NCBI RefSeq assembly: GCF_009695655.1
Contig: NZ_VUNM01000006.1
Coordinates: 1-64,000 of the forward strand
Origin: Sharpea porci
GTDB taxonomy: Bacteria > Bacillota_I > Bacilli_A > Erysipelotrichales > Coprobacillaceae
Reading direction: 5' to 3'
Length of the DNA stretch: 64,000 nucleotides
The position numbers were made by a program, and so were the translations under genes. Below are positions 1 to 64,000 of the stretch, one piece after another (within the stretch, counting starts at the first letter, position 1; the number at the start of each line of letters is the position of its first letter). A model generated the notes under the pieces. The model did no database searches. It was not told the DNA's origin and saw only the letters and a program-made list of their open reading frames with translations.

Positions 1-50
1 CCATGTAAGATCACCTCTTCAAATATTTTACTACCAGGGATGCCGGATGG

Positions 51-86
51 AAAGAAAAAGGAGAGGCCATTGAAAATGGGCTCTCC
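51..86 (-). terminator. Intrinsic terminator of azlCD-phzF
   Basis: A hairpin with arms GGAGAG-CCATT and AATGG-CTCTCC is followed, read on the minus strand, by a T-rich tract (A-rich at 51-59 on the plus strand). It lies 70 bases past the phzF stop. Confidence 0.7.
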
Positions 87-91
87 TGAGT

Positions 92-124
92 GGACATGAT
101 TACTTGTAATCATGTCCTTTTTTT
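92..124 (+). terminator. Intrinsic terminator of a gene left of the window
   Basis: A perfect 12-bp stem (GGACATGATTAC / GTAATCATGTCC) with a 2-base loop is followed by eight or more T. It stops plus-strand transcription entering from outside the window and faces the phzF terminator. Confidence 0.75.
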
Positions 125-153
125 ATTAAGCATATAGTTATCTCATTTCATAA

Positions 154-936
154 TTAGTCCTCAAGAATTGTTCCTTTTGAAAAGAGTACTGCTTGACCTG
201 CAACTTTCACTCTATCTCCACAAAGCTTTGTAGAGAGAATACCACTTCTTTCTGATGCTTGAAAACATATGAGTTCTTGCTTGCTTAATCGATGAAACCA
301 ATAAGGCGTAATCATGCAATGCGTACTACCAGTAACTGGATCTTCAGGAACACCTAATTTAGGTGCAAATATACGACTGATACAATCAAAGCCTTCTTGA
401 TCAGCTGGTGCTGTTACTGCAACAAGCAGTCCTTCGAGATTTTTTATTTTGTTTTGGTTAGGTTTTAGGTTTCTTACTGAAGCTGCATCTGGTAATACAA
501 GCAATAAATCTCGATCAATATAGGCTTCTATTGGACGTATGCCAAGAGCTTCTTCCATTTGATCTGTAACTTCAACCTTGTTAAGAGTGTATGCAGGAAA
601 ATCCATCTCATAGAGGGCATCTTTACGTTTTACAGTTACTTTTCCAACCTGTGTGTTGAAGGATACTTCTTGTTGATCTTTCCCATAATAATTGAGAATG
701 ACATAGGATGTACCTAGTGTCGCATGACCACAGAAGTCTATTTCTCCTCCTGGTGTAAACCATCGTAAATGATATGCATTTCCTTCTTTTACTACAAAGG
801 CTGTTTCTGAAAAATTGTTTTCTTTGGCAATGCTTTGCATTAACTTGTCATCAGGCCACACGTCAAGAATACATACAGCAGCTTGATTTCCTGCAAATAC
901 CTTATTTGTAAAAGCATCAACAATATATTGTTTCAT
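154..936 (-). CDS. PhzF-family isomerase/epimerase-like protein
   Basis: This 260-residue protein belongs to the PhzF family (diaminopimelate epimerase fold), whose members move hydrogens on small acids; the PhzF prototype isomerises a phenazine precursor. The catalytic-Glu motif NFSETAF (E44), the DFCGHAT glycine/His motif near residue 70 and the GVPEDPVTGSTH motif near the C-terminus are all present, and the length is normal. It is the last gene of an azlC-azlD-phzF operon, 42 bases after azlD, with GAGGTG ahead of the ATG. The substrate cannot be told from sequence; the neighbours suggest amino-acid-related metabolites. Phenazine synthesis is not implied. Confidence 0.85.
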   Translation of the reverse strand: MKQYIVDAFTNKVFAGNQAAVCILDVWPDDKLMQSIAKENNFSETAFVVKEGNAYHLRWFTPGGEIDFCGHATLGTSYVILNYYGKDQQEVSFNTQVGKVTVKRKDALYEMDFPAYTLNKVEVTDQMEEALGIRPIEAYIDRDLLLVLPDAASVRNLKPNQNKIKNLEGLLVAVTAPADQEGFDCISRIFAPKLGVPEDPVTGSTHCMITPYWFHRLSKQELICFQASERSGILSTKLCGDRVKVAGQAVLFSKGTILED

Positions 937-978
937 AATAATAACACCTCTATTTATATAAATAACTTTAATTGTTTT

Positions 979-1314
979 TTAGAAGAATAATTGAATAAGT
1001 AGCATATAACTCATTGTCCCACCAGCAATTGACAACAACATCTGTTTTTTCCAAAGATGAAGAGCTATTGTAACAAGAATGGCTATCAATTCAGGAAGAC
1101 CATGTGTTCCTGAAAGAATGGATACATCTTTTAAACAATAAACCACTAACATGCCAAAGATGGCACAAGGCAATGCTTTGCCAAGATAGAGAATATATTG
1201 TGGGGTTGGCTTCTTATCTGAGAAGATGAGAAAAGGCAAATATCTTGTTATCATTGTACCAAGAATACATAAAGCAATTGTGATGATTTGTTGGGGGATT
1301 GTCATTGGACTCAT
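979..1314 (-). CDS. azlD: AzlD-like branched-chain amino acid exporter subunit
   Basis: This 111-residue protein has about four hydrophobic segments and the family's ITRYLPF motif near the N-terminus. AzlD is the small partner of AzlC; in known members the pair exports branched-chain amino acids or analogues such as azaleucine. Its start overlaps the azlC stop by 4 bases (ATGA), which indicates translational coupling. Length and topology are typical. Confidence 0.85.
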
Positions 1315-2021
1315 TGTGCATTTTCCTCGCTTTCTGTATAGGCTGTACTGATGGGCTTTTTAAAGAGTGTAAGTAGTATGATGATGGTCATCATAGCAGG
1401 AATCATGAAATGATTCTTGCCTAATAGAATCAAACACAAGCCTGTAGCGATAATGCCAATAAGTCCTGTATATTTCTTCTTTTCTTTCATCCATTGATTC
1501 ATAAAGATTGTCACAAACATCGCTGTCATGACAAAATCAAGACCCTTGGTATTAAAGTGGAGATAGGGCCCAATCAGCCCACCAATTGTTGCACCAGATA
1601 CCCAGTACAAATGATTCAACAATGTCACAAAAAACATAAACCAGCCTCGATCCACATCTTCAGGAATATCAGCAGTATAATTAATAGAAAATGTTTCATC
1701 ACACATTCCAAAAATCAAATAAAACTTCTTCCAACCCATATCCTTATACTTATCCAACATCGCAATACCATAAAACAAATGTCTTGCCTGAATAAGTAAC
1801 GACATAGTCAAAGCGGCAACAGGGGCAAAAGGTGACATTAAGAGGGCTACGGCAATAAATTCTAATGATCCTCCAAATATAAGCAAACTCATAAAGAATG
1901 GATAAATAAATGAGAACCCATTCTTATTCATCAAAATACCATAAGCTAATGCGAGAAACCAAAATCCCGCAAATATAGGTATTGTATAAGGAAAAGCTGC
2001 TTTCAATGCTTTTGTTTTCAT
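1311..2021 (-). CDS. azlC: AzlC-family branched-chain amino acid exporter
   Basis: This 236-residue multi-pass membrane protein matches AzlC/YgaZ: the [20 protein letters not shown] segment, the RHLFYGI motif and the CDETFSI motif are family hallmarks. With AzlD it should form a two-subunit exporter of branched-chain amino acids in the cytoplasmic membrane. AAAGGAG lies 6 bases before the ATG. A promoter just upstream (2046-2074) abuts the terminator of the first small-RNA-like repeat, so the gene can be transcribed independently or by readthrough from the repeat array. Confidence 0.88.
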
Positions 2022-2045
2022 AGAATTCTCCTTTGTATTGCCTCT

Positions 2046-2074
2046 ATTCTAAAATAAACATAAGAAAAAGACAA
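2046..2074 (-). promoter_or_regulatory. Promoter of azlC-azlD-phzF
   Basis: On the minus strand TTGTCT and TAGAAT are separated by exactly 17 bases. The -35 lies inside the T-rich tail of the terminator of repeat unit 1. Confidence 0.55.
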
Positions 2075-2206
2075 AGAAAAAAGAAGTTCTTCTTGGGAGG
2101 AAAAGGACTTCTTCTTCATTGTCGAAAATGTTTTGTCGAAATATTTTCAAAGGGAAATTTTTAAGTACTTTTGGGAAAGTATTTATGGTGTCAGTTCTCT
2201 ACTGAC
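2072..2206 (-). ncRNA. Candidate small RNA, tandem unit 1
   Basis: Read on the minus strand this unit starts with hairpin GTCAGT-AGAGA-ACTGAC. An ACTTTCCCAAAAGT-type hairpin with a CCC loop follows, then a second TTTCCC segment, and a terminator hairpin (AAGAAGT/ACTTCTT) whose loop holds CCTCCC before a T-rich tail. A -10-like TATATT precedes the first hairpin by about 7 bases, giving a transcript of about 130 nt. The layout recurs in units 2 and 3. C-rich loops can pair with Shine-Dalgarno sequences, as in the multicopy LhrC RNAs of Listeria; that function is inferred here, not shown. Confidence 0.6.
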
Positions 2207-2212
2207 AAGACT

Positions 2213-2245
2213 AATATAAGCTTGATTTATGAACACAATGTGTAC
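2213..2245 (-). promoter_or_regulatory. Promoter and palindromic operator of RNA unit 1
   Basis: The plus strand carries GAACACAATGTGTAC (2231-2245), a 15-base near-perfect palindrome. Minus-strand TATATT lies at 2213-2218. No good -35 is visible; the palindrome occupies that place, which suggests activator or repressor control. Confidence 0.5.
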
Positions 2246-2297
2246 AATATGGTTTCTTGAAGTAATTTGTGTTAAGAAAGCGTTAGTTCAATAGAAA

Positions 2298-2402
2298 CGA
2301 AAAAGAAGTCTTTCTTGGGAGGAAAAAGGCTTCTCTTTCGTGTAAAGAATGTTTTGGAAATACTAATTGGGAAAGTATTTATGGTGTCAGTTCTCTACTG
2401 AC
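2298..2402 (-). ncRNA. Candidate small RNA, tandem unit 2
   Basis: This is the second copy of the repeat, predicted at about 105 nt. It keeps the 5' hairpin GTCAGT-AGAGA-ACTGAC, a hairpin ATACT/AGTAT with TTCCC in the loop, and a terminator hairpin whose loop holds CCTCCC before a T-rich tail. It lacks the middle block of unit 1 that contains two TTTCGACAA repeats, so the units differ by an internal insertion or deletion while the ends are conserved. Confidence 0.58.
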
Positions 2403-2408
2403 ATGACT

Positions 2409-2441
2409 AATATAAGATTGCTTTATGAACACAATATGTAC
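2409..2441 (-). promoter_or_regulatory. Promoter and palindromic operator of RNA unit 2
   Basis: GAACACAATATGTAC (2427-2441) and minus-strand TATATT (2409-2414) hold the same spacing as in unit 1. Confidence 0.48.
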
Positions 2442-2554
2442 ATAAGTTTAACTTGGTAGGAATTTAGGGGAAAGATTGTATTTATTATGAGAAGTTCATG
2501 TTTGAGTATTTAGCTATACTGAAGACTTTTGAACAGGAGTAATGACATGGATAC

Positions 2555-2666
2555 AAAACAAAAAGAAGTCTTAACTTGGGAGGGGTAGACTTCTTCTTGT
2601 TTGTCGAAATTATTTTGTCGAAATATTTCAAAAGGGAAAATTTATGTCGTCAACTCTTTGTTGACG
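2555..2666 (-). ncRNA. Candidate small RNA, tandem unit 3
   Basis: This third, more diverged copy is about 112 nt. The 5' hairpin is CGTCAAC-AAAGA-GTTGACG: relative to units 1 and 2 both arms changed together, so pairing is kept (covariation). The terminator stem is a perfect 9 bp (AAGAAGTCT/AGACTTCTT) with CCCCTCCC in the loop and a T-rich tail. A TTTTCCCTTTTGAAA segment and two TTTCGACAA-like repeats lie between. Covariation plus a perfect terminator makes this the best evidence that the array acts as RNA. Confidence 0.6.
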
Positions 2667-2671
2667 AGGAT

Positions 2672-2704
2672 AATATAGGTGAGTTATATGAACAGAATGT
2701 GTAC
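2672..2704 (-). promoter_or_regulatory. Promoter and palindromic operator of RNA unit 3
   Basis: GAACAGAATGTGTAC (2690-2704) starts 3 bases past the hxlR stop, with minus-strand TATATT at 2672-2677. Confidence 0.48.
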
Positions 2705-2707
2705 TTT

Positions 2708-3082
2708 TTAACTGTTTGCGCTTACACTTTTCTCTTTATTTTTCTCCTCCAAATAATCAATATATTTCATGCCCCACTTCTCTATTTCATTAAGCACAGG
2801 AGTAAAAGAATAACCAATATCTGTCAATGAATATTCTACTCTAGGTGGTATTTCAGGATAGACTTGACGCTTTATTAATCCTTCTTGTTCTAAATATTTC
2901 AATTGGGCAGAGAGTGTAGCCTGAGTGATATCAATATGTCTTTGTAGCTCCTTAAAGCGTACTGGTCCCTCAGATAATTCATGTAGAATGAGTATTGCCC
3001 ACTTTCCTTTAATGAGCTGTTGAGATGTCACAAAGGGACATTTCCCAAACTGATTAGCTTTTTCACATTGTTCTTTTTTCAT
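2708..3082 (-). CDS. HxlR-family transcriptional regulator
   Basis: This is a winged-helix HxlR-type regulator of 124 residues. It has the family's CPF segment near the N-terminus, GKWAILILHELSEGPVRFKE and the helix ITQATLSAQLKYLEQEGLI. An in-frame ATG lies four codons upstream at 3094, but GGAGG falls between the two ATGs, so the start at 3082 is chosen. HxlR proteins often sense reactive electrophiles or quinones through a cysteine; Cys residues near the N-terminus (EQCEKANQFGKCPF) fit. It is divergent from the MoaF-like and DODA genes, its likely targets, and directly upstream of the small-RNA array. Confidence 0.85.
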   Translation of the reverse strand: MKKEQCEKANQFGKCPFVTSQQLIKGKWAILILHELSEGPVRFKELQRHIDITQATLSAQLKYLEQEGLIKRQVYPEIPPRVEYSLTDIGYSFTPVLNEIEKWGMKYIDYLEEKNKEKSVSANS

Positions 3083-3100
3083 AAGATCCTCCATTACTCA

Positions 3101-3113
3101 AGTATTTGATACT
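3101..3113. promoter_or_regulatory. Candidate HxlR operator
   Basis: AGTAT-TTG-ATACT is a perfect 5-bp palindrome 19 bases upstream of the hxlR start. A related pair, AGTAT (3193-3197) and ATACT (3205-3209), precedes the divergent MoaF-like gene. Confidence 0.4.
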
Positions 3114-3224
3114 AACTTTATAAAATAATCCTACTTGTTTTTCTTTGTTTCTATTATATGATGTAGGAGAAGAAATTCAAGAAAATATAGTGAGTATGAA
3201 AAAAATACTAATGGAGGTAAGACA

Positions 3225-3563
3225 ATGAGTATATTTGAAAAATATCAAGGTAAAAGAATTGATGTCAATTATGAAACAGGTTATCATTTTGTGATTGAAT
3301 ATTTGTCGGAGAAGGAATTAAAGTGGACAGCCTTGGCAAAACGTGCAAAAGGTGCCCCAGAAGTAGAATATGAGCCCTATGTTTCTTATGAATTAGGGGA
3401 TGATGAGTATATGGTGAACTGGATTGAAGAATCAGGTTTAGTTGTTTCTCAGATTGCGAATTTTAAAGAAGGTAAAGTGTATGCCTTTATGACATGGCCT
3501 GATGATAATGAACGTGGTAAACGTGCACAGCTCCTTCATAAAGGAACGCTTACAGTATTATAG
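3225..3563 (+). CDS. MoaF-like (calycin-fold) small protein
   Basis: This 112-residue beta-rich protein has the pattern GKRIDVNYETGYHFVIEYLS, then YMVNWIEESGLVVSQI, then a final strand. That resembles the MoaF-related, lipocalin-like family that also recalls phenolic acid decarboxylase. Function is unknown for most members. GGAGG lies 8 bases before the ATG. It is the first gene of an operon with the DODA-type dioxygenase, divergent from hxlR. A paralog lies at 59050-59391 next to a different regulator, which suggests a sensing or detoxifying role for small aromatic or reactive compounds (inference). Confidence 0.65.
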   Translation: MSIFEKYQGKRIDVNYETGYHFVIEYLSEKELKWTALAKRAKGAPEVEYEPYVSYELGDDEYMVNWIEESGLVVSQIANFKEGKVYAFMTWPDDNERGKRAQLLHKGTLTVL

Positions 3564-3582
3564 GATGAGGAGGAATAATAAT

Positions 3583-4356
3583 ATGAGAATGCCAGTTATA
3601 TTTTCAGGACATGGTAGTCCAATGGTTGCCCTAGAAAACAATGAAATCACTCAAGGCATGCATCAAGTAGGGACTGAAGTTATAAAGAAGTATGGTAAGC
3701 CTAAAGCTATTCTCGCTATTTCAGCACATTGGTATATTGGTGAAACAGCGATACAGTCTGCTAGTCCCCCACAACAAGTCTATGACATGTATGGCTTTCC
3801 AAAAGAACTCTATGAACTCAAATATCCTGTTAAAGGAAGTCAGGAACTGACAAATGATGTTCTTAAGACTTTAGGACCTGAAGTAAAGGTAAATGATGAC
3901 TGGGGTATTGATCATGGAACTTGGTCTGTTCTTGTTCATATGTTCCCTGATGCAAGTATTCCGGTTGTACAATTATCTGTAAATAGATATTTTACGCCTC
4001 GTAAGGCTTATGAGATTGGCAAGAAGCTTGCAAAGCTAAGAGATGAAGGTTATCTGATTTTTGCGAGTGGCAATGTTGTTCATAACTTGATGCGTGTTGA
4101 ATGGGATAATCCTCATGGCTCTGTTATGACAGATCGATTTAATCATTATATTGTTGAAAAGGTCACTCAGCGTGATGATGAAGCCGTACTGAACTTCACA
4201 ACACATCCTGATGCATCCTATGCCGTACCAACACCGGATCACTTTATGCCACTCTTCTATATCCTAGGCGCAACACAAAATGAAGTCCCACAAGTCTTCA
4301 ACAATGTTGCCAACTTAGGATCGATGGCAATGACCGGATTTGTCTTTGATATGTAG
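3583..4356 (+). CDS. DODA-type (YgiD-like) extradiol dioxygenase
   Basis: This 257-residue protein belongs to the class III extradiol ring-cleavage dioxygenase family (DODA/YgiD). The metal-site motifs FSGHGSP near residue 8 and AISAHWY near residue 45 are present, as are DWGIDHGTW and the ASGNVVHNL segment. An open frame extends upstream to 3502, but AGGAGG at 3568-3573 sits 9 bases before the ATG at 3583, so that start is chosen. Such enzymes open catechol-like rings using non-haem Fe or Zn; plant DODA acts on DOPA. With the HxlR and MoaF-like genes it suggests aromatic or quinone turnover; the substrate is unknown. Confidence 0.82.
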   Translation: MRMPVIFSGHGSPMVALENNEITQGMHQVGTEVIKKYGKPKAILAISAHWYIGETAIQSASPPQQVYDMYGFPKELYELKYPVKGSQELTNDVLKTLGPEVKVNDDWGIDHGTWSVLVHMFPDASIPVVQLSVNRYFTPRKAYEIGKKLAKLRDEGYLIFASGNVVHNLMRVEWDNPHGSVMTDRFNHYIVEKVTQRDDEAVLNFTTHPDASYAVPTPDHFMPLFYILGATQNEVPQVFNNVANLGSMAMTGFVFDM

Positions 4357-4375
4357 ACAACTACATAACATATTA

Positions 4376-4411
4376 AAAGAGGGCATGATGAGTAATGTCC
4401 TCTTTGTTTAT
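4376..4411. terminator. Terminator after the DODA gene
   Basis: AAAGAGG-GCAT pairs with ATGT-CCTCTTT, followed by TGTTTATT. The hairpin starts about 20 bases after the stop codon. Confidence 0.65.
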
Positions 4412-4589
4412 TGTCAATCCATTTTCCAGTAGCTATATGAAGAATAATTCTCATGTACTGTTAGAGTATTCTTGATATTATTGAGAGAACTTCCTTATTA
4501 GCTATATGTTGTAGAAATGAGAGGTGTTCAGTCTTTTCGTTTTCTTGATAAGAGTGTAAACTGAGAGAGGTATAAATGGAGAGATGTTT

Positions 4590-5501
4590 ATGAAAACGAA
4601 TAAATTAGTACAGGGTGCCATGATTGCAGCTATGTTTGGTGTCATGAGTATTCTTAATACAATGAGTGGGACAATGTTTGATACATTGATTGGCTATTTT
4701 ATGGTTGTTCCTTTTGTCTATTATAGCTATCATAGCCGTTTAAGAGAGAGTCTTCTTGTAGCTCTTGTGTCACTCTTTATTGTCTTCTTGCAGGGACAGC
4801 TGATGTTTAGTCTTATTGCCTTAGAGACATGTGGCTTTGGAATTGTCATTGGGGAGTGCTTGAAGCGTAAGAAGAGTGGCGGGGTTATGCTTTTTGCGAG
4901 CTTTATAGTATCCTTTGTCATTAATATATTGATCTATGAAGTCTTTGCTGGAGTTTTAGGCATATCCATGCATAAAGAGATGGTCCAAATGTATGACATA
5001 ATAGTCAAACAAGTCCCAGCGTTCAAACAAAGACTATCCGTCACTGCCTTCACAAGCCTCATTCCTCTTGCCATTCTTTTTATGAGTGTCTTGGAGAGTT
5101 ATGTTGTGATCTTGTTGACGCAGGTAGTTTTAATGCGCGTTGTCAAAAATAAAATTCAGTTCCCAGCTTTCTTCCATATCGCTTATTTCCAGCTTAATCG
5201 TATTGTTGGCTATATTGTTTTAGTTGTCTATCTTGTCTGTCAGGCACTTTTAGCCCGCTATAATCATGTTGTCTTACGTTATCTTGACGTGATTGCGATG
5301 GTGATTATTATAGTTGATGGGATGAGTGTGGTGAGTTTCTATTTGTTGGAAAAGAATCCTAAACTAGCAGGAATCAGTATTATCTTGTTGTTTATTCCAC
5401 CTATTAATATGGCATTATTGCTTGTGGGAATCATTGACATAATCAGTGATTTAAAAGAGAAAATCATGTATAATAGGAAGGTCAAAGAAGGAGGGATGTA
5501 A
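4590..5501 (+). CDS. YybS-like DUF2232 membrane protein
   Basis: This protein of about 303 residues has eight or so hydrophobic segments and belongs to the YybS/DUF2232 family, which is related to energy-coupling-factor S components. An ATG at 4584 directly abuts the GGAGAG sequence, so the ATG at 4590 (MKTNKLVQGAMIAAMFG) is preferred. It is followed one base later by gdpP, the order seen in many Bacillota (yybS-gdpP-rplI-dnaB). The transported ligand, if any, is not known. Confidence 0.8.
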   Translation: MKTNKLVQGAMIAAMFGVMSILNTMSGTMFDTLIGYFMVVPFVYYSYHSRLRESLLVALVSLFIVFLQGQLMFSLIALETCGFGIVIGECLKRKKSGGVMLFASFIVSFVINILIYEVFAGVLGISMHKEMVQMYDIIVKQVPAFKQRLSVTAFTSLIPLAILFMSVLESYVVILLTQVVLMRVVKNKIQFPAFFHIAYFQLNRIVGYIVLVVYLVCQALLARYNHVVLRYLDVIAMVIIIVDGMSVVSFYLLEKNPKLAGISIILLFIPPINMALLLVGIIDIISDLKEKIMYNRKVKEGGM

Positions 5502-5502
5502 G

Positions 5503-7464
5503 ATGACGAAGAAGGTCGCATTAGTACGTAATGTTATTATTGCGTTGTTGTTTTTAGAAATCATTGTCTTTTATGGATTATATGGCATTCTTAAAATGAT
5601 TAATATGTTGCCCTTTTCCCTCTATGTCACAATACGTAATGGTATTCTCATAGCATTACTTTTTTATTTAGGATCGGTATTGAATGGGAATGCTGTAAGT
5701 GTTGCTGAAGCCTTAAATGAAGATAGTAATAATGCTTTGATCTTTGGTGGTGTAGGTATTATTCAGTATGATGAGAGTCGTAATATTACCTGGATCTCAG
5801 ATCTCTTATCAGCCATGGGATTAAAGATTATTGGGCTAAAATTACTAGACTGGCAACCGACATTAGCTGGTTTATTTGAAAGTGATGATATTCGTATTAT
5901 TGATGTCAAAGGTAAGAAGTTTGAATGTTATAACTCGGAAGAGACACGGATGATCTTCTTAAAAGATATCACTCAGTATTATTCATTGGAACAGGATTAT
6001 GATGATGGGCAGATCTGTATGGCCTATATTACCATTGATAACTTTGATGAAACATTGGAGAATGCTGATGAATCTAAGGCTGCACAAATACAATCGACAA
6101 GCCGTAAAGTGATTGTTGATTGGGCTTATGAGAATGGCATGATCATTAGACGTTTTAAGTCGGGTGGTTATATGGCTTTCTTTAATGAACGTATTTATAA
6201 GAAGCTTGTTGAAGATAAATTCTCTATTCTTGATGAATTCAAGAAAAAAAGTATGGAATTAGATGAAGTCATTACGCTCTCTATTGGTATTGGTAGAGGA
6301 ACAAGAGTTTTAAGAGAACTTGAAGAGAATGCGACAGCAGCTTTGCGTCTGACCTACAGCCGTGGTGGTGACCAGGTTGTTATTAAGAGTGGGAAGGATA
6401 ATATTCGTTTCTTTGGTGGGACAACAGATACTTATGAGAAGTCATCCAAGGTCCGTGCCCGCGTTATTGCGACAAGCTTATCTGGCGTTATTAAACGTTC
6501 CAGCAATGTCTTTGTCATGGGACATAAGTTCTCGGATCTTGATTCATTAGGTGGATCGCTTGCAATGGCAAGACTTGTTGAGGCTTTTGATAAGAAAGTG
6601 AAGATTGTTATTGATTTTAATTCTCTTGAAGAGAAAACACGTTATGTTGCTTCAAAGATGCGTGAAGATGATCGTTATGAAGATTTGATTTGTACATATA
6701 ATGAAGCATTGGAGATGGTGAATAAAGATAGTTTATTAGTTCTTGTTGATCATCATAAATCATCATTGTCAATAGCTTCTGGTTTATTGGATGTGGTAAA
6801 GAATAAGGTTGTCATTGATCACCATCGTCGTGGTGAAGACTTCATTGAGATGCCTATTCTTACTTACCTAGAACCATCTGCTTCATCAACAGTAGAACTG
6901 ATTGTTGAATTATGTGGATATCAGAATGTTGATGTGAAATTTAATGAAATGGATGCGACAATCATGTATGCGGGTATGTTGGTTGATACAAACTACTTCA
7001 AGCAGCGTGTTGGTGTGCGTACATTCCAGTCGGCAGCACGCTTGAAAGAGCTGAATGCGAATGTTGTACAGGCCTATGAATTATTGGAAGATTCTTTTGA
7101 AAAGACAAAGGAAATCCTTGATATCACAAAGACAGCAGTACGATATCGTGATCATATTCTTATTGCCCATGGTGAAGACAATGAAGAACATCAGTCATCA
7201 GCACTTGCCAAGGCAAGTAACCAGCTCTTGAGTGTTCAGGATGTTCTTGCAACCTTTACTGTTGGTCGTTTGAATAAGAATACGGTGGCAATTTCCGGAC
7301 GTTCTAGTCGTGATATTAATGTGCAGATGATTATGGAAAAGCTAGGTGGGGGTGGTCATTTTACGATGGCGGCCTGTCAGATTGCTGATAAGTCCATTGA
7401 TGAAGCAATTGAAATGCTTCATAATGCGATTGATGCTTATTTTAATGAAAGAGGAGATGTTTAA
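5503..7464 (+). CDS. gdpP: Cyclic-di-AMP phosphodiesterase GdpP
   Basis: This 653-residue protein has the full GdpP architecture: two N-terminal membrane helices (about residues 5-60), a PAS-like segment, a degenerate GGDEF-like domain (about 170-300), then DHH and DHHA1 phosphoesterase domains. The DHH signatures are [21 protein letters not shown] and [11 protein letters not shown], with [10 protein letters not shown] near the end. It hydrolyses c-di-AMP to pApA and so controls turgor, potassium uptake and cell-wall stress. AGGAGG precedes the ATG. It sits between yybS and rplI, the usual arrangement. Confidence 0.96.
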
Positions 7465-7465
7465 T

Positions 7466-7912
7466 ATGAAAGTTATTTTATTGGAAGATGTAAGAAAAGT
7501 AGGGAAAAAGAATGAGATTGTGGAAGTGGCAGATGGTTATGGCCAGAACTTCCTCATTAAGAATCATAAAGCAGTTCTTGCGACAGCAGGAGAACGTCGT
7601 AATCTTGATCGTTTAAAAGCTCAGGAAGCAGCTGATCAGGAAGTATTAAAGGAAGAAGCAGAAGCGACTGCAGAAAGACTTAAGACGATTGTTTTAAAGT
7701 TTAATGCGGCAGTAGGAAAGGATGGTCTTTCTACTTCTTATGTTTCTACAAAACAGATTGTTAAGGAATTAAGAGAAAAATATGATATTAGAGTGGATAA
7801 GAGAAAGATTATTAATCCACATCCAATTGCTGCTTTTGGTAAGACAGAAGTAGATGTTGAATTATTTAAAGGTGTTATTGGTAAGATTACTGTTGAATTG
7901 ATTGCGAAATAG
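7466..7912 (+). CDS. rplI: 50S ribosomal protein bL9
   Basis: This 148-residue protein matches bL9: N-domain [19 protein letters not shown] with the GYGQNFLIK motif, a central charged helix and a C-terminal domain. A long open frame runs upstream inside gdpP, but GAGGAG at 7451-7456 and the canonical N-terminus fix the start at 7466, one base after the gdpP stop. bL9 binds 23S rRNA near the L1 stalk. It is followed 8 bases later by dnaB. Confidence 0.97.
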
Positions 7913-7920
7913 GAGAATTT

Positions 7921-9282
7921 ATGGAAAGAGAATTACCCCATGACCAACAAGCTGAACAGGCTTTACTTGGGGCGATGCTGATTGACAAGGATGCTTGTTC
8001 CGAAGTTATCAATATCGCTATTCCCGATGATTTCTTCTACGATAGCCATAAGGTCATCTTTGCGGCTATGAAAGCCTTACAGGAAGAACGTCAGCCTGTT
8101 GATGTCACAACGCTAACAACATACCTGATGGACAAAAAGGAGCTTGATCGTATTGGCGGGGTGAATTACTTATTAACCCTTTCCCAGTCCGTTCCAACAA
8201 CTGCCCATACGCAATATTATCTAAAAATCCTCAATGATAAAGCATTATTGAGACGTCTTATAAAAGAATCAACCGATATCATTACCAAGAGCTATGATGA
8301 TATTGGTAATATGAATGATTTTATTAATGATGTTGAGAGAGATTTCTTGGCGGTGACAAGAGATCGTAATGCGGGTGAATTTAAGAATATTGATGAAGTT
8401 GTCGATAATGTCACAAAGCGTCTCAATATCTTACAGAAGAATGGTGGTGTTGTCTCAGGTGTTAAGACAGGTTATCGTGATCTCGATAAATTAACATCAG
8501 GATTCCAAAAGGGAGACTTGGTCATCTTAGCAGCCCGTCCTTCGGTCGGAAAAACTGCCTTTGCCCTCAATGTCGCCAATAATTCATCCTATTATTCTAA
8601 AGAGGCTGTTGCTGTATTTTCACTGGAAATGCCTGCTGAACAGCTCGTTACAAGATTGATCTGTTGCGCTGGATCCATCAACAACGATGCCCTTAAGACA
8701 GGTTCTATTCTTAAGGAGAATCCAAATAAATATTATGCCGCAGCCGATAAAGTCATGCATGATAATCTCTATATTGATGATACACCGGGTATTAAAGTCG
8801 GTGAGATTGCAGCTAAATGTCGACGTCTTAAACAGGATGTTGGCTTAAAGCTTGTCATCATCGATTACTTACAGCTCATTTCCGGCCCTAACAACTCTAA
8901 AGAAAGCCGACAACAAGAAGTATCCGATATTTCAAGAAGCTTGAAGGCTATGGCGAGAGAACTGGAATGTCCTGTTATAGCTTTGTCACAGCTCTCACGT
9001 GCTGTTGAACAGCGTAAAGGTAAACCGATGCTTTCGGACTTACGTGAATCTGGTGCCATCGAACAGGATGCTGATATTGTTGCTTTCTTGCATCGTGAAG
9101 ACTATCAAAACAAAGAGAAAGAAGCAGAAACAAATGGCTTAACAGAAATTGTTGTCGCAAAGCACCGTAATGGTGCTACAGCTGACATCCCTGTAGTCTT
9201 TGAAAAGCAATATTCACGTTTCTCGGACTATACAACTGAACAAGTTCCTGAAACGGGTGAGAGTATAAGAGATTTAAGATGA
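7921..9282 (+). CDS. dnaB: Replicative DNA helicase DnaB/DnaC
   Basis: This 453-residue protein is the hexameric replicative helicase. The N-terminal domain begins LPHDQQAEQALLGAMLID, and the RecA-like C-domain has Walker A ARPSVGKTAF, Walker B LVIIDYLQLI and the ALSQLSRAVEQR and SDLRESGAIEQDAD motifs. Length is normal and no intein is present. AGGAG lies 6 bases before the ATG. It is the last gene of the yybS-gdpP-rplI-dnaB block. Confidence 0.97.
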   Translation: MERELPHDQQAEQALLGAMLIDKDACSEVINIAIPDDFFYDSHKVIFAAMKALQEERQPVDVTTLTTYLMDKKELDRIGGVNYLLTLSQSVPTTAHTQYYLKILNDKALLRRLIKESTDIITKSYDDIGNMNDFINDVERDFLAVTRDRNAGEFKNIDEVVDNVTKRLNILQKNGGVVSGVKTGYRDLDKLTSGFQKGDLVILAARPSVGKTAFALNVANNSSYYSKEAVAVFSLEMPAEQLVTRLICCAGSINNDALKTGSILKENPNKYYAAADKVMHDNLYIDDTPGIKVGEIAAKCRRLKQDVGLKLVIIDYLQLISGPNNSKESRQQEVSDISRSLKAMARELECPVIALSQLSRAVEQRKGKPMLSDLRESGAIEQDADIVAFLHREDYQNKEKEAETNGLTEIVVAKHRNGATADIPVVFEKQYSRFSDYTTEQVPETGESIRDLR

Positions 9283-9295
9283 TAAATGATATTGG

Positions 9296-9328
9296 AAAAG
9301 AACGGATAGAGATGTCCGTTCTTTTCCA
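9296..9328 (+). terminator. Terminator after dnaB
   Basis: A perfect 11-bp stem AAAAGAACGGA/TCCGTTCTTTT with an 8-base loop ends the replication gene block. It is symmetric and could work in both directions. Confidence 0.8.
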
Positions 9329-9336
9329 TGAGTTTG

Positions 9337-9366
9337 TTGTTAATTTTCAGAAAGTTCATGTATAAT
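9337..9366 (+). promoter_or_regulatory. Promoter of tdk
   Basis: TTGTTA and a perfect TATAAT are separated by 18 bases, ending 26 bases before the tdk start. Confidence 0.6.
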
Positions 9367-9392
9367 GGTAAAGCTGAAGGGAGATTTATGGA

Positions 9393-10001
9393 ATGTATAA
9401 TCAATATAGTGAAGGCTGGCTTGAAGTGATTTGTGGCTGTATGTTTGCCGGTAAGACGGAGGAACTTATTCGTAGAATCAATGTTCTTACATTCGCTAAA
9501 AAGAAAATTATTGTTTTCAAACCTAAAATAGATAATCGCTATTCTGAAACAGAAATTGTGTCCCATGCGGGAGCACATGTGCCATGTGTTGTTGTTAGTA
9601 AGGCAACAGATATCTTAGAAAATATCAAACCTGATACGGATGTTGTAGCGATTGATGAAGTGCAATTCTTTGATCAGGATATTGTGGATGTTTGTGAATA
9701 TTTAGCGGATAGTGGTTTACGTGTGATGGTTGCGGGATTGGATAAAGATTTCCGTGGTGAACCATTTGGCGTTTTGCCAGACTTGCTTACACGTGCTGAA
9801 TTTGTCACTAAGTTGACAGCAGTATGTGCTAAGTGTGGTGCTCCTGCGACAAGAACACAGCGTATTGTCAATGGCAAGCCTGCTAGCTTTGATGACCCGA
9901 TTGTCTTGGTGGGCGCTAAGGAAGCTTATGAACCAAGATGCCGTCATTGTCATGAAGTCCTTGATAAACCTTTTAAATTCAAGAAAATCAAACATCGTTA
10001 A
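9393..10001 (+). CDS. tdk: Thymidine kinase (type II)
   Basis: This 202-residue enzyme phosphorylates thymidine in the salvage pathway. It has the P-loop [11 protein letters not shown] at residues 15-25, the catalytic DEVQFF motif, a structural zinc site with CxxC pairs CAKC and CRHC, and the lasso region. AAGGGAG is 9 bases upstream of the start. In many Bacillota tdk directly precedes prfA-prmC; here those genes lie about 13 kb away behind accessory operons. Confidence 0.95.
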
Positions 10002-10077
10002 TACACAGTTCATATTCATTCAATAACATATAGGATGTCGAGAGAAATAACATCATAGTTCTCTCCTATTCCCCTTG

Positions 10078-10107
10078 AAGGTACCTTTTCCCCAGGTATC
10101 TTTTTTT
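10078..10107 (+). terminator. Terminator after tdk
   Basis: AAGGTACCT pairs with AGGTATCTT (one G-U pair) around a TTTCCCC loop, followed by seven T. Confidence 0.65.
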
Positions 10108-10223
10108 ATATCATAATCTCCAACAATTGATAGATCTATTTCTTGTACTCTCCAATGTAAAAAATTCCAACAAATGGTATCAATATCTAAATTAGGAACG
10201 AATGCCAATCACATTGAGAAATA

Positions 10224-10251
10224 TTTACATATAAATGAAAGCGGTTATAAT
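10224..10251 (+). promoter_or_regulatory. Promoter with overlapping cre-like site (alpha-glucoside operon 1)
   Basis: TTTACA and TATAAT are 16 bases apart. TGAAAGCGGTTATA (10236-10249) overlaps the -10 and matches the CcpA cre consensus TGWNANCGNTNWCA at every fixed position except the C before the last base. Repression by CcpA is therefore likely. Confidence 0.55.
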
Positions 10252-10314
10252 CTTAAATGTAAGTTAAAGAGATAAACAAACCGGTTAATAGATCTCAATA
10301 GGAGGAGAAGAATT

Positions 10315-11640
10315 ATGGAAAAGTTTAATGTTTGTATTGTTGGTGGTGGAAGCACTTATACTCTTGGTTTTTTAAAGTCATTTGTGAGATTAAAGGCAGA
10401 ATTCCCAATTAAGAAGTTGGTATTATTTGATATTGATGGTGATCGTCAAAGACCAATTGGTGAATATGGAAAGATTTTATTTAAAGAAAGATTCCCTGAA
10501 TTAGATTTCTCATATACAACTGACCCAGCAGAAGCTTATCCAGAAATGGATTTCATCTTCATGCAGATGAGAGCAGGCGGCTTGCCAATGCGTAGAAAAG
10601 ACGAACACATCCCATTAAGTATGGGAAAAATTGGTCAGGAAACTGTTGGTGCTGGCGGTATGGCTTATGGCTTACGTTCATGTGTTGACATGATTGAAGC
10701 TGTTCATCAGATTAGAGAATATTCTCCAAATGCCTGGATCCTCAACTATTCTAATCCAGCTGCAATTGTTGCTGAAGCATTACGTAGAGAATTCCCTGAT
10801 GATCAAAGAATACTGAATATCTGTGATCAGCCAGAAAATATTATTCGTTCTGTTTCAAGACTTCTTAATGTTGATTGGAACACTTTAGATCCTGTATACT
10901 TTGGATTGAATCACTATGGTTGGTTCACACACATCTATGACAAGAAAACAGGTGAAGATTTATTACCACTTATTCGTAAGACAGTACATGAAAAGGGCTT
11001 CTTGCCTCAGGATGCTGAACAGCGTGATCAGAGCTGGTTAGATACTTATGGATTTGTCCAGACAATGATGGAAGATTTCCCAGACTATATTCCTAATACA
11101 TATGATGGCTATTATCTCTATCCAGAATATAAATGTTCGCATTTAAATCCAGAATATACACGTGCTGATGAAGTTATTGATGGCCGTGAAAAGAGAGTAT
11201 TTGAAGAAGCAGCAGCTGTTATTAAAGAAGGTAAGGTTGGTGATCGTTTCCATGCCATCTCAGATGCTCATGCAGAAATGATGATCAAGGTTGCTGAAGC
11301 AATTGCTTTCAATACAAACCAGAGATTTATTGTCATCGTTAAGAATGATGGTGCTATCGCAAACTTACAGAATGACGCGATGGTTGAAGTTGTTGCAGAA
11401 TTAGGTATTAATGGCCCTCGTCCAATGCGTGTAGGGACAATTCCACAGTTCTATTATGGCTTGCTTGCTCAGCAGGTATCATGTGAAAAGTTGATTGTCG
11501 ATGCATATTATGAACATTCATACCAGAAAGCCTTAGAAGCCTTTACACTTAATAGATTAATTAATGATGCGAAGAAAGCACGTGAACTTTTAGATGCGCT
11601 TGTAGAAGCCAACAAAGGTCAATGGCCTGAATTAAAATAG
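10315..11640 (+). CDS. Family 4 (GH4) 6-phospho-alpha-glucosidase-like enzyme
   Basis: This 441-residue GH4 glycosidase has the N-terminal NAD-binding motif IVGGGSTYT, GQETVGAGGMAYGLRS, NYSNPAAIV, C170-DQP and the metal-site GLNHYGW. GH4 enzymes hydrolyse phosphorylated disaccharides by an NAD+/Mn2+ redox mechanism. CDMP-type motifs go with 6-phospho-alpha-glucosidases; CDQP here is close to that, so the alpha assignment is likely but not certain. AGGAGGAG precedes the ATG. The EIICB permease follows 21 bases later, so PTS-imported disaccharide phosphate is the expected substrate. Confidence 0.88.
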   Translation: MEKFNVCIVGGGSTYTLGFLKSFVRLKAEFPIKKLVLFDIDGDRQRPIGEYGKILFKERFPELDFSYTTDPAEAYPEMDFIFMQMRAGGLPMRRKDEHIPLSMGKIGQETVGAGGMAYGLRSCVDMIEAVHQIREYSPNAWILNYSNPAAIVAEALRREFPDDQRILNICDQPENIIRSVSRLLNVDWNTLDPVYFGLNHYGWFTHIYDKKTGEDLLPLIRKTVHEKGFLPQDAEQRDQSWLDTYGFVQTMMEDFPDYIPNTYDGYYLYPEYKCSHLNPEYTRADEVIDGREKRVFEEAAAVIKEGKVGDRFHAISDAHAEMMIKVAEAIAFNTNQRFIVIVKNDGAIANLQNDAMVEVVAELGINGPRPMRVGTIPQFYYGLLAQQVSCEKLIVDAYYEHSYQKALEAFTLNRLINDAKKARELLDALVEANKGQWPELK

Positions 11641-11661
11641 TCGAAAAAAGGGAGAGTTTGT

Positions 11662-13185
11662 ATGAAGAAAAATAGAATTATGGACTTCTTCTCAGCCTTA
11701 GGTAGAAGTCTTATGATGCCAATTGCTGCTTTAGCAGCATGCGGCATTGTTCTTGGGTTATCTTCTGCATTAATGAATCCTCAAGTTGTGACTGCGTTGC
11801 CATGGCTTGGCACAGGTGTCATTGGATTCATTATTATGATGCTGAATAAAGTGTCCGGTGTTGTCTTTACACTTTTGCCAGTATTATTTGCGATTTCCAT
11901 TGCGATGGGATTAGCTAAGGAAGATAAGGAAGTTGCTGCTTTTGCAGGTTTTATTGGTTACTATACATTCCTTGTTGCGAGTTCTTTAGTGATTTCAACG
12001 AAGGTTATTAATTTCTCAGCCATGAAGATTTCACCAATCTTAGGTGTTGAGACAGTGGATATGGGTGCTGTAGCAGGTATTTTGGTCGGATGTCTTACTG
12101 CATATCTCCATAATAAATACCACAAAGTCGTCTTTCCTGCTGCTGTGGCATTCTACGGTGGTAAGAGATTTGTCGCATTAGTAGTGACATTGGGATGTGC
12201 TCTTCTTGGCATTGTCATGCCATTTGTATGGAATCCTCTTTCAATGGGTATTGATACGATTGGTAAATTGATTAATGCAAGTGGATCCTTTGGTGTCTTC
12301 TTGTTTGGATTCTTAGAAAGATTATTGATTCCTACAGGTCTTCATCATGTTTTAAATGGTTTATTCCGTACAACATCACTTGGTGGTACATTTAATGGTG
12401 TTGAAGGATGCTTGAATATTTTCTTACAGAATGTTGATAAAGTGCCTTTAAAAGCACTCGAACCTTATACAAGATTCCTTGGTCAAGGGAAAATGCCATT
12501 CATGATGTTTGGTTTACCTGCTGCTGCTCTTGCCATCTATAGAACATCACCTGAAAAAAAGAAGCCTAAGGTCAAGGCTTTAATGATTGCTGGTGTGGCT
12601 GCTTCGTTTGTATCCGGTATTACAGAACCTATTGAGTTTGCGTTTATGTTTGTTGCTCCAGTATTATTTGTCTTCCATGCTGTTATGGGTGGTATTTCAT
12701 TTATGTTGATGAGTCTATTACATGTTATTATTGGTAATACTGGTGGTGGATTGATTGACTTCTTTATCTGGGGTGTCTTCCAGCCTGGTTCACACTGGTA
12801 TTGGGTTGTCATTGTCGGTGCTGTTTATGCAGTGATCTATTATTCGGTATTTAAATGGTATCTTTTGAAGAAACAAATATCTATTGATGTTGCCGCAGAA
12901 GATGATAGCGATGATGAAGGTGAGATTACAGCTGATGAAAAGATGCCGAATGTTGCTTCTCATGTGATTGAAGGATTAGGTGGTTTTGAGAATATTGTTG
13001 CGGTTAATAACTGTATTTCGAGACTGCGTGTAGATGTCAAAGATATGAGTAAGACGGATGATAATCTCCTGAAGAAAACAGGCTCACTAGGTATTATTAG
13101 ACCGAGTGAAACGCATATACAGGTGATTTATGGACCTAAGGTTGAAGTAGTTGCTGATGCTGTAAGACAGGTATTAAAGTACTAG
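11662..13185 (+). CDS. PTS EIICB permease, alpha-glucoside/glucose type
   Basis: This 507-residue protein has an EIIC membrane domain (about ten hydrophobic segments, with GLHHVLNGLFRT and the GITEPIEF motif) and a C-terminal EIIB domain with the phosphorylated Cys451 in NNCISRLRVD. It imports and phosphorylates a glucoside, which the upstream GH4 enzyme then splits. No EIIA domain is fused; the EIIA-Glc gene at 14786 is the likely donor. GGGAG lies ahead of the ATG. Confidence 0.9.
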   Translation: MKKNRIMDFFSALGRSLMMPIAALAACGIVLGLSSALMNPQVVTALPWLGTGVIGFIIMMLNKVSGVVFTLLPVLFAISIAMGLAKEDKEVAAFAGFIGYYTFLVASSLVISTKVINFSAMKISPILGVETVDMGAVAGILVGCLTAYLHNKYHKVVFPAAVAFYGGKRFVALVVTLGCALLGIVMPFVWNPLSMGIDTIGKLINASGSFGVFLFGFLERLLIPTGLHHVLNGLFRTTSLGGTFNGVEGCLNIFLQNVDKVPLKALEPYTRFLGQGKMPFMMFGLPAAALAIYRTSPEKKKPKVKALMIAGVAASFVSGITEPIEFAFMFVAPVLFVFHAVMGGISFMLMSLLHVIIGNTGGGLIDFFIWGVFQPGSHWYWVVIVGAVYAVIYYSVFKWYLLKKQISIDVAAEDDSDDEGEITADEKMPNVASHVIEGLGGFENIVAVNNCISRLRVDVKDMSKTDDNLLKKTGSLGIIRPSETHIQVIYGPKVEVVADAVRQVLKY

Positions 13186-13186
13186 A

Positions 13187-13212
13187 AAAGCTCCCGTTCA
13201 GGGAGCTTTCAT
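13187..13212. terminator. Shared bidirectional terminator between EIICB and RpiR genes
   Basis: AAAGCTCCC and GGGAGCTTT form a perfect 9-bp stem. The stop codon of the minus-strand rpiR gene (13198-13200) lies in its loop and the EIICB stop is 2 bases before it. Confidence 0.7.
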
Positions 13213-13920
13213 ATTCGTGATCAAATCAATAATGATTTGGATAAGTAAGAATGTGGAGAGTTTATTGTGGACTTCATTATGTTGACTAGTATAGATAGGA
13301 ATATTGACATATTGCGTAAGATTATCGGGTATAGGTGAACTGCAGATCCAGCAGACAATAGCACCACGGGTATGGAAATCCTCAAGAATGGATTGATATT
13401 CATCATGAGGATGTTCTGTAAGTATGAGAATAAAGGAATTCTCAGGAATTGTCTTTGAGAGTGAAGCTAGTGTATCAATCCAGTTAATCGAGATACAAGG
13501 AATATCAAGTGTTGTAAGAATATCATACATATATTGGGCAGGTATTGATGAAATATTACGGCCATAAATATAAAAAGGCTGACATGTTTTAATATAAGTG
13601 ACAATTTGTCTAAGCTTTGACTCCTCAACAGTCGCAAGGTTATCATCAAGCTGGGCTTTCATGACAGGAATGATATTCGCATAAGGATCATTTGTGGAAT
13701 TTTTGTCTGAACGCAGTTTAAGCTTAAATTCCGAAAAGCCTCGACAACCGAGCTTCTGGCAAAAACGCACAATACTGGCATTAGAAACAAAGAGTTCATC
13801 ACACAAATCCGATATCTTCATCCAGCAAACTTTCTGGCGATTTTCCTGAACATATTGAAGAATCATTTGATCAGTATATGTCAGTTTGCTTTGATCTATG
13901 TTTTCAAGAAAATCATTCAT
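13198..13920 (-). CDS. RpiR/MurR-family regulator (second of a pair)
   Basis: This 240-residue regulator has an N-terminal HTH (KISDLCDELFVSNASIVRFC) and a SIS sugar-phosphate-binding domain (about residues 100-230). A longer open frame exists upstream, but AAGGAG 8 bases before the ATG at 13920 and the alignment to the family fix this start. It overlaps the upstream RpiR gene by 8 bases, so the pair is translated together. It probably senses the phosphorylated sugar of the neighbouring PTS; its own SIS domain is diverged from its partner's. Confidence 0.85.
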   Translation of the reverse strand: MNDFLENIDQSKLTYTDQMILQYVQENRQKVCWMKISDLCDELFVSNASIVRFCQKLGCRGFSEFKLKLRSDKNSTNDPYANIIPVMKAQLDDNLATVEESKLRQIVTYIKTCQPFYIYGRNISSIPAQYMYDILTTLDIPCISINWIDTLASLSKTIPENSFILILTEHPHDEYQSILEDFHTRGAIVCWICSSPIPDNLTQYVNIPIYTSQHNEVHNKLSTFLLIQIIIDLITNMKAP

Positions 13921-14701
13921 GGCGATTATCTCCTTTTTCATATATATCAAAATATTGTGCAAGAGCATCGATGATATAGAATATCGCAACACGTGAAGTA
14001 AATTCAGCCCCATCCCGTGTTTTCTCTTCTGTAAAGAAACGTAAATTGTAATCAGAATATTTCGCAATTTCACTTTCAGTATAAGGTGTAAAACTGATGA
14101 CTTTAATATCACGCATATGAGCCAGTTTTGCGAGTTCTATTGTTTTGGCCCATTTACCTGAAGCACTGATGAGCACAATGATGCTATTGGGGGATAGGGA
14201 TGAGAGTTTATGCTTAGCCATTTTTGTGGAACGAAGCGGATAGACATATTGTCGGCCTCTATTCATCAGCACCTGTACAAAATAATAGGCTATATTGTCA
14301 GTAATCCCACCAGGCATAAAGACAAAGACCGGCATGTTGGAATGAAGCACTTTGGCAGTACGTACCAGTTCTTCTGAACTTACTAAGGAAAGCGAACCTT
14401 TAATATTCTTTTTCAAATTCCTTACAATTTCATCAAAAGAAAGACTCTCATCTCCATGATTTGTATTGGTTATTGTTGTTTTCTCTTGTTTTAAGAAAAA
14501 TTTAAGCTCAGGAAAACCAGAAAAACCAATTTTCTTACATAAACGTATCACTGATGATGGTGAACAAGGAATAGCTGAAGCGAGTGTCTTAACATCCATA
14601 TTGATAACTTCATCAACATGTTGATAGATATAAGTAAGAATATTCATATCACTATTTGTAAGATTACGAAGTATTTCATCTGATAAATTCAAGTTCGTCA
14701 T
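13913..14701 (-). CDS. RpiR/MurR-family regulator (first of a pair)
   Basis: This 262-residue protein has an HTH_6 domain (DVKTLASAIPCSPSSVIRLC) at about residues 35-60 and a SIS domain containing VFVFMPGGITDNIAYYF and IVLISASGKWAKT. It is divergent from the EIIA-Glc gene and upstream of a second RpiR gene. Such GlvR/RpiR proteins control alpha-glucoside PTS operons. Two in tandem may form a heteromer or recognise different ligands. Confidence 0.85.
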   Translation of the reverse strand: MTNLNLSDEILRNLTNSDMNILTYIYQHVDEVINMDVKTLASAIPCSPSSVIRLCKKIGFSGFPELKFFLKQEKTTITNTNHGDESLSFDEIVRNLKKNIKGSLSLVSSEELVRTAKVLHSNMPVFVFMPGGITDNIAYYFVQVLMNRGRQYVYPLRSTKMAKHKLSSLSPNSIIVLISASGKWAKTIELAKLAHMRDIKVISFTPYTESEIAKYSDYNLRFFTEEKTRDGAEFTSRVAIFYIIDALAQYFDIYEKGDNRHE

Positions 14702-14712
14702 ATTATTACCAT

Positions 14713-14749
14713 TCCTCTATATATATTTACAAATATTATAAATAGAGGA
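14713..14749. promoter_or_regulatory. Inverted repeat in the rpiR/EIIA divergent promoter
   Basis: TCCTCTAT and ATAGAGGA are perfect 8-bp arms 21 bases apart in the AT-rich region between the divergent genes. It is a candidate RpiR operator. Confidence 0.4.
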
Positions 14750-14785
14750 TATTATATAATCAATAAAGAGAGGAGAAGGATATTT

Positions 14786-15259
14786 ATGTTTCATTTATTT
14801 AATAAAAAGAAAGAAAATGTCATTGTAGCACCATTTGATGGAGAAATGTTTTCCATCACAGAAGTCAAAGATCCAGTATTTGCCCAAAAAATGATGGGTG
14901 ATGGTGTTGCTCTTAAGTCTACAAAAGATAAAATCACAGTCTGTGCACCGGCAAGTGGTCAACTTGAAGTGCTCTTTAATACCGGACATGCATTTGGTAT
15001 TGCCTTAGATAATGGTGTTAAAGTGCTCGTTCATATCGGTCTTGATACAGTCAATGCGAAAGGGGGCGGCTTTAAAATCCTTAATAAAAAACAAGGCGAT
15101 AATGTAAAGGCTCTTGAACCTATTGTTGAAGTTGATCTAGCTAAGCTTGCTAAGGACTATGATACAACAGTTATGGTAGTTGTTACTGATGCGGCAGGAA
15201 AGCAGATTACATTTAAAAATCCTATGACTGTAGCTTTAGGAGATTCTTTAATTCAATAA
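14786..15259 (+). CDS. PTS EIIA-Glc domain protein
   Basis: This 157-residue free-standing EIIA of the glucose family has VAPFDGEMFSI, NTGHAFGI (His68) and VLVHIGLDTV (His83, the phosphorylated His). It passes phosphate from HPr to EIIB. It is the only EIIA of this type in the window and both EIICB permeases lack one, so it probably serves both. GAGGAG lies ahead of the start. Confidence 0.92.
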   Translation: MFHLFNKKKENVIVAPFDGEMFSITEVKDPVFAQKMMGDGVALKSTKDKITVCAPASGQLEVLFNTGHAFGIALDNGVKVLVHIGLDTVNAKGGGFKILNKKQGDNVKALEPIVEVDLAKLAKDYDTTVMVVVTDAAGKQITFKNPMTVALGDSLIQ

Positions 15260-15265
15260 GTAATT

Positions 15266-15292
15266 AAACCATCACAAGTTGATGGTTTTTTG
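15266..15292 (+). terminator. Terminator after EIIA-Glc
   Basis: AAACCATCA and TGATGGTTT flank a 4-base loop, followed by a T run; the next promoter's -35 begins in this T run. Confidence 0.75.
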
Positions 15293-15347
15293 TTGCATTT
15301 TAATGAATATGTGATAATATATACATATGAAGAGATAAACATATGAA
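15290..15347 (+). promoter_or_regulatory. Promoter and operator of the metal-efflux operon
   Basis: TTGTTG (15290-15295) and GATAAT (15313-15318) are 17 bases apart. ATATGT (15307-15312) and ACATAT (15323-15328) form an inverted repeat around the -10, and ACATATGAA is repeated at 15323 and 15339. This is a likely ArsR/SmtB operator. Confidence 0.5.
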
Positions 15348-15357
15348 AGGAGCATTC

Positions 15358-15651
15358 ATGAAAATAATAAAGGAAGAAGAAATTACTGATTTAGCTGATT
15401 TATTTAAGATTTTTAGTGACTCTACAAGATTAAGAATTCTCTTCTCCCTGATGGATGGAGAAAAGAATGTCACAGAACTAACACAAGATCTTGACATGAC
15501 CCAATCCAATGTCAGTCATAGCTTAAGCATTCTCAAGACGAATAAGCTTGTGAAGCCAAGAAGAGATGGCAAGGCTATTTATTATTCACTAGCGGATGAT
15601 CATGTAAAGACAATTATTGCCATGGGAAGAGACCATATTGAAGAAGAATAG
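15358..15651 (+). CDS. ArsR/SmtB-family metal-responsive repressor
   Basis: This 97-residue winged-helix protein has LFKIFSDSTRLRILFSL, ELTQDLDMTQSNVSHSLS and a wing PRRDGKAIYYSL. The last helix, DDHVKTIIAMGRDHIEEE, carries Asp/His/Glu residues like the alpha5 Zn/Co site of CzrA. An ATG at 15343 precedes AAAGGAG, so the second ATG at 15358 is the start. It heads an operon with an HMA protein and a CPC ATPase, so it should derepress on zinc, cadmium or cobalt. Confidence 0.88.
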   Translation: MKIIKEEEITDLADLFKIFSDSTRLRILFSLMDGEKNVTELTQDLDMTQSNVSHSLSILKTNKLVKPRRDGKAIYYSLADDHVKTIIAMGRDHIEEE

Positions 15652-15662
15652 GAGAACATATT

Positions 15663-15878
15663 ATGAAAAAGAAATTTAAGATCTATGTCGATTGTGCAAG
15701 CTGTGCAGCCAAGATGGAAGATGCAGCGAAGAAGGTGGATGGTGTCATTGATGCCAAAGTGACATTCATGACACAGAAAATGACGGTTGAAGCAGATGAT
15801 GCAAGAATGGATGAAGTTTTAGAAAATGTTCAGAAAGCTTGTAAAAAAGTAGAACCAGATTGTGAATTCTATCTTTAG
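15663..15878 (+). CDS. Free HMA-domain metallochaperone-like protein
   Basis: This 71-residue protein is a single heavy-metal-associated domain with the metal motif CASC (residues 11-14) and a ferredoxin-like alternation of strands and helices. It probably replaces the N-terminal HMA domain that the next ATPase lacks, delivering or sensing the metal. It lies 11 bases after the ArsR gene and 14 bases before the ATPase. Confidence 0.85.
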   Translation: MKKKFKIYVDCASCAAKMEDAAKKVDGVIDAKVTFMTQKMTVEADDARMDEVLENVQKACKKVEPDCEFYL

Positions 15879-15892
15879 GAGGGGGGATCTCT

Positions 15893-17779
15893 ATGAGTTC
15901 TTTGAACCCAAGACAAAAAAGAAATCTACGTGATATTTTTGTCAGCTTGGTACTTTTCTTTGGCTTGATGGCCATTGACAAATTTGTACCACAAGCAGGG
16001 AATAATCGCTTATTGATGTTTATATTATTCTTAGTACCTTATTTTATTGTTGGTCATAATGTTGTAAGAAAGGCCTTGTTGGCGATTAAGAATTTCCAGG
16101 GCTTTGATGAGTCATTCTTGATGACTTTAGCGACAATTGGAGCCTTTGCGACAGGGGAAAATGCTGAAGCCGTAGCAGTTATGCTTTTCTATCAGATTGG
16201 CGAATGGTTCCAGGATTATGCGGTTGACAAGAGTCGACGTTCTATTACGGCATTAATGGATATTATGCCAGAAGAGGCTCATGTTGAAGTAAATGGTGAA
16301 ATTGAGACAATGGATCCTGATGATGTTGAAGTGGGCAGTATTGTTGTTGTGAAGGCTGGGGAAAAAATTCCTCTAGATGGTCAAGTCGTTGAAGGACACT
16401 CGATGGTGAATACGGCGGCTATTACAGGTGAAAGTGTGCCTAGAAGTGTCACTTTGGGTGATGAAATCTATTCTGGTAGTATTAATGGTGAAGGCTTGTT
16501 GAAGATTCAAACGACCAAAGCCTATGAAGATTCAACAGTGTCTAAGATCCTAGAAATGGTTGAAAATGCGGCTGAAAAGAAATCCAAGACAGAGAATTTC
16601 ATTACAAAATTTGCCCGTATCTATACACCTGTTGTTGTTATTGGGGCGATTGTATTAGCTATAGTCCCATCACTGATTACTGGTGACTGGCTTAAATGGC
16701 TTTATCGTGCATGTACATTCCTAGTTATCTCATGTCCATGTGCCATTGTTGTTTCGGTGCCACTTTCCTTCTTTGGCGGTATTGGTGCTGCAAGTAAGCA
16801 AGGTATTCTAGTAAAGGGGTCAAACTATCTAGAAGCCATTAATGATGTGAAAACAATTGTTACTGATAAAACAGGGACATTGACTAAAGGTACATTCTCA
16901 GTTATTGATATTATCCCTAATAGTATGTTGTCAAAAAAACAAGTCTTACGTGATGCGGCATTAATAGAATCACTATCCACTCATCCAATCGCTTCATCAA
17001 TAAAAGAAGCAGCTGTTATATATGGTTTAAATATCAACGCTCAACAAGTCTCTGATATCCAGAATATAACAGGTATGGGTATGAGTGGTAAAGTGAATGG
17101 CAAAACAATCTATGTAGGTAATGCCAAGCTCATGAAAGAACAAGCTATTCCTTATATCGAAAGCACAAATGAGAGTGCTACAGTTGTCTATGTTGGTGCT
17201 GATCATGATTTCTTAGGAACAATCCTGATTGCCGATGAAATCAAGGACAACGCTGTCAGTGCTTTAAGACATCTGAAGAATAGTGGTATTGAAAAGATTA
17301 TCATGTTGACAGGGGACAAGAAGAGTGTGGCTGATAGTGTTGCCAAGAAGTTAGGTGTGGATGAAGTACGTGCTGAACTTCTGCCTGGTGATAAAGTCAA
17401 TGCAGTTGAGGAAATCCTCAAAACATCTTCTGACAAGCATCGTGTGGCTTATGTAGGTGATGGTATTAATGATGCACCTGTCTTAACCCGCTGTGATGTC
17501 GGTATTGCGATGGGGTCCATGGGCAGTGATGCCGCTATTGAAGCTGCTGATATTGTCTTGATGGATGATAATCTTGACAAGTTAGCGACAACAAAACGTA
17601 TTGCCCATAAGACTGTTGGCATTGCGAAAGTCAATATTGTCTTTGCGATTGCAGTTAAGATTTTAACATTGATCTTTGGTGCTGTAGGGATTGCGAATAT
17701 GTGGTGGGCTGTCTTTGCGGATGTTGGCGTTGCTTTCATCTGTATCCTCAATTCTATGCGTACTCTCAAAGCAAAATAA
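15893..17779 (+). CDS. P1B-type Zn/Cd/Co-exporting ATPase
   Basis: This 628-residue pump has C281-P-C283 in the ion channel, TGES, D325-KTGTLT (phosphorylated Asp), STHPIA, GDGINDAP and, in the last helices, NMWWAVFADVGVAF, whose Asp is typical of ZntA/CadA zinc pumps. It has no cytosolic HMA domain of its own. It expels divalent soft metals across the membrane. The ArsR regulator and HMA protein upstream complete a cad-like operon, with GGAGGGGGG before the start. Confidence 0.93.
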   Translation: MSSLNPRQKRNLRDIFVSLVLFFGLMAIDKFVPQAGNNRLLMFILFLVPYFIVGHNVVRKALLAIKNFQGFDESFLMTLATIGAFATGENAEAVAVMLFYQIGEWFQDYAVDKSRRSITALMDIMPEEAHVEVNGEIETMDPDDVEVGSIVVVKAGEKIPLDGQVVEGHSMVNTAAITGESVPRSVTLGDEIYSGSINGEGLLKIQTTKAYEDSTVSKILEMVENAAEKKSKTENFITKFARIYTPVVVIGAIVLAIVPSLITGDWLKWLYRACTFLVISCPCAIVVSVPLSFFGGIGAASKQGILVKGSNYLEAINDVKTIVTDKTGTLTKGTFSVIDIIPNSMLSKKQVLRDAALIESLSTHPIASSIKEAAVIYGLNINAQQVSDIQNITGMGMSGKVNGKTIYVGNAKLMKEQAIPYIESTNESATVVYVGADHDFLGTILIADEIKDNAVSALRHLKNSGIEKIIMLTGDKKSVADSVAKKLGVDEVRAELLPGDKVNAVEEILKTSSDKHRVAYVGDGINDAPVLTRCDVGIAMGSMGSDAAIEAADIVLMDDNLDKLATTKRIAHKTVGIAKVNIVFAIAVKILTLIFGAVGIANMWWAVFADVGVAFICILNSMRTLKAK

Positions 17780-17788
17780 GAGCGAAAG

Positions 17789-17814
17789 CAGGTATGTCCT
17801 ACATACCTGTTTTT
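17789..17814 (+). terminator. Terminator after the Zn/Cd ATPase
   Basis: CAGGTATGT/ACATACCTG is a perfect 9-bp stem followed by TTTTT. Confidence 0.75.
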
Positions 17815-17874
17815 ACCATTGTATTAAAATAGGAATTGTGGCACTCTAAATCTAGAAATACATTGAGGTAAAAC

Positions 17875-18411
17875 ATGCGCACATTAAAATATGCAATACT
17901 GGGAATGATTCATCAAAAACCTATGACAGGATATGATCTTATGCAAGAATTCGAATCAACATTAAATGAATTCTGGTCAGCGAATCATAGTCAGATTTAT
18001 CCTGAACTCAAAAAACTGACAAAAGAGGGATCCATTACCTATATACTCCAACAATCAGATAAAGGTCCAGATAGTAAACTCTATTCTCTTACTGAGGCTG
18101 GTGAAAAAGATTTCTTAGAGTGGCTGAATGATGATGAAGATATCATCAAGACACCTAAAGATCCTTTTCGTTTACGAGTCTTTTTCTCTAAAAGTATGAA
18201 TGAAGAAGATCGTTTAGATCTCTTCATGGATCATCGTTTAAAACATCGCAAGCGTCTTAAACACCTGCAAAAACAGCTTAAGAAATTCACCCATGTTCCT
18301 ATAAAAGAGGAAGAAGTATTTGGGGATTATCTTGTCTTAATGTCAGCTATCATGCGTGAAGAAAGTACGATTGCCTGGATTGAAAAGTGTATAGAATTGT
18401 TGAAAGAATAG
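17875..18411 (+). CDS. PadR-family transcriptional regulator
   Basis: This 178-residue protein has the PadR N-domain (LKYAILGMIHQKPMTGYDLM, then SQIYPELKKLTKEGSI) and a C-terminal helical dimerisation domain of the Vir_act_alpha type. PadR repressors often respond to phenolic acids. A consensus PadR site lies in the following promoter, so the MFS-reductase operon downstream is the probable target. GAGGTAAAAC precedes the ATG. Confidence 0.88.
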   Translation: MRTLKYAILGMIHQKPMTGYDLMQEFESTLNEFWSANHSQIYPELKKLTKEGSITYILQQSDKGPDSKLYSLTEAGEKDFLEWLNDDEDIIKTPKDPFRLRVFFSKSMNEEDRLDLFMDHRLKHRKRLKHLQKQLKKFTHVPIKEEEVFGDYLVLMSAIMREESTIAWIEKCIELLKE

Positions 18412-18416
18412 GAAGA

Positions 18417-18447
18417 AAGGTACAGAAAGAGCATCTGTATCTTTTTT
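18417..18447 (+). terminator. Terminator after padR
   Basis: AAGGTACAGA pairs with TCTGTATCTT (one G-U pair), followed by six T. Confidence 0.65.
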
Positions 18448-18468
18448 CTTGAAGTTATAAATTTCACA

Positions 18469-18484
18469 ATGTAAATATTGACAT
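18469..18484. promoter_or_regulatory. PadR-type operator
   Basis: ATGT-AAATATTG-ACAT matches the ATGT-N8-ACAT dyad described for PadR sites. It sits in a wider inverted pair, CACAATGT (18465-18472) and ACATTGTG (18502-18509), and overlaps TTGACA at 18478-18483. Confidence 0.55.
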
Positions 18485-18544
18485 ATCAAATTTCATCGTC
18501 GACATTGTGCAAAATATCACAACTATAACTTAAGGGAGAAAAGT

Positions 18545-19783
18545 ATGAATCTTACAAGAAAACGATGGTTTTATTTAGTGCTTTGCTGTTTGATCAATCT
18601 ATGTCTAGGATCAATCTATGCATGGAGCGTATTTGCTTCACCAATGGCTGCTTATTTATCGCAGTTTGCAGGTAAAACACTGACAACAGGTGATCTGGCA
18701 ATTGTTTATACAATCGCTAATGCTGTAGGGCCAATCACAATGATTAGTGGTGGTTTCTTTAATGATAAGATTGGACCTAAAGCCGTGATCTTTACTGGTG
18801 GATTGATGTTTGGTTTAGGTTTAATTGCTTCTGGCTTTGTGCATTCAGTGAATATGTTGATTGTGACTTATGGCTTGATTAGTGGTCTTGGACTTGGTAT
18901 GGCTTATGGCAGTACGATTTCCACAGCTGTGAAATATTTCCAGGATAAGCGTGGTCTCATCGGTGGTATTACAACAGGTATTTATGGTCTAAGTTCCGTT
19001 CTCTTACCACCTATTGTAACAGCGATTGTAGCAGCGACAGATGTCACAATGGCCTTTAAAATTGTGGGTACAGTATTCTTATTAATTGTTTGTATTTCAG
19101 CCTTATTCTTAAAGCCTTGTCCTGCTGACTTTGTGCCTGAAGGATGGACACCACTAGTTCAGGTAAAGAGTAATGATCATGATAAAAACTGGAAGGAAAT
19201 GCTGCAAACACCTATCTTCTATATCATGATTTTAACTTTAACTTGTGGGGCTTTCTCAGGCATGATGATTATTTCTCAGGCTAGTGGTGTGGCCATCAAC
19301 ATGATTGGCATGAGCGCAACGAGTGCAGCACTTGCGGTATCAGTGCTTGCTTTATTTAATGCCTTAGGGCGTATTGTAGCAGGTTTTATTTCTGATAAGA
19401 TTGGTCGTATTAATACATTGACAGGTGCCTTGGTGCTTTCTATGGTTGGCTTATGTGCTCTCTATTTCTGTCAAGTTGGTGCTGTTGCTTTATTCTATTG
19501 TGGTGTTGCAGTCGTAGGGATTTGTTTTGGGGCCTTTATGGGTGTGTTCCCAGGCTTTACTGTTGACCGTTTTGGCGCAAAGAATAATTCTGTGAAATAT
19601 GGCATCATGTTTATAGGCTTTGCTTTGGCAGGATATTTTGGCCCTTCAGTTATGCGTTATGTCTTTGCGACTGATGGTGCTTATCAACGAGCATTCCTTA
19701 TCGCATTAGCTTTTGATGTAGCGGGTATTATTTTGACATTCTGTTATCGTCTTGTTTTAAAGAAAAGTGAAGGAGAAAAATAA
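18545..19783 (+). CDS. OFA-family MFS transporter (OxlT-like)
   Basis: This 412-residue, twelve-helix major facilitator protein has the OFA opening RWFYLVLCCLINLCLGSIYA and GGFFNDKIGPKAVI (motif A) after TM2, with a second NALGRIVAGFISDKIGR in the C-half. OFA members exchange organic anions such as oxalate/formate. The start codon of the enoate reductase overlaps its stop by one base, so the transporter probably imports the acid that enzyme reduces. Confidence 0.85.
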   Translation: MNLTRKRWFYLVLCCLINLCLGSIYAWSVFASPMAAYLSQFAGKTLTTGDLAIVYTIANAVGPITMISGGFFNDKIGPKAVIFTGGLMFGLGLIASGFVHSVNMLIVTYGLISGLGLGMAYGSTISTAVKYFQDKRGLIGGITTGIYGLSSVLLPPIVTAIVAATDVTMAFKIVGTVFLLIVCISALFLKPCPADFVPEGWTPLVQVKSNDHDKNWKEMLQTPIFYIMILTLTCGAFSGMMIISQASGVAINMIGMSATSAALAVSVLALFNALGRIVAGFISDKIGRINTLTGALVLSMVGLCALYFCQVGAVALFYCGVAVVGICFGAFMGVFPGFTVDRFGAKNNSVKYGIMFIGFALAGYFGPSVMRYVFATDGAYQRAFLIALAFDVAGIILTFCYRLVLKKSEGEK

Positions 19784-21726
19784 TGGAAAGACAGTATAAA
19801 CATTTATCTAGCCCAATTACAATTGGACAAAAGACATTTAGAAATCGCATGTTCTCAGCCCCTATGGGTGGTACTGATATTACAAATGATGGTTGTATTG
19901 GACCTAAGTCAACAGCCTTCTACGAATTAAGAGCTAAAGGCGGAGCAGCAGCCGTTACTGTTTCAGAATGCATGGTTCATAAAACAGATGGTTCCCATGC
20001 TTACCGCTTAGATGAATCCATTCTTAATTCTTTAGCAGGGGCAACTTATGCTGCTGATGCGATTAGAAGACATGGTGCAATTCCATCACTTGAGCTTTCT
20101 CATTCAGGTATGTTTGCAGGCACATATATGACTGATAAAACAAAACAACATGAACTCGTACAATATGGTCCATGTGATACGGTAAGAGCAGATGGTGTTA
20201 AGGTGAAAGCACTCGATGAAGAATTGATTACAGAAATTGTCCATGCTTATGGTCATGTCGCAAGCTTGGCTAAAAGAGCTGGCTTTGAAATGGTGATGAT
20301 TCATGGTGGACATGGCTGGTTAATCAACCAGTTCCTTTCACCACTCTTCAACCATCGTGAAGATGAATATGGGGGATCATTAGAAAATCGTTGTCGTTTT
20401 GCGATTCGTGTTTTGAAATCAGTAAGAGAAGCTGTTGGTCCTGATTTCTTAATTGAATTCCGTATGAGTGGTAGTGAATTTACAGAAGGTGGATATGGTC
20501 TAGAAGATGGTATTGAGATTGCGAAGATGATTGAACCCTATGTAGATATCATTCATGTCTCAGCAGGTACTTACCAGAAGACATTTGGTATTACACATCC
20601 TTCTATGTTTGAGGAACATGGTCGTAATGTATTCTTAGCAGCAGAAATTAAAAAGCATGTTTCTAAGCCGGTAGCTACTATTGGTGGTCTAAATGATCCT
20701 GAACAATTAGAAGATATCATTGCCTCAGGTAAAGCTGATATTGTATATATGGCAAGAGCTCTATTAGCTGATCCTTTCTTACCACGTAAAGTCGTAGAAA
20801 ACCGTCCTGAAGAAATTGTGAAGTGCTTAAGATGCTTTACATGTATGGCTGAAAGAGCAGCAACATCAACACGTCGTTGTACAGTCAATCCATTAATTGG
20901 CCGTGAGATAGAAGGCAATGAAATTCAGCCCGCTCCAACAAAACGTAAAGTCGTTGTTGTGGGTGGTGGTCCTGGTGGACTTTATGCCGCTTATACAGCA
21001 GCAAGACGTGGTCATGATGTAACTTTATATGAAAAAGAAAATGAAGTGGGTGGTATTCTTAAGAGTGAACAAGCTATTTCCTTTAAACATGAAATGTATG
21101 AACTCTCAGGTACTTATGCATTACTGGCAAAAAGAGCAGGTGTTCATTTTAAAATGAACACTGAAGCGACAAAGGCATTAATTGAAAAGGAAAACCCTTA
21201 TACCGTTATTATCGCTACAGGATCAACACCACTCGTCCCACCAATTCCAGGTTTAAAGGGTGATAATGTCATTGTTGTTAATGATTATTATAAAGAAAAA
21301 GACAAAGAAACAGATCATGTGGTTGTCTTTGGTGGTGGTTTAGCTGGATGTGAATGTGCTATTCATCTTGGCATGGAAGGCAAACATGTTGAACTTGTAG
21401 AAATGCGTGATCAACTTGCTGTTGATGCCAATATTCGTCATCGTCCATTACTCTTAGCCCAGATTGACAAGTATGTCAAAGCACATACTGGCTTAAAAGG
21501 CTTGGAAGTGACTTCAAATGGTATTCTTTGTGAAGACAAAGATGGCAATAAGGTGACTATTGAAGGTACAACAGTTATCTGTGCATTAGGTCAGTGCTCT
21601 ACAACAAAGACTGTTGAAGAATTACAAGATACAGCTCCATTTGTACGTGTTATTGGTGATGCAGCTAAAGTATCAACAATCACAAATGCTGTTTACTGGG
21701 GATATCATGCAGCTTTAGATATTTAA
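19783..21726 (+). CDS. Old-yellow-enzyme/2-enoate reductase family Fe-S flavoenzyme
   Basis: This 647-residue protein has an N-terminal FMN TIM barrel (about 1-340), a 4Fe-4S motif CLRC-FTC with the fourth Cys in RRCTVNP, and C-terminal FAD and NAD(P) domains (VVVVGGGPGGLYAAY and HVVVFGGGLAGCECA). This architecture is that of 2,4-dienoyl-CoA reductase, BaiCD/BaiH and 2-enoate reductases, which reduce activated C=C bonds. The Cys spacing is x2, x2, x11, one residue shorter than the usual x2, x3, x11. Context (PadR, OFA transporter) points to an imported alpha,beta-unsaturated acid. Confidence 0.87.
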   Translation: MERQYKHLSSPITIGQKTFRNRMFSAPMGGTDITNDGCIGPKSTAFYELRAKGGAAAVTVSECMVHKTDGSHAYRLDESILNSLAGATYAADAIRRHGAIPSLELSHSGMFAGTYMTDKTKQHELVQYGPCDTVRADGVKVKALDEELITEIVHAYGHVASLAKRAGFEMVMIHGGHGWLINQFLSPLFNHREDEYGGSLENRCRFAIRVLKSVREAVGPDFLIEFRMSGSEFTEGGYGLEDGIEIAKMIEPYVDIIHVSAGTYQKTFGITHPSMFEEHGRNVFLAAEIKKHVSKPVATIGGLNDPEQLEDIIASGKADIVYMARALLADPFLPRKVVENRPEEIVKCLRCFTCMAERAATSTRRCTVNPLIGREIEGNEIQPAPTKRKVVVVGGGPGGLYAAYTAARRGHDVTLYEKENEVGGILKSEQAISFKHEMYELSGTYALLAKRAGVHFKMNTEATKALIEKENPYTVIIATGSTPLVPPIPGLKGDNVIVVNDYYKEKDKETDHVVVFGGGLAGCECAIHLGMEGKHVELVEMRDQLAVDANIRHRPLLLAQIDKYVKAHTGLKGLEVTSNGILCEDKDGNKVTIEGTTVICALGQCSTTKTVEELQDTAPFVRVIGDAAKVSTITNAVYWGYHAALDI

Positions 21727-21739
21727 AATAACTATCAAG

Positions 21740-21770
21740 CAAGGTCAAATAGATTTGGCCTTGTTTTTTT
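21740..21770 (+). terminator. Terminator after the enoate reductase
   Basis: CAAGGTCAAA pairs with TTTGGCCTTG (one G-U pair), loop TAGA, then eight T. Confidence 0.75.
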
Positions 21771-21777
21771 GTTGGGC

Positions 21778-21981
21778 TTACTCCTGTGCTTTGTTCTTCT
21801 TGATACTAGAGCATACCAATATGCTTAATAATAACCAATGATGTTCAGGCAGCGCATTTGCCAATAGATAATTAATCGGGTGACAGTTTCGTGATGCAAA
21901 AAAACCTCCAGGTACAACGATAATGACCTGCAGGATATTTGGCGCAGAAAAATAGGGCCCGATCTTGCGATAGAGCCCTTA
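21778..21981 (-). pseudogene. Possible relic of a coding sequence
   Basis: On the minus strand a 66-codon open frame without any Met runs between two stops and reads like protein (GPYFSAPNILQ, then NYLLANALPEHHW). Its base use is more GC-rich than its neighbours. No start, ribosome binding site or family could be assigned; chance openness is possible. Confidence 0.2.
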
Positions 21982-22240
21982 CAAAAGCATTTCTACTTTT
22001 TCGACGTATACTCAGTTTAGCCAAGAGAGAACCAGTTGTCAATTGACTATTTTCAAAAAATTAAAATTCTGCCAAAGTATTCTGTCTCTGGAATACTGGG
22101 ATATCTTAAAGGAAAAAGCTCTCAAATAATATTTGAAAGACAAAATTCAAATATCAAAACATATTCTTACAGTAGGTAAGAATACAATGTAAATCGAAGA
22201 GTACATAAGAAACCACCTAGTAGGAACAGGGCTATACCTG

Positions 22241-22277
22241 AAAGAAAAAACGCTGACAAAGCCTTATTGTCAACGTT
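22241..22277 (-). terminator. Terminator after the HAD gene
   Basis: On the minus strand AACGTTGACA pairs with TGTCAGCGTT (one G-U pair), followed by TTTTTTCTTT. Confidence 0.7.
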
Positions 22278-22285
22278 CTAAGAAA

Positions 22286-22936
22286 CTAATCTTCTAAAAT
22301 ATCAATAACATCATTAAGTGTTTCTACAATCTTATAACACTTTGATGCATATTGTGGTTCAGGATATTTCATATCAGGCACACATATAACCTTGATGTGA
22401 GCTGAATAAGCAGCCATAATACCACTTTCACTATCTTCAAGCACATAAGCTTCTTCTGCCTTAACTCCTAGCTTCTCACAGCTTTTAAGAAAGACTTCAG
22501 GATTTGGCTTACCCTTGATAACCTCATCACCACATATAGAATCATCAAAGTAATCAGTGATATTAGCCTGTTTTAAAATCTGATCAACACGATCACGGGT
22601 ACTGCTTGTTGCTACAATGGTTTTATAGTTATGTTCTTTTTTTAGATATGTTAGTAAATGAAGTAATCCGGGCTTAAGTGGGACACCTTCTTGTTTAAAG
22701 CGTTTAGCCATCACTTCATGGCATTTTGTGATCACTTGATCAAAAGGGAAATCTTGGCCATAGGCATCATAGAACTGCTTGGCAATACCCTCTTTTGTAC
22801 GACCTAAAAGTGAGACATAGAATGTCCGATCCATTGTTAGGTTCATATCTTTTAAGACTTCCTGATAGCTTTCAAAAGTTACTCTTTCACTATCAATCAT
22901 TAGTCCATCCATATCAAATATTATAGCTTTAATCAT
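22286..22936 (-). CDS. HAD-superfamily hydrolase, beta-phosphoglucomutase-like
   Basis: This 216-residue protein has all HAD motifs: FDMDGLMIDSE (nucleophile and acid Asp), ATSST (motif II), the Lys in KGKPNPEVF and EDSESGI (motif IV). The four-helix cap between motifs I and II resembles beta-phosphoglucomutase and small sugar-phosphate phosphatases. It stands alone with its own terminator and GGAGG. Whether it is a mutase or phosphatase cannot be decided. Confidence 0.85.
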   Translation of the reverse strand: MIKAIIFDMDGLMIDSERVTFESYQEVLKDMNLTMDRTFYVSLLGRTKEGIAKQFYDAYGQDFPFDQVITKCHEVMAKRFKQEGVPLKPGLLHLLTYLKKEHNYKTIVATSSTRDRVDQILKQANITDYFDDSICGDEVIKGKPNPEVFLKSCEKLGVKAEEAYVLEDSESGIMAAYSAHIKVICVPDMKYPEPQYASKCYKIVETLNDVIDILED

Positions 22937-23006
22937 ACTTTTTCCTCCAACATATCAAAGTATAAGAGAAAAGCAAAAGAGTATCAATATAAGGCATGAA
23001 TTTATT

Positions 23007-23035
23007 TTGCTTATTGGAGTTGGTTATATTATAAT
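23007..23035 (+). promoter_or_regulatory. Promoter of prfA-prmC
   Basis: TTGCTT and a perfect TATAAT are 17 bases apart, 24 bases before the prfA start. Confidence 0.6.
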
Positions 23036-23059
23036 AGGGACGATTACAAGGAGGTTTTC

Positions 23060-24142
23060 ATGAACACTTTATTAGAAAGACTTGAAACAGTAGAAAAAAG
23101 ATATGATGAATTAACACAGATTCTCATGGACCCTTCCATTGCGAATGATGTCAGTAAAATGACAGCCGCTTCTAAAGAACAAGCTTCTTTAGAAAAAGCT
23201 TACAATATGTGTCAGGAATATAAAAGTTTATTAGACGGTATTGAAGAAGCTAAGGAGCTCTTAAAAGAATCCGATCCTGAAATTCGAGAAATGGCCAAAG
23301 AAGAATACGAAACACTCACTAAGCGTCAGCCAGAACTTGAACAGGAAATCCAGCTAGAACTTATTCCAAAAGATCCTAATGATGATAAGAATGTTATTAT
23401 GGAAATCCGTGGTGCTGCGGGTGGTGATGAAGGCAATATCTTTGCCGGTGACTTATTTAGAATGTATTCTAAATATGCTGAAAGCCAGGGCTGGAAGATT
23501 GAAGTCAACGAAGCACAGACATCAGAAGCAGGTGGTTATTCCTTAATTGCTTTTACTGTATCCGGTGATCATGTTTATTCAAAATTAAAATATGAATCAG
23601 GTTCACATCGTGTTCAGCGTGTGCCTAAGACAGAATCACAGGGACGTATTCAAACTTCAACAGCAACAGTACTTGTTATGCCGGAAGTTGATGATGTCGA
23701 AGTCCATATTGATCCAAAAGACTTACGTGTTGATACATATCGTTCATCAGGTGCTGGTGGACAGCATATCAATAAGACAGACTCAGCTGTACGTATTACC
23801 CACTTGCCAACGGGTATTGTCGCTACAAGCCAGGATGGCCGAAGCCAGCATGACAACCGTGATAAAGCCATGCAGACATTACGTGCTCGTGTTTATCAGT
23901 ACTTCCAGGATCAGCAGACATCGGCATTGGAAACTGAACGTAAAAGCAAGGTTGGTAGTGGAGATCGTTCAGAAAAGATTAGAACATATAACTACCCACA
24001 AAACCGTGTCACAGACCATCGTATTGGCTTAACAATCCAGCAGTTAGATAAGATTATGGATGGTAAGCTCGATGATATTATTCAGGCTTTAATTAACGAA
24101 GATCAGCGTTTAAAGTTATTAGGTGAACAGAATGACAATTAG
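23060..24142 (+). CDS. prfA: Peptide chain release factor 1
   Basis: This 360-residue protein is RF1, which reads UAA and UAG. It has the GGQ catalytic loop in SSGAGGQHINKTDSAVRITH, the coiled N-domain and the PQNRVTDHR segment near the C-terminus. Length is typical. Its 3' end overlaps prmC, whose product methylates the GGQ glutamine, so the two are coupled. AAGGAGG is 8 bases before the ATG. Confidence 0.97.
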   Translation: MNTLLERLETVEKRYDELTQILMDPSIANDVSKMTAASKEQASLEKAYNMCQEYKSLLDGIEEAKELLKESDPEIREMAKEEYETLTKRQPELEQEIQLELIPKDPNDDKNVIMEIRGAAGGDEGNIFAGDLFRMYSKYAESQGWKIEVNEAQTSEAGGYSLIAFTVSGDHVYSKLKYESGSHRVQRVPKTESQGRIQTSTATVLVMPEVDDVEVHIDPKDLRVDTYRSSGAGGQHINKTDSAVRITHLPTGIVATSQDGRSQHDNRDKAMQTLRARVYQYFQDQQTSALETERKSKVGSGDRSEKIRTYNYPQNRVTDHRIGLTIQQLDKIMDGKLDDIIQALINEDQRLKLLGEQNDN

Positions 24143-24992
24143 AGAACTCATTGATGAAGCTGAAAATAAAATGGATGAAGCCAATAAAGACAGCAATGTC
24201 CCTAAAGTGCTCTTCTATCATGTTTCCAACATGCAACCTCATGAACTCTATTTGAAAATGGATGAAGAGGTTGATGAAGAAACATTAAAAACCTTTAATG
24301 AAGACTTACAACGTTATCTTAATGGCGAACCTGTACAGTATATTAAAGGTAAGGAATATTTCTTTAATTATGAATTTACAGTCAATGAAGATGTTCTTAT
24401 TCCACGTTATGAAACAGAAGAACTTGTGGAGAATATTCTTTATGCGATTGATGATTATTTTAAAGATTATGAAACAATTGATTTATGTGATGTAGGAACA
24501 GGCAGTGGGGCGATTGCGATTTCACTTGCGCTAGAAGAACCAAAGCTCAATGTATGTGCTACAGACATTAGTGAAAAAGCACTTGTTGTGGCAAAAAAGA
24601 ATGCTGCAGACCTAGGTGCTCATGTGACATTCTATCAGGGAGATATGGTTCAGCCACTGATTGATGCAAAGAAGAAAGTAGATATCTTTGTCTCCAATCC
24701 ACCTTATATCCCTGTCCACCAGGAGATTGATCCACGTGTAAAGAATAATGAACCTCATGTTGCTCTTTTTGGTGGTGAAGATGGTCTTTATTTCTATCGC
24801 AAGATTTTTGAAACAGTGCGTCCTATCCTCAAAGAGAGAGCTATTCTTGCCTTTGAAATGGGTTTTGATCAGCGAGATATCATGGAAGAAGCACTTCAGC
24901 ACTACTTCCCGGAATGTCCTCATCGCTTTTTAAAGGATATAAATGGAAAGAATAGAATGTTGTTTATCTATTACAATATTGAACCAAAATGA
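24132..24992 (+). CDS. prmC: Release-factor glutamine methyltransferase
   Basis: This 286-residue SAM-dependent enzyme methylates the GGQ glutamine of release factors. The NPPY motif (FVSNPPYIP), the SAM motif CDVGTGSGAIAISLA and the N-terminal helical domain are present. The frame opens at 24123, but the ATG at 24132 with AGGTGA upstream is the better start. It overlaps prfA by 11 bases and the next gene by 4. Confidence 0.94.
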   Translation: MTIRELIDEAENKMDEANKDSNVPKVLFYHVSNMQPHELYLKMDEEVDEETLKTFNEDLQRYLNGEPVQYIKGKEYFFNYEFTVNEDVLIPRYETEELVENILYAIDDYFKDYETIDLCDVGTGSGAIAISLALEEPKLNVCATDISEKALVVAKKNAADLGAHVTFYQGDMVQPLIDAKKKVDIFVSNPPYIPVHQEIDPRVKNNEPHVALFGGEDGLYFYRKIFETVRPILKERAILAFEMGFDQRDIMEEALQHYFPECPHRFLKDINGKNRMLFIYYNIEPK

Positions 24993-25492
24993 TAGAAACA
25001 GAAAGACTCAATATTCGCTATCTTCAAGAAGAAGACCTTGAAAGAATGCTTGAATATCGTAATAAGAAAGAAGTTGCGAAGTATCAAAGCTGGAATCACT
25101 ATTCAGAAAGAGAAGCAAGAAGTCGTATTCATTATGTACAAAAACATCCCTTTAGTGGTGGAGCTAAGGATAATACGCAATTTGCGATTGTTCTTAAGGA
25201 TGGTACATTAATAGGTGATTTACATTTAGAAGCACTCAGTTCTAGCTGTATTACTATTGGCTATACTATTGATTCTGATTATTGGAAGCAAGGTTATGGA
25301 CGGGAAAGTGTGCGTGCTTTATTAGATTATATTTATACACATTATGAATATACGAAATGTATTGCCTATATTTATAAGGCGAATGAAGCATCACGAAGAT
25401 TATTGCTGGATTTAGGCTTTAAGAAGTTTGATGAGAGTTATCTCTATCGTGATGAAGGTTATGTAGTTAGACTTGATGAAGTTATTATGTAA
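24989..25492 (+). CDS. GNAT acetyltransferase (RimJ/RimL type)
   Basis: This 167-residue protein has the RimJ-like opening ETERLNIRYLQEEDL and the acetyl-CoA loop YWKQGYGRESVRALL, followed by NEASRRLLLDLGF. The start overlaps the prmC stop (ATGA). The substrate is unknown; position after prmC is compatible with protein N-terminal or small-molecule acetylation. Confidence 0.82.
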   Translation: MIETERLNIRYLQEEDLERMLEYRNKKEVAKYQSWNHYSEREARSRIHYVQKHPFSGGAKDNTQFAIVLKDGTLIGDLHLEALSSSCITIGYTIDSDYWKQGYGRESVRALLDYIYTHYEYTKCIAYIYKANEASRRLLLDLGFKKFDESYLYRDEGYVVRLDEVIM

Positions 25493-25504
25493 AGGTGATA
25501 GAAA

Positions 25505-26065
25505 ATGTTAAGTGATTATTTAAGAAGATATGAAATCATGAGTATTGTTACAGCACTATTGATGATTGTTGTAGGGGTATTACAGATTATCATGCCTGTG
25601 AAAATGATTGATTTGGTATTTATGATTTTTGCAGCAGGTCTTGGCATTAAAGGTATTATTGATGTATTTGCATTTATCTTTATGGATAATAATGCAAGAA
25701 GATATTCTAATGGTTTATTAGATGGTTTTTTATGTATTATTGGGGGCGTCTTATTGTATTTGAATATGGATTTCTTTAAGACTTTCTTGCCTTTGATTAT
25801 TGGTGTCTTTGTGATTTTTGAAGCTATTATGAAGATGCAGGTATCCTTCCTCTTTTTAACAGCATTAAGCTCTTCAGGCTGGATTCTTGTTTTCTTGTCT
25901 TCAATTCTTGAGATTGTTCTTGGTTTCTTACTTCTCGTCTATCCTGCAAATGCACTTGTCTCTATTACAATTGCGAGTGGGATTATCTTGATTGTTTCAG
26001 CCATCTTAGAGATTATTGAAACAATCGTAATGACCAAGAAAATCAGATATTACAGTATTTATTAA
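25505..26065 (+). CDS. HdeD/DUF308-family membrane protein
   Basis: This 186-residue protein has six hydrophobic segments with short loops and an internal two-fold repeat of three segments, as in HdeD/DUF308. Function in Gram-positive bacteria is not established. AAAGGTGAT precedes the start. Confidence 0.65.
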   Translation: MLSDYLRRYEIMSIVTALLMIVVGVLQIIMPVKMIDLVFMIFAAGLGIKGIIDVFAFIFMDNNARRYSNGLLDGFLCIIGGVLLYLNMDFFKTFLPLIIGVFVIFEAIMKMQVSFLFLTALSSSGWILVFLSSILEIVLGFLLLVYPANALVSITIASGIILIVSAILEIIETIVMTKKIRYYSIY

Positions 26066-26088
26066 GCCCTTCGATTAGGGCTTTTTTT
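26064..26088 (+). terminator. Terminator after the DUF308 gene
   Basis: AAGCCCT and AGGGCTT flank a 6-base loop, followed by seven T. The first arm overlaps the stop codon. Confidence 0.75.
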
Positions 26089-26101
26089 ATGAGGGGAAGC
26101 T

Positions 26102-27334
26102 ATGAATGAAAAGTATTTAAGTCATCAAAAACGCTATGTCATTGGGGTGTCAGGAGGCTGTGATTCGATGGCATTGCTGGATATGATGGTCAAGAAGAAC
26201 TATCAAGTTGCCATTGCTCATGTCAACTACAATCTAAGAGAAGATACGGATGAGGACTATCAAGTAGTCCATGATTATGCTACCCAGCACAACATTCCAT
26301 TCTATTACAAAGTCTTCACTAAAGAAGATTATCAACAAGGTAACTTCCAGGCTGTAGCTCGGCAAATGCGTTATCACTTCTATCATGAAGTCTTAGATCA
26401 AGGCTATGATGCGGTATTACTGGCCCATCATCTTGATGATGAATTAGAAACCATTTATATGTATCTAGAACGTGGCAGTCAAACGAATTACCTTGGTATT
26501 GAGCCTATTACAACCATCCAGCATATGACCGTTATTCGCCCATTACTCGATACTAAAAAACAGGCACTACGTGATTACTGCATCCAAAATCATATTGCCT
26601 TTCATGACGACTATACAAATTTTCAAACACACTTTAAACGTGATCAGGTGAGAAATCTTGTGCTTAACACCTATACCGATCAACAAAAAGAAGAATTGTT
26701 GTTGAAAGCAAAAGCATATAATCAAAGAAAAGAACATATCCAATCCCAACTCAAACCATTACTTGAAAAATATCATGCTGAAAATAAAATCAATTATCAT
26801 GAAATACCAGAAGCACTCTATAGTGATTTTCTTTTTTGCTTGTTGGAGGAGAAAATACCAGTAGAGAAGATCAGTCAGCATTTAATAAATGAAATCATTC
26901 ACCAGATGACATCAGCTAAACCCAATATCATGCTCGAACTCCCACTTCATCAGCAGTTCATAAAAGCATATGATAATATCACTATTGCCACATTATCTGT
27001 CAATAAGAGCTATGCTTATACCATTACATCACTTAAAGAAGAGGATTATGGCTATTTTTCTATTCGTCTTCAAGGGGCAATGAATGATGGTGTTAATGTA
27101 AGTGATGCTGATTTTCCACTCACTATTCGTTCTATTCTTCCAGGTGATGTGATTAAGACAAGTGGTGGGAAGAAGAAGGTGGCAAGACTCTTCATCAACA
27201 ATAAAATTCCTTCTCACGAAAGAGCTCTTTATCCGATTGTTGTAAGAAATGATGGGGAGATTATTTTGATTCCAGGAATTGCCAAAAGATATGAGTATTT
27301 GTCTACAAATCCCAACCTTTTTGTGATAAAATAA
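26102..27334 (+). CDS. tilS: tRNA(Ile)-lysidine synthase
   Basis: This 410-residue enzyme puts lysidine on C34 of the CAU tRNA-Ile, changing its specificity to AUA. The PP-loop is GVSGGCDSMALLD; HHLDDELET and the C-terminal substrate-binding domain with IRSILPGDVI follow. GAGGGG precedes the ATG. It opens the tilS-hpt-ftsH-hslO block typical of Bacillota. Confidence 0.94.
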   Translation: MNEKYLSHQKRYVIGVSGGCDSMALLDMMVKKNYQVAIAHVNYNLREDTDEDYQVVHDYATQHNIPFYYKVFTKEDYQQGNFQAVARQMRYHFYHEVLDQGYDAVLLAHHLDDELETIYMYLERGSQTNYLGIEPITTIQHMTVIRPLLDTKKQALRDYCIQNHIAFHDDYTNFQTHFKRDQVRNLVLNTYTDQQKEELLLKAKAYNQRKEHIQSQLKPLLEKYHAENKINYHEIPEALYSDFLFCLLEEKIPVEKISQHLINEIIHQMTSAKPNIMLELPLHQQFIKAYDNITIATLSVNKSYAYTITSLKEEDYGYFSIRLQGAMNDGVNVSDADFPLTIRSILPGDVIKTSGGKKKVARLFINNKIPSHERALYPIVVRNDGEIILIPGIAKRYEYLSTNPNLFVIK

Positions 27335-27356
27335 CCGCATTATAGGAGGTTTACGT

Positions 27357-27890
27357 ATGCATAAGGATACGCGTGAAATTTTATATACTGAAGAACAAAT
27401 TAGAGATAGAAGTGCTGAATTAGGAAAACAGATTTCTGCTGACTATGAAGGCAAGGATGTATTGATGGTTGGCTTATTAAAGGGAAGTGTGCCTTTCTTT
27501 GCGGAACTTGCAAAGCATGTGACATTGGATGTTGAATTTGATTTTATGCGTGTTTCTAGCTATGAAGGAACAGAGTCTACAGGTAATGTTATTGTGAAAA
27601 AGGATATTGATGTTGACTTTAAGGGCAAAGACATTCTTTTAGTCGAAGATATTCTCGATACTGGTAAGACATTATATACAGTCAGACAGATGCTTCTTGA
27701 AAAAGGTGCGGCAAGTGTAGAAATTGCAACCCTTTTAAATAAGCAGGAACGACGCGAATTCCCTATTCAAGCAAAGTATGTAGGTTTTGAAATTCCTAAT
27801 GCATTTGTCATTGGATATGGTATGGACTATAATGAGAAGTATCGTAACCTTCCCTATGTAGGAATATTAAAAGAAGAAGTCTATATGTAA
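27357..27890 (+). CDS. hpt: Hypoxanthine phosphoribosyltransferase
   Basis: This 177-residue purine salvage enzyme has the PRPP-binding motif DILLVEDILDTGKTL, MVGLLKGSVPFFAEL and the VGFEIPNAFVIGYGMDY region. It converts hypoxanthine and guanine to IMP and GMP. AGGAGG is 9 bases upstream of the ATG. It precedes ftsH by 9 bases. Confidence 0.95.
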   Translation: MHKDTREILYTEEQIRDRSAELGKQISADYEGKDVLMVGLLKGSVPFFAELAKHVTLDVEFDFMRVSSYEGTESTGNVIVKKDIDVDFKGKDILLVEDILDTGKTLYTVRQMLLEKGAASVEIATLLNKQERREFPIQAKYVGFEIPNAFVIGYGMDYNEKYRNLPYVGILKEEVYM

Positions 27891-27899
27891 GGAGACAGT

Positions 27900-29873
27900 A
27901 TGAACAAGAAGAATAAAAGTCTATTAAAAGCTATTCTTCCTTGGGTCTTAGTATTGGTGATCATTGGCAGTATTATTCCGGTTCTTACAAACCGTAATGC
28001 TGGCAGTGAAACCTTAACTTACTCTGAATTTACAAAGGCATTAGAAGATGAAAAGATTAAAGAAGTGACTGTTAAGCCACAAAGCTATGTCGTTGATGTT
28101 ACAGGTAAGTATACTAAGAAGGTTGATGGCAAAAACAGAACAGTATCATTCTCTACTTTAGTACCTGCTACTGATGAAGAAGTCGATTCATTAATGCAGG
28201 TTATTAAAGACCAGGGTGTGAAAGCGAAAGTTGCAGATGCATCTGATGATAATATGGTCATCAATATTATCATGAATCTTATTCCCTATATCATCTTAAT
28301 TGGTGGTATGGTATTCCTCTTCAAATACATGAATGCAGCTGGTGGCGGAAATGCGAAAGCTTTTGAATTTGGGAATTCAAGAGCTAAGCTTGAAAAGAAT
28401 GAAAAGACACGTTTTAGTGATGTTGCCGGAGCAGATGAAGAGAAAGAAGAAGTTAAGGAATTGGTTGACTTCTTAAAGAACCCTAAGCGTTTTGCGGATA
28501 TGGGTGCTAAAATCCCAAGAGGTGTCTTGCTTGTAGGTCCTCCAGGGACAGGTAAAACTTTACTTGCCCGTGCTGTGGCTGGTGAAGCCAATGTACCTTT
28601 CTATTCCATTTCTGGTTCTGAATTCGTTGAAATGTTTGTCGGTGTTGGTGCTGGACGTGTTCGTGACATGTTCAAAACAGCCAAGCAGAATGCACCATGT
28701 ATCATCTTTATCGATGAAATCGATGCCGTTGGTAGACAGCGTGGTACTGGTGTTGGTGGTGGTCATGATGAACGTGAACAGACATTGAACCAGTTACTTG
28801 TAGAAATGGATGGTTTTGAAGGTAATGAAGGTGTCATTGTCCTTGCAGCGACAAACCGTGCTGACGTCCTTGACCCAGCCTTATTAAGACCAGGTCGTTT
28901 CGATAGACAAATTCATGTTTCTAATCCAGACCGTCGTGCTAGAGCACAGATTCTTGCCGTTCATGCAAGAAATAAGAAGTTAGCACCAGATGTTGACTTT
29001 GATAACATTGCTCGCCGTACACCTGGCTTCTCAGGTGCCCAGTTAGCCAATGTCTTAAATGAAGCAGCTTTATTAGCTGTACGTTTAGGTCATAGTGTAA
29101 TTACTCTTGAAGATGTTGATGAAGCTATCGATAGAGTTATTGGTGGTCCAGCTAAGAAGAGCAGAAAGTATACAGAAAAAGAAAGAAAGCTTGTTGCTTA
29201 TCATGAATCTGGACATGCGATTGTTGGTTTAACACTTGAAGATGCCAACCAGGTACAGAAAGTCACAATCGTACCTCGTGGTGATGCCGGTGGTTATAAC
29301 TTAATGACACCTAAGGACGAAACATACTTTGAAACAAAACAGCAGCTCTTAGCCGAGATTGCCGGTTTCATGGGTGGTCGTGTAGCTGAAGAAATCTTCT
29401 TTGGTGATATCTCATCAGGTGCTGCTAACGATATCCAGCAGGCAACAAGAATTGCCCGTATGATGGTTACTGAATTAGGTATGTCAGAACTTGGCCCAAT
29501 CAAGTACGATAGTGGTGAAAATGCTGTATTCTTAGGCCGTGACTATTCACAACTTTCTAATACACATTCAGGCCAGATTGCTTTTGAAATTGACCAGCAA
29601 GTCAGAAAGATTATTGATGATGCCCATCAGGAAGCTACTGATATCATCAATGCGAATAAAGACAAGCTTGAAACAATTGCGAATGCATTATTAGAATATG
29701 AAACACTGAATGCAGAACAAATTCAGTCATTATATGAAACAGGAAAGATGCCTGAAACATTCAATGGCAATGATGAAGTTGTTAAACCGGATAATGATGA
29801 CAATACTCCATCAACACCAGAAACTAAGGATGAAGTTAATCCAGATGATGATTTATTAGATGAAATGAAGTAG
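27900..29873 (+). CDS. ftsH: ATP-dependent zinc metalloprotease FtsH
   Basis: This 657-residue membrane protease has two N-terminal membrane segments (about 12-30 and 120-143) around an extracytoplasmic domain. The AAA domain carries Walker A GPPGTGKT, Walker B FIDEIDAV and second region of homology [20 protein letters not shown]; the zinc peptidase carries HESGHA. The C-terminal tail is acidic and Asp/Pro-rich. It degrades unassembled or short-lived membrane and regulatory proteins. AAGGAG precedes the ATG. Confidence 0.97.
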
Positions 29874-29908
29874 GGTATAGCCTTACTTCATTTTTAAGGA
29901 GAAAGAAA

Positions 29909-29995
29909 ATGAGTAGACGTGTTATGATCAGAATATTTGTAGGCATAATTGTCTTAAGTATGATTATACCTCTCATTAGTTATTTTGCGATTTAG
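29909..29995 (+). CDS. 28-residue membrane miniprotein, Prli42/DUF4044-like
   Basis: A short frame between ftsH and hslO starts with AAGGAG 7 bases before the ATG and ends 9 bases before the hslO start, so it sits in the operon with its own ribosome binding site. The product has a basic N-terminus (MSRRVMIR) followed by one hydrophobic helix of about 19 residues and no C-terminal tail. This looks like the stressosome-anchoring miniprotein Prli42 and related DUF4044 proteins of Bacillota; the similarity is one of shape and composition, not proven homology. Confidence 0.6.
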   Translation: MSRRVMIRIFVGIIVLSMIIPLISYFAI

Positions 29996-30004
29996 GAGAA
30001 AAGT

Positions 30005-30883
30005 ATGAAAGATTATTTAGTTAGAGGCCTTGTCAATAAAAGAAATGCCCGTGTCTTTGCCGTTAATACGACAAATCTCACAAACAAGGCAAGAGAAGAA
30101 TTAGGTCTTTGGCCATGTGCTTCAGCTGCTCTTGGCAGAACTATGGCAGTCACATTAATGATGGGTGCTATGAACAAAGATCAGGAAAAACTTACTGTTA
30201 ATATTAATGGTGGTGGTGAAATGGGTACTGTTCTTGCCACAACACATTGCGATGGCAAAATTAAAGGCTTTGTCGCTAACCCAGAAGTCCACTATGAATA
30301 CAATAGTACAAAGAAATTAGCAGTCGGTATGTGCGTAGGCAATAATGGTACTTTACAGGTTATTAGAGATATGGGCTTAAAGCAGCCAATGACATCAGAA
30401 GTACAGCTTCAGACAGGTGAAATTGGTGATGACTTTGCTTACTATTTCTATGTTTCAGAACAAGTACCTTCAGTTGTCTCAGTTGGCGTTCTAGTCGATA
30501 CGGATAATAGTGTGTTATCTGCAGGCGGCTTTATCATTCAGCTATTACCTGAAGCAACAGACGAAGACATCACATTTATTGAAAATAAGATGAAGGGCTT
30601 CCCACCTGTATCGGATCTTATCCACCAAGGTAAAACACCAGAAGAAATCTTAGAAATGATTTTTGGTGATGAAGTAGAAATTCTAGCACATCAGGATGTC
30701 TTCTATGAATGCGATTGTTCGAGAGAGAAGATGGCTGAAGCTTTAGCTGCATTACCAGATTCTGAATTAGATGCGATTATTAATGAAGATCATGGTGCTG
30801 ATTTAAAATGTCAGTTCTGCCATAAATCATATCACTTCAGCGAAGAAGACTTAAAACAAATACAAAATAATAAACATCAGTAA
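30005..30883 (+). CDS. hslO: Redox-regulated chaperone Hsp33
   Basis: This 292-residue chaperone is activated when its zinc is lost on oxidation. The C-terminal redox switch has CDC (in YECDCSREKM) and CQFC, the four zinc ligands. The N-terminal domain starts DYLVRGLVNKRNARVFAVNT as in the family. AGGAG precedes the ATG. Its position after ftsH is conserved. Confidence 0.95.
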   Translation: MKDYLVRGLVNKRNARVFAVNTTNLTNKAREELGLWPCASAALGRTMAVTLMMGAMNKDQEKLTVNINGGGEMGTVLATTHCDGKIKGFVANPEVHYEYNSTKKLAVGMCVGNNGTLQVIRDMGLKQPMTSEVQLQTGEIGDDFAYYFYVSEQVPSVVSVGVLVDTDNSVLSAGGFIIQLLPEATDEDITFIENKMKGFPPVSDLIHQGKTPEEILEMIFGDEVEILAHQDVFYECDCSREKMAEALAALPDSELDAIINEDHGADLKCQFCHKSYHFSEEDLKQIQNNKHQ

Positions 30884-30906
30884 GAGGCACATGCCTCTTT
30901 TTTTCA
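30882..30906 (+). terminator. Terminator after hslO
   Basis: AAGAGGCA and TGCCTCTT flank a 2-base loop, followed by six or more T. Confidence 0.75.
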
Positions 30907-30917
30907 TATAAACAAAA

Positions 30918-30974
30918 ATGACAATCACACATGATTGTCATCGTTTGTTAAGTTATGTGGATATGACATAACTT
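30918..30974. repeat. Two adjacent perfect inverted repeats
   Basis: ATGACAATCA/TGATTGTCAT (30918-30941) and AAGTTATGT/ACATAACTT (30950-30974) lie side by side in the hslO to YxjI-like gap (30884-31178). Neither is followed by a T run, so they are hairpins or operators of unknown role. The rest of the gap shows nothing recognisable. Confidence 0.45.
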
Positions 30975-31178
30975 CATTATATTATTATACATAGATTCAT
31001 TTAAGTGACTGATGGGAATTTCTACAGATATAGTATTATGAGGGAAGGGAAGGAATTGTTTATATCTTTTGGATGTAGAATCAGTCTAATTAATAGGTTA
31101 TGTCATCTCCTTTCTTGCTTATATCATACAAAGTAATTATCAAAGAAATACCTTTAAATAAACGAAGATTATGTGATT

Positions 31179-31640
31179 TTAGAAAAGAGCTTTATGTGCT
31201 TCTAGCGCTAGGACAAATGTAAGAATATCGAGAGCTTCTTCATCTTTATATATCTCAATTTCCACCTTTTCAACACCTTGAGAGACATGTCTTACTGTTG
31301 CGATTGTTGTTGCATGCTTGGCAATATGATAGTTATGAGCCATATAATCACCACGTACATAATAACCTTTGTATTGAAAATCTAACTGCGGTGCTTTAAA
31401 CGAGAATAGGCGTTTTATACAACCAAGCTTATGCTCATTCCCATCCTTAATTGTAAAGGAAGGAAAGTATGTGGATATTTTATCATCAAGTATTCTAAGT
31501 ACTTGGTGATCTTGAGAGATTTTGATAATACGGCCCCAATTCAATTTTGTATCAACTTGAAAGAGAATATTGGCATGTTGATCTGTAATAAAGAATGTAT
31601 CTGGAAATGTGATTAAATGATCGATGTAGTAGTATTTCAT
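31179..31640 (-). CDS. LURP-one-related/YxjI-like protein
   Basis: This 153-residue protein has the tubby-like beta-barrel pattern of the LOR/YxjI family: YYIDHLITFPDTFFITDQHAN, then YYVRGDYMAHNYHI and a closing hydrophobic helix (DILTFVLALEAHKALF). Function is unknown. AAAGGAG is 5 bases before the ATG. It is a single minus-strand gene inside a plus-strand housekeeping block. Confidence 0.65.
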   Translation of the reverse strand: MKYYYIDHLITFPDTFFITDQHANILFQVDTKLNWGRIIKISQDHQVLRILDDKISTYFPSFTIKDGNEHKLGCIKRLFSFKAPQLDFQYKGYYVRGDYMAHNYHIAKHATTIATVRHVSQGVEKVEIEIYKDEEALDILTFVLALEAHKALF

Positions 31641-31726
31641 ATGTACTCCTTTGTCATAATTATATCATGAAACATACTGCTTGCATCGCTTGAAAAGAAC
31701 TGTTAAATTTACTCTTGGTGATTTAT

Positions 31727-32716
31727 ATGTGGAAAATAGGAAATGTAGAAATAAAGAATCAAGTTGTCATGGCTCCTATGGCAGGTATCACAAATATAGC
31801 CTTTAGAAAACTGATTAAGTCTTTTGGTGCAGGATTGGTTGTATCAGAAATGATTAGTGATAAAGCTATTTGTTATAGAAATGAGAAGACATTGGATATG
31901 CTGGCAATTGATGAAGATGAACACCCAATGAGCTTACAGCTCTTTGGTGGTGAGGTATCATCAATGGTAAAAGCAGCCAAGTATTTAGAAGAACATACAA
32001 ATGCAGATATCATTGATCTTAATTCAGGGTGTCCAGTGAATAAGGTTCTTAAAGCTGGAGCTGGAAGTGACTGGCTTAGAGATCCTGAACGTGCTTATGA
32101 AATTGTTCATGCGATTGTAGAAGCAGTGCATTTACCAGTAACAATCAAAATGCGTATCGGCTTCGATTCAAAACATATTAATGTTGTTGAATATGCAAAG
32201 CTGATGGAAAAGGCAGGTGTTAGTGCAATTGCAGTCCATGGACGGACAAGAAGCCAGTTCTATGAAGGATATGCTGATTGGAGCTATATTAAACAAGTCA
32301 AGGAAGCAGTGTCTATTCCGGTAATCGGAAATGGTGATATTACTTCACCATTAGACGCTAAACGTATGATTGAGGAAACAGGATGTGATGCCGTTATGAT
32401 AGGCAGAGCTGCAATGGGTAACCCTTGGATCATAAAGCGCACAGTAGACTATTTAGAAAAAGGTGTACTTGATGACGAACCAACCTTCAACCAAAAAATT
32501 GACATGTGCTTAACACATGCCAAAGAACTATGTAAGCTTGAAGGAGAAGTCAATGGTATACGCATGATGCGTGGACAGGCTCCCTGGTATATCAAAGGCG
32601 AACATGGTGCCGCCAAAGTAAAGAACCAGCTTACTAAAATCAATACTTATGATGAACTAGAAACTATACTTAAATCATTCCAAAAAGAAATAGAATCCTA
32701 CAACAATAACATATAA
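31727..32716 (+). CDS. dusB: tRNA-dihydrouridine synthase (DusB type)
   Basis: This 329-residue FMN enzyme reduces uridines in tRNA. It has VVMAPMAGITNIAFR, the DLNSGCPVNKVLKAGAGS segment with the catalytic Cys, KMRIGFDS and VHGRTRSQFYEG. TTG and GTG codons lie in frame upstream, but ATG 31727 (MWKIGNVEIKN) is the natural start, with a weak GGTGA. In many Bacillota dus precedes lysS closely; here 6 kb separate them. Confidence 0.92.
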   Translation: MWKIGNVEIKNQVVMAPMAGITNIAFRKLIKSFGAGLVVSEMISDKAICYRNEKTLDMLAIDEDEHPMSLQLFGGEVSSMVKAAKYLEEHTNADIIDLNSGCPVNKVLKAGAGSDWLRDPERAYEIVHAIVEAVHLPVTIKMRIGFDSKHINVVEYAKLMEKAGVSAIAVHGRTRSQFYEGYADWSYIKQVKEAVSIPVIGNGDITSPLDAKRMIEETGCDAVMIGRAAMGNPWIIKRTVDYLEKGVLDDEPTFNQKIDMCLTHAKELCKLEGEVNGIRMMRGQAPWYIKGEHGAAKVKNQLTKINTYDELETILKSFQKEIESYNNNI

Positions 32717-32721
32717 CATGT

Positions 32722-32756
32722 AAAAAGGACAAGAGCTGCAACTCTTGTCCTTTTTT
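32722..32756. terminator. Terminator after dus
   Basis: A perfect stem AAAAAGGACAAGAG/CTCTTGTCCTTTTT with loop CTGCAA. Its core GGACAAGAG/CTCTTGTCC recurs in the terminators of the two micro-ORFs downstream. Confidence 0.8.
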
Positions 32757-32921
32757 ACTACATATACAATTTAAGGCATTAATCCTACTTACAAACCAAA
32801 TAATACCAATTTCCACACAAATTTCTATTTTTTGTGAGAAAAATGCCATTTTCATGACTATACATATATAGAGGTACTTTCCTTCGCCTCTAATCGGCGG
32901 CGTGAAAGGGGGTGCCTTGGT

Positions 32922-33050
32922 GTGAACCTTCTATGGATACTAAAAAGTGTTCTTGAAGTTGTCATCAAAGTGGCAGTGGAAAAGGCGCTATTGGTTTGCG
33001 TAAAGCAAGTCAAAAAGGCTATAGAACAAGCCCGAGATAAGTCTCGTTAA
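32922..33050 (+). CDS. Duplicated micro-ORF, copy A (42 residues)
   Basis: A GTG-initiated frame 9 bases after GAAAGGGGG codes for a small amphipathic helix (VLEVVIKVAVEKALL, then a basic tail ending KAIEQARDKSR). Copy B downstream encodes the same C-terminal 33 residues with few changes. The ATG corresponding to copy B's start (near 32932) is out of frame here because of small indels, so either the GTG is used or this copy is damaged. Function is unknown. A type I toxin is one idea, but the peptide is less hydrophobic than known ones. Confidence 0.45.
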   Translation: MNLLWILKSVLEVVIKVAVEKALLVCVKQVKKAIEQARDKSR

Positions 33051-33057
33051 AAACTAG

Positions 33058-33087
33058 AAAGGACAAGAGTCGCCACTCTTGTCCTTT
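33058..33087 (+). terminator. Terminator of micro-ORF copy A
   Basis: AAAGGACAAGAG/CTCTTGTCCTTT with a TCGCCA loop. The stem is nearly identical to those after dus and after copy B. Confidence 0.65.
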
Positions 33088-33193
33088 CAATTTGCCTTGG
33101 TGTGTGCATCAATAATGTAAACTATTTCTTTGATGATGTCAATGAAATAGGGAAAGCTTTTGATACTAATCTTTCTTTATGCAGGATTAGTCG

Positions 33194-33310
33194 ATGGTTA
33201 ATAAAGTGTTTCTTGAAATTGTCATCAAAGTGGCAGTGGAAAAGGCGCTATTGGCTTGTCTAAGACGGGTCAAAAAAGCTATAGAACATGCCCGAGATAA
33301 GTCTCGCTAA
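33194..33310 (+). CDS. Duplicated micro-ORF, copy B (38 residues)
   Basis: The ATG at 33194 follows a modest AGGA at 33183-33186. The product starts MVNKVFLEIVIKVAVEKALL and ends in a basic tail KKAIEHARDKSR. Identity with copy A extends past the stop through the terminator, so the whole unit of about 145 bases was duplicated. Differences are spread over codons and the frame is kept over the shared part, which suggests coding function. No family is recognised. Confidence 0.5.
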   Translation: MVNKVFLEIVIKVAVEKALLACLRRVKKAIEHARDKSR

Positions 33311-33317
33311 AAACTAG

Positions 33318-33347
33318 AAAGGACAAGAGTCGCCGCTCTTGTCCTTT
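33318..33347 (+). terminator. Terminator of micro-ORF copy B
   Basis: AAAGGACAAGAG/CTCTTGTCCTTT with loop TCGCCG, one base different from copy A. Confidence 0.65.
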
Positions 33348-33444
33348 CAATTTGCCCTTCGTGTGCATATTTAAGTAATCTATTTTTGGGATTATGTCAA
33401 TGCTTCTAATACAAATTTAGGATTTATTTAATTAGGCATAGAAA

Positions 33445-34428
33445 TTAGTGTAGGAATGAGGCGATGCCATTCGCAATGCCGTTCGCGACTTTTTCCTGAT
33501 AAGCATCATTTGTCAGATTGGCATCTTCATTTGGGTTGGAGATAAAGCCCATTTCTACGAGTGCGACAGGTACTTGTGTCCAGTTGATACCAGACATGTT
33601 GTTTACGAGGCTGAGACCACGGTTTTTAGCACCCGTAGCTGAACATAAGCCATTGACAACTGCTCTTGTAAGAGATTGAGATGATGACACAATGCTTGAT
33701 GATAGATAAGGATTTCCTGATGCAGGTGCTAAGCCAGTCACTCCATTCACAGATTGATTATCTGAGGAATCACAGTGTAAACGAATGAATGCTCCGGCAT
33801 GTGCTTTATTCGCAATATCTGCACGTTCTTTATTAGAAAGATTGACATCCTGACTTGTACGACACATAACAACAGTATATCCACGTGATTGAAGGATGCG
33901 TTGGAGTTTAAGTGCTATTTCAAGATTGATTTGTGATTCTGTGCGATGTGAACGAATGCCAGTTGCTCCGGTAGTCACTTTTGCTTTTGTTTGAGTAGCA
34001 CCAGGACCAATAGGCTCTTTTGCGCTATTGCCATAGCGTTGATGTCCTGCATCAATACAGACGACTTTATTGTTTGTTGGGACAGCTTGTTTAACTGGAG
34101 CAGGTGTAGGGGCTTGTTGAGTTTGTGGTTGTTGTGTTTCTTGTTTTTGTTGGGGCTGGTTTGTTTGTTGTGGTGTTGCTGGTTCTTCTTTTTTATTGGC
34201 ACTATCGACAACTTTCTTTGTTGCTTCAGATAATGCTTGTTCTGAAGACTTTAAAGCTTCTTTTTCTTCTTTGCTTGCTTCACCTTTTGCAGTACTGTTT
34301 GTGATTGTTGTAGTAGAGACTTTAGGCTGTTGTGTCTTTGTATGCCAAGAGTTCCCTACGACAATACCTATGCCTAAAACAATGACAGCGATAAGGCTGA
34401 TCATGATGATTTTATATTTCTTCTTCAT
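33445..34428 (-). CDS. N-acetylmuramoyl-L-alanine amidase (Amidase_3), membrane-anchored
   Basis: This 327-residue protein has an N-terminal membrane helix or uncleaved signal (6-25), a charged stretch, a Gln/Pro-rich linker (about 83-117) and an Amidase_3 domain from about residue 120. Zinc and catalytic residues are visible as H129 (DAGHQ), E164 (RTESQIN), H218 (RLHCD) and E292 (VEMGF). It cleaves the amide between MurNAc and the stem peptide outside the cell. It is a single gene divergent from the AmmeMemoRadiSam genes. Confidence 0.9.
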   Translation of the reverse strand: MKKKYKIIMISLIAVIVLGIGIVVGNSWHTKTQQPKVSTTTITNSTAKGEASKEEKEALKSSEQALSEATKKVVDSANKKEEPATPQQTNQPQQKQETQQPQTQQAPTPAPVKQAVPTNNKVVCIDAGHQRYGNSAKEPIGPGATQTKAKVTTGATGIRSHRTESQINLEIALKLQRILQSRGYTVVMCRTSQDVNLSNKERADIANKAHAGAFIRLHCDSSDNQSVNGVTGLAPASGNPYLSSSIVSSSQSLTRAVVNGLCSATGAKNRGLSLVNNMSGINWTQVPVALVEMGFISNPNEDANLTNDAYQEKVANGIANGIASFLH

Positions 34429-34536
34429 AAAACATTCCCTCCGATATCATCATTATATATGATTTTTTATGAGATTATGAGGAAACTTTCAAGAATATAG
34501 GAAAATGACTATAATAATGGTAAGGAGGCGACAAAA

Positions 34537-35919
34537 ATGCCAATACTCTATACATGTTGTGTACCCCATCCTCCACTTATTATTCCTGAAGTAGGTCAAG
34601 GGGAAGAAAAGAAAATCCAAGATACAATCAATAGCTATCATGAAGTCATGAAGAAAGTCGCAAGCTTTCATCCTGATACCATTATTATCATAAGTCCACA
34701 TAATACATCATATAGTGATTACTTCAATATCTCAGATGGTGCTCATGCCGAAGGTGATTTTGGTCAGTTTAGAGCGAAACAAGTCAAAATCACATGTGAC
34801 TATGATGAAGAATTTGTTGAGGCATTATGCCATAATACAGAAAATAGTGGTGTTCCTGCAGGAACATTGGGGCAAAGAATGAAACGACTCGATCATGCTA
34901 CAATGATACCACTGTATTTTCTTAATCAATATATGACTAACTATAAAGTTGTACGTATGGGATTATCAGGTTTAAGCTATCAAGATCATTATCATTTAGG
35001 TCAGCTTATTAGTAAAACAGTTGAAGAACTTCAACGTAAAGTAGTCATTATAGCCTCAGGAGATTTATCACATAAACTTAAAGAAAGTGGTCCATATGGT
35101 TATGCGAAAGAAGGACCAGAATTTGATCAAAAAGTCATACAGGCATTAAGTCATGGAAATTTCTTAGATTTAATGACCATGGATTATGGTTTTTGTGAAA
35201 GAGCAGCAGAATGTGGTTTGCGTTCATTTATTATTATGGTCGGTGCCTTAGATTGCCTTTCTGTTCAACCAACATTATATTCCTATGAAGGACCTTTTGG
35301 TGTTGGATATGGTGTTGTTGGTTTTGATATAGGGGGAAAAGATGAAACACGTCACTTTGGTGAACAGGCAAAGAAATATGAAGAAGAGAAGATTTTAGCG
35401 ATAAGAAAAGCTGAAGATCCCTATGTAAGATGGGCAAGAACTGTTGTGGAAAGCTATGTGAATACGAAGACTATACCAACACTTCCATCCCACTTACCGG
35501 AAGCTATGTTGACTGAAAAGGCTGGTGTCTTTGTTTCTATTAAAAAAGATGGTCAGCTTAGAGGCTGTATTGGGACATTCCAGCCAACAACAGATAATAT
35601 TGCCCTGGAAATACGCAATAATGCCATCTCGGCAAGTACAAGAGATCCTCGCTTCTCACCTATCACCCGTATTGAATTACCTAAACTCATTTATAGCGTT
35701 GATATCCTTGGTGATGTTACTCCAGCTACCTATGAAGAGCTTGATCCACAAAAATATGGTGTCATTGTCAAACACCATCAGAAGAGAGGCTTATTGCTTC
35801 CTAGACTTGATGGTGTTGATACAGTATCAGAACAAATAGAAATAGCAGCTAGGAAAGCTGGTATTTATGATGATGAAGATATTGAATTATTTAAGTTTGA
35901 GGTTGTTAGACATTATTAG
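34537..35919 (+). CDS. AmmeMemoRadiSam system: fused protein B (Memo-like) and protein A (AMMECR1)
   Basis: This 460-residue protein joins two families. Residues 1-270 match the Memo/DODA-like fold (CCVPHPPLIIPEVG, IIISPHNTSYSDYF, LDHATMIPLYF, ASGDLSHKL). Residues 280-460 match AMMECR1 (GVFVSIKKDGQLRGCIGTFQ, then RDPRFSPI). These are usually separate proteins A and B, encoded beside a radical SAM protein; the third partner follows here 12 bases later. The cellular role of the trio is not established. GGAGG precedes the ATG and TATAAT lies at 34510-34515. Confidence 0.9.
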   Translation: MPILYTCCVPHPPLIIPEVGQGEEKKIQDTINSYHEVMKKVASFHPDTIIIISPHNTSYSDYFNISDGAHAEGDFGQFRAKQVKITCDYDEEFVEALCHNTENSGVPAGTLGQRMKRLDHATMIPLYFLNQYMTNYKVVRMGLSGLSYQDHYHLGQLISKTVEELQRKVVIIASGDLSHKLKESGPYGYAKEGPEFDQKVIQALSHGNFLDLMTMDYGFCERAAECGLRSFIIMVGALDCLSVQPTLYSYEGPFGVGYGVVGFDIGGKDETRHFGEQAKKYEEEKILAIRKAEDPYVRWARTVVESYVNTKTIPTLPSHLPEAMLTEKAGVFVSIKKDGQLRGCIGTFQPTTDNIALEIRNNAISASTRDPRFSPITRIELPKLIYSVDILGDVTPATYEELDPQKYGVIVKHHQKRGLLLPRLDGVDTVSEQIEIAARKAGIYDDEDIELFKFEVVRHY

Positions 35920-35931
35920 GAAGGTGATAGT

Positions 35932-36750
35932 GTGAAATGTGGTTTATGTTTTCATCATTGTGACTTACAAGAAGGACAAACAGGATTATGTCATGCCAGA
36001 GAAAACAAGGCAGGACATATAGTAACCAATAATTATGGCCAAATCACATCCCTTGCTTTAGATCCTATTGAGAAGAAACCACTTTATCACTTCTATCCAG
36101 GCAGTTCTATTCTATCGGTAGGAAGCTATGGCTGTAATCTTCAATGTCCTTTCTGTCAGAATTATGAAATTTCTTATGATCATGGCAGTATGGTAAGAGT
36201 AGAAATGACACCTGAAGAACTTGTGCATCAAGCTCTTGCTTTGGTGGATGAAGGTAATATTGGTATTGCCTTTACATATAATGAACCACTTATTGCTTAT
36301 GAATTTATCAAAGAGACTTTTATCAAAGCCAAAGAAGCTAGCCTTAAGACAGTACTTGTCACTAATGGCACCATCACAACAACCTATTTAGATGACTTGC
36401 TGCAATATACCGATGCCTTAAATATTGATCTCAAAGGCTTTAGACAGGATATCTATGATCGCTTAAATGGCAATCTCGAACTTGTGAAAACAAATATCAT
36501 TCATGCTCATCAAAAAGCTCATGTTGAAATCACCAGTCTTGTAGTTCCTACCTTCAACGATGCACTAGAAGATATGGAAAAAGAAGCCATCTGGTTATCT
36601 CATATTGATCCTGATATCCCTCTACATATCACTCGTTTCTTTCCTAGATACCATCTCTTAAACCAATATCCGACAAGCATTCCGCTTTTAAAACAAATGC
36701 AGACGATTGCTTTAAAGCATCTGCATTATGTTTATTTAGGAAATGTCTAG
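35932..36750 (+). CDS. AmmeMemoRadiSam system radical SAM enzyme (AmrS-like)
   Basis: This 272-residue protein has the N-terminal Cys motif CGLCFHHCDLQEGQTGLCHA and the radical SAM cluster motif C-NLQ-C-PF-C (GSYGCNLQCPFCQNY). The family resembles pyruvate formate-lyase activating enzymes. The start is GTG with AAGGTGAT upstream. It makes an operon with the fused AMMECR1/Memo protein, which is probably its partner or target. Confidence 0.9.
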   Translation: MKCGLCFHHCDLQEGQTGLCHARENKAGHIVTNNYGQITSLALDPIEKKPLYHFYPGSSILSVGSYGCNLQCPFCQNYEISYDHGSMVRVEMTPEELVHQALALVDEGNIGIAFTYNEPLIAYEFIKETFIKAKEASLKTVLVTNGTITTTYLDDLLQYTDALNIDLKGFRQDIYDRLNGNLELVKTNIIHAHQKAHVEITSLVVPTFNDALEDMEKEAIWLSHIDPDIPLHITRFFPRYHLLNQYPTSIPLLKQMQTIALKHLHYVYLGNV

Positions 36751-36761
36751 ATAATGTCATG

Positions 36762-36789
36762 AAAGTCTGTCTAAAAAACAGGCTTTTTC
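36762..36789 (+). terminator. Terminator after the radical SAM gene
   Basis: AAAGTCTGT pairs with ACAGGCTTT (one G-U pair), followed by TTCATTTT. Confidence 0.6.
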
Positions 36790-36802
36790 ATTTTCAAAAT
36801 TT

Positions 36803-36826
36803 CCCATATAATAACCATTATATGGG
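36803..36826. promoter_or_regulatory. Palindrome overlapping the MATE ribosome binding site
   Basis: CCCATATAAT-AACC-ATTATATGGG is a perfect 10-bp inverted repeat. Its right arm ends in the GGGGGA used as ribosome binding site (36824-36829), so it is either an operator or an RNA hairpin that hides the site. Confidence 0.5.
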
Positions 36827-36835
36827 GGAATTATT

Positions 36836-38164
36836 ATGCAAAAAGATCTAACTGAAGGCAGTTTAATGAAGAATATTGTCATATTCTCATTACCATTCCT
36901 GCTTTCTTATTTTCTACAAACACTCTATGGAATGGCTGACTTATTCATAGTTGGTCAATTTGATGGCGCAAGTGTTATTTCCGGTGTTTCGATAGGTTCA
37001 CAGGTTATGCATATGATCACTGTCATGTTGGTAGGCATTGCAACAGGGGGAGCTGTGATGATTGGCCGTTATGTTGGCGCACATGACAAAGAAAATGTTG
37101 CCAAAACAATTGGCAATACCATCACTCTCTTTGTGATCATTGCAGCTCTTCTTACAGCATTATTATTACTTCTTGTATCACCAATAGTGACAATCATGTC
37201 AACACCCAAAGAAGCCATTATTGAAACATCAAATTATCTAAAGATATGTTTTGTCGGCATACCTTTCATTATTGCCTATAATGTCATTTCTTCTATCTTT
37301 AGAGGTATGGGTGACTCTAAGAGTCCTATGTATTTTATTGCCGTGGCATGTGTAGTGAATATTGTCTTAGACTATTATTTTATTGGTACACTTCATATGC
37401 ATGCATCAGGAGCAGCACTAGCAACTGTTATTGCTCAGGGGCTAAGTGTTGTTGTTGCGATTGTGACAATTATGACAAAGAAACTCATTCAGCTCACATT
37501 CTCCTCACTGAAGTTTGAAAAAGAAATCATCACATCTATACTTAAAATAGGTATTCCTGTAAGTTTACAGGATGGCTTTATTCAGGTTGCTTTTCTCATT
37601 ATTACCATTATTGCGAATAGTCGTGGAGTGGAAATAAGTGCTGCAGTAGGTATTGTTGAGAAGATTATTTCATTCCTCTTCCTTGTCCCATCAACAATGA
37701 TGCAAACAGTTTCTACAATCTCATCACAAGCTATTGGGGCAGGCAAGAAACCATTGGCACGCAAAACACTCTTTACATCAATGGCAATTTCAACATCCAT
37801 TGGTTTAATATTCGCTATTAGTTTCCAGTTTATCTCAGAACCAGTGATTGCATTATTTACCCATGATGCACAAGTTGTTCAACTGGCGACAGGCTATATG
37901 CATTCCTATGTCTTTGACTGTGCGATTGCCAGTATGCATTTCTGCTTTAGTGGTTTCTTTGTTGCCTCAGGATATTCGATTGTATCCTTTATTCATAATG
38001 TTGCTTCAATAATTACATTACGTGTACCAGGAGCTTATCTAGCTTCCATCTATTATCCTAAGACATTATTCCCAATGGGCTTAGCAGCACCAGCAGGTGG
38101 TGTCTTGCAGCTAGCAATATGTATTGGCTTTTATCGCTATTTACGAAAGAAGAATAAGATATGA
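36836..38164 (+). CDS. MATE-family efflux transporter
   Basis: This 442-residue protein has twelve hydrophobic segments and the MATE N-half pattern (FSLPFLLSYFLQTLYGMADLF, then RGMGDSKSPM) with a matching C-half. MATE pumps export cationic drugs or metabolites by Na+ or H+ exchange. The following GNAT gene overlaps its stop by 4 bases. Confidence 0.9.
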   Translation: MQKDLTEGSLMKNIVIFSLPFLLSYFLQTLYGMADLFIVGQFDGASVISGVSIGSQVMHMITVMLVGIATGGAVMIGRYVGAHDKENVAKTIGNTITLFVIIAALLTALLLLLVSPIVTIMSTPKEAIIETSNYLKICFVGIPFIIAYNVISSIFRGMGDSKSPMYFIAVACVVNIVLDYYFIGTLHMHASGAALATVIAQGLSVVVAIVTIMTKKLIQLTFSSLKFEKEIITSILKIGIPVSLQDGFIQVAFLIITIIANSRGVEISAAVGIVEKIISFLFLVPSTMMQTVSTISSQAIGAGKKPLARKTLFTSMAISTSIGLIFAISFQFISEPVIALFTHDAQVVQLATGYMHSYVFDCAIASMHFCFSGFFVASGYSIVSFIHNVASIITLRVPGAYLASIYYPKTLFPMGLAAPAGGVLQLAICIGFYRYLRKKNKI

Positions 38165-38709
38165 TGAAGGAAATAGGCACACATGCGATTAAGACAGAAC
38201 GCTTGTTGTTGAGACGTTTTGTAGAAAGTGATATAAAACCTTATTATGAGAATTATGGTTGTGATCAAGCTGTACAGAAATATATTGCTTGGTTTGATTG
38301 TAAGACTTTGGAGGATACAAAGCATTTCATTGATGAGCACTTAAAGAAATATAATGATCCATATTTCTTTGGCTGGGTGATTGAATATGAGGGAGAAGTG
38401 ATTGGTTCAATTGGTTGTTTTAACGTCAATCCCTTCTTGTCATGTTGTGAACTAGGATATTCAATTGGTTCACGTTGGTGGAACAAAGGCATTGTCAGCG
38501 AAGGGGCAAAGGCTGTTGTTGATTATATGTTTAATGAAGTAGGGGCCCATAGAATCTATGCATCATATACTAAAGAGAATGTTGCTTCCGGTCGTGTAAT
38601 GGAGAAAATTGGCATGAAATATGAAGGAAAGGCTGTAGATGGTATTATGTTGGATGATGGATATCATGATCTTGTCTATTATGCCATCATAAATACGCAA
38701 AAACCTTGA
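38161..38709 (+). CDS. GNAT acetyltransferase (RimJ/RimL type)
   Basis: This 182-residue protein opens with IKTERLLLRRFVESDIKPYY and has the CoA loop SRWWNKGIVSEGAKAVVDY and NVASGRVMEKIGMKYEG. It is co-translated with the MATE pump (ATGA overlap). An acetyltransferase beside an exporter suggests two-step detoxification, but the substrate is not known. The promoter of the lysS T-box begins at its 3' end. Confidence 0.87.
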   Translation: MMKEIGTHAIKTERLLLRRFVESDIKPYYENYGCDQAVQKYIAWFDCKTLEDTKHFIDEHLKKYNDPYFFGWVIEYEGEVIGSIGCFNVNPFLSCCELGYSIGSRWWNKGIVSEGAKAVVDYMFNEVGAHRIYASYTKENVASGRVMEKIGMKYEGKAVDGIMLDDGYHDLVYYAIINTQKP

Positions 38710-38735
38710 CAATATCAAGACAAAATGAATATAAT
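38706..38735 (+). promoter_or_regulatory. Promoter of the lysS T-box transcript
   Basis: Perfect TTGACA and perfect TATAAT are 18 bases apart. The -35 overlaps the stop codon of the GNAT gene. Confidence 0.75.
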
Positions 38736-38741
38736 AACACT

Positions 38742-38967
38742 CGCAAAGGCAATGAATAGACGAGTAGTCTTATAGTCACATTCTAGAGAGCTTTCGGTTG
38801 GTGCAAGGAAGTAATGTTGCGTAAGATGAATAAAGACTAGGAGCTGTATTTTGGATCGTAAGTGATAGAATAACGTGTGACCGCGTTAAGGTTTAATGAG
38901 ATCATAGTGATATGATGAATTAGGGTGGTACCACGATTAACTCTCGTCCCTTGGATGAGAGTTTTTA
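38742..38967 (+). promoter_or_regulatory. T-box riboswitch (tRNA-Lys) with terminator
   Basis: The leader shows stem I elements, the conserved T-box AGGGTGGTACCACG (38922-38935) and a terminator hairpin (AACTCTC...GAGAGTT, then T5) at 38939-38967. The specifier loop GAATAAAGAC (38828-38837) offers AAA or AAG, both lysine codons, in line with the lysS gene downstream. Uncharged tRNA-Lys should favour the antiterminator. Confidence 0.92.
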
Positions 38968-38989
38968 TATTGGAGAAAAGGAGAAAATT

Positions 38990-40480
38990 ATGGCAAAAGT
39001 AAAACTCACTCAACAAGAGCAAGTTAGAAGACAGAAGATGCAAGAATTAAGAGACATGGGTATTGATCCATTCGGACAGGCATTTGATGTCAAAGACAAT
39101 ACAAAAGATATTAGAGAACAGTATGGTAACTGTACTAAAGAAGAATTAGAAGAAAAAAATATTCATGTACAATTAGCTGGACGTATTATGTTGAGACGTC
39201 GTAAAGGTAAGGTTGCCTTCATGGATATCAACGATAAATTTGGAAAGATCCAGTTATATGTAAGAAAAGATGTTGTCGGTGACGACGTTTATGAAATCGT
39301 AAAACGTGGTGACTTAGGTGACATCATCGGTGTAGAAGGCGTACTTATGGAAACAGACACAGGTGAGCTTACAATCCGTGTAGAAAAGTACACACACCTC
39401 ACAAAAGCCTTAAGACCACTTCCAGAAAAATTCCATGGCTTAACAGATACAGAAGAAAGATTCAGAAGAAGATACCTAGACTTAATCATGAACGAAGAAG
39501 CACGTAAAGTCGCTTTCACAAGACCAAAAGTCATTCGTTCCATCCAGCATTACTTAGATAACTTAGGTTATACAGAAGTTGAAACACCAATGATGAACTC
39601 TATTCTAGGTGGTGCTTCTGCAAAACCATTCATCACACATTTCAATGCCTTAGATAAAGATTTCTATTTAAGAATCGCAACAGAATTAAATCTTAAGAGA
39701 TTAATTGTTGGTGGCATGGATGCCGTTTATGAAATCGGTAGACAGTTTAGAAATGAAGGTATGGATAAGACACATAACCCTGAATTCACTTCTATTGAAG
39801 TCTACAAAGCATTCTCTGACTTAGAAGGCATGATGGATTTAACAGAAGGTATCGTTGCCCAGGCAGCAATGGATGTTAATGGCACATATGATATCGAATA
39901 TAAGGGACATAAGTTCTCATTAGCACCAGGCTATAAGAGAATTTCTATGGTAGAAGCTATCAAGGAACAGACTGGCATTGACTTTGCAGCTGATATGAGC
40001 TTTGAAGATGCTAAGAAGTTAGCAGAAGAACATGATATCGAAGTAGAACCACACTTCGCCTATGGTCATATTGTGAATGCCTTCTTTGAAAAGTATTGCG
40101 AAGAAACATTTGTAGAACCAACATTTGTTTATGGTCATCCAATTGAAATCTCACCACTCGCAAAGAAGAACCCTGAAGATCCAAGATTCACTCTTAGATT
40201 TGAATTATTCATTTGTGGTAATGAATATGCGAATGCCTTCTCAGAATTAAATGACCCAATCGATCAGCGTGAAAGATTCGAAAACCAGCTCAAAGAAAAA
40301 GAACTCGGTAACGATGAAGCTAACGAAATGGATACAGACTATGTAGAAGCACTCGAATACGGTCTTCCACCAACAGGTGGTATGGGCATGGGTATTGATA
40401 GACTTGTCATGTTGTTGACTGGTCAGGATACAATCCGTGAAGTCATTCTCTTCCCAGCTATGAAACCAACAGAAAAATAG
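38990..40480 (+). CDS. lysS: Lysyl-tRNA synthetase, class II
   Basis: This 496-residue enzyme has an OB-fold anticodon domain (about 60-160) and class II catalytic motifs 1-3, including [23 protein letters not shown] and [14 protein letters not shown]. The frame extends upstream into the T-box, but AAGGAG at 38978-38983 fixes the ATG at 38990. Expression is controlled by the T-box. Confidence 0.97.
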
Positions 40481-40489
40481 TGCATATTG

Positions 40490-40540
40490 AAAAGTATATT
40501 CATAATATGATACGATCATATTACTGAATATACTTTTTTT
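40490..40540 (+). terminator. Terminator after lysS
   Basis: AAAAGTATATTCA pairs with TGAATATACTTTT around an inner hairpin (ATATGAT/ATCATAT), followed by T8. Confidence 0.8.
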
Positions 40541-40564
40541 TATTGATAATTGGAGCTTCAAACA

Positions 40565-41287
40565 ATGTATAAATTTGCATTAGTAGATGATGAAATTGTG
40601 TTTTTAAAAATACTTGATCAAAAGCTATCAAACATCCTATTTGAAAAACATATTGAATATCATCTTTCATCATTCAACCAATCAACAGTCTTTCTAAAAA
40701 CGCTTTCCAAAGAAAATTATGACATTGTTTTTCTAGACGTTGATATGCCTGATGAAAATGGAATAGATATAGCGCGTAGATTACGCAATATAGATCATCC
40801 TCCAGTAGTTATCTTTGTCACATCAAAAGAAAAATATATGCGAGATGCTTTTGGTATGAATGTATTTGCGTTTATTGTTAAAGAGGAAATGGATAAAGAG
40901 CTAGCACCAATTATGGCAGATTGCCTAACATACATGGGAAAAAATAAGGGATTAATCTTAAAAACAAATCAAGGGCTTCATCGCTTCTATTTCAATGACA
41001 TTATTTGCGTGTATAGTGAAGATAGAAAGATTCAACTCATTACGCATTTAGAAGTATTTCAAATCTATCAAGAGACTTTAGGGAGCATTATTCAAAAATT
41101 AAATCATCCACAATTCGTATCACCTAACAGGGGGAGCATTGTAAATTTGAGATATGTATCTCATACGAAAAAAGGATGTATTACTTTAGAACATACGGAT
41201 CATAAGGAATATATAAGTAGGGAAAGAGTGAAAGAATTTGATAGAATATTTACAAATTATGTATTAGGACAAAGGATCTATCAATGA
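40565..41287 (+). CDS. LytTR-family response regulator (AgrA/BlpR-like)
   Basis: This 240-residue protein has a receiver domain with the phosphorylated Asp in IVFLDVDMPDENG and FVTSKEKY, and a C-terminal LytTR DNA-binding domain (FYFNDIICVYSEDRKIQL, then SPNRGSIVNLRYV). Such regulators control quorum-sensing and bacteriocin genes by binding paired 9-bp repeats. A TTG codon opens the frame 15 bases upstream, but the ATG at 40565 with GGAG 9 bases before it is the start. Its kinase follows with a 4-base overlap. Confidence 0.93.
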   Translation: MYKFALVDDEIVFLKILDQKLSNILFEKHIEYHLSSFNQSTVFLKTLSKENYDIVFLDVDMPDENGIDIARRLRNIDHPPVVIFVTSKEKYMRDAFGMNVFAFIVKEEMDKELAPIMADCLTYMGKNKGLILKTNQGLHRFYFNDIICVYSEDRKIQLITHLEVFQIYQETLGSIIQKLNHPQFVSPNRGSIVNLRYVSHTKKGCITLEHTDHKEYISRERVKEFDRIFTNYVLGQRIYQ

Positions 41288-42549
41288 TGAGATATGGATT
41301 ATATTTTTTATTATCAATCTGCGACATACTTATTCCTTACTTCTTCATCTGTTTCTTTCTGGATCGTTATTATAAACAAGAAAAACTTATCTTTATTTAT
41401 TTCATAGCATTATTACTTCATATCATGAAAGTACCCAATATCATTATTCAATTATTGGTATTAATGATTAATGTATATTTGAATAAGACAGAATTACATA
41501 ATAAGCATATCAAGGATATCTATGTTTATTTAGTTTACTTGGCAATCTATATGTTTATAGGAGTGATTTGTCAAACTATTATAGCTGTTACAACAGGCAT
41601 TCCTTTCACTATTGATGATGTTTTTCAATTAAACCAATATGCCAATATTATTTATGAAGTCATTATTTTGCTTTCTATTACAACAATCCTAAACTTAAAG
41701 TTTTTCACTGATAATAAAACTGATGGTAAAAATAGAATTTTATTAACGACAATAGCGCTCATTACAGGATTATGCCTATTACTGGCTCAGTCTTATTTCA
41801 ATAATGCTATACCAGTACTATTAATCTATACTTATTTTACAGGTATATTGCTTTGGTTGTTTTTTGTCATATTCACATTTTTTAAAGACAATATAAAAGC
41901 AAGAATTGAAAATGAGAAGCTTAATGAGCAATATAAACTCAACGAGTATAAGCTAAAAAGCCTGTTAGAAAAAGAACAGTATTATGAAGAATTACAAAAA
42001 TACAAGCATGATATCAAGAATAATCTTCTTACATTATCCTATCTATTAAATAATGAAGATCAAGTGGAAGCAAATAAATATCTTGGTCAGTTAGTGGGAA
42101 AATTAAATGAAAATGATTCACACTTGCAATTCTCTGAGCATCCTATAATAAATGCTATTTTCAATGAAAAAGTCAGAAATAATAAGCATATTCAATTTCG
42201 AATAAAATGTAATTGTTCAAGAAAGATATTTATAGATGACCTACATTGTAATATTCTCATTACGAATTTAGTAGATAATGCGATTGAATATTTAAACAGT
42301 CATGAATTTCTTGAGAAATATATTCATTGTGTCATTGTTGAACATAAAGAATTCTTGGTCATCTCAATTGCAAACCCAATAGCATCATCATTTCAATACA
42401 ACCAATCTATGCCAACATCAAAAGAGGATAAGATAAATCATGGCTATGGGTTATCAATCATAAGATCAGTTGTAGATCTATATGATGGTAATATGACATT
42501 AGAACAAAAGAATAATATGTTTTGCATAAATATATTATTGAAGAGGTAG
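41284..42549 (+). CDS. GHKL sensor histidine kinase (AgrC-like)
   Basis: This 421-residue kinase has about six N-terminal membrane helices (1-205), a coiled linker, the phosphoacceptor motif YKHDIKNNLLTLSYLL, the N box ITNLVDNAIEY and the G box GYGLSIIRSVVDLYDG. This is the AgrC/ComD type that senses secreted peptides. No agrB or agrD-like gene is nearby, so the signal is unknown. Confidence 0.92.
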   Translation: MMRYGLYFLLSICDILIPYFFICFFLDRYYKQEKLIFIYFIALLLHIMKVPNIIIQLLVLMINVYLNKTELHNKHIKDIYVYLVYLAIYMFIGVICQTIIAVTTGIPFTIDDVFQLNQYANIIYEVIILLSITTILNLKFFTDNKTDGKNRILLTTIALITGLCLLLAQSYFNNAIPVLLIYTYFTGILLWLFFVIFTFFKDNIKARIENEKLNEQYKLNEYKLKSLLEKEQYYEELQKYKHDIKNNLLTLSYLLNNEDQVEANKYLGQLVGKLNENDSHLQFSEHPIINAIFNEKVRNNKHIQFRIKCNCSRKIFIDDLHCNILITNLVDNAIEYLNSHEFLEKYIHCVIVEHKEFLVISIANPIASSFQYNQSMPTSKEDKINHGYGLSIIRSVVDLYDGNMTLEQKNNMFCINILLKR

Positions 42550-42552
42550 TAA

Positions 42553-42861
42553 ATGATTATTTTAAAAAGAGAAAAAAGCTTTGTGGATAGATTTAGAAAA
42601 TATACGATTTATATCAATGACAACGTATACGGGAAAATCAAAAATAATGCATCAATTGAAATAAATCTTCCTTCAGGCAAATATGAGATGTTTCTCATGA
42701 TAGACTGGTGTAGAAGTAGGACTTTGACAATTAATGTTGAAGAAGGGCAAGATATTATTCTAGAATGCTATTCTTGTCGGAAAGGAAGAAATTTTTTTAA
42801 AACAGCATTTGCTTCTATTCTACAATCTAATGACTATATCGTTTTACAATTTAAACATTGA
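42553..42861 (+). CDS. Small beta-rich protein after the kinase
   Basis: This 102-residue protein of unknown family reads as a run of beta strands (KYTIYINDNVYGKI, INLPSGKYEMFLMIDWCRSR, LTINVEEGQDIILECYSC), the pattern of PEGA/DUF2846-like domains. It lacks a signal peptide and has Cys pairs near DWCRS and CYSC. It starts 3 bases after the kinase stop, so it is in the same operon; a role in signalling or immunity is possible but unproven. Confidence 0.55.
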   Translation: MIILKREKSFVDRFRKYTIYINDNVYGKIKNNASIEINLPSGKYEMFLMIDWCRSRTLTINVEEGQDIILECYSCRKGRNFFKTAFASILQSNDYIVLQFKH

Positions 42862-42913
42862 AAATGACAATTCAGACAATGGAATGAAAAAATAGAAGAG
42901 GTATCACTATAAT
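42846..42913 (+). promoter_or_regulatory. LytTR-type direct repeats and promoter
   Basis: ACAATTTAA (42846-42854) and ACAATTCAG (42867-42875) are separated by exactly 12 bases, the spacing typical of LytTR regulator sites. A perfect TATAAT lies at 42908-42913, ahead of the secreted protein gene. Confidence 0.6.
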
Positions 42914-42939
42914 TGATTCTGGAAAGGAGAAAGATTATT

Positions 42940-43509
42940 GTGAGGAAAACTTTTCTTTGTATTTTTATGCTTTTGATATGTAGTGTCAGTAACATCCGAA
43001 ATGTTGAGGCTCGTGGATTTATAGGTAATTCTTCCACTATAAGTGCAGTTTTAGAGCAATATAATAATGTATTTATTGAAACTGGATTTATAAAAGAATT
43101 CTATCTTGTTGATGGGAAGATGAAGTGTAAACAAGATATTCAGTTAATGATGGAGAAATATGAATTTAATGAATCTGATCAAAAATTTATAAAACAGTTA
43201 ATTGATGAGTCAAACGTTAACTCTACTGTAGAATGCATAAGAAAGCCAGCAAGAGTCAAAGTGAAAAATGGGAGTATATTATTAAATAAAAAAGAAGTAA
43301 GAAAATATTTCAAGAAGGCTATTACGATAGGACCAATTGCTATTGTTGGTGCAATGATAGCAATTGGAGCAACGGTAGGACCTGTTGGAGCAATTGCTGC
43401 CTGTGTAGCAAGTACTTTTAGTTCAAGCTATATAGCAACTAATATCAAAAAGGCATATGTTTCAAACAAGGGTTTAAAAATTTGCTTGAGCGGAATTAGT
43501 GTTTATTAA
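42940..43509 (+). CDS. Secreted bacteriocin-like protein 1
   Basis: The frame opens further upstream, but GAAAGGAG followed by GTG at 42940 gives a 189-residue protein with a clean signal peptide (RKTFLCIFMLLICSVSNI, cleavage near EARG). A charged region of about 90 residues follows, then a hydrophobic Gly/Ala-rich segment (IGPIAIVGAMIAIGATVGPV, then GAIAACVAST) and a basic end. That layout (Sec signal, acidic middle, membrane-active tail) resembles large bacteriocin precursors; it is an inference. It lies directly behind LytTR-type repeats. Confidence 0.5.
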   Translation: MRKTFLCIFMLLICSVSNIRNVEARGFIGNSSTISAVLEQYNNVFIETGFIKEFYLVDGKMKCKQDIQLMMEKYEFNESDQKFIKQLIDESNVNSTVECIRKPARVKVKNGSILLNKKEVRKYFKKAITIGPIAIVGAMIAIGATVGPVGAIAACVASTFSSSYIATNIKKAYVSNKGLKICLSGISVY

Positions 43510-43941
43510 TAAATCATTGAAACCTAGTCGTATTGCTTTCTAAATATAGTAGTTTACTAAGTAAAAGATAACTAATATAATTATTTTGTCAATTTACAAC
43601 AAGCTCTTATTTTGAAGAGTACATTAATCATAAGAAATATGAATGATGATAAAGCAAATGAGAATCAGTTTTTGCTACATGTCATATAACATTTATTGCT
43701 ACTATAGTTACTGCTTAAGTACAGGCATTCAAAAGCAGCTGTAAAAAATCTTCAATGTCTTTATTAAAGATTGATTTCTTAATAAGAAATTATACATTAG
43801 AGAAGTTTTCATTGTTTGAACTTATGGGGTGATTCGAATAACTAGGTTATAAATAATCTTCAAGGGTACAAAAATTTATTGTTCACCACTTAAGCCATTG
43901 AACTGGTTAAAATATGAATTAAAGAAAAGGAGAACAAAAAA
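43510..43941. other. 432-base AT-rich gap between the two secreted-protein genes
   Basis: No ORF with a ribosome binding site, no clear terminator and no second pair of LytTR repeats were found. Only short peptides of under 20 codons occur. Confidence 0.5.
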
Positions 43942-44655
43942 ATGCACATAAAATTGAGAAAATTTATTGCAAGCATTCTTGCTTTTGTTTTATCTATAAG
44001 TGTTGTAGGCTTTAAGGAAATAAGCAGAATTTATGCATATGAAAGTAATAAAAGTGAAATTGATAGAATTGTTCTAACAAACAATGAACTTACTACTTAT
44101 AAGGGATTGGATATAGCTAAACATCAGTATGACATGACCAAAATGAATGAAAAAGAACGAGATCTTTACAATATTCTTTTAGAAAAAGAATATGAAAGGC
44201 AAGAATCTTCTTTGGATAAGCAAGGAGTAAGTAAAGAGGAATTTATAAATGAGCTGAAAATGATTTTAGGAAATGATTATTTAGTTAAACAAGATAGCAT
44301 GATAAAATACAAAGCAAAGGGAAAGAAAAAAGCTACGAGACTTATTTCCGTAGGTGCTTTGGGAAGTGCTTTGAATATTGTAATAACAGCTACTTTGATA
44401 GCAACGGGAGTTGGATCCATAGGTGAACTCGTGAAGAAGTTAGGAAAACAAGGAGCAAAGAAGTGGGTTAAGAAACATCTTTCTTCTAAAATAGTGAGTG
44501 TATTGACTAGGGTTGGAGCCAAAACATTAGGGAAGTGGATAGGTTCATTTGTGGTATCGATAATAGATACATATCTAGATCCAGGTACTTTTTTAGCAAA
44601 AAAGTTTGATTCTGTAGATATTGTTCCTAATAGTGGGTATATTGAATTATGGTAA
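43942..44655 (+). CDS. Secreted bacteriocin-like protein 2
   Basis: This 237-residue protein has an N-terminal signal sequence (FIASILAFVLSISVVGF), an acidic helical region (about 35-120) and a C-terminal half rich in Gly, Lys and hydrophobic residues (GSALNIVITATLIATGVGSI, then KKLGKQGAKKWVKKHLS and RVGAKTLGKWIGSFVV). The cationic, Trp-bearing amphipathic stretch recalls membrane-active bacteriocins. AAAGGAG precedes the ATG. Its stop overlaps the start of a small membrane protein gene, the usual place for an immunity gene. Confidence 0.5.
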   Translation: MHIKLRKFIASILAFVLSISVVGFKEISRIYAYESNKSEIDRIVLTNNELTTYKGLDIAKHQYDMTKMNEKERDLYNILLEKEYERQESSLDKQGVSKEEFINELKMILGNDYLVKQDSMIKYKAKGKKKATRLISVGALGSALNIVITATLIATGVGSIGELVKKLGKQGAKKWVKKHLSSKIVSVLTRVGAKTLGKWIGSFVVSIIDTYLDPGTFLAKKFDSVDIVPNSGYIELW

Positions 44656-44972
44656 TAATCGTTATAATTATGGCGCTTAGTATTCTTGCAATGTTATTTG
44701 GCCCTTTGTCACCATTGGTATTATTATCATCGTTGGCGTTGATAATATATGAAAGAAATAATTCATTTGGAGTGGTTTCAACAAAAAATCGTATTATTAG
44801 TTTTCTTATTGCAGTTGTAGTAGGATGCATATGTGTGATATTGTCATATAAACTCCCTTATCATGACTATTATTCTGGTAATAATAGAAGATTTTTTGAG
44901 GCAATTGGAACAATAAACCTATATTTTACATCAAACATTTTGCTTATAAAGCTTAAAGAACATATAAAATAA
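44649..44972 (+). CDS. Small membrane protein, putative immunity protein
   Basis: This 107-residue protein has two N-terminal hydrophobic segments, a short charged loop (YERNNSFGVVSTKNR), a further membrane segment and a hydrophilic tail. It overlaps the end of the secreted protein 2 gene by 7 bases. Position and topology suggest immunity, but no family is recognised. A decayed paralog lies at 45919. Confidence 0.5.
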   Translation: MVIIVIIMALSILAMLFGPLSPLVLLSSLALIIYERNNSFGVVSTKNRIISFLIAVVVGCICVILSYKLPYHDYYSGNNRRFFEAIGTINLYFTSNILLIKLKEHIK

Positions 44973-45019
44973 TGGAAGATTGAATGTAAGTTCTCTATGA
45001 GAGCAAAGAAAAATAACTC

Positions 45020-45049
45020 AGGCAGTTCCTGTTTAGAATTGCCTTTTTT
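45020..45049 (+). terminator. Terminator after the putative immunity gene
   Basis: AGGCAGTTC pairs with GAATTGCCT (one G-U pair), followed by six T. Confidence 0.7.
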
Positions 45050-45162
45050 ATTCTTCAAAGAGATTCATCTTGATACACATAAGGTCTTTGATAAATATCG
45101 TATCAAATAAATTATTTTTGATGAAGTATTTTATAGTAAAGTAAGAAGTAGGAAGGAATTAA

Positions 45163-45384
45163 ATGTTCATGTCAAATATATTATCTCATTTTACATTTGA
45201 TGAAGCACATGTTGTTATAGCAGCTATTATTGCAGTTGTTGTATTATTTGAATGTAAATTTGGAAAGCCCATAACATTTATTTTTGGAAAACCAAAACTC
45301 TTTGAAGGAACAAGAAAGCAGAAAATATATGCTTGGATAGTATTTGTTTTTGTGATTTTGTGTTTGCTTAGTACATCTTTATAG
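45163..45384 (+). CDS. Small two-helix membrane protein
   Basis: This 73-residue protein has hydrophobic segments at about 17-29 and 56-71 separated by a basic loop (KFGKPITFIFGKPKLFEGTRK). GGAAGGA lies 5 bases before the ATG. No family is recognised; it may belong to the same peptide or immunity locus. Confidence 0.5.
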   Translation: MFMSNILSHFTFDEAHVVIAAIIAVVVLFECKFGKPITFIFGKPKLFEGTRKQKIYAWIVFVFVILCLLSTSL

Positions 45385-45428
45385 TTTTTTATGATACAGT
45401 AATTCTATATAAGAATGGAGAACGAAAA

Positions 45429-45905
45429 ATGAATAAGAAAGTGAAGATTATTGTCATTGTTGCTGTAATAGCAGTAATCGTATTGTGTATTGCCACAGTT
45501 GTTGGTGGAATTCAACAAGGAACAACACCAGTCACAACAGTCAAGAATAACATCCCTATTAGTACATTTGAAAAAGATTTCTCAATCAAACTTCCTCAAG
45601 TCAATAAACAACTCTATTCCATTGAAGAAATCCAAGACTATCGTTTTCTTTTCTATCACAACAAAAAAGTCCAAACACGTTATTGTGTGTATGAACTCAA
45701 CACAGATACACCAACAAAATTCAAAAAAGGCAATATCGTTGATCAAATGTATCCTAGCTCAGATGTACCAAAAGAGTATAATGTGAAAGAATTAACTGAT
45801 TTATCATCAGCACATTACTTAAAAGCTTCAAACTCAGAATCTAAATTGTATGTACAAGTAGTAGCTGACAAGATGTATATTTGGCAGGAAATGAACGACC
45901 ATTAA
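45429..45905 (+). CDS. Membrane-anchored extracytoplasmic protein
   Basis: This 158-residue protein has one N-terminal membrane helix (IIVIVAVIAVIVLCIATVV) and a soluble outer domain of about 125 residues with alternating strands. No lipobox and no known domain were seen. GAGAACG precedes the ATG. Codon use in the middle is richer in C than the flanks (ATC, CTC, ACA), unlike the neighbours. Confidence 0.5.
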   Translation: MNKKVKIIVIVAVIAVIVLCIATVVGGIQQGTTPVTTVKNNIPISTFEKDFSIKLPQVNKQLYSIEEIQDYRFLFYHNKKVQTRYCVYELNTDTPTKFKKGNIVDQMYPSSDVPKEYNVKELTDLSSAHYLKASNSESKLYVQVVADKMYIWQEMNDH

Positions 45906-45918
45906 AGAATAATGAATT

Positions 45919-46130
45919 ATGGTAATGCTTATTTTAGCTACGACAATAAATATATTGGCAATGTTATTTGGGCTTTTGTCACCTTTGGTAATTGTGTAAA
46001 CATTGTTGTTGATCAGGTATGAAAGAAATGATACAGGTGATTCAGCTTCTAAAAGAAATCGAATCATAAGCTTTCTGATAACAGCTATCATTAGAAGTCT
46101 ATGTGTGATCTTTACATATCATGACAAAAA
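45919..46130 (+). pseudogene. Decayed paralog of the putative immunity gene
   Basis: The frame starting ATGGTAATG matches the 44649 gene in order (ILAMLFG, LSPLV, YERN, KRNRIISFLI, CVI) but has an in-frame TAA after LLSPLVIV and loses similarity after about 46130. The bases just upstream (GAATTATGGTAA) also match the junction at the end of the secreted protein 2 gene, so a segment covering both genes was duplicated. Confidence 0.7.
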
Positions 46131-46151
46131 ACAAAGACTTTTCATGAAATC

Positions 46152-46191
46152 AAAGGGCAGATGGAATACAAGACATCTATCTGCCTTTTTT
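46152..46191 (+). terminator. Terminator after the decayed paralog
   Basis: AAAGG-GCAGAT pairs with ATCTGCCTTT (one bulged G), followed by T. Confidence 0.55.
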
Positions 46192-46293
46192 GTACAAGTA
46201 AATAGGGTATCTAGTCTTTAAAAGTTGAATGTAAGTAGTATGCAAAAATGAAAGTCTTGTTTTTAAAGCTGTATTACAAATGAAGAAAAGGAG

Positions 46294-46428
46294 GTGATTG
46301 TCATAAAAGATTCAACAGTCAGTGCGAATATAGAAACGCATATTAAAATGGAAGCAGTAGATATTTTGCAGAAACTAGGAATTCCATTATATGTTGTGAT
46401 TAACTCACAATATCACCAAATCCTCTAG
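46294..46428 (+). pseudogene. RelB/DinJ antitoxin remnant
   Basis: The frame reads IKDSTVSANIETHIKMEAVD then ILQKLGIPLYVVIN before a stop after 44 codons. The first part matches the RelB/DinJ N-terminal DNA-binding region, but the protein is truncated. The only possible start is a GTG inside the AGGAGGTG, and no toxin gene follows. Confidence 0.6.
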
Positions 46429-46555
46429 CATAGAGGCATTCCATTTCTTTAACAAGACCTGCTGAATGAGACACAGTTGACAGTATGTAGAAAAATGGAG
46501 TCGATAAGAAACCGTCATAAAATGATACATTAAAACAATCTCGTAACATAAAAAG

Positions 46556-46596
46556 TGCAACGAGAATATATCTCGTTGCAAACAAGATGCAACGAG
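46556..46596. repeat. GCAACGAGA repeat block 1
   Basis: A perfect inverted repeat TGCAACGAGA-ATATA-TCTCGTTGCA (46556-46580) is followed by a third half-site GATGCAACGAG. The block is nearly repeated at 46766-46806. Confidence 0.7.
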
Positions 46597-46732
46597 CCCT
46601 ATCGAATAAGTCATAAAAAGATAGAATAATATATTTAAAGCATAGAATACATCAAATGCATATATATGAAATGTGAGATATTTAGGGTCTTATGGATATA
46701 ATGGGGATTAAAATGCTGTATTATGCCTAAAA

Positions 46733-46814
46733 TGCAACGAGAACTAATCTCGTATCATAAAAAAGTGCAACGAGAACGTATCACGTTGCAAACGAGATGC
46801 AACGGGATTATAAT
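46733..46814 (+). promoter_or_regulatory. GCAACGAGA repeat block 2 and AlbA_2 gene promoter
   Basis: Half-sites TGCAACGAGA occur at 46733 and 46766, each facing an imperfect reverse arm, with another at 46798. TTGCAA (46786-46791) and TATAAT (46809-46814) are 17 bases apart and embedded in the repeats, so the promoter is probably autoregulated. Confidence 0.6.
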
Positions 46815-46837
46815 ATGAATAGTTGAGGGCCTAGAGT

Positions 46838-48079
46838 ATGGAACGAGAAAATAAGACATTAGAATATAAAGAAACACTCACAAAATCATTTTTGAAAACA
46901 GTTAGTGCATATGCGAATTATGGCACGGGTAGAATTATATTTGGTGTAAATGATGATGGAGTCATAGTAGGTATTAATGACTTAGATCAATTATGTCTTA
47001 ATATCGAAAATTCAATTAATGACAATATCACACCGCACCCTTCTTATAGACTTACGCAAGATCATGATAAACACTTAATAATTTTAACTGTCGAAGAAGG
47101 TCTAGATAAGCCCTATTATTATAAGAACAAAGCTTATTGTCGAAAGGATAGTTCCACAATAGAAATTGATCGTATAGAACTTAATCGATTAATTCTAGAG
47201 GGAATGAATGTAAATTATGAAGATTTACAAGCACAAAATCAGGATCTTACTTTTCATGTACTAGAATCATATTTTCAAAAACAATTAGGTATTAAAGATT
47301 TCAATAAGGATACACTTATTACATTAGGTCTTTATGACTATCACAAAGGCTATAATAAGTGTGCTGAGCTCTTTGCGGATAAGAATGATTGTAAGGGTAT
47401 TGATATTATGAGATTTGGTGAGAGCGAAGATGTCGTCCTGGATCGTAGAACCTTTGAACATGCCTCATTGCTTACATTATTTGAGAAGACAGAAGAAGTC
47501 TTTTCATTATATTATTCACAAGAGATTATTAATGGAATGACAAGAGAACGTAAATATCTTATTCCTCAAAAAGCATTTAGAGAGGCACTTGCGAATGCAA
47601 TAGTACACAGATCATATGATAACAATGCACATATAAATATTGCGATGCATCCTGAATATATTACAATAACTTCTCCAAATGGTTTAAGTGAAGAAGCTTA
47701 TGAAAATGGCAATATATCTGTATTGAGAAATCCTAAAATAGGGAATATTTTCTTTAGACTACGTTATATTGAGTCTTTTGGTACTGGCATAAGAAGAATT
47801 AAAGCACTCTATAATGATTCGTTGATGAAACCAGAGTTCATACTAACGCCAAGTACAATCAGTATCACTTTACCTATCTTGAAAGAAATAAACTTAACTA
47901 AAGATGAATTAAGAATCTACAATATATTGAGTATTCATGGTGAAATGCGTAGAGAAGAGATTGAAAAGGAACTACATGTTAATAAATCTAAGTGCATAAG
48001 ACTATTAAATAAGCTCATATCCCAACAATTAGTAGAAAAAATAGGTCAATCTTCAGCTATCAAGTATAAGTTAAAATAG
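46838..48079 (+). CDS. AlbA_2/Schlafen-type ATP-binding transcriptional regulator
   Basis: This 413-residue protein has an N-terminal AlbA_2 (Schlafen) domain (LEYKETLTKSFLKTVSAYAN, then GRIIFGVNDDGVIVGI), a middle HATPase_c_4 region (FREALANAIVHRSYDNN, then ESFGTGIRRIKALY) and a C-terminal winged helix (IEKELHVNKSKCIRLLNKLI). Family members act as regulators and sometimes sit in defence or mobile regions. The repeats around its promoter suggest it binds its own operator. Part of this gene is duplicated as a relic at 49165-49339. Confidence 0.82.
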   Translation: MERENKTLEYKETLTKSFLKTVSAYANYGTGRIIFGVNDDGVIVGINDLDQLCLNIENSINDNITPHPSYRLTQDHDKHLIILTVEEGLDKPYYYKNKAYCRKDSSTIEIDRIELNRLILEGMNVNYEDLQAQNQDLTFHVLESYFQKQLGIKDFNKDTLITLGLYDYHKGYNKCAELFADKNDCKGIDIMRFGESEDVVLDRRTFEHASLLTLFEKTEEVFSLYYSQEIINGMTRERKYLIPQKAFREALANAIVHRSYDNNAHINIAMHPEYITITSPNGLSEEAYENGNISVLRNPKIGNIFFRLRYIESFGTGIRRIKALYNDSLMKPEFILTPSTISITLPILKEINLTKDELRIYNILSIHGEMRREEIEKELHVNKSKCIRLLNKLISQQLVEKIGQSSAIKYKLK

Positions 48080-48453
48080 AGATATGCATAACTGCATATA
48101 CTCTAGTTTCGTTCATAATGAAATACATCTAATTTGAGTCTGTTTCAATTGTCTCGTATCAATTCATATTTTGAGAACAATTAGATACTAATCAAATTTT
48201 TGAAATAAATAGAAGACTATGCATATATCTATCTTAATTCCTATGTGCGCTATAATTTATAAATAGTATTATTTAGCGACTGCATTGTTTAAATTTTTGG
48301 TGTTTCTGTCAACAATATTGCTTTTCAAGAATAAAAGAAATGCCTAGGTGATTTCATTTCAGCAAGAAATCATATGATAAAATTACATGTCAATGTTATC
48401 TTAAATACATATGTGAACGAGTTAAGTATAACAATTGCAAAGAATTCACATAG
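48080..48453. other. 374-base AT-rich gap
   Basis: Between the AlbA_2 gene and the terminator no supported ORF, RNA or repeat was seen. Confidence 0.5.
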
Positions 48454-48492
48454 AAAAGACAGATAGAATAGGAAAATCTATCTGTCTTTTTT
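48454..48492. terminator. Bidirectional terminator next to mazF
   Basis: A perfect stem AAAAGACAGATAGA/TCTATCTGTCTTTT with T8 on the plus strand. It sits 10 bases past the mazF stop and can also end that minus-strand operon. Confidence 0.75.
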
Positions 48493-48500
48493 AATGAAGT

Positions 48501-48833
48501 TTATTCGATTTCAGCTAAAATTATATTTTTTACTTTTTTTAATAAGTATGCTGGTAGTGTTTCAACGTATGACCATTCTCTTGCTGATAAGTCGAGAGCT
48601 ATTATTTGACTGCAGAGTATGGTACCAGTCGTTTGTGTTCGATTATCTAAATCTACATTAAGAGGATATTTACCAGTAGAATTAGTAATGGGGCATAGAA
48701 TCGCAAATTGTGTATATCTATTATATTCTATATTACTGACCACAAGGGCTGGTCTAAAACCTCTTTGTTCATGCCCTAAGGTTGGGTTAAAGTTAATTTT
48801 AATAATGTCACCTTGATTGGGAATATTGCCCAT
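48501..48833 (-). CDS. mazF: MazF-family endoribonuclease toxin
   Basis: This 110-residue protein matches MazF/PemK: QGDIIKINFNPTLGHEQRGF with the RPALVVSN motif, ILCPITNSTGKYPLNV and the TGTILCSQIIALDLSAREWS segment. MazF cuts mRNA at short motifs. It follows mazE with a 3-base gap. Length is normal and no damage is visible. Confidence 0.93.
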   Translation of the reverse strand: MGNIPNQGDIIKINFNPTLGHEQRGFRPALVVSNIEYNRYTQFAILCPITNSTGKYPLNVDLDNRTQTTGTILCSQIIALDLSAREWSYVETLPAYLLKKVKNIILAEIE

Positions 48834-48836
48834 CAG

Positions 48837-49079
48837 CTACCACACCTCTCTTCCTTCTGGTTCTCCAAAATCCACTTCCTTAAGTTTTGGCCCATCATAA
48901 CCTTCAAAAAGCTCGTCGATTGTCTTCCTTTCTTTCTTAGCTGTAATAATAATCGACAGTCCGTCATCACTCTTGCGAATATCAACAGTACTACCATTTG
49001 AAAGATCCAAGTCATCGCATAAATGTTTTGGGAGACGAACTGCTAAGCTGTTTCCCCATTTAGTGATTTTTTGTTCCAT
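48837..49079 (-). CDS. mazE: MazE-family antitoxin
   Basis: This 80-residue protein has the AbrB/MazE DNA-binding fold (EQKITKWGNSLAVRLPKHLC, then LDLSNGSTVDI) and an acidic C-terminal tail that would bind MazF. The frame is open 12 codons further, but AAAGGAATG lies 8 bases before the ATG at 49079 and the protein starts as in the family. It probably represses its own operon. Confidence 0.92.
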   Translation of the reverse strand: MEQKITKWGNSLAVRLPKHLCDDLDLSNGSTVDIRKSDDGLSIIITAKKERKTIDELFEGYDGPKLKEVDFGEPEGREVW

Positions 49080-49164
49080 ACAAATCATTCCTTTCTTCAA
49101 AAGTAGTATAAACAATGTATATACTTTATTTCAAGCCTTTAACGTTGAAGATGAAAAAATCTGT

Positions 49165-49339
49165 AAAATCATTTTTGAAAACAGTTAGTGCGTTAAAATA
49201 TTGAGTATCCATGGTGAGATGAATAGAGAGTGAAAAGGAACTACATGTTAATAAGTCTACATGCATAAGATTATAAAATAAGCTTGTATCCCAACAATTA
49301 TTAGAAAAAGTAGGTCAATCTTCAGCTATTAAAATAGAG
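49165..49339 (+). pseudogene. Internally deleted relic of the AlbA_2-type gene
   Basis: Bases 49165-49191 match the AlbA_2 gene from about codon 14 (AAAATCATTTTTGAAAACAG and on), and 49197-49339 match its last 50 codons with scattered changes. The roughly 1,000 bases between are missing. The frame is broken. The relic lies just upstream of mazE, in the opposite orientation. Confidence 0.75.
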
Positions 49340-49381
49340 AATGAATACAATGGATTGTTCGTGATATAATTTAAGCTATAT

Positions 49382-49415
49382 AAAATACCCAGGAGAATAA
49401 GCCTCTGGGTGTTTT
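49382..49415 (-). terminator. Terminator after the rpiR gene
   Basis: AAAATACCCAG pairs with CTGGGTGTTTT (one G-U pair on RNA). It overlaps the rpiR stop and is followed by a short T tract on the minus strand. Confidence 0.6.
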
Positions 49416-50157
49416 ATTCATGTTTGCCTGTTTTTAGATCATCTTCCACATAATTATCAATCAAATATTCCATGAGATTTAGTGTGTTACCAAAGAAGTA
49501 ATTAAGATATTTGTTTTCATAGTCAGTTGTATTAGAGTTGCTGTCAACAATAATACAATAATCACTTTCTTTTTGATAACTGCTATTGCTTGCGGCAGTA
49601 ATCGCAATAACTTTGCCTCCATATTGCTTACATTCATGCATCTTAATAAGCCCACGCTTATTTTCTCCTGAATGTGAGAAGGTAATTAATGTATAGGGTG
49701 TTTCATCAGAGACTGTGCTAATTTCTACACCATTAAGATCAACCGCATAGATTCTTTTAAGTAATAACTTACGATATGTGTAACTGACAAGAAACTGACA
49801 AAAGCCTTCACCAAAGAGAAAGACTTTCTTTTCTTTGAAAGCTGTTTGTAATTGTTGTCCAATATCTTCCCAATTGCTTGTTGTTGTGGCAAAAGGTAAT
49901 TCACTTAGTTGATGATCTGTTTTGTTTTTAACAATCTGTTGAAGATAATAGATGAATTCTTTATAGTTCTTCAAACCTGTTCTTTTCACAAGACGGCTTA
50001 TTGAGGAAATGGATGTGTAATTCTTTTCAGCAATATTCCTGATATCAAGATTTTCTCCATTCTGAATCATTGTGAAGATCTTGTTGATTGTGATTTCGTC
50101 TTCGGGATAAAAAGTATTATTGGGAAAAAGACGATCAAAGTGATAAATAGTGGACAT
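49414..50157 (-). CDS. RpiR/MurR-family regulator
   Basis: This 247-residue protein has an HTH_6 domain (DIRNIAEKNYTSISSISRLV) and a SIS domain (KKVFLFGEGFCQFLVSYTYR, then TLITFSHSGENKRGLI). It is divergent from the chbG-PTS-GH4 operon, its likely target. GGAGGTGACTCG lies directly before the ATG. Confidence 0.87.
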   Translation of the reverse strand: MSTIYHFDRLFPNNTFYPEDEITINKIFTMIQNGENLDIRNIAEKNYTSISSISRLVKRTGLKNYKEFIYYLQQIVKNKTDHQLSELPFATTTSNWEDIGQQLQTAFKEKKVFLFGEGFCQFLVSYTYRKLLLKRIYAVDLNGVEISTVSDETPYTLITFSHSGENKRGLIKMHECKQYGGKVIAITAASNSSYQKESDYCIIVDSNSNTTDYENKYLNYFFGNTLNLMEYLIDNYVEDDLKTGKHE

Positions 50158-50171
50158 ATCGAGTCACCTCC

Positions 50172-50185
50172 TGAAAATATTTTCA
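50172..50185. promoter_or_regulatory. Candidate RpiR operator
   Basis: TGAAAAT-ATTTTCA is a perfect 14-base palindrome 14 bases upstream of the rpiR start. Confidence 0.5.
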
Positions 50186-50220
50186 AGAAACGCAAGCACT
50201 TCCAATAGCAACGCAAACTA

Positions 50221-50250
50221 TTGTATACGCTTCCAAAAGTATACTATACT
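50221..50250 (+). promoter_or_regulatory. Promoter of the chbG operon
   Basis: TTGTAT and TATACT are 18 bases apart. The spacer includes AGTATACT, itself a palindrome. Confidence 0.45.
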
Positions 50251-50307
50251 TTGCTTGTGAAGTAAATGTACATATACTAAACAGAATATAACAGAGGGAG
50301 TAAGAAA

Positions 50308-51102
50308 ATGAAAAGCGTCATAATTAATGCTGACGACTTTGGCTATTCACCAGCTGTGAATGCTGGCATTATCAAAGCCTATGAAGATGGAATACTAACC
50401 TCAACAACCCTTATGGCCAATATGCCAGGCTGTGATCATGCAATTACGCTATGCAAAAGTCATCCAGGCTTGGGGGTAGGTGCCCATCTCACATTAACCT
50501 GTGGTTATAGTTTAACACAAGGTCAAACCATTAGTCAGCAAGGTCGATTCTATAACCTAAAAAATTACCAACTTAATAGAAGTAAAATGGATGATGAAGA
50601 AATCTATGAAGAGTGGTGTACACAAATTGATTATTTACTTGCACATGATGTCAAACTTACACATCTTGATAGCCATCATCACTTACATGCCTTTAAAGAA
50701 AACTATGAGATTACATTAAGAATAGCACAAAAATACGGTTTACCTTTTCGCAATGTTAATTTGCTAGAAGACAACCTCCAGCTACCTTATCAGAAAAATG
50801 TAAAAGGATTATTAGATCTTTGTAATTATCCTCACATACGTGATATCAGTCATAGTTTTAAAAGTGATCAAAATGCATGTCTAAATGAAATTGAAGCTGT
50901 TTTAAAGAAGATAGGAGAGGGTGTGACAGAACTCATGGTCCATCCTGCATATGTTGATGAAACGCTTTATTTTCAATCATCATTTAATATCGCAAGAATA
51001 AAAGAAGTCTCATTGTTGTGTGATGAAGATGTTGCACAACTCTTTAATAAGTATCAAATACAAATGTGTCACTATGGCACTATTTCAGGAGAAAAAGTAT
51101 GA
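50308..51102 (+). CDS. chbG: ChbG/YdjC-family carbohydrate deacetylase
   Basis: This 264-residue protein has the YdjC metal-site motifs NADDFGYSPAVNAGI, GVGAHLTLT and LDSHHHLHAF. ChbG removes an acetyl group from diacetylchitobiose 6-phosphate or related sugars. GAGGGAG precedes the ATG. The EIICB gene overlaps its stop, so the substrate is probably the sugar phosphate imported by that PTS. Confidence 0.88.
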   Translation: MKSVIINADDFGYSPAVNAGIIKAYEDGILTSTTLMANMPGCDHAITLCKSHPGLGVGAHLTLTCGYSLTQGQTISQQGRFYNLKNYQLNRSKMDDEEIYEEWCTQIDYLLAHDVKLTHLDSHHHLHAFKENYEITLRIAQKYGLPFRNVNLLEDNLQLPYQKNVKGLLDLCNYPHIRDISHSFKSDQNACLNEIEAVLKKIGEGVTELMVHPAYVDETLYFQSSFNIARIKEVSLLCDEDVAQLFNKYQIQMCHYGTISGEKV

Positions 51103-52640
51103 AAGAAAAATTCATGAAATCCGCAAGTATATTCTCTAAAGCTATTATTCAGCCGGTAATGTTTATGGCTGTAACAGGTATCGTTCTTTCTATTTGTGCA
51201 ATCTTAAAACTTGAATTTATGCCACAATTTACAAAAGATATTGGTAATTTTATCTTCAATATCTTATCGGGAGGGATGATTGGTCAGCTAAGTGTGATCT
51301 TTGCGGTTGGTATTGCTGCGGCACTTGCAAAGCCTAAGTATAAGACTGATGCAGCCATACTAGGTATTGTGACATTTATGATCTTCTTGTTCGCAAATAA
51401 TTCTTGGCTGACACTCACACATCGTCTTGCGAAAGCAGGTGAGTTTGGTCTCTATGGTACAGGACAGGGAACAATCCTCGGCTTACAGGTTGTTGATATG
51501 GGTGTCTTCTTAGGTATTATGATTGGCTGTCTTGTTGGTGTGATGGTGAATAAGTTTGGTGATATTAAGCTTCACAAGTACTTAGCACCTTATGAAGGAA
51601 CAAAGTCAGTTTATATTATCTTAATCTTTGTGACAATTATTCTTGCCATTGCTGCTACTTATATCTGGCCTGTTGTGAATAAGCTTGTTGAAGCGATTGT
51701 TAAGACGACAACGACAACGGGATCAATTGGTTTCTTCTTCTATGGCTTCCTCAATCGCCTACTATTACCTTTAGGCTTACATCATTTCTTATGGATGCCA
51801 CTCTTCTATACACCATTAGGTGGTACAGCCCATATAGCAGGCCATGTCTATAATGGTGCCTATAATATCTGGTTAGCTGAGTTAGGCCATGCAGGTTCGA
51901 TTACAAGCATGCATCCTTCTATTGGCTATCTTGCAAACTTTGGCTCTATTTCTTTACCAATTGGTATCGCCTTTGCGATGTGGAAAACAGCTAAACCACA
52001 AAATCGTAAAAAAGTGGCTGGCATATTAATTCCAACTGTTGTAACAGCATTTATGGCTGGTGTAACAGAACCATTAGAATTCCTCTTCCTATTCCTATCT
52101 CCTATTCTTTGGTTAGCACATGCTGTTGTTTATGGTTTAAGCTTGTTGATAACGAATTTATTTGGTATTTCTATACAGTTTGATACAGGTATTAATATGA
52201 TTATTAATAGCTTTGCCTTCCCAGCTGCTCTTGGTAAACAATACTTTATTCCAATTGTCTTTGTGATTACTGCTGTTATGGAATATTTTGTCTTCCGTTA
52301 TTTAATTGTAAAATTAAATATTCCAACACTGGGTAGAGAAAATATGGATGATGATCAAGTCATTGAAGAAAAGACTTCATCATCTACAAATGTAGATCGA
52401 GCACAAGTGATTAATATTGTTGAAGGATTAGGTGGTAAAGAGAATATCAGTAATATTATGAATTGTTATACGAGACTGAGGGTAGATGTCAAAGATGAGA
52501 ATAAAGTGAATATGGATATCTTAAAGAAGAAAGTGAAGTCATCAGGTATTGTTGATAAAGGAAAACATATTCAAATTGTCATTGGTTTAGGTGTAACAGA
52601 GGTAAGAGAAGCTGTTGAAGATTATTTGAAAGGTGAATAA
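51099..52640 (+). CDS. PTS EIICB permease, glucose/alpha-glucoside type
   Basis: This 513-residue protein has an EIIC domain (FGLYGTGQGTILGLQVVDMG, GLHHFLWMPLFYTP, GVTEPLEFLFLF) and an EIIB domain with Cys456 in MNCYTRLRVDVKD. The frame is open upstream, but the ATG at 51099 follows GGAGAAAAAGT and overlaps the chbG stop. No EIIA is fused. Imported sugar is probably an N-acetylated or alpha-linked disaccharide, given chbG and GH4 on either side. Confidence 0.9.
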   Translation: MKEKFMKSASIFSKAIIQPVMFMAVTGIVLSICAILKLEFMPQFTKDIGNFIFNILSGGMIGQLSVIFAVGIAAALAKPKYKTDAAILGIVTFMIFLFANNSWLTLTHRLAKAGEFGLYGTGQGTILGLQVVDMGVFLGIMIGCLVGVMVNKFGDIKLHKYLAPYEGTKSVYIILIFVTIILAIAATYIWPVVNKLVEAIVKTTTTTGSIGFFFYGFLNRLLLPLGLHHFLWMPLFYTPLGGTAHIAGHVYNGAYNIWLAELGHAGSITSMHPSIGYLANFGSISLPIGIAFAMWKTAKPQNRKKVAGILIPTVVTAFMAGVTEPLEFLFLFLSPILWLAHAVVYGLSLLITNLFGISIQFDTGINMIINSFAFPAALGKQYFIPIVFVITAVMEYFVFRYLIVKLNIPTLGRENMDDDQVIEEKTSSSTNVDRAQVINIVEGLGGKENISNIMNCYTRLRVDVKDENKVNMDILKKKVKSSGIVDKGKHIQIVIGLGVTEVREAVEDYLKGE

Positions 52641-52641
52641 T

Positions 52642-53967
52642 ATGGGTAATAAATTTGTAATGGTAGGTGGTGGTTCCACACAATCACCAGGTATTTTAGA
52701 AGTTTTAAGACAACGTGCAAAAGAACTGAATTTAACAGATTTAGTACTATATGACAATGATGAAGAACGTGTATCGCTTTTAGGCCAGTATACAAAGATG
52801 TACTATGGAGAAACAGGTTCACCCGTTCATGTTTCTTATACCACAGATATTGAAGAAGCTTTAAAAGATGCCAACTTCCTCTTCATGCAGATACGTCCAG
52901 GTCTTAATAAGCAACGTGCAATCGATGAAAAGATTTGTTTAAGAAATGGTGTTGTAGGTCAAGAGACATGTGGATTAGGGGGATTCTCTTTTGCGATGCG
53001 TGTTATTCCAGCTGTATTGGAAATTGTCGCTAAAGCACAGGAAATTTGTCCTGATGCTTGGATCCTCAATTATACCAATCCTGAAGCTATCTTATCGGAA
53101 GCTATTTATCATGAATTTCCTGATGCGAAAGTGCTTTGTATTTGTGATATGCCAGTCTCTATTGAAGGGGCAATCGCAAAGTATTTCAACAAAGATATAC
53201 ATGATTTAACTTTTAAATATTTTGGCTTGAATCATTTTGGATGGTGGAGTGCTGTATATGATGAAAATGGACAGGACTTATTACCACAATTACGTGAAGA
53301 TGTACTAACAGGTAAGATTGATACGTTGCTCATTTCTAATGAAGAAACAACGGAGGATCAATACTGGATTGATACCTATAAACGTATGATTCAACTCTTT
53401 AAACGCTTCCCAGAATATTTCCCTAATTGCTATTTACAGTATTATTTGACGCCAGACGACATGGTCAAAGAAGATGATATAACATTTACTCGTGGTGACT
53501 ATGTTATGCAAGGTAGAGAGAAACGTATTTATGAAGAATGCCGTAGAGTGATTGCTCAAAAGAGTGCCAAAGACTCATCATTACATGCTGGCGTTCATGG
53601 TAATTATATTGTTGATATCGCTTATGCCATCATTCATAACACACATGAGCGTTTCACGGTCAACATGATGAACCATGGCGCTATCTCTAACTTTGACGTG
53701 AATGCCGTTGTAGAAATACCAGCCTATATAGGCAGTCATGGTGCTGAGACTATTAATGTCGGTGAAATCCCAACGTTCCAAAAAGGCTTAATGGAAATGC
53801 AAAAAGCTTATGAAAAAAAGACTGTTGAAGCAGCCCTCACAGGTAGTTATCAAGCAGCTATAGAAGCTGTCATGTTGAATAAAACAATACCTAATTATAA
53901 TATTGGTAAGAAAGTTCTTGATGAACTTTATGAAGCGAATAAGCAATACTGGCCTGAATTGAAATAG
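52642..53967 (+). CDS. Family 4 (GH4) 6-phospho-alpha-glucosidase
   Basis: This 441-residue enzyme has VMVGGGSTQSPGIL (NAD site), GQETCGLGGFSFAMR, NYTNPEAIL, C168-DMP and GLNHFGWW. The CDMP tetrapeptide is the signature linked to 6-phospho-alpha-glucosidases of the GlvA/MalH type. The ATG at 52642 is chosen over an earlier in-frame codon because AAAGGTGA is correctly spaced. It closes the chbG-PTS-GH4 trio. Confidence 0.92.
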   Translation: MGNKFVMVGGGSTQSPGILEVLRQRAKELNLTDLVLYDNDEERVSLLGQYTKMYYGETGSPVHVSYTTDIEEALKDANFLFMQIRPGLNKQRAIDEKICLRNGVVGQETCGLGGFSFAMRVIPAVLEIVAKAQEICPDAWILNYTNPEAILSEAIYHEFPDAKVLCICDMPVSIEGAIAKYFNKDIHDLTFKYFGLNHFGWWSAVYDENGQDLLPQLREDVLTGKIDTLLISNEETTEDQYWIDTYKRMIQLFKRFPEYFPNCYLQYYLTPDDMVKEDDITFTRGDYVMQGREKRIYEECRRVIAQKSAKDSSLHAGVHGNYIVDIAYAIIHNTHERFTVNMMNHGAISNFDVNAVVEIPAYIGSHGAETINVGEIPTFQKGLMEMQKAYEKKTVEAALTGSYQAAIEAVMLNKTIPNYNIGKKVLDELYEANKQYWPELK

Positions 53968-53976
53968 GTAAAGCTT

Positions 53977-55226
53977 ATGAAATAACCATTATAGTATTGA
54001 CTGTAATTTCATTAATACATATGAATCCCATTGTAAAAGCAGAAGAAATCATTCCAATTAAAGACGGTTACTATCTTGATTTTCACGACGAATTCGAAGG
54101 TGATACATTAGATAGAACAAAGTGGACAGATTATTATTTGCCTCATTGGACTTCGAATCCACAAAATGCTAAAGGTAATATAAGATTGGAAGATGGGAAG
54201 TTAGTGGAATATATTGACAAAGATCAAAAACCTTGGGCACCAGAACTTGATGGAACTGTCCGCTCAAGTGCGATAATGAGCTTTAATAAGAACTGGATTC
54301 ATAATTTTAGTGGTAGTAGCACTCTTAAAAGCAATCAGAAGGAATGGACAGGCTACGTAACTACATATGGTTATTTTGAGATAAGAGCAAAATTTTCGAA
54401 TGTTAGTGGTGGTGGACATCAAGCATGGTGGATGGTCGGAATGCAAAATGACACCAATAACTGGTTTGATTCTAAACAAACTGGAGAAATTGATATAATT
54501 GAAACATTCTTCAGTAAGCCTAATACATGGCGACTAGCTACATTCGGGTGGAATGATCCATTCTTTCAAACAACAAATTGGTTTATACAAGAAGAGCAAG
54601 CACCTGCAAGTGATCTGACTGAGCAATATCACACATACGGACTGGATTGGTCACCAGGATCATTAAAGTTCTATTTTGATGGTGAACTTTATAAGGAATT
54701 AAATCAAGCACCCGACTATCCAATGGGAACTATATTGAATATTTATACTGATGCTGGCTCAGGAAAGGCTAACAATGTCTATCCAAAAGAGTGGTCAATT
54801 GATTACTTTAGAGTATATAAGCGTAAAGATGGTTATAGTTTACCAACACGATCCTTGGTAAATCGAGAAACAAGCGAAGCGCTTTATATTGAAGAAAATT
54901 CTGATAAAGTATTATTAACAACTGATGAAAAGAAGAGACAAAAATGGAAACTTATTCCTAAAGGTGAGTATTTCATCGTTCAAAATGTGTCTACTGGTGA
55001 ATATTTACATATAGAGAATCAAAAGGATTATTTAGAACATGGGAATATTCCTGAAACATATTGGAGTGCACAATGGAAAATAGAGAAATTTGATGCATAT
55101 GTAAGATTTGTTAATAGATGGAAACCAAATAAAGTCATACATATAGAAAATAACCTTGGCTATGTAGAAGTAGAGGAATTGCATCAGGGCGCATGGAGAG
55201 GACAGTGGTTAATTGAAAATGTCTAG
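53977..55226 (+). CDS. Secreted GH16 beta-glucanase with ricin-like C-domain; start frameshifted
   Basis: The GH16 domain (about residues 20-280 of the frame opening at TTG 53997) has the catalytic E164-IDII-E169 motif (GEIDIIE) and surrounding Trp-rich strands; it should cut beta-1,3/1,4-glucans outside the cell. About 125 C-terminal residues form three QW-type repeats of a ricin-like or CBM13-like trefoil. The signal peptide core (TIIVLTVISLIHMNPIVKAE) has no ATG in frame. The ATG at 53977, behind AGGTAAAG, reads ATG-AAA-TAA; one more A would join it perfectly to the gene. This is a 1-base deletion, a sequencing error or slippage; otherwise TTG is used. Confidence 0.8.
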
Positions 55227-55359
55227 AGAAGACGTATAGAACATATTAATTAACACAATGGACAAATGTAAATCTAAAACATTTGATTATAACTTTCAGT
55301 TTATTGATCTTTGGTATTGAAATTTCGCTTGTAGGACTTACTTCCTGACATCATATCCT

Positions 55360-55384
55360 GAACTGGAATTTAAAATTCCAGTTC
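55360..55384. repeat. Perfect inverted repeat
   Basis: GAACTGGAATTT and AAATTCCAGTTC form a 12-bp stem with one central base. It has no T run, so its role is unclear. Confidence 0.5.
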
Positions 55385-55396
55385 AAGAAACTCTTC

Positions 55397-55432
55397 AAAG
55401 GCATAATCTTCTAACAGGAGATTATGCCTTTT
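55397..55432 (+). terminator. Terminator after the GH16 gene
   Basis: AAAGGCATAATCT pairs with AGATTATGCCTTT, followed by T. A T-rich end exists on the minus strand too. Confidence 0.65.
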
Positions 55433-55467
55433 GCGTACTATGCTATTTTTAAATATTTTTCATAATC

Positions 55468-55509
55468 TTGATATCCATCAATTATTTATAACATCTTCCT
55501 CGCTATACT
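55468..55509 (+). promoter_or_regulatory. FNR-type box and promoter of the ATPase operon
   Basis: TTGAT-ATCC-ATCAA (55468-55481) is a perfect FNR consensus palindrome. TATACT lies at 55504-55509, which puts the box centre about 41 bases upstream of the likely start site, the class II activator position. Confidence 0.7.
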
Positions 55510-55534
55510 AAAGCCATCAAAGGAGGTTGATATC

Positions 55535-57676
55535 ATGCAAAAATGGTTATTAAAAAATCGTCAGAACATTACATTTATTACAGGGTTATTAGTGTTGCTT
55601 GCTTTAATGATACAATGGTTCTTTAAAAATAAACAGCTTGCTGATTTATTATTGTTGTTGGCATCACTTATTGGTGGTTTTCCAATTCTCATGCAGGCTA
55701 TATCAGTATTAAAAGTGAAGGTTATCAGTATTGATTTACTTGTCACCATAGCGATACTAGGAGCTTTTGTCATTCAAGAATTTGAAGAATCTGCAATTGT
55801 TGCTTTTCTTTTCCTCTTTGGAGCTTATCTAGAACAAAAGACATTAACAAAGACACGTTCGGCTATTCAGAATCTTGTTGCCCTTACGCCAAGTGTCGCT
55901 TTGCGTCAAAATGAAGAAGGTAACTTTGAAGAAGTAGACATCGATGAAGTGAGAAAAGCTGATCGTCTTCTTGTGAAAACAGGGGACAAGATTCCCGTAG
56001 ATGGAAAGGTCATCTATGGCCATGGCAGTGTCAATGAAGCAAGTATTACCGGTGAACCTTTAGCCATCAGTAAGGCTATCAATGATGATGTTTTTGCAGG
56101 AACTATACTTGAAGATGGAACAATTCAGATAGAAGCAGAAAAAGTAGGTGAGGATAGTACTTTTGGTAAAATCATTGCTTTAGTAGAAGAAGCACAAGAT
56201 TCCAAGTCATCAATGGAACGATTTATTGATCGTTTTGCGAAATATTATACACCTGCAATTCTTGTATTATCCCTTCTTGTCTTTATCTTTACTCAAAGTA
56301 TCTCTTTAGCGATTACCATCTTAGTCCTAGGTTGTCCTGGGGCGCTTGTGATTGGCGTGCCCGTCTCCCATGTTTCAGGAATAGGGAATGGAGCGCATCA
56401 TGGTATCTTGTTTAAAGGTAGTGATGTGATTTCTAAATTCAGCCATGTTGACAGTATTCTTTTTGATAAAACGGGAACTTTGACTTATGGCAATCCAGAA
56501 GTCATTACCACACATTATTATCAACAAGATCATCATCTTATAAATCGTTATCTTATCAGTATTGAGAAAGAATCCAGTCATCCCCTTGCGAAAGCCATTG
56601 TCAAATATTATCAAGACGTTTTAACGCTACCCGTATCATCCACTCAAGTTATTTCTGGAAGTGGTATTCAAGCAAGTGTTGATGCTCATGATATTCTTAT
56701 TGGTAATCGTTATTTACTTTATCAATCTCATGTAAATATAACAGATGTTGTTGAACAAGATCTTAAAACAATGGAAGAAGATGGTCAGTCAATTGTCATA
56801 ATGGCTATAGATGGGCAGGTTGCTCTTGTATTAGGCATTCGTGATCAGCTACGTACAGGCGTTAAAGAAGACTTACAGGCACTAAAGAAGTTGGGTGTTA
56901 AAAATCTTATTCTTCTTTCTGGTGATAACCAGACAACAGTAGATCTTATCAACAAGGATTTAGGATTGAGTAAAGCCTATGGTAATCTCATGCCAGAAGA
57001 CAAAGCATATTTTGTAAGAAAATATCAAGATAGAGGAGAGATTGTAGCCTTTGTTGGAGATGGCATCAACGATAGTCCATCACTCGCTTCTGCTGATATT
57101 GGTATTGCCATGGGCAATGGTACAGATGTCGCTATTGAAACATCAAATGTTGTTATTATGCATTCTGATTTCCATAAAATCCCTTATGCCCTCTCTCTAG
57201 CTAGAAGAACAACCCTTAATATGATTGAAAATATTGTTATAGCTTTAATGGTTGTTGTGGTTCTTCTCACAAGTATCTTTGCGAGTGATTTTATGAATAT
57301 GGCGATAGGTATGTTTGTGCATGAAGCAAGTATCTTGGTCGTTATTCTTAATGCAATGCGTTTATTAAAACATCACAAACTTGATAGAAATCAATTATTA
57401 ATTAAAAGATCTTCAAGTAAACTAAAGTCAGAAAGGAAGTCGATGAATATGAAAAAAGCAGTCTTACAGTTAGAAACACTTGCATGCCCAACATGCATGC
57501 AGAAAATCACAGGAGCACTTAAAAGTGTTCCTGGTGTTGATCAGGATAGTGTCAGAGTCCTCTTCAATGCCAGCAAAGCGAAACTTACATTTGATGAAAC
57601 TGTTACTGATATTAAGGATATCAGACAGGCAGTTGTTCATATTGGTTATGATGTACTTAAAGCATCAATACAATAA
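55535..57676 (+). CDS. P1B-type metal ATPase with CPG motif and C-terminal HMA domain
   Basis: This 713-residue pump has TGEP, D311-KTGTLT, SSHPLA and GDGINDSP, but the ion-channel motif is C267-P-G269 (LGCPGALVIG) where most heavy-metal pumps have CPC, CPH or SPC. A heavy-metal-associated domain with C651-PT-C654 is fused at the C-terminus rather than the N-terminus. AGGAAG precedes in-frame ATGs at 57443 and 57449, so the HMA domain may also be made separately. The metal is not predictable; iron, zinc or copper are all possible. The operon continues with a Ric-like protein and an FLP/FNR regulator. Confidence 0.85.
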   Translation: MQKWLLKNRQNITFITGLLVLLALMIQWFFKNKQLADLLLLLASLIGGFPILMQAISVLKVKVISIDLLVTIAILGAFVIQEFEESAIVAFLFLFGAYLEQKTLTKTRSAIQNLVALTPSVALRQNEEGNFEEVDIDEVRKADRLLVKTGDKIPVDGKVIYGHGSVNEASITGEPLAISKAINDDVFAGTILEDGTIQIEAEKVGEDSTFGKIIALVEEAQDSKSSMERFIDRFAKYYTPAILVLSLLVFIFTQSISLAITILVLGCPGALVIGVPVSHVSGIGNGAHHGILFKGSDVISKFSHVDSILFDKTGTLTYGNPEVITTHYYQQDHHLINRYLISIEKESSHPLAKAIVKYYQDVLTLPVSSTQVISGSGIQASVDAHDILIGNRYLLYQSHVNITDVVEQDLKTMEEDGQSIVIMAIDGQVALVLGIRDQLRTGVKEDLQALKKLGVKNLILLSGDNQTTVDLINKDLGLSKAYGNLMPEDKAYFVRKYQDRGEIVAFVGDGINDSPSLASADIGIAMGNGTDVAIETSNVVIMHSDFHKIPYALSLARRTTLNMIENIVIALMVVVVLLTSIFASDFMNMAIGMFVHEASILVVILNAMRLLKHHKLDRNQLLIKRSSSKLKSERKSMNMKKAVLQLETLACPTCMQKITGALKSVPGVDQDSVRVLFNASKAKLTFDETVTDIKDIRQAVVHIGYDVLKASIQ

Positions 57677-57690
57677 AAGGAGGCCTATTT

Positions 57691-57969
57691 ATGATACAAT
57701 CATTCTATAACACAAATAATGCAATACTAGATCTCTATACAAAAGCTATCACGAAAGCACATGGACAACATCATCCAGAAGTTTTTAAAGTACGTGCTAT
57801 TTATAAAGAGATTCAGAATAAGATTAATCATAATCAATATGATCTTACAAATGAATTCTCACAATTACGTATAATTACAAATGACTATTTCATCCCGAAT
57901 GATGTATGTGGTACTTTTAAAGCAACCTATGAAATGTTGAAAGCTTTTGATGAAATCTCAACACAATAA
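57691..57969 (+). CDS. Truncated Ric/ScdA (YtfE)-like protein
   Basis: This 92-residue protein carries HGQHHPEVFKVRAIYKEI and LRIITNDYFIPNDVCGTFKA then TYEMLKAFDE, which match the C-terminal hemerythrin-like domain of the di-iron protein Ric/YtfE. It stops just where that family continues with its last His/Glu iron ligands (H-x-H-x-E-N). The other frames after the stop do not encode them, so this is a short form, not a simple frameshift. AAAGGAGG precedes the ATG. It may bind iron or NO differently from Ric. Confidence 0.6.
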   Translation: MIQSFYNTNNAILDLYTKAITKAHGQHHPEVFKVRAIYKEIQNKINHNQYDLTNEFSQLRIITNDYFIPNDVCGTFKATYEMLKAFDEISTQ

Positions 57970-57986
57970 GAAAGAGAGGCTATCTT

Positions 57987-58634
57987 ATGGCAGAACATTT
58001 ATGCATTGCCCAAGTTCCCTTATTCAATCATCTTCCCATAGAAGCACAACAAGAAATCATGAATCTTACACATCACCATATCTATAAGAAAAACGAATTA
58101 GTCTTTCAACCAGGTGATGAAAATCTTTATATAATAGCGAGTGGTAGTATCAAAGTCTATCAATTATCTATTAGTGGCAAAGAACATCTCTTACGTGTGC
58201 TCAAAGAGGGTGATTATGAAGGCGAAAAACAGCTCTTCAATATACCAAACGATACCCTCTTTGGACAAGCTCTAGAAGAAACGGAAATATGTACGCTAAC
58301 TCAACAAGCATTTCACCAGGCTCTTTTAGAAAATCCATCCATTGCCATCAAACTCTTAGAACTATCAGCAAAGAGAACAGCTCAGTTAGAAAAACAAGCA
58401 CAGTTTCTCTCAATGGAACGTGTCGAAGAACGACTTGCCCATTACTTGTTGCAGATTTCAGCTAATCAGTCATCCATAACTCTTTTCATGAAAATGAAAG
58501 ATCTTGCTCTTTATCTAGGCACAACACCAGAAACACTCTCTCGTAAGCTTAAATATTTGGAAGATCACAACTACATCAAACGCACAGGAAAACATATCAC
58601 TATTCTTGATCCTGATGCATTAGAAAGTATATGA
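57987..58634 (+). CDS. Crp/Fnr-family regulator, FLP-like
   Basis: This 215-residue protein has a cyclic-nucleotide-like beta barrel (about 20-120) and a Crp HTH whose recognition helix TPETLSRKLKYLE keeps the E-x-x-S-R pattern that reads TTGAT. It lacks the four-Cys Fe-S cluster of FNR but has Cys6 and Cys102, the positions that form the redox disulfide in FLP of Lactobacillus casei. It probably activates its own operon through the box at 55468. Confidence 0.85.
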   Translation: MAEHLCIAQVPLFNHLPIEAQQEIMNLTHHHIYKKNELVFQPGDENLYIIASGSIKVYQLSISGKEHLLRVLKEGDYEGEKQLFNIPNDTLFGQALEETEICTLTQQAFHQALLENPSIAIKLLELSAKRTAQLEKQAQFLSMERVEERLAHYLLQISANQSSITLFMKMKDLALYLGTTPETLSRKLKYLEDHNYIKRTGKHITILDPDALESI

Positions 58635-58635
58635 G

Positions 58636-58675
58636 AAATATCCCTTCATTAATCTGGAGGGATATTTGTTTTTTA
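58636..58675 (+). terminator. Terminator after the flp-like gene
   Basis: AAATATCCCT and AGGGATATTT flank a 12-base loop, followed by GTTTTTT. Confidence 0.7.
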
Positions 58676-58974
58676 GAGTGTATTTAAGGTGAGTCATGTA
58701 AATGAATAAACTCTCAGGTAGGGTGTTAATGCATAAAATTAACGATTTTGTTGAAAATTGCACTTTTAAAACTAACGAAAATTGTAAATGTAATTAAAAT
58801 AAAATTAACGATAGATGAAATAAAGCAAAAAATGGATGGAATTAAAGCAATCATTAATGGCGACGGAGTCTAAAGGACTTACATATAGACTTTACTTTAT
58901 AATTTTATTTGTTCATTCGTTCTTGAGAGAGCAGATACAATCATACAAAGGAACCTAAATAAGTTTCTTTTTTA
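58676..58974. other. AT-rich gap with AATTAACGA-like repeats
   Basis: AAAATTAACGAT, AAAACTAACGAAA and AAAATTAACGATA recur within about 90 bases (58734-58815). No ORF or RNA was recognised. Confidence 0.4.
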
Positions 58975-59037
58975 GTTGTAGTTGTTGACACTACAACTAA
59001 TACATGATATGTTGTAGTCTTTGCAGCTACAACATAG
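58975..59037 (+). promoter_or_regulatory. Rrf2-type double operator and promoter
   Basis: Two perfect inverted repeats, AGTTGTAGT/ACTACAACT (58975-58999) and TATGTTGTAG/CTACAACATA (59009-59037), flank and overlap a promoter TTGACA-17-TATGTT (58986-59014). They share the GTTGTAG half-site. Confidence 0.7.
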
Positions 59038-59049
59038 TGAGGATAAAAT

Positions 59050-59391
59050 ATGACAATGTATGAAAAATTAAATGGAAAACAGTTAGAAGTGAAGTATGAG
59101 ACAGGTGCACATTACCGCATGACATACCTTTCTGAAAATGAATTGAAATGGGAGGCTCTTTCTGAAGTTGCTGAAGGTGAAGCTACAACAGGTACTGAAC
59201 CATATTGGGCTTATGAAGTCGCTGAAGGTATTTATCATATTGACTGGATTGAACAGGACGGTATGACAGCTGCTCAAACAGTAGATTTCAACAAGCTTCA
59301 GGCAACAGCTTTCTTAACTTGGGGTGATGAATCTGAACGTGGAGGTAGAGGAAAGATCCTTATGCATGGTACAATAACTGTAATTGGATAA
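59050..59391 (+). CDS. MoaF-like (calycin-fold) small protein, paralog
   Basis: This 113-residue protein is clearly related to the one at 3225: GKQLEVKYETGAHYRMTYLS, YHIDWIEQDGMTAAQTVDF and FLTWGDESERGGRGK match segment by segment. It is the first gene of an operon with an Rrf2 regulator, 12 bases upstream of it. The function is unknown; a small-molecule-binding or detoxifying role is inferred from its regulator. Confidence 0.65.
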   Translation: MTMYEKLNGKQLEVKYETGAHYRMTYLSENELKWEALSEVAEGEATTGTEPYWAYEVAEGIYHIDWIEQDGMTAAQTVDFNKLQATAFLTWGDESERGGRGKILMHGTITVIG

Positions 59392-59403
59392 GGAGGACGA
59401 ACC

Positions 59404-59853
59404 ATGCAGTTTTCTGGAAAGCTCGCTACAGCTGTGCATATCTTGCTTTATATTGAAAAATATCAGGATGAAGAAAAAATCACATCCGAAGTATTAGCGG
59501 ATACAACCGGTGTGAATGCAGTGAATATTCGTAAGATTTTAGCTAACTTAAAGAGTTCTGGGTTAGTTGTTGTGAAAGCGGGTGTTGGTGGTACATATTT
59601 GAATAAGAAGCCTGAAGAGATTTCGGTGAGGATGATCTTTGAATCCGTTGAAGGCCATGATCAAAAGCTCTTTAGGATGCATGAGCATCCTAATGTGAAC
59701 TGTCCGGTTGGAAGAACTATTCAGGATGTGCTAGAAGTGAGATTACAAGCACTACAAGATGAACTGCTGCAGAAAATGGAATATATGTATTTAAGTGATA
59801 TGTATGATGATATGGAAAATATACTAAATAATGAAGAGTCTAGTGAAAACTAG
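59404..59853 (+). CDS. Rrf2-family transcriptional regulator
   Basis: This 149-residue winged-helix protein opens MQFSGKLATAVHILLYIEKY, with the helix GVNAVNIRKILANLKSSGLV and wing AGVGGTYLNK. Only one Cys (NCPVG) is in the usual sensor region, so it does not bind an Fe-S cluster of the IscR/NsrR type and is closer to YwnA-like or thiol-sensing members. AGGAGG is well placed. It probably controls the operator at 58975-59037. Its stop shares CTAG with the convergent TetR gene. Confidence 0.88.
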   Translation: MQFSGKLATAVHILLYIEKYQDEEKITSEVLADTTGVNAVNIRKILANLKSSGLVVVKAGVGGTYLNKKPEEISVRMIFESVEGHDQKLFRMHEHPNVNCPVGRTIQDVLEVRLQALQDELLQKMEYMYLSDMYDDMENILNNEESSEN

Positions 59854-60383
59854 GCTTTTTTCATATCTCTTAAAGAAAGAGAGCCAGCTGGTCGAAAAGA
59901 GAGGGTGATATCTGTCATTAATTGAGCACTTTCTTTCATGCCGTGTTCAAACCACAATAACATTCCATTATAAATACCACCTACATGCCATGCAGTCTGA
60001 AACTGTTCTAAGGTGGATTTAGTGTCAGTTGTATCTACATGGAAACATGCATTAAGTGCATCAAGTAATAAATAAGAGAGCTTGGCTTGATGAATAATGA
60101 GAATGCCACGTTTATGTGCAAGAAATGTCTTGAAAATGGAATAAGTATAATCTTGAAATGACACATTCTCTTTTTCAATCTCACCAATAATCTTATAAAA
60201 ATACCAACGTAATAAATCCTCTTTCATATTAAAATGACGATAATACGAAGATCTATTGACCCCAGCCTTATCAGTAATCTCTCCAATAGTAATCTTTTCA
60301 AAAGATTTCTCTTCCATCAAAAGCAATAAAGCCTCAACCATATATTCCTTTATAAGCTCACTATTTAAATTCTTTCTACGCAT
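59850..60383 (-). CDS. TetR/AcrR-family regulator
   Basis: This 177-residue protein has the TetR HTH (KITIGEITDKAGVNRSSYYRHF) and a helical C-domain of the TetR_C_8 kind. A TTG codon precedes, but the ATG at 60383 with GGAGG 7 bases away is the start. It is divergent from the Kef-type antiporter and convergent with the Rrf2 gene. Its target is probably the antiporter. Confidence 0.87.
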   Translation of the reverse strand: MRRKNLNSELIKEYMVEALLLLMEEKSFEKITIGEITDKAGVNRSSYYRHFNMKEDLLRWYFYKIIGEIEKENVSFQDYTYSIFKTFLAHKRGILIIHQAKLSYLLLDALNACFHVDTTDTKSTLEQFQTAWHVGGIYNGMLLWFEHGMKESAQLMTDITLSFRPAGSLSLRDMKKA

Positions 60384-60395
60384 CAAACTACCTCC

Positions 60396-60463
60396 AAAGC
60401 AACAAAGAAGAACCTATTGTTGCTTTATAGGATACCTATATTGAAAAAGCAACAAATGTTGCT
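60396..60463. promoter_or_regulatory. TetR operators between tetR and the antiporter
   Basis: AAAGCAACAA/TTGTTGCTTT (60396-60426) and AGCAACA-AA-TGTTGCT (60448-60463) are perfect inverted repeats sharing the GCAACA half-site. Confidence 0.65.
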
Positions 60464-60513
60464 ATTATCGTAGGAGATAAAGAGAAAAGTGTCAATAGAA
60501 AGGTGTGAAAAAA

Positions 60514-61719
60514 ATGCTTTATGTGAAATGGTTGTTGGTGCTTATTCTTGCTTATTTTGCAGGCATACTCATCAAGAAGTGTAAATTGCCTTCAATACTA
60601 GGCTGGCTTATTGCCGGAATGCTTTTAGGACCTGAAGCAGCCAATTTGCTTTCAGATCAATTACGGAATACTTCAAGTTATCAACTTATTATATGTTGGA
60701 TGCAATGTGCATTTGGTATTATGCTTGGCTCTGAATTAATTGTGAAAAGATTGCGTACTTATGGGAAGGCACTCTTTGTGACGACATTGACACAATCATT
60801 AGGAACTTTTGTGATTGTCAGTGTGGTTTTTGGTATTATTTTTGCCTTGCAGGGTGTACCTATCTATCTTGCCCTCGTATTTGGTGGGATTGCTCTGGCA
60901 ACAGCCCCTGCTCCAGCCCTCTCAATTGTGCGAGAATTCAATACGCATGGACCAGTAACAGATACTCTATTACCAATGGCTGTCTTAGATGATGTTGTGG
61001 GAATTGTGGTTTTCTTTAGTGTGAATGCTTTCGTAGCACATCAGGTTGCAAGTGGATCATTACCACTTTATATGATCCCCGTGATGATTTTTCTTCCAAT
61101 AATTTTAGGCGGAGCTATTGGTTATTTAGTTGGTCTGGTTTTAAGAAAATCTCAAGATACAAAGATGAATCTTATTGCGCTATTATTAGGTATTACTGTT
61201 ATTGTTGGTATTGGCGTGTATCTGAATAAAGAAATACTTAAGGGGATTACCTTGAATTATATGTTGATGGGGGTTGCTTATTCTGGTGTTCTTTCCAATA
61301 TGATTGATGAAGAGAAGCGACAATTACTCCTTCAGGCTTATAATCCAATACTGGCCATCAGTTTATTGATATCCATTGTAGATTTAGGAGCACCTCTTGA
61401 TTATCATCTTATTCTTGGGGCTGGTTTCTATACTTTTGTCTATATTGTTGCTAGAGCAGCAGGTAAAAATGGTGGGGCAAGACTGGGTGCAACCATCATG
61501 CATATGCCTGAAACTGTCAAAAAGTATCTTGGCTTAACGCTTCTGCCCCATTCCGGTGTTTCCTTAGTCTTCACTTCCATTGCCTGTACAACATTACAAA
61601 GTGCACCACCACTTGTACGTATTGTCCAAGGAACAATTGCGGCAGCAGCTGTCATTAATGAAATCATTGCCGTTATTGCCGCAAAGAAGGGATTTGAATT
61701 AGCAGGTGAATTAAAATAA
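60514..61719 (+). CDS. CPA2/Kef-type cation:proton antiporter
   Basis: This 401-residue protein has about twelve hydrophobic segments and the CPA2 features PSILGWLIAGMLLGPE and AVLDDVVGIVVFF (the DD-containing ion-binding helix). It has no cytosolic RCK/TrkA domain. It should exchange Na+ or K+ for protons. The ATG at 60514 is chosen over GTG 60505 because AAAGGTG spans the GTG. TetR control is likely. Confidence 0.85.
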   Translation: MLYVKWLLVLILAYFAGILIKKCKLPSILGWLIAGMLLGPEAANLLSDQLRNTSSYQLIICWMQCAFGIMLGSELIVKRLRTYGKALFVTTLTQSLGTFVIVSVVFGIIFALQGVPIYLALVFGGIALATAPAPALSIVREFNTHGPVTDTLLPMAVLDDVVGIVVFFSVNAFVAHQVASGSLPLYMIPVMIFLPIILGGAIGYLVGLVLRKSQDTKMNLIALLLGITVIVGIGVYLNKEILKGITLNYMLMGVAYSGVLSNMIDEEKRQLLLQAYNPILAISLLISIVDLGAPLDYHLILGAGFYTFVYIVARAAGKNGGARLGATIMHMPETVKKYLGLTLLPHSGVSLVFTSIACTTLQSAPPLVRIVQGTIAAAAVINEIIAVIAAKKGFELAGELK

Positions 61720-61806
61720 TTTGTGCAAAATTAAATAGATAAAAATATTTACTTTCTATAACTAAAGGACTATGATTGCCTTGTTAGATAAGAAAGGTGA
61801 TTAATC

Positions 61807-62889
61807 ATGAGATTAGCGTGGAAAGAATTAAAATATAACTGGAAGAAATATCTTTTTATAGAAATTATTGTTGTATTAATGATGTTCATGGTTCTCTTTC
61901 TTTCAGGTCTTGTACAAGGCTTAGGAAGAGCTGTTTCATCAGGTGTAGAGAATATGAATGCAGAACACTTTATACTAAGTGATGATGCTGAGAAACTCAT
62001 AACTGTATCCAATCTCACAACAACACAATCTGATGCAGTAAAAGATACTTATGGCAAGAAGGCTACGCCTATTGATATTACGCGTATGTATCTTCAAAAG
62101 GAGAATGATGATGAGAAGATTGATGTTACTTATTTCGCCATTAATCCATCTTCATATCTGAATGTCGATGTTTATAAGGGCCACAAGCTTACAAACAAGA
62201 CAAATACAATTGTCTTAGATGATGATTATGAAAGTAAAGGCATTAAACTCAACGATACAATAAAAGATGCTAATTCAGGTATTTCATTTAAGGTTGTTGG
62301 CTTTACAAAAGATGCTATGTATGGACATGTCTCTGTTGCCTATATTTCAACTGATAGCTACAAAGCAATCATGAAAGAAGCAAATCCTATGTTCAATAAC
62401 ACAGTCCATGCCTATGCCATAAAAGGATCAGCTAAGAAAACAATCAAAGGCACAAAGACATATACAAAACAAGAAATCATTAAATCATTACCAGGTTATC
62501 AAGCTGAACAAATGACCATCACAATGGTCGAATGGTTACTTGTCGTTATTACAGCCTTTATTATTGGAATCTTCTTCTTCATTATTAATCTCCAGAAAGA
62601 AAAAGAATTTGGTGTTCTTAAAGCTATTGGTACAAGAATGAGTCGTTTAGTGAGATTTATTCTTTCTCAGGTATGTATAATTAGTATTAGTGGTGCTCTT
62701 ATCGCCGGTGTCCTTGTTCTCTTAATGAGTCAAGCCTTACCAGCCACAATGCCATTCTTCCTTGTGCCTTCACAAGTCATATTGGTATTAGCGTCATTTA
62801 TCTTGATTTCAATACTTGGCTCACTTGCCACAGTTATAAGAGTCGCAAAAATTGATCCAGCTAAAATTATCGGAGGTGATTTTGAATGA
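61807..62889 (+). CDS. FtsX/MacB-type ABC transporter permease
   Basis: This 360-residue protein has one N-terminal membrane helix, a large extracytoplasmic MacB_PCD-like domain (about 40-240) and three C-terminal helices (about 245-350) containing EFGVLKAIGTRMSRLVRFIL, as in FtsX-like permeases. It is encoded with its ATPase (4-base overlap). Substrates of such exporters range from antimicrobial peptides to lipids. AAAGGTGATTAATC precedes the ATG. Confidence 0.88.
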   Translation: MRLAWKELKYNWKKYLFIEIIVVLMMFMVLFLSGLVQGLGRAVSSGVENMNAEHFILSDDAEKLITVSNLTTTQSDAVKDTYGKKATPIDITRMYLQKENDDEKIDVTYFAINPSSYLNVDVYKGHKLTNKTNTIVLDDDYESKGIKLNDTIKDANSGISFKVVGFTKDAMYGHVSVAYISTDSYKAIMKEANPMFNNTVHAYAIKGSAKKTIKGTKTYTKQEIIKSLPGYQAEQMTITMVEWLLVVITAFIIGIFFFIINLQKEKEFGVLKAIGTRMSRLVRFILSQVCIISISGALIAGVLVLLMSQALPATMPFFLVPSQVILVLASFILISILGSLATVIRVAKIDPAKIIGGDFE

Positions 62890-63548
62890 GTCAGACAGTC
62901 TTAAAATTAAATGATATTGTCAAAAAGTATCAGGATGGTGAGAGTGAACGTGTCATTCTTAATCATATTAACCTAGAAGTTCATGAAGGTGAATTTGTAG
63001 CTATTGTTGGTCCATCAGGATGTGGTAAGAGTACATTATTAAATATTGCCGGTATGATGTTATCTAGTGATCATGGTGATATAACACTATGTGGTGAAAA
63101 GGTCTCAGCTCTTCCAAAGAAGAAATGGACAGATATACGTAAAGAGAATATCGGCTTTATTTTCCAGAACCACCAGCTTCTTCCTTATCTTAAAGCCGGA
63201 GAACAGCTTACTGCCTTACTAGGCACAAACCCACAGGAAGTCAAAAAGCTATTTAAAGAACTGAGCATTGATAATATTATTGGTCAGTATCCATCTCACT
63301 TATCTGGTGGTGAAAGACAACGTGTCGCTATTGCCCGTGCTTTTGCTTCAAACGCAAAATTGATTCTTGCCGATGAACCAACAGCATCACTTGATTCCAA
63401 AAGAGGCAGACATGCAGTTGAAATGATTCAAATGGAAGTACACAAACGTAATAAAGCAGCTATCATGGTTACGCATGATGAACGTGTACTAGATCTAGCT
63501 GACAAGATCTATCGCATGGAAGATGGCCAGTTAACACAAATCAAATAA
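62886..63548 (+). CDS. ABC transporter ATPase (MacB/LolD type)
   Basis: This 220-residue ATPase has Walker A GPSGCGKSTL, Q-loop FIFQNHQLLPYL, signature LSGGERQRVAIARA, Walker B LILADEPTASLD and the switch His in MVTHDERV. It pairs with the FtsX-like permease upstream, overlapping it by 4 bases. Length is typical for the family. Confidence 0.93.
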   Translation: MSQTVLKLNDIVKKYQDGESERVILNHINLEVHEGEFVAIVGPSGCGKSTLLNIAGMMLSSDHGDITLCGEKVSALPKKKWTDIRKENIGFIFQNHQLLPYLKAGEQLTALLGTNPQEVKKLFKELSIDNIIGQYPSHLSGGERQRVAIARAFASNAKLILADEPTASLDSKRGRHAVEMIQMEVHKRNKAAIMVTHDERVLDLADKIYRMEDGQLTQIK

Positions 63549-63554
63549 TATCCC

Positions 63555-63579
63555 AAAGCGGTCTATACCGCTTTTTTTC
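63555..63579 (+). terminator. Terminator after the ABC exporter
   Basis: AAAGCGGT/ACCGCTTT, loop CTAT, followed by seven T. Confidence 0.8.
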
Positions 63580-63630
63580 TACCTTAATAAATACTAATAG
63601 AAAACATATAACTAATATTAATATAAAAAC

Positions 63631-63722
63631 GCCAAATCACTCAATAAAAACTCGCCAAATCACTCAATGAAAATACGCCAAATCATATAATGAAAAGTCG
63701 CCAAATCACTCAATAGAGTTGA
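63631..63722. repeat. Four tandem 23-bp repeats
   Basis: CGCCAAATC starts at 63631, 63654, 63677 and 63700, exactly 23 bases apart. The unit continues A-CTCAATGAAAA with small changes. They lie upstream of the AAA ATPase gene. Confidence 0.85.
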
Positions 63723-63768
63723 AATCTACAACATTTTTATTTAAAATGAATTTATGAAAGGATTAGCT

Positions 63769-64000
63769 ATGAATATGAATGAATATAAGAAGAGAATTGC
63801 AGATAATATAATAAAAAAGAAATTACAAGGAATAGGAGCGGTACTTATTGAGGGACCTAAACTTTGCGGGAAAACAACGACTGCTGAGCAAGCAGCAGCC
63901 AGTGTTCTTTATATGGCTAATTCAGATGAGCGTGAACAAAATCTTCAACTTGCGAAATTAAAACCTAGTCTATTATTGCAGGGAGAAACACCACGATTAA
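63769..64000 (+). CDS. AAA_14/DUF4143-type ATPase, partial at window end
   Basis: The first 77 codons are in the window and the frame stays open to the end. The product has Walker A GPKLCGKTTTAEQA, as in the AAA_14/DUF4143 ATPases common in gut bacteria, and a basic N-terminal helix (EYKKRIADNIIKKKL). AAAGGA precedes the ATG at 63769. The function of these ATPases is not established. Confidence 0.72.
   Translation, partial: MNMNEYKKRIADNIIKKKLQGIGAVLIEGPKLCGKTTTAEQAAASVLYMANSDEREQNLQLAKLKPSLLLQGETPRL

Follow-up and report, generated by a model that had tools for sequence, protein, structure and literature searches.

The tandem locus between hxlR and azlC

The window analysed here is a stretch of 64,000 nucleotides from Sharpea porci, in which the minus-strand interval 2071-2704, flanked by hxlR and azlC, contains three head-to-tail units of 105-135 nt (Table 1). 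A first-pass annotation, made from the letters alone, had described three tandem homologous small-RNA-like units at this locus, and this was borne out. All three have the TATATT -10 box that it listed, at a constant distance from a conserved element upstream, and its 5′ hairpin, TTTCCC segment and C-rich terminator loops can be read directly from the DNA, the loops of the tandem units being CCTCCC or CCCCTCCC with T-tails next to them. The 5′ stem is GTCAGT/ACTGAC in units 1 and 2, versus CGTCAAC/GTTGACG in unit 3. The two-sided change from GTCAGT/ACTGAC to GTCAAC/GTTGAC, which had been taken as a sign of selection on RNA structure, is real. The covariation term returned by RNAalifold for eight Sharpea units is small.

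Table 1. Features of the window, with coordinates in the numbering of the window
Feature	Coordinates	Strand	Remarks
azlC	1311-2021	-	gene flanking the units
azlC promoter-like site TTGTCT-N17-TAGAAT	2046-2074	-	from consensus scan; just past the last terminator
Unit 1 sRNA (predicted)	2073-2207	-	covariance-model match
Unit 1 linker segment	2133-2160	-	antisense to EIIC leader; duplex -37.0 kcal/mol
Unit 1 -10 box TATATT	2213-2218	-	
Unit 1 promoter direct repeat GTACACATTGTGTTCATA	2228-2245	-	
Unit 2 sRNA (predicted)	2295-2403	-	covariance-model match; pairs weakly with EIIC
Unit 2 -10 box TATATT	2409-2414	-	
Unit 2 promoter direct repeat GTACATATTGTGTTCATA	2424-2441	-	
Unit 3 sRNA (predicted)	2555-2667	-	5′ hairpin 2667-2647, then linker and terminator
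Unit 3 linker segment CATAAATTTTCCCTTTTGAAATATTTCGACAA	2615-2646	-	antisense to PTS EIIC leader (G000:C17); duplex -35.5 kcal/mol
Unit 3 -10 box TATATT	2672-2677	-	spacing equal in all units
Unit 3 promoter direct repeat GTACACATTCTGTTCATA	2687-2704	-	presumed response-regulator box
hxlR	2708-3094	-	gene flanking the units
Unit 6	9997-10106	+	between thymidine kinase-like gene and GH4 glycosidase gene
Unit 6 promoter direct repeat GTTAATACACAGTTCATA	9997-10014	+	
Unit 6 RNA part	10031-10106	+	hairpin, CU-rich segment, CCCC-loop terminator
EIIBC leader and gene start, TCGAAAAAAGGGAGAGTTTGTATG	11620-11664	+	predicted target site
PTS EIIBC gene	11662-13185	+	candidate second target
T-box leader (RF00230)	38743-38954	+	sole Rfam match in the window

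The fold z-scores of units 1, 2 and 3 are -3.7, -7.0 and -6.1, with none of 200 shuffles as stable, and in unit 2 the minimum-energy fold favours another 5′ structure over the short hairpin. Both Sharpea species (the second being genome G001) keep the tandem locus next to hxlR and azlC. Unit 3 gives a covariance-model match of 3.9e-20, a value obtained with a model built from unit 3 itself. The homologue search proposed at first pass succeeded, as a covariance model built from eight Sharpea units matches distant relatives in other genera, with hits in genomes G011 and G025. Because of the fold z-scores, the conservation in the second species and the reach of the covariance model into other genera, the tandem units stand beyond chance. 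They are very probably independent sRNA genes. Absent from the first-pass annotation were the upstream 11-bp direct repeat, further genomic copies and a long antisense match to the leader of a phosphotransferase system (PTS) gene.

Further copies and spread of the family

The Sharpea genome holds at least six family members, all six of those numbered here having counterparts in the second Sharpea species. Unit 4 (L002), a close copy, is flanked by genes for a Cof-type HAD hydrolase and a PLP enzyme, unit 5 (L173) is another copy, and unit 6, likewise conserved in G001, lies within the window (fold z-score -3.5; profile match of E 1.4e-6 to a model in which its own sequence was included). Four BLAST matches within genes (L004, L006, L007, L008) were regarded as chance, and L074 was rejected as a homologue, being a plain terminator only.

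A sequence profile running from promoter to linker found members throughout the family of the window's genome (Coprobacillaceae, Erysipelotrichales; labelled f1). At E <= 1e-4, a 40-member profile partly built from the f1 genomes on which it was then run gave matches in 43 of 43 f1 genomes, with 1-12 in each. The same profile matched 20 of 252 genomes in the rest of the order, mostly with single and marginal matches, and presence of the family in the order's other family is not claimed. An Rfam scan of the window and 20 relatives matched no unit at the gathering threshold.

From genus to genus little of the sequence is kept apart from the promoter spacing, the linker motif and the terminator. 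In the shared layout, the direct repeat is followed by a box of the TATATT type, in many units by a 5′ hairpin, then by a linker carrying CAUAAAU..UUUCCC (anti-start-codon and anti-Shine-Dalgarno) and finally by a terminator whose loop is often C-rich; CAT..TTCC/TCCC is found in the linker of most units, and units found by the promoter pattern alone have the same layout. A terminator lies in range in 60 of 60 units, versus 20% of random positions, and CCC occurs in the terminator loop of 42 of 60 (versus 12%). TCCC is found in the linker of 58 of 60 units versus 10% at random positions, a figure that is biased because the linker, unlike the terminators, was visible to the profiles. For the 5′ hairpin, a lax definition gave no enrichment (36/60 versus 42%), and the strict definition, which asked for six or more uninterrupted base pairs close to the expected start and applied to 28/60 units versus 3%, was adopted after that result had been seen. 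Among these longer stems there are 19 different versions, and in several genera the hairpin is absent or weak.

Two arrangements of neighbouring copies were also observed. In G017:C1 (L139, L141, L142), near-identical pairs of units lie ~1.4-1.5 kb apart, and these pairs are recent duplications, since the sequence 3′ of the terminator is also common to the copies. In G006, G018, G022, G026 and G060 (L154, L155, L157, L158, L172), two unit types lie ~0.5-0.6 kb apart, one of which has a GATAGTATTGATTCCCCTCAAATCTATC hairpin that is well conserved, its loop being CCCCTC.

The promoter element and its candidate regulator

In Sharpea units 1-4 the 11-bp direct repeat is GTACAYATTNNGTTCATA. Across the 2.5 Mb of the genome there are exactly four matches to GTACANATTNNGTTCATA, each upstream of a unit, and allowing one mismatch yields no further occurrence in that genome. 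Over 58 units the consensus is approximately GTTCAYATTNAATTCAYAWW-N7-TATATTA, equivalent to TTCAYA-N5-TTCAYA with 9 bases to the -10 box, and a consensus scan found no -35 element paired with the units' -10 boxes. A direct repeat over the -35 position is typical of activators of the OmpR/PhoB family, and the Sharpea genome encodes eight full-length response regulators of the OmpR type. From this architecture we consider it probable that a response regulator binding the direct repeat drives the units.

Which regulator this might be was approached through known boxes. The Pho regulon was considered as the driver and rejected. The promoters of the pst operon carry repeats of the TTTACATAA..TTAACA type, with no TTCAYA repeat at 11/12 or better, and because of this different repeat PhoP is an unlikely regulator. 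The HssR box, which we take to be GTTCATATT-N2-GTTCATATT, resembles the repeat of the units and provides a tentative lead to the driver; open papers on HssR describe a direct repeat.

The repeat is also seen at protein-coding genes. In G000:C12:127490 (L207), G006:C6:90701 (L215) and G022 (L154:2318), it stands in front of the gene of a conserved protein (MRNFLYRLMMGRYG.. / MKWLRNFMYGRYG..), which is a possible protein-coding member of the regulon. The Sharpea instance (L207) comes just after a gene for an HtrA-like protease, and inspection by eye of the region upstream of htrA, adjoining the box-bearing gene, revealed no clear box. Two genera have a one-mismatch repeat ahead of flavodoxin-like genes that are related to each other (G000:C13:18738, L208; G016:C1:1023369, L217), and another such repeat is directly upstream of a cation P-type ATPase gene (G000:C12:100580, L206).

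The PTS EIIC leader as a predicted target

When the genome was searched by BLAST with the units, a different contig (G000:C17) gave a match, which falls in the leader of a PTS EIIC gene of the lactose/cellobiose family. Upstream of this gene is a TTGACA-N17-like promoter, which suggests an mRNA start near GTTGTCGAAAATATTTCAAAGGGAGGAAAATTTATG; with this start, the linkers of units 1, 3 and 4 would therefore be antisense to the greater part of the leader, including its start codon. We scanned 360 gene leaders, drawn from ~0.5 Mb or ~20% of the Sharpea genome, and EIIC ranked first by linker duplex energy for units 1, 3 and 4 (-37.0, -35.5 and -38.7 kcal/mol, respectively), with the next-best leader at about -26 kcal/mol, ~10 weaker. 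Cofolding of the full-length RNAs, with their own folds subtracted, again placed EIIC first for these three units. Units 2, 5 and 6 pair poorly with EIIC, unit 2 ranking 28th of 360 by cofolding, and a pattern search for a target of unit 2 with CATAAATACTTTCCCAA matched only the units' own opposite strand.

Similar pairings recur in two other genera. In G011, a family member ~3 kb from an EIIC gene pairs with its leader over 28 contiguous bases (-41.6 kcal/mol), and in G017, a member with TCCTCCCTTTGAAATATTTTCGACA forms a 25-base antisense to its own EIIC leader (-41.2 kcal/mol); none of 500 shuffles was as good for either. Extended complementarity to the ribosome-binding site of the permease is in this way found in Sharpea, G011 and G017. 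When partners are swapped, the G011 leader pairs with its native RNA at -41.6 versus -29.5 kcal/mol with Sharpea unit 3, and the Sharpea leader pairs with the G011 RNA at -37.9 versus -35.5 kcal/mol with unit 3. Co-variation of sRNA and leader is thus clear on the G011 side only, as the G011 RNA is no worse than unit 3 on the Sharpea leader. An EIIC leader motif, TGTCGAAAA(T/G)ATTT, is conserved in G009 (L272), G016 (L043) and G020 (L044), and a weak search, using only a Sharpea-like antisense pattern, found no long-pairing RNA for these TGTCGAAAATATTT leaders.

On the strength of these pairings, units 1, 3 and 4 are likely repressors of EIIC. The first-pass annotation had likened the units to multicopy RNAs whose C-rich loops block ribosome-binding sites, as in LhrC and the csRNAs. 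The computed evidence fits this idea, which is strengthened by the family survey and the conserved target pairing, with one correction. The strongest target-binding segment would be the unpaired linker (CAUAAAU...UUUCCC...), to which the C-rich terminator loop adds at most a second anti-Shine-Dalgarno contact.

Other leaders score lower. The PTS EIIBC gene in the window is predicted as a second target, with duplexes of -24.9 and -25.9 kcal/mol for units 3 and 4 and rank 3 in the cofolding; together with a sodium symporter-like gene (L249), it comes next after EIIC in the predicted scores. The leaders of several other transporters reach -24 to -27 kcal/mol. Such values, along with the UCCC-type seeds in nearly all units and the poor pairing of units 2, 5 and 6 with EIIC, are what one would expect if the RNAs are real and act chiefly through short UCCC seeds in a broad anti-Shine-Dalgarno control, with EIIC as one target among many. 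We consider this unlikely, though the strongest of the alternatives, as EIIC lies ~10 kcal/mol ahead of the 360-leader field for units 1, 3 and 4 and recurs as a partner in the two other genera.

Probable independence of the units and proposed mechanism

The units are on the strand of both azlC and hxlR, and the unit 3 promoter starts 4 bases past the hxlR stop, an arrangement that would also suit an azlC leader or attenuator acting in cis, or an hxlR 3′ UTR, with no independent RNAs. Every unit, however, has a promoter-like element and a terminator of its own, the homologues adjoin unrelated genes, and a separate promoter-like site belongs to azlC, a sequence also present in the sister Sharpea species and of a type that chance alone would produce 2.8 times in the region; for these reasons a role as azlC leader is very improbable. 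Transcripts reading through all units into azlC, a refuting case named by the first-pass annotation, may yet occur, though the promoter-like site of azlC speaks against it. Slighter still is the chance that the units are repeats or a mobile element without regulatory function, as their multicopy state and the recent G017 duplications, downstream sequence included, might suggest, given that promoter spacing, linker motif and terminator persist despite divergence, that the 5′ stems remain paired in 19 versions, and that the tandem locus has been conserved, next to hxlR and azlC, in each of the two Sharpea species.

Our preferred reading, to which we assign a probability of roughly three in four, is that the units are sibling sRNAs, induced by a response regulator, which keep PTS EIIC, and probably other transporters, from being translated. 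The genes, promoter repeats, terminators, family spread and complementarity were computed or read directly; from them we infer transcription, a regulator, a signal and repression, as follows. An OmpR/PhoB-type response regulator would bind TTCAYA-N5-TTCAYA at the -35 position and activate the units, each of which would be a trans-acting sRNA gene with its own promoter and terminator. Each RNA would start at the 5′ hairpin and end in the terminator, leaving the linker between them unpaired. The linkers of units 1, 3 and 4 would then pair over the Shine-Dalgarno sequence and start codon of EIIC, so that translation is blocked, while for unit 2 and the remaining siblings different mRNAs are the probable targets, those of other transporters likely among them.

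A wider interpretation, which we hold with even odds, is that this is an undescribed two-component regulon throughout one family of gut Firmicutes, the output of which is mostly 1-12 sibling RNAs directed at ribosome sites. In at least three genera, one or more of these RNAs would be antisense to nearly the whole leader of a conserved PTS EIIC gene, making up a conserved circuit from signal through sRNA to sugar uptake. If true, an entire layer of regulation, with a promoter signature and a named target, operates in this family, to which lactate producers of the rumen and gut such as Sharpea belong, and sRNA-target pairing can be followed in it across genera. We found no descriptions of such sRNAs in Erysipelotrichales in the open-access literature.

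Comparison with known systems

The csRNAs of streptococci resemble the units in having several intergenic siblings per genome, partly in tandem, each with an intrinsic terminator (60/60 here), and in a promoter with a direct repeat of 11-bp period ~10 bp before the -10 box (PMC3091779, PMC8186281). They also share two stem-loops, an unpaired linker with anti-SD and anti-AUG sequences, and transporter targets, which are predicted here. The CiaR box of the csRNAs is TTTAAG-N5-TTTAAG, at about the same distance from the -10 (PMC3091779), whereas the repeat of 58 units is TTCAYA-N5-TTCAYA and does not fit NTTAAG-N5-TTTAAG; the units belong to another bacterial order, and their EIIC pairing spans 25-35 nt, unlike the short and imperfect pairing of csRNAs (PMC3091779, PMC8186281). 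Scans against Rfam, which may not hold every csRNA, detected no csRNA homology.

LhrC1-5 of Listeria monocytogenes are likewise multicopy siblings that depend on a response regulator (LisR there, inferred here), and in both cases UCCC motifs are redundant (in loops and a single-stranded stretch there, in linker and terminator loop here), blocking the Shine-Dalgarno site in the case of LhrC (PMC4132741) and predicted to do so in that of the units. They differ in their targets and in the LisR element, which lies upstream of -53, in contrast to the 11-bp repeat over -35 here (PMC4132741), and the LhrC Rfam model has no match to the units at E up to 10. Because the CiaR box is absent and no Rfam model matches, membership in the csRNAs or LhrC is not shown; by analogy of layout and presumed action, the csRNAs appear closest and LhrC less close. 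If the proposal is true, the csRNA layout occurs a second time in these units, apparently independently, which bears on the origin of sRNA families directed at ribosome sites.

SgrS of enterobacteria covers the ribosome-binding site of a PTS permease and thereby represses it, as is predicted for units 1, 3 and 4. It is a single RNA, activated by SgrR and dependent on Hfq, that also encodes a peptide, whereas the Sharpea RNAs are sibling copies preceded by a box of the response-regulator type.
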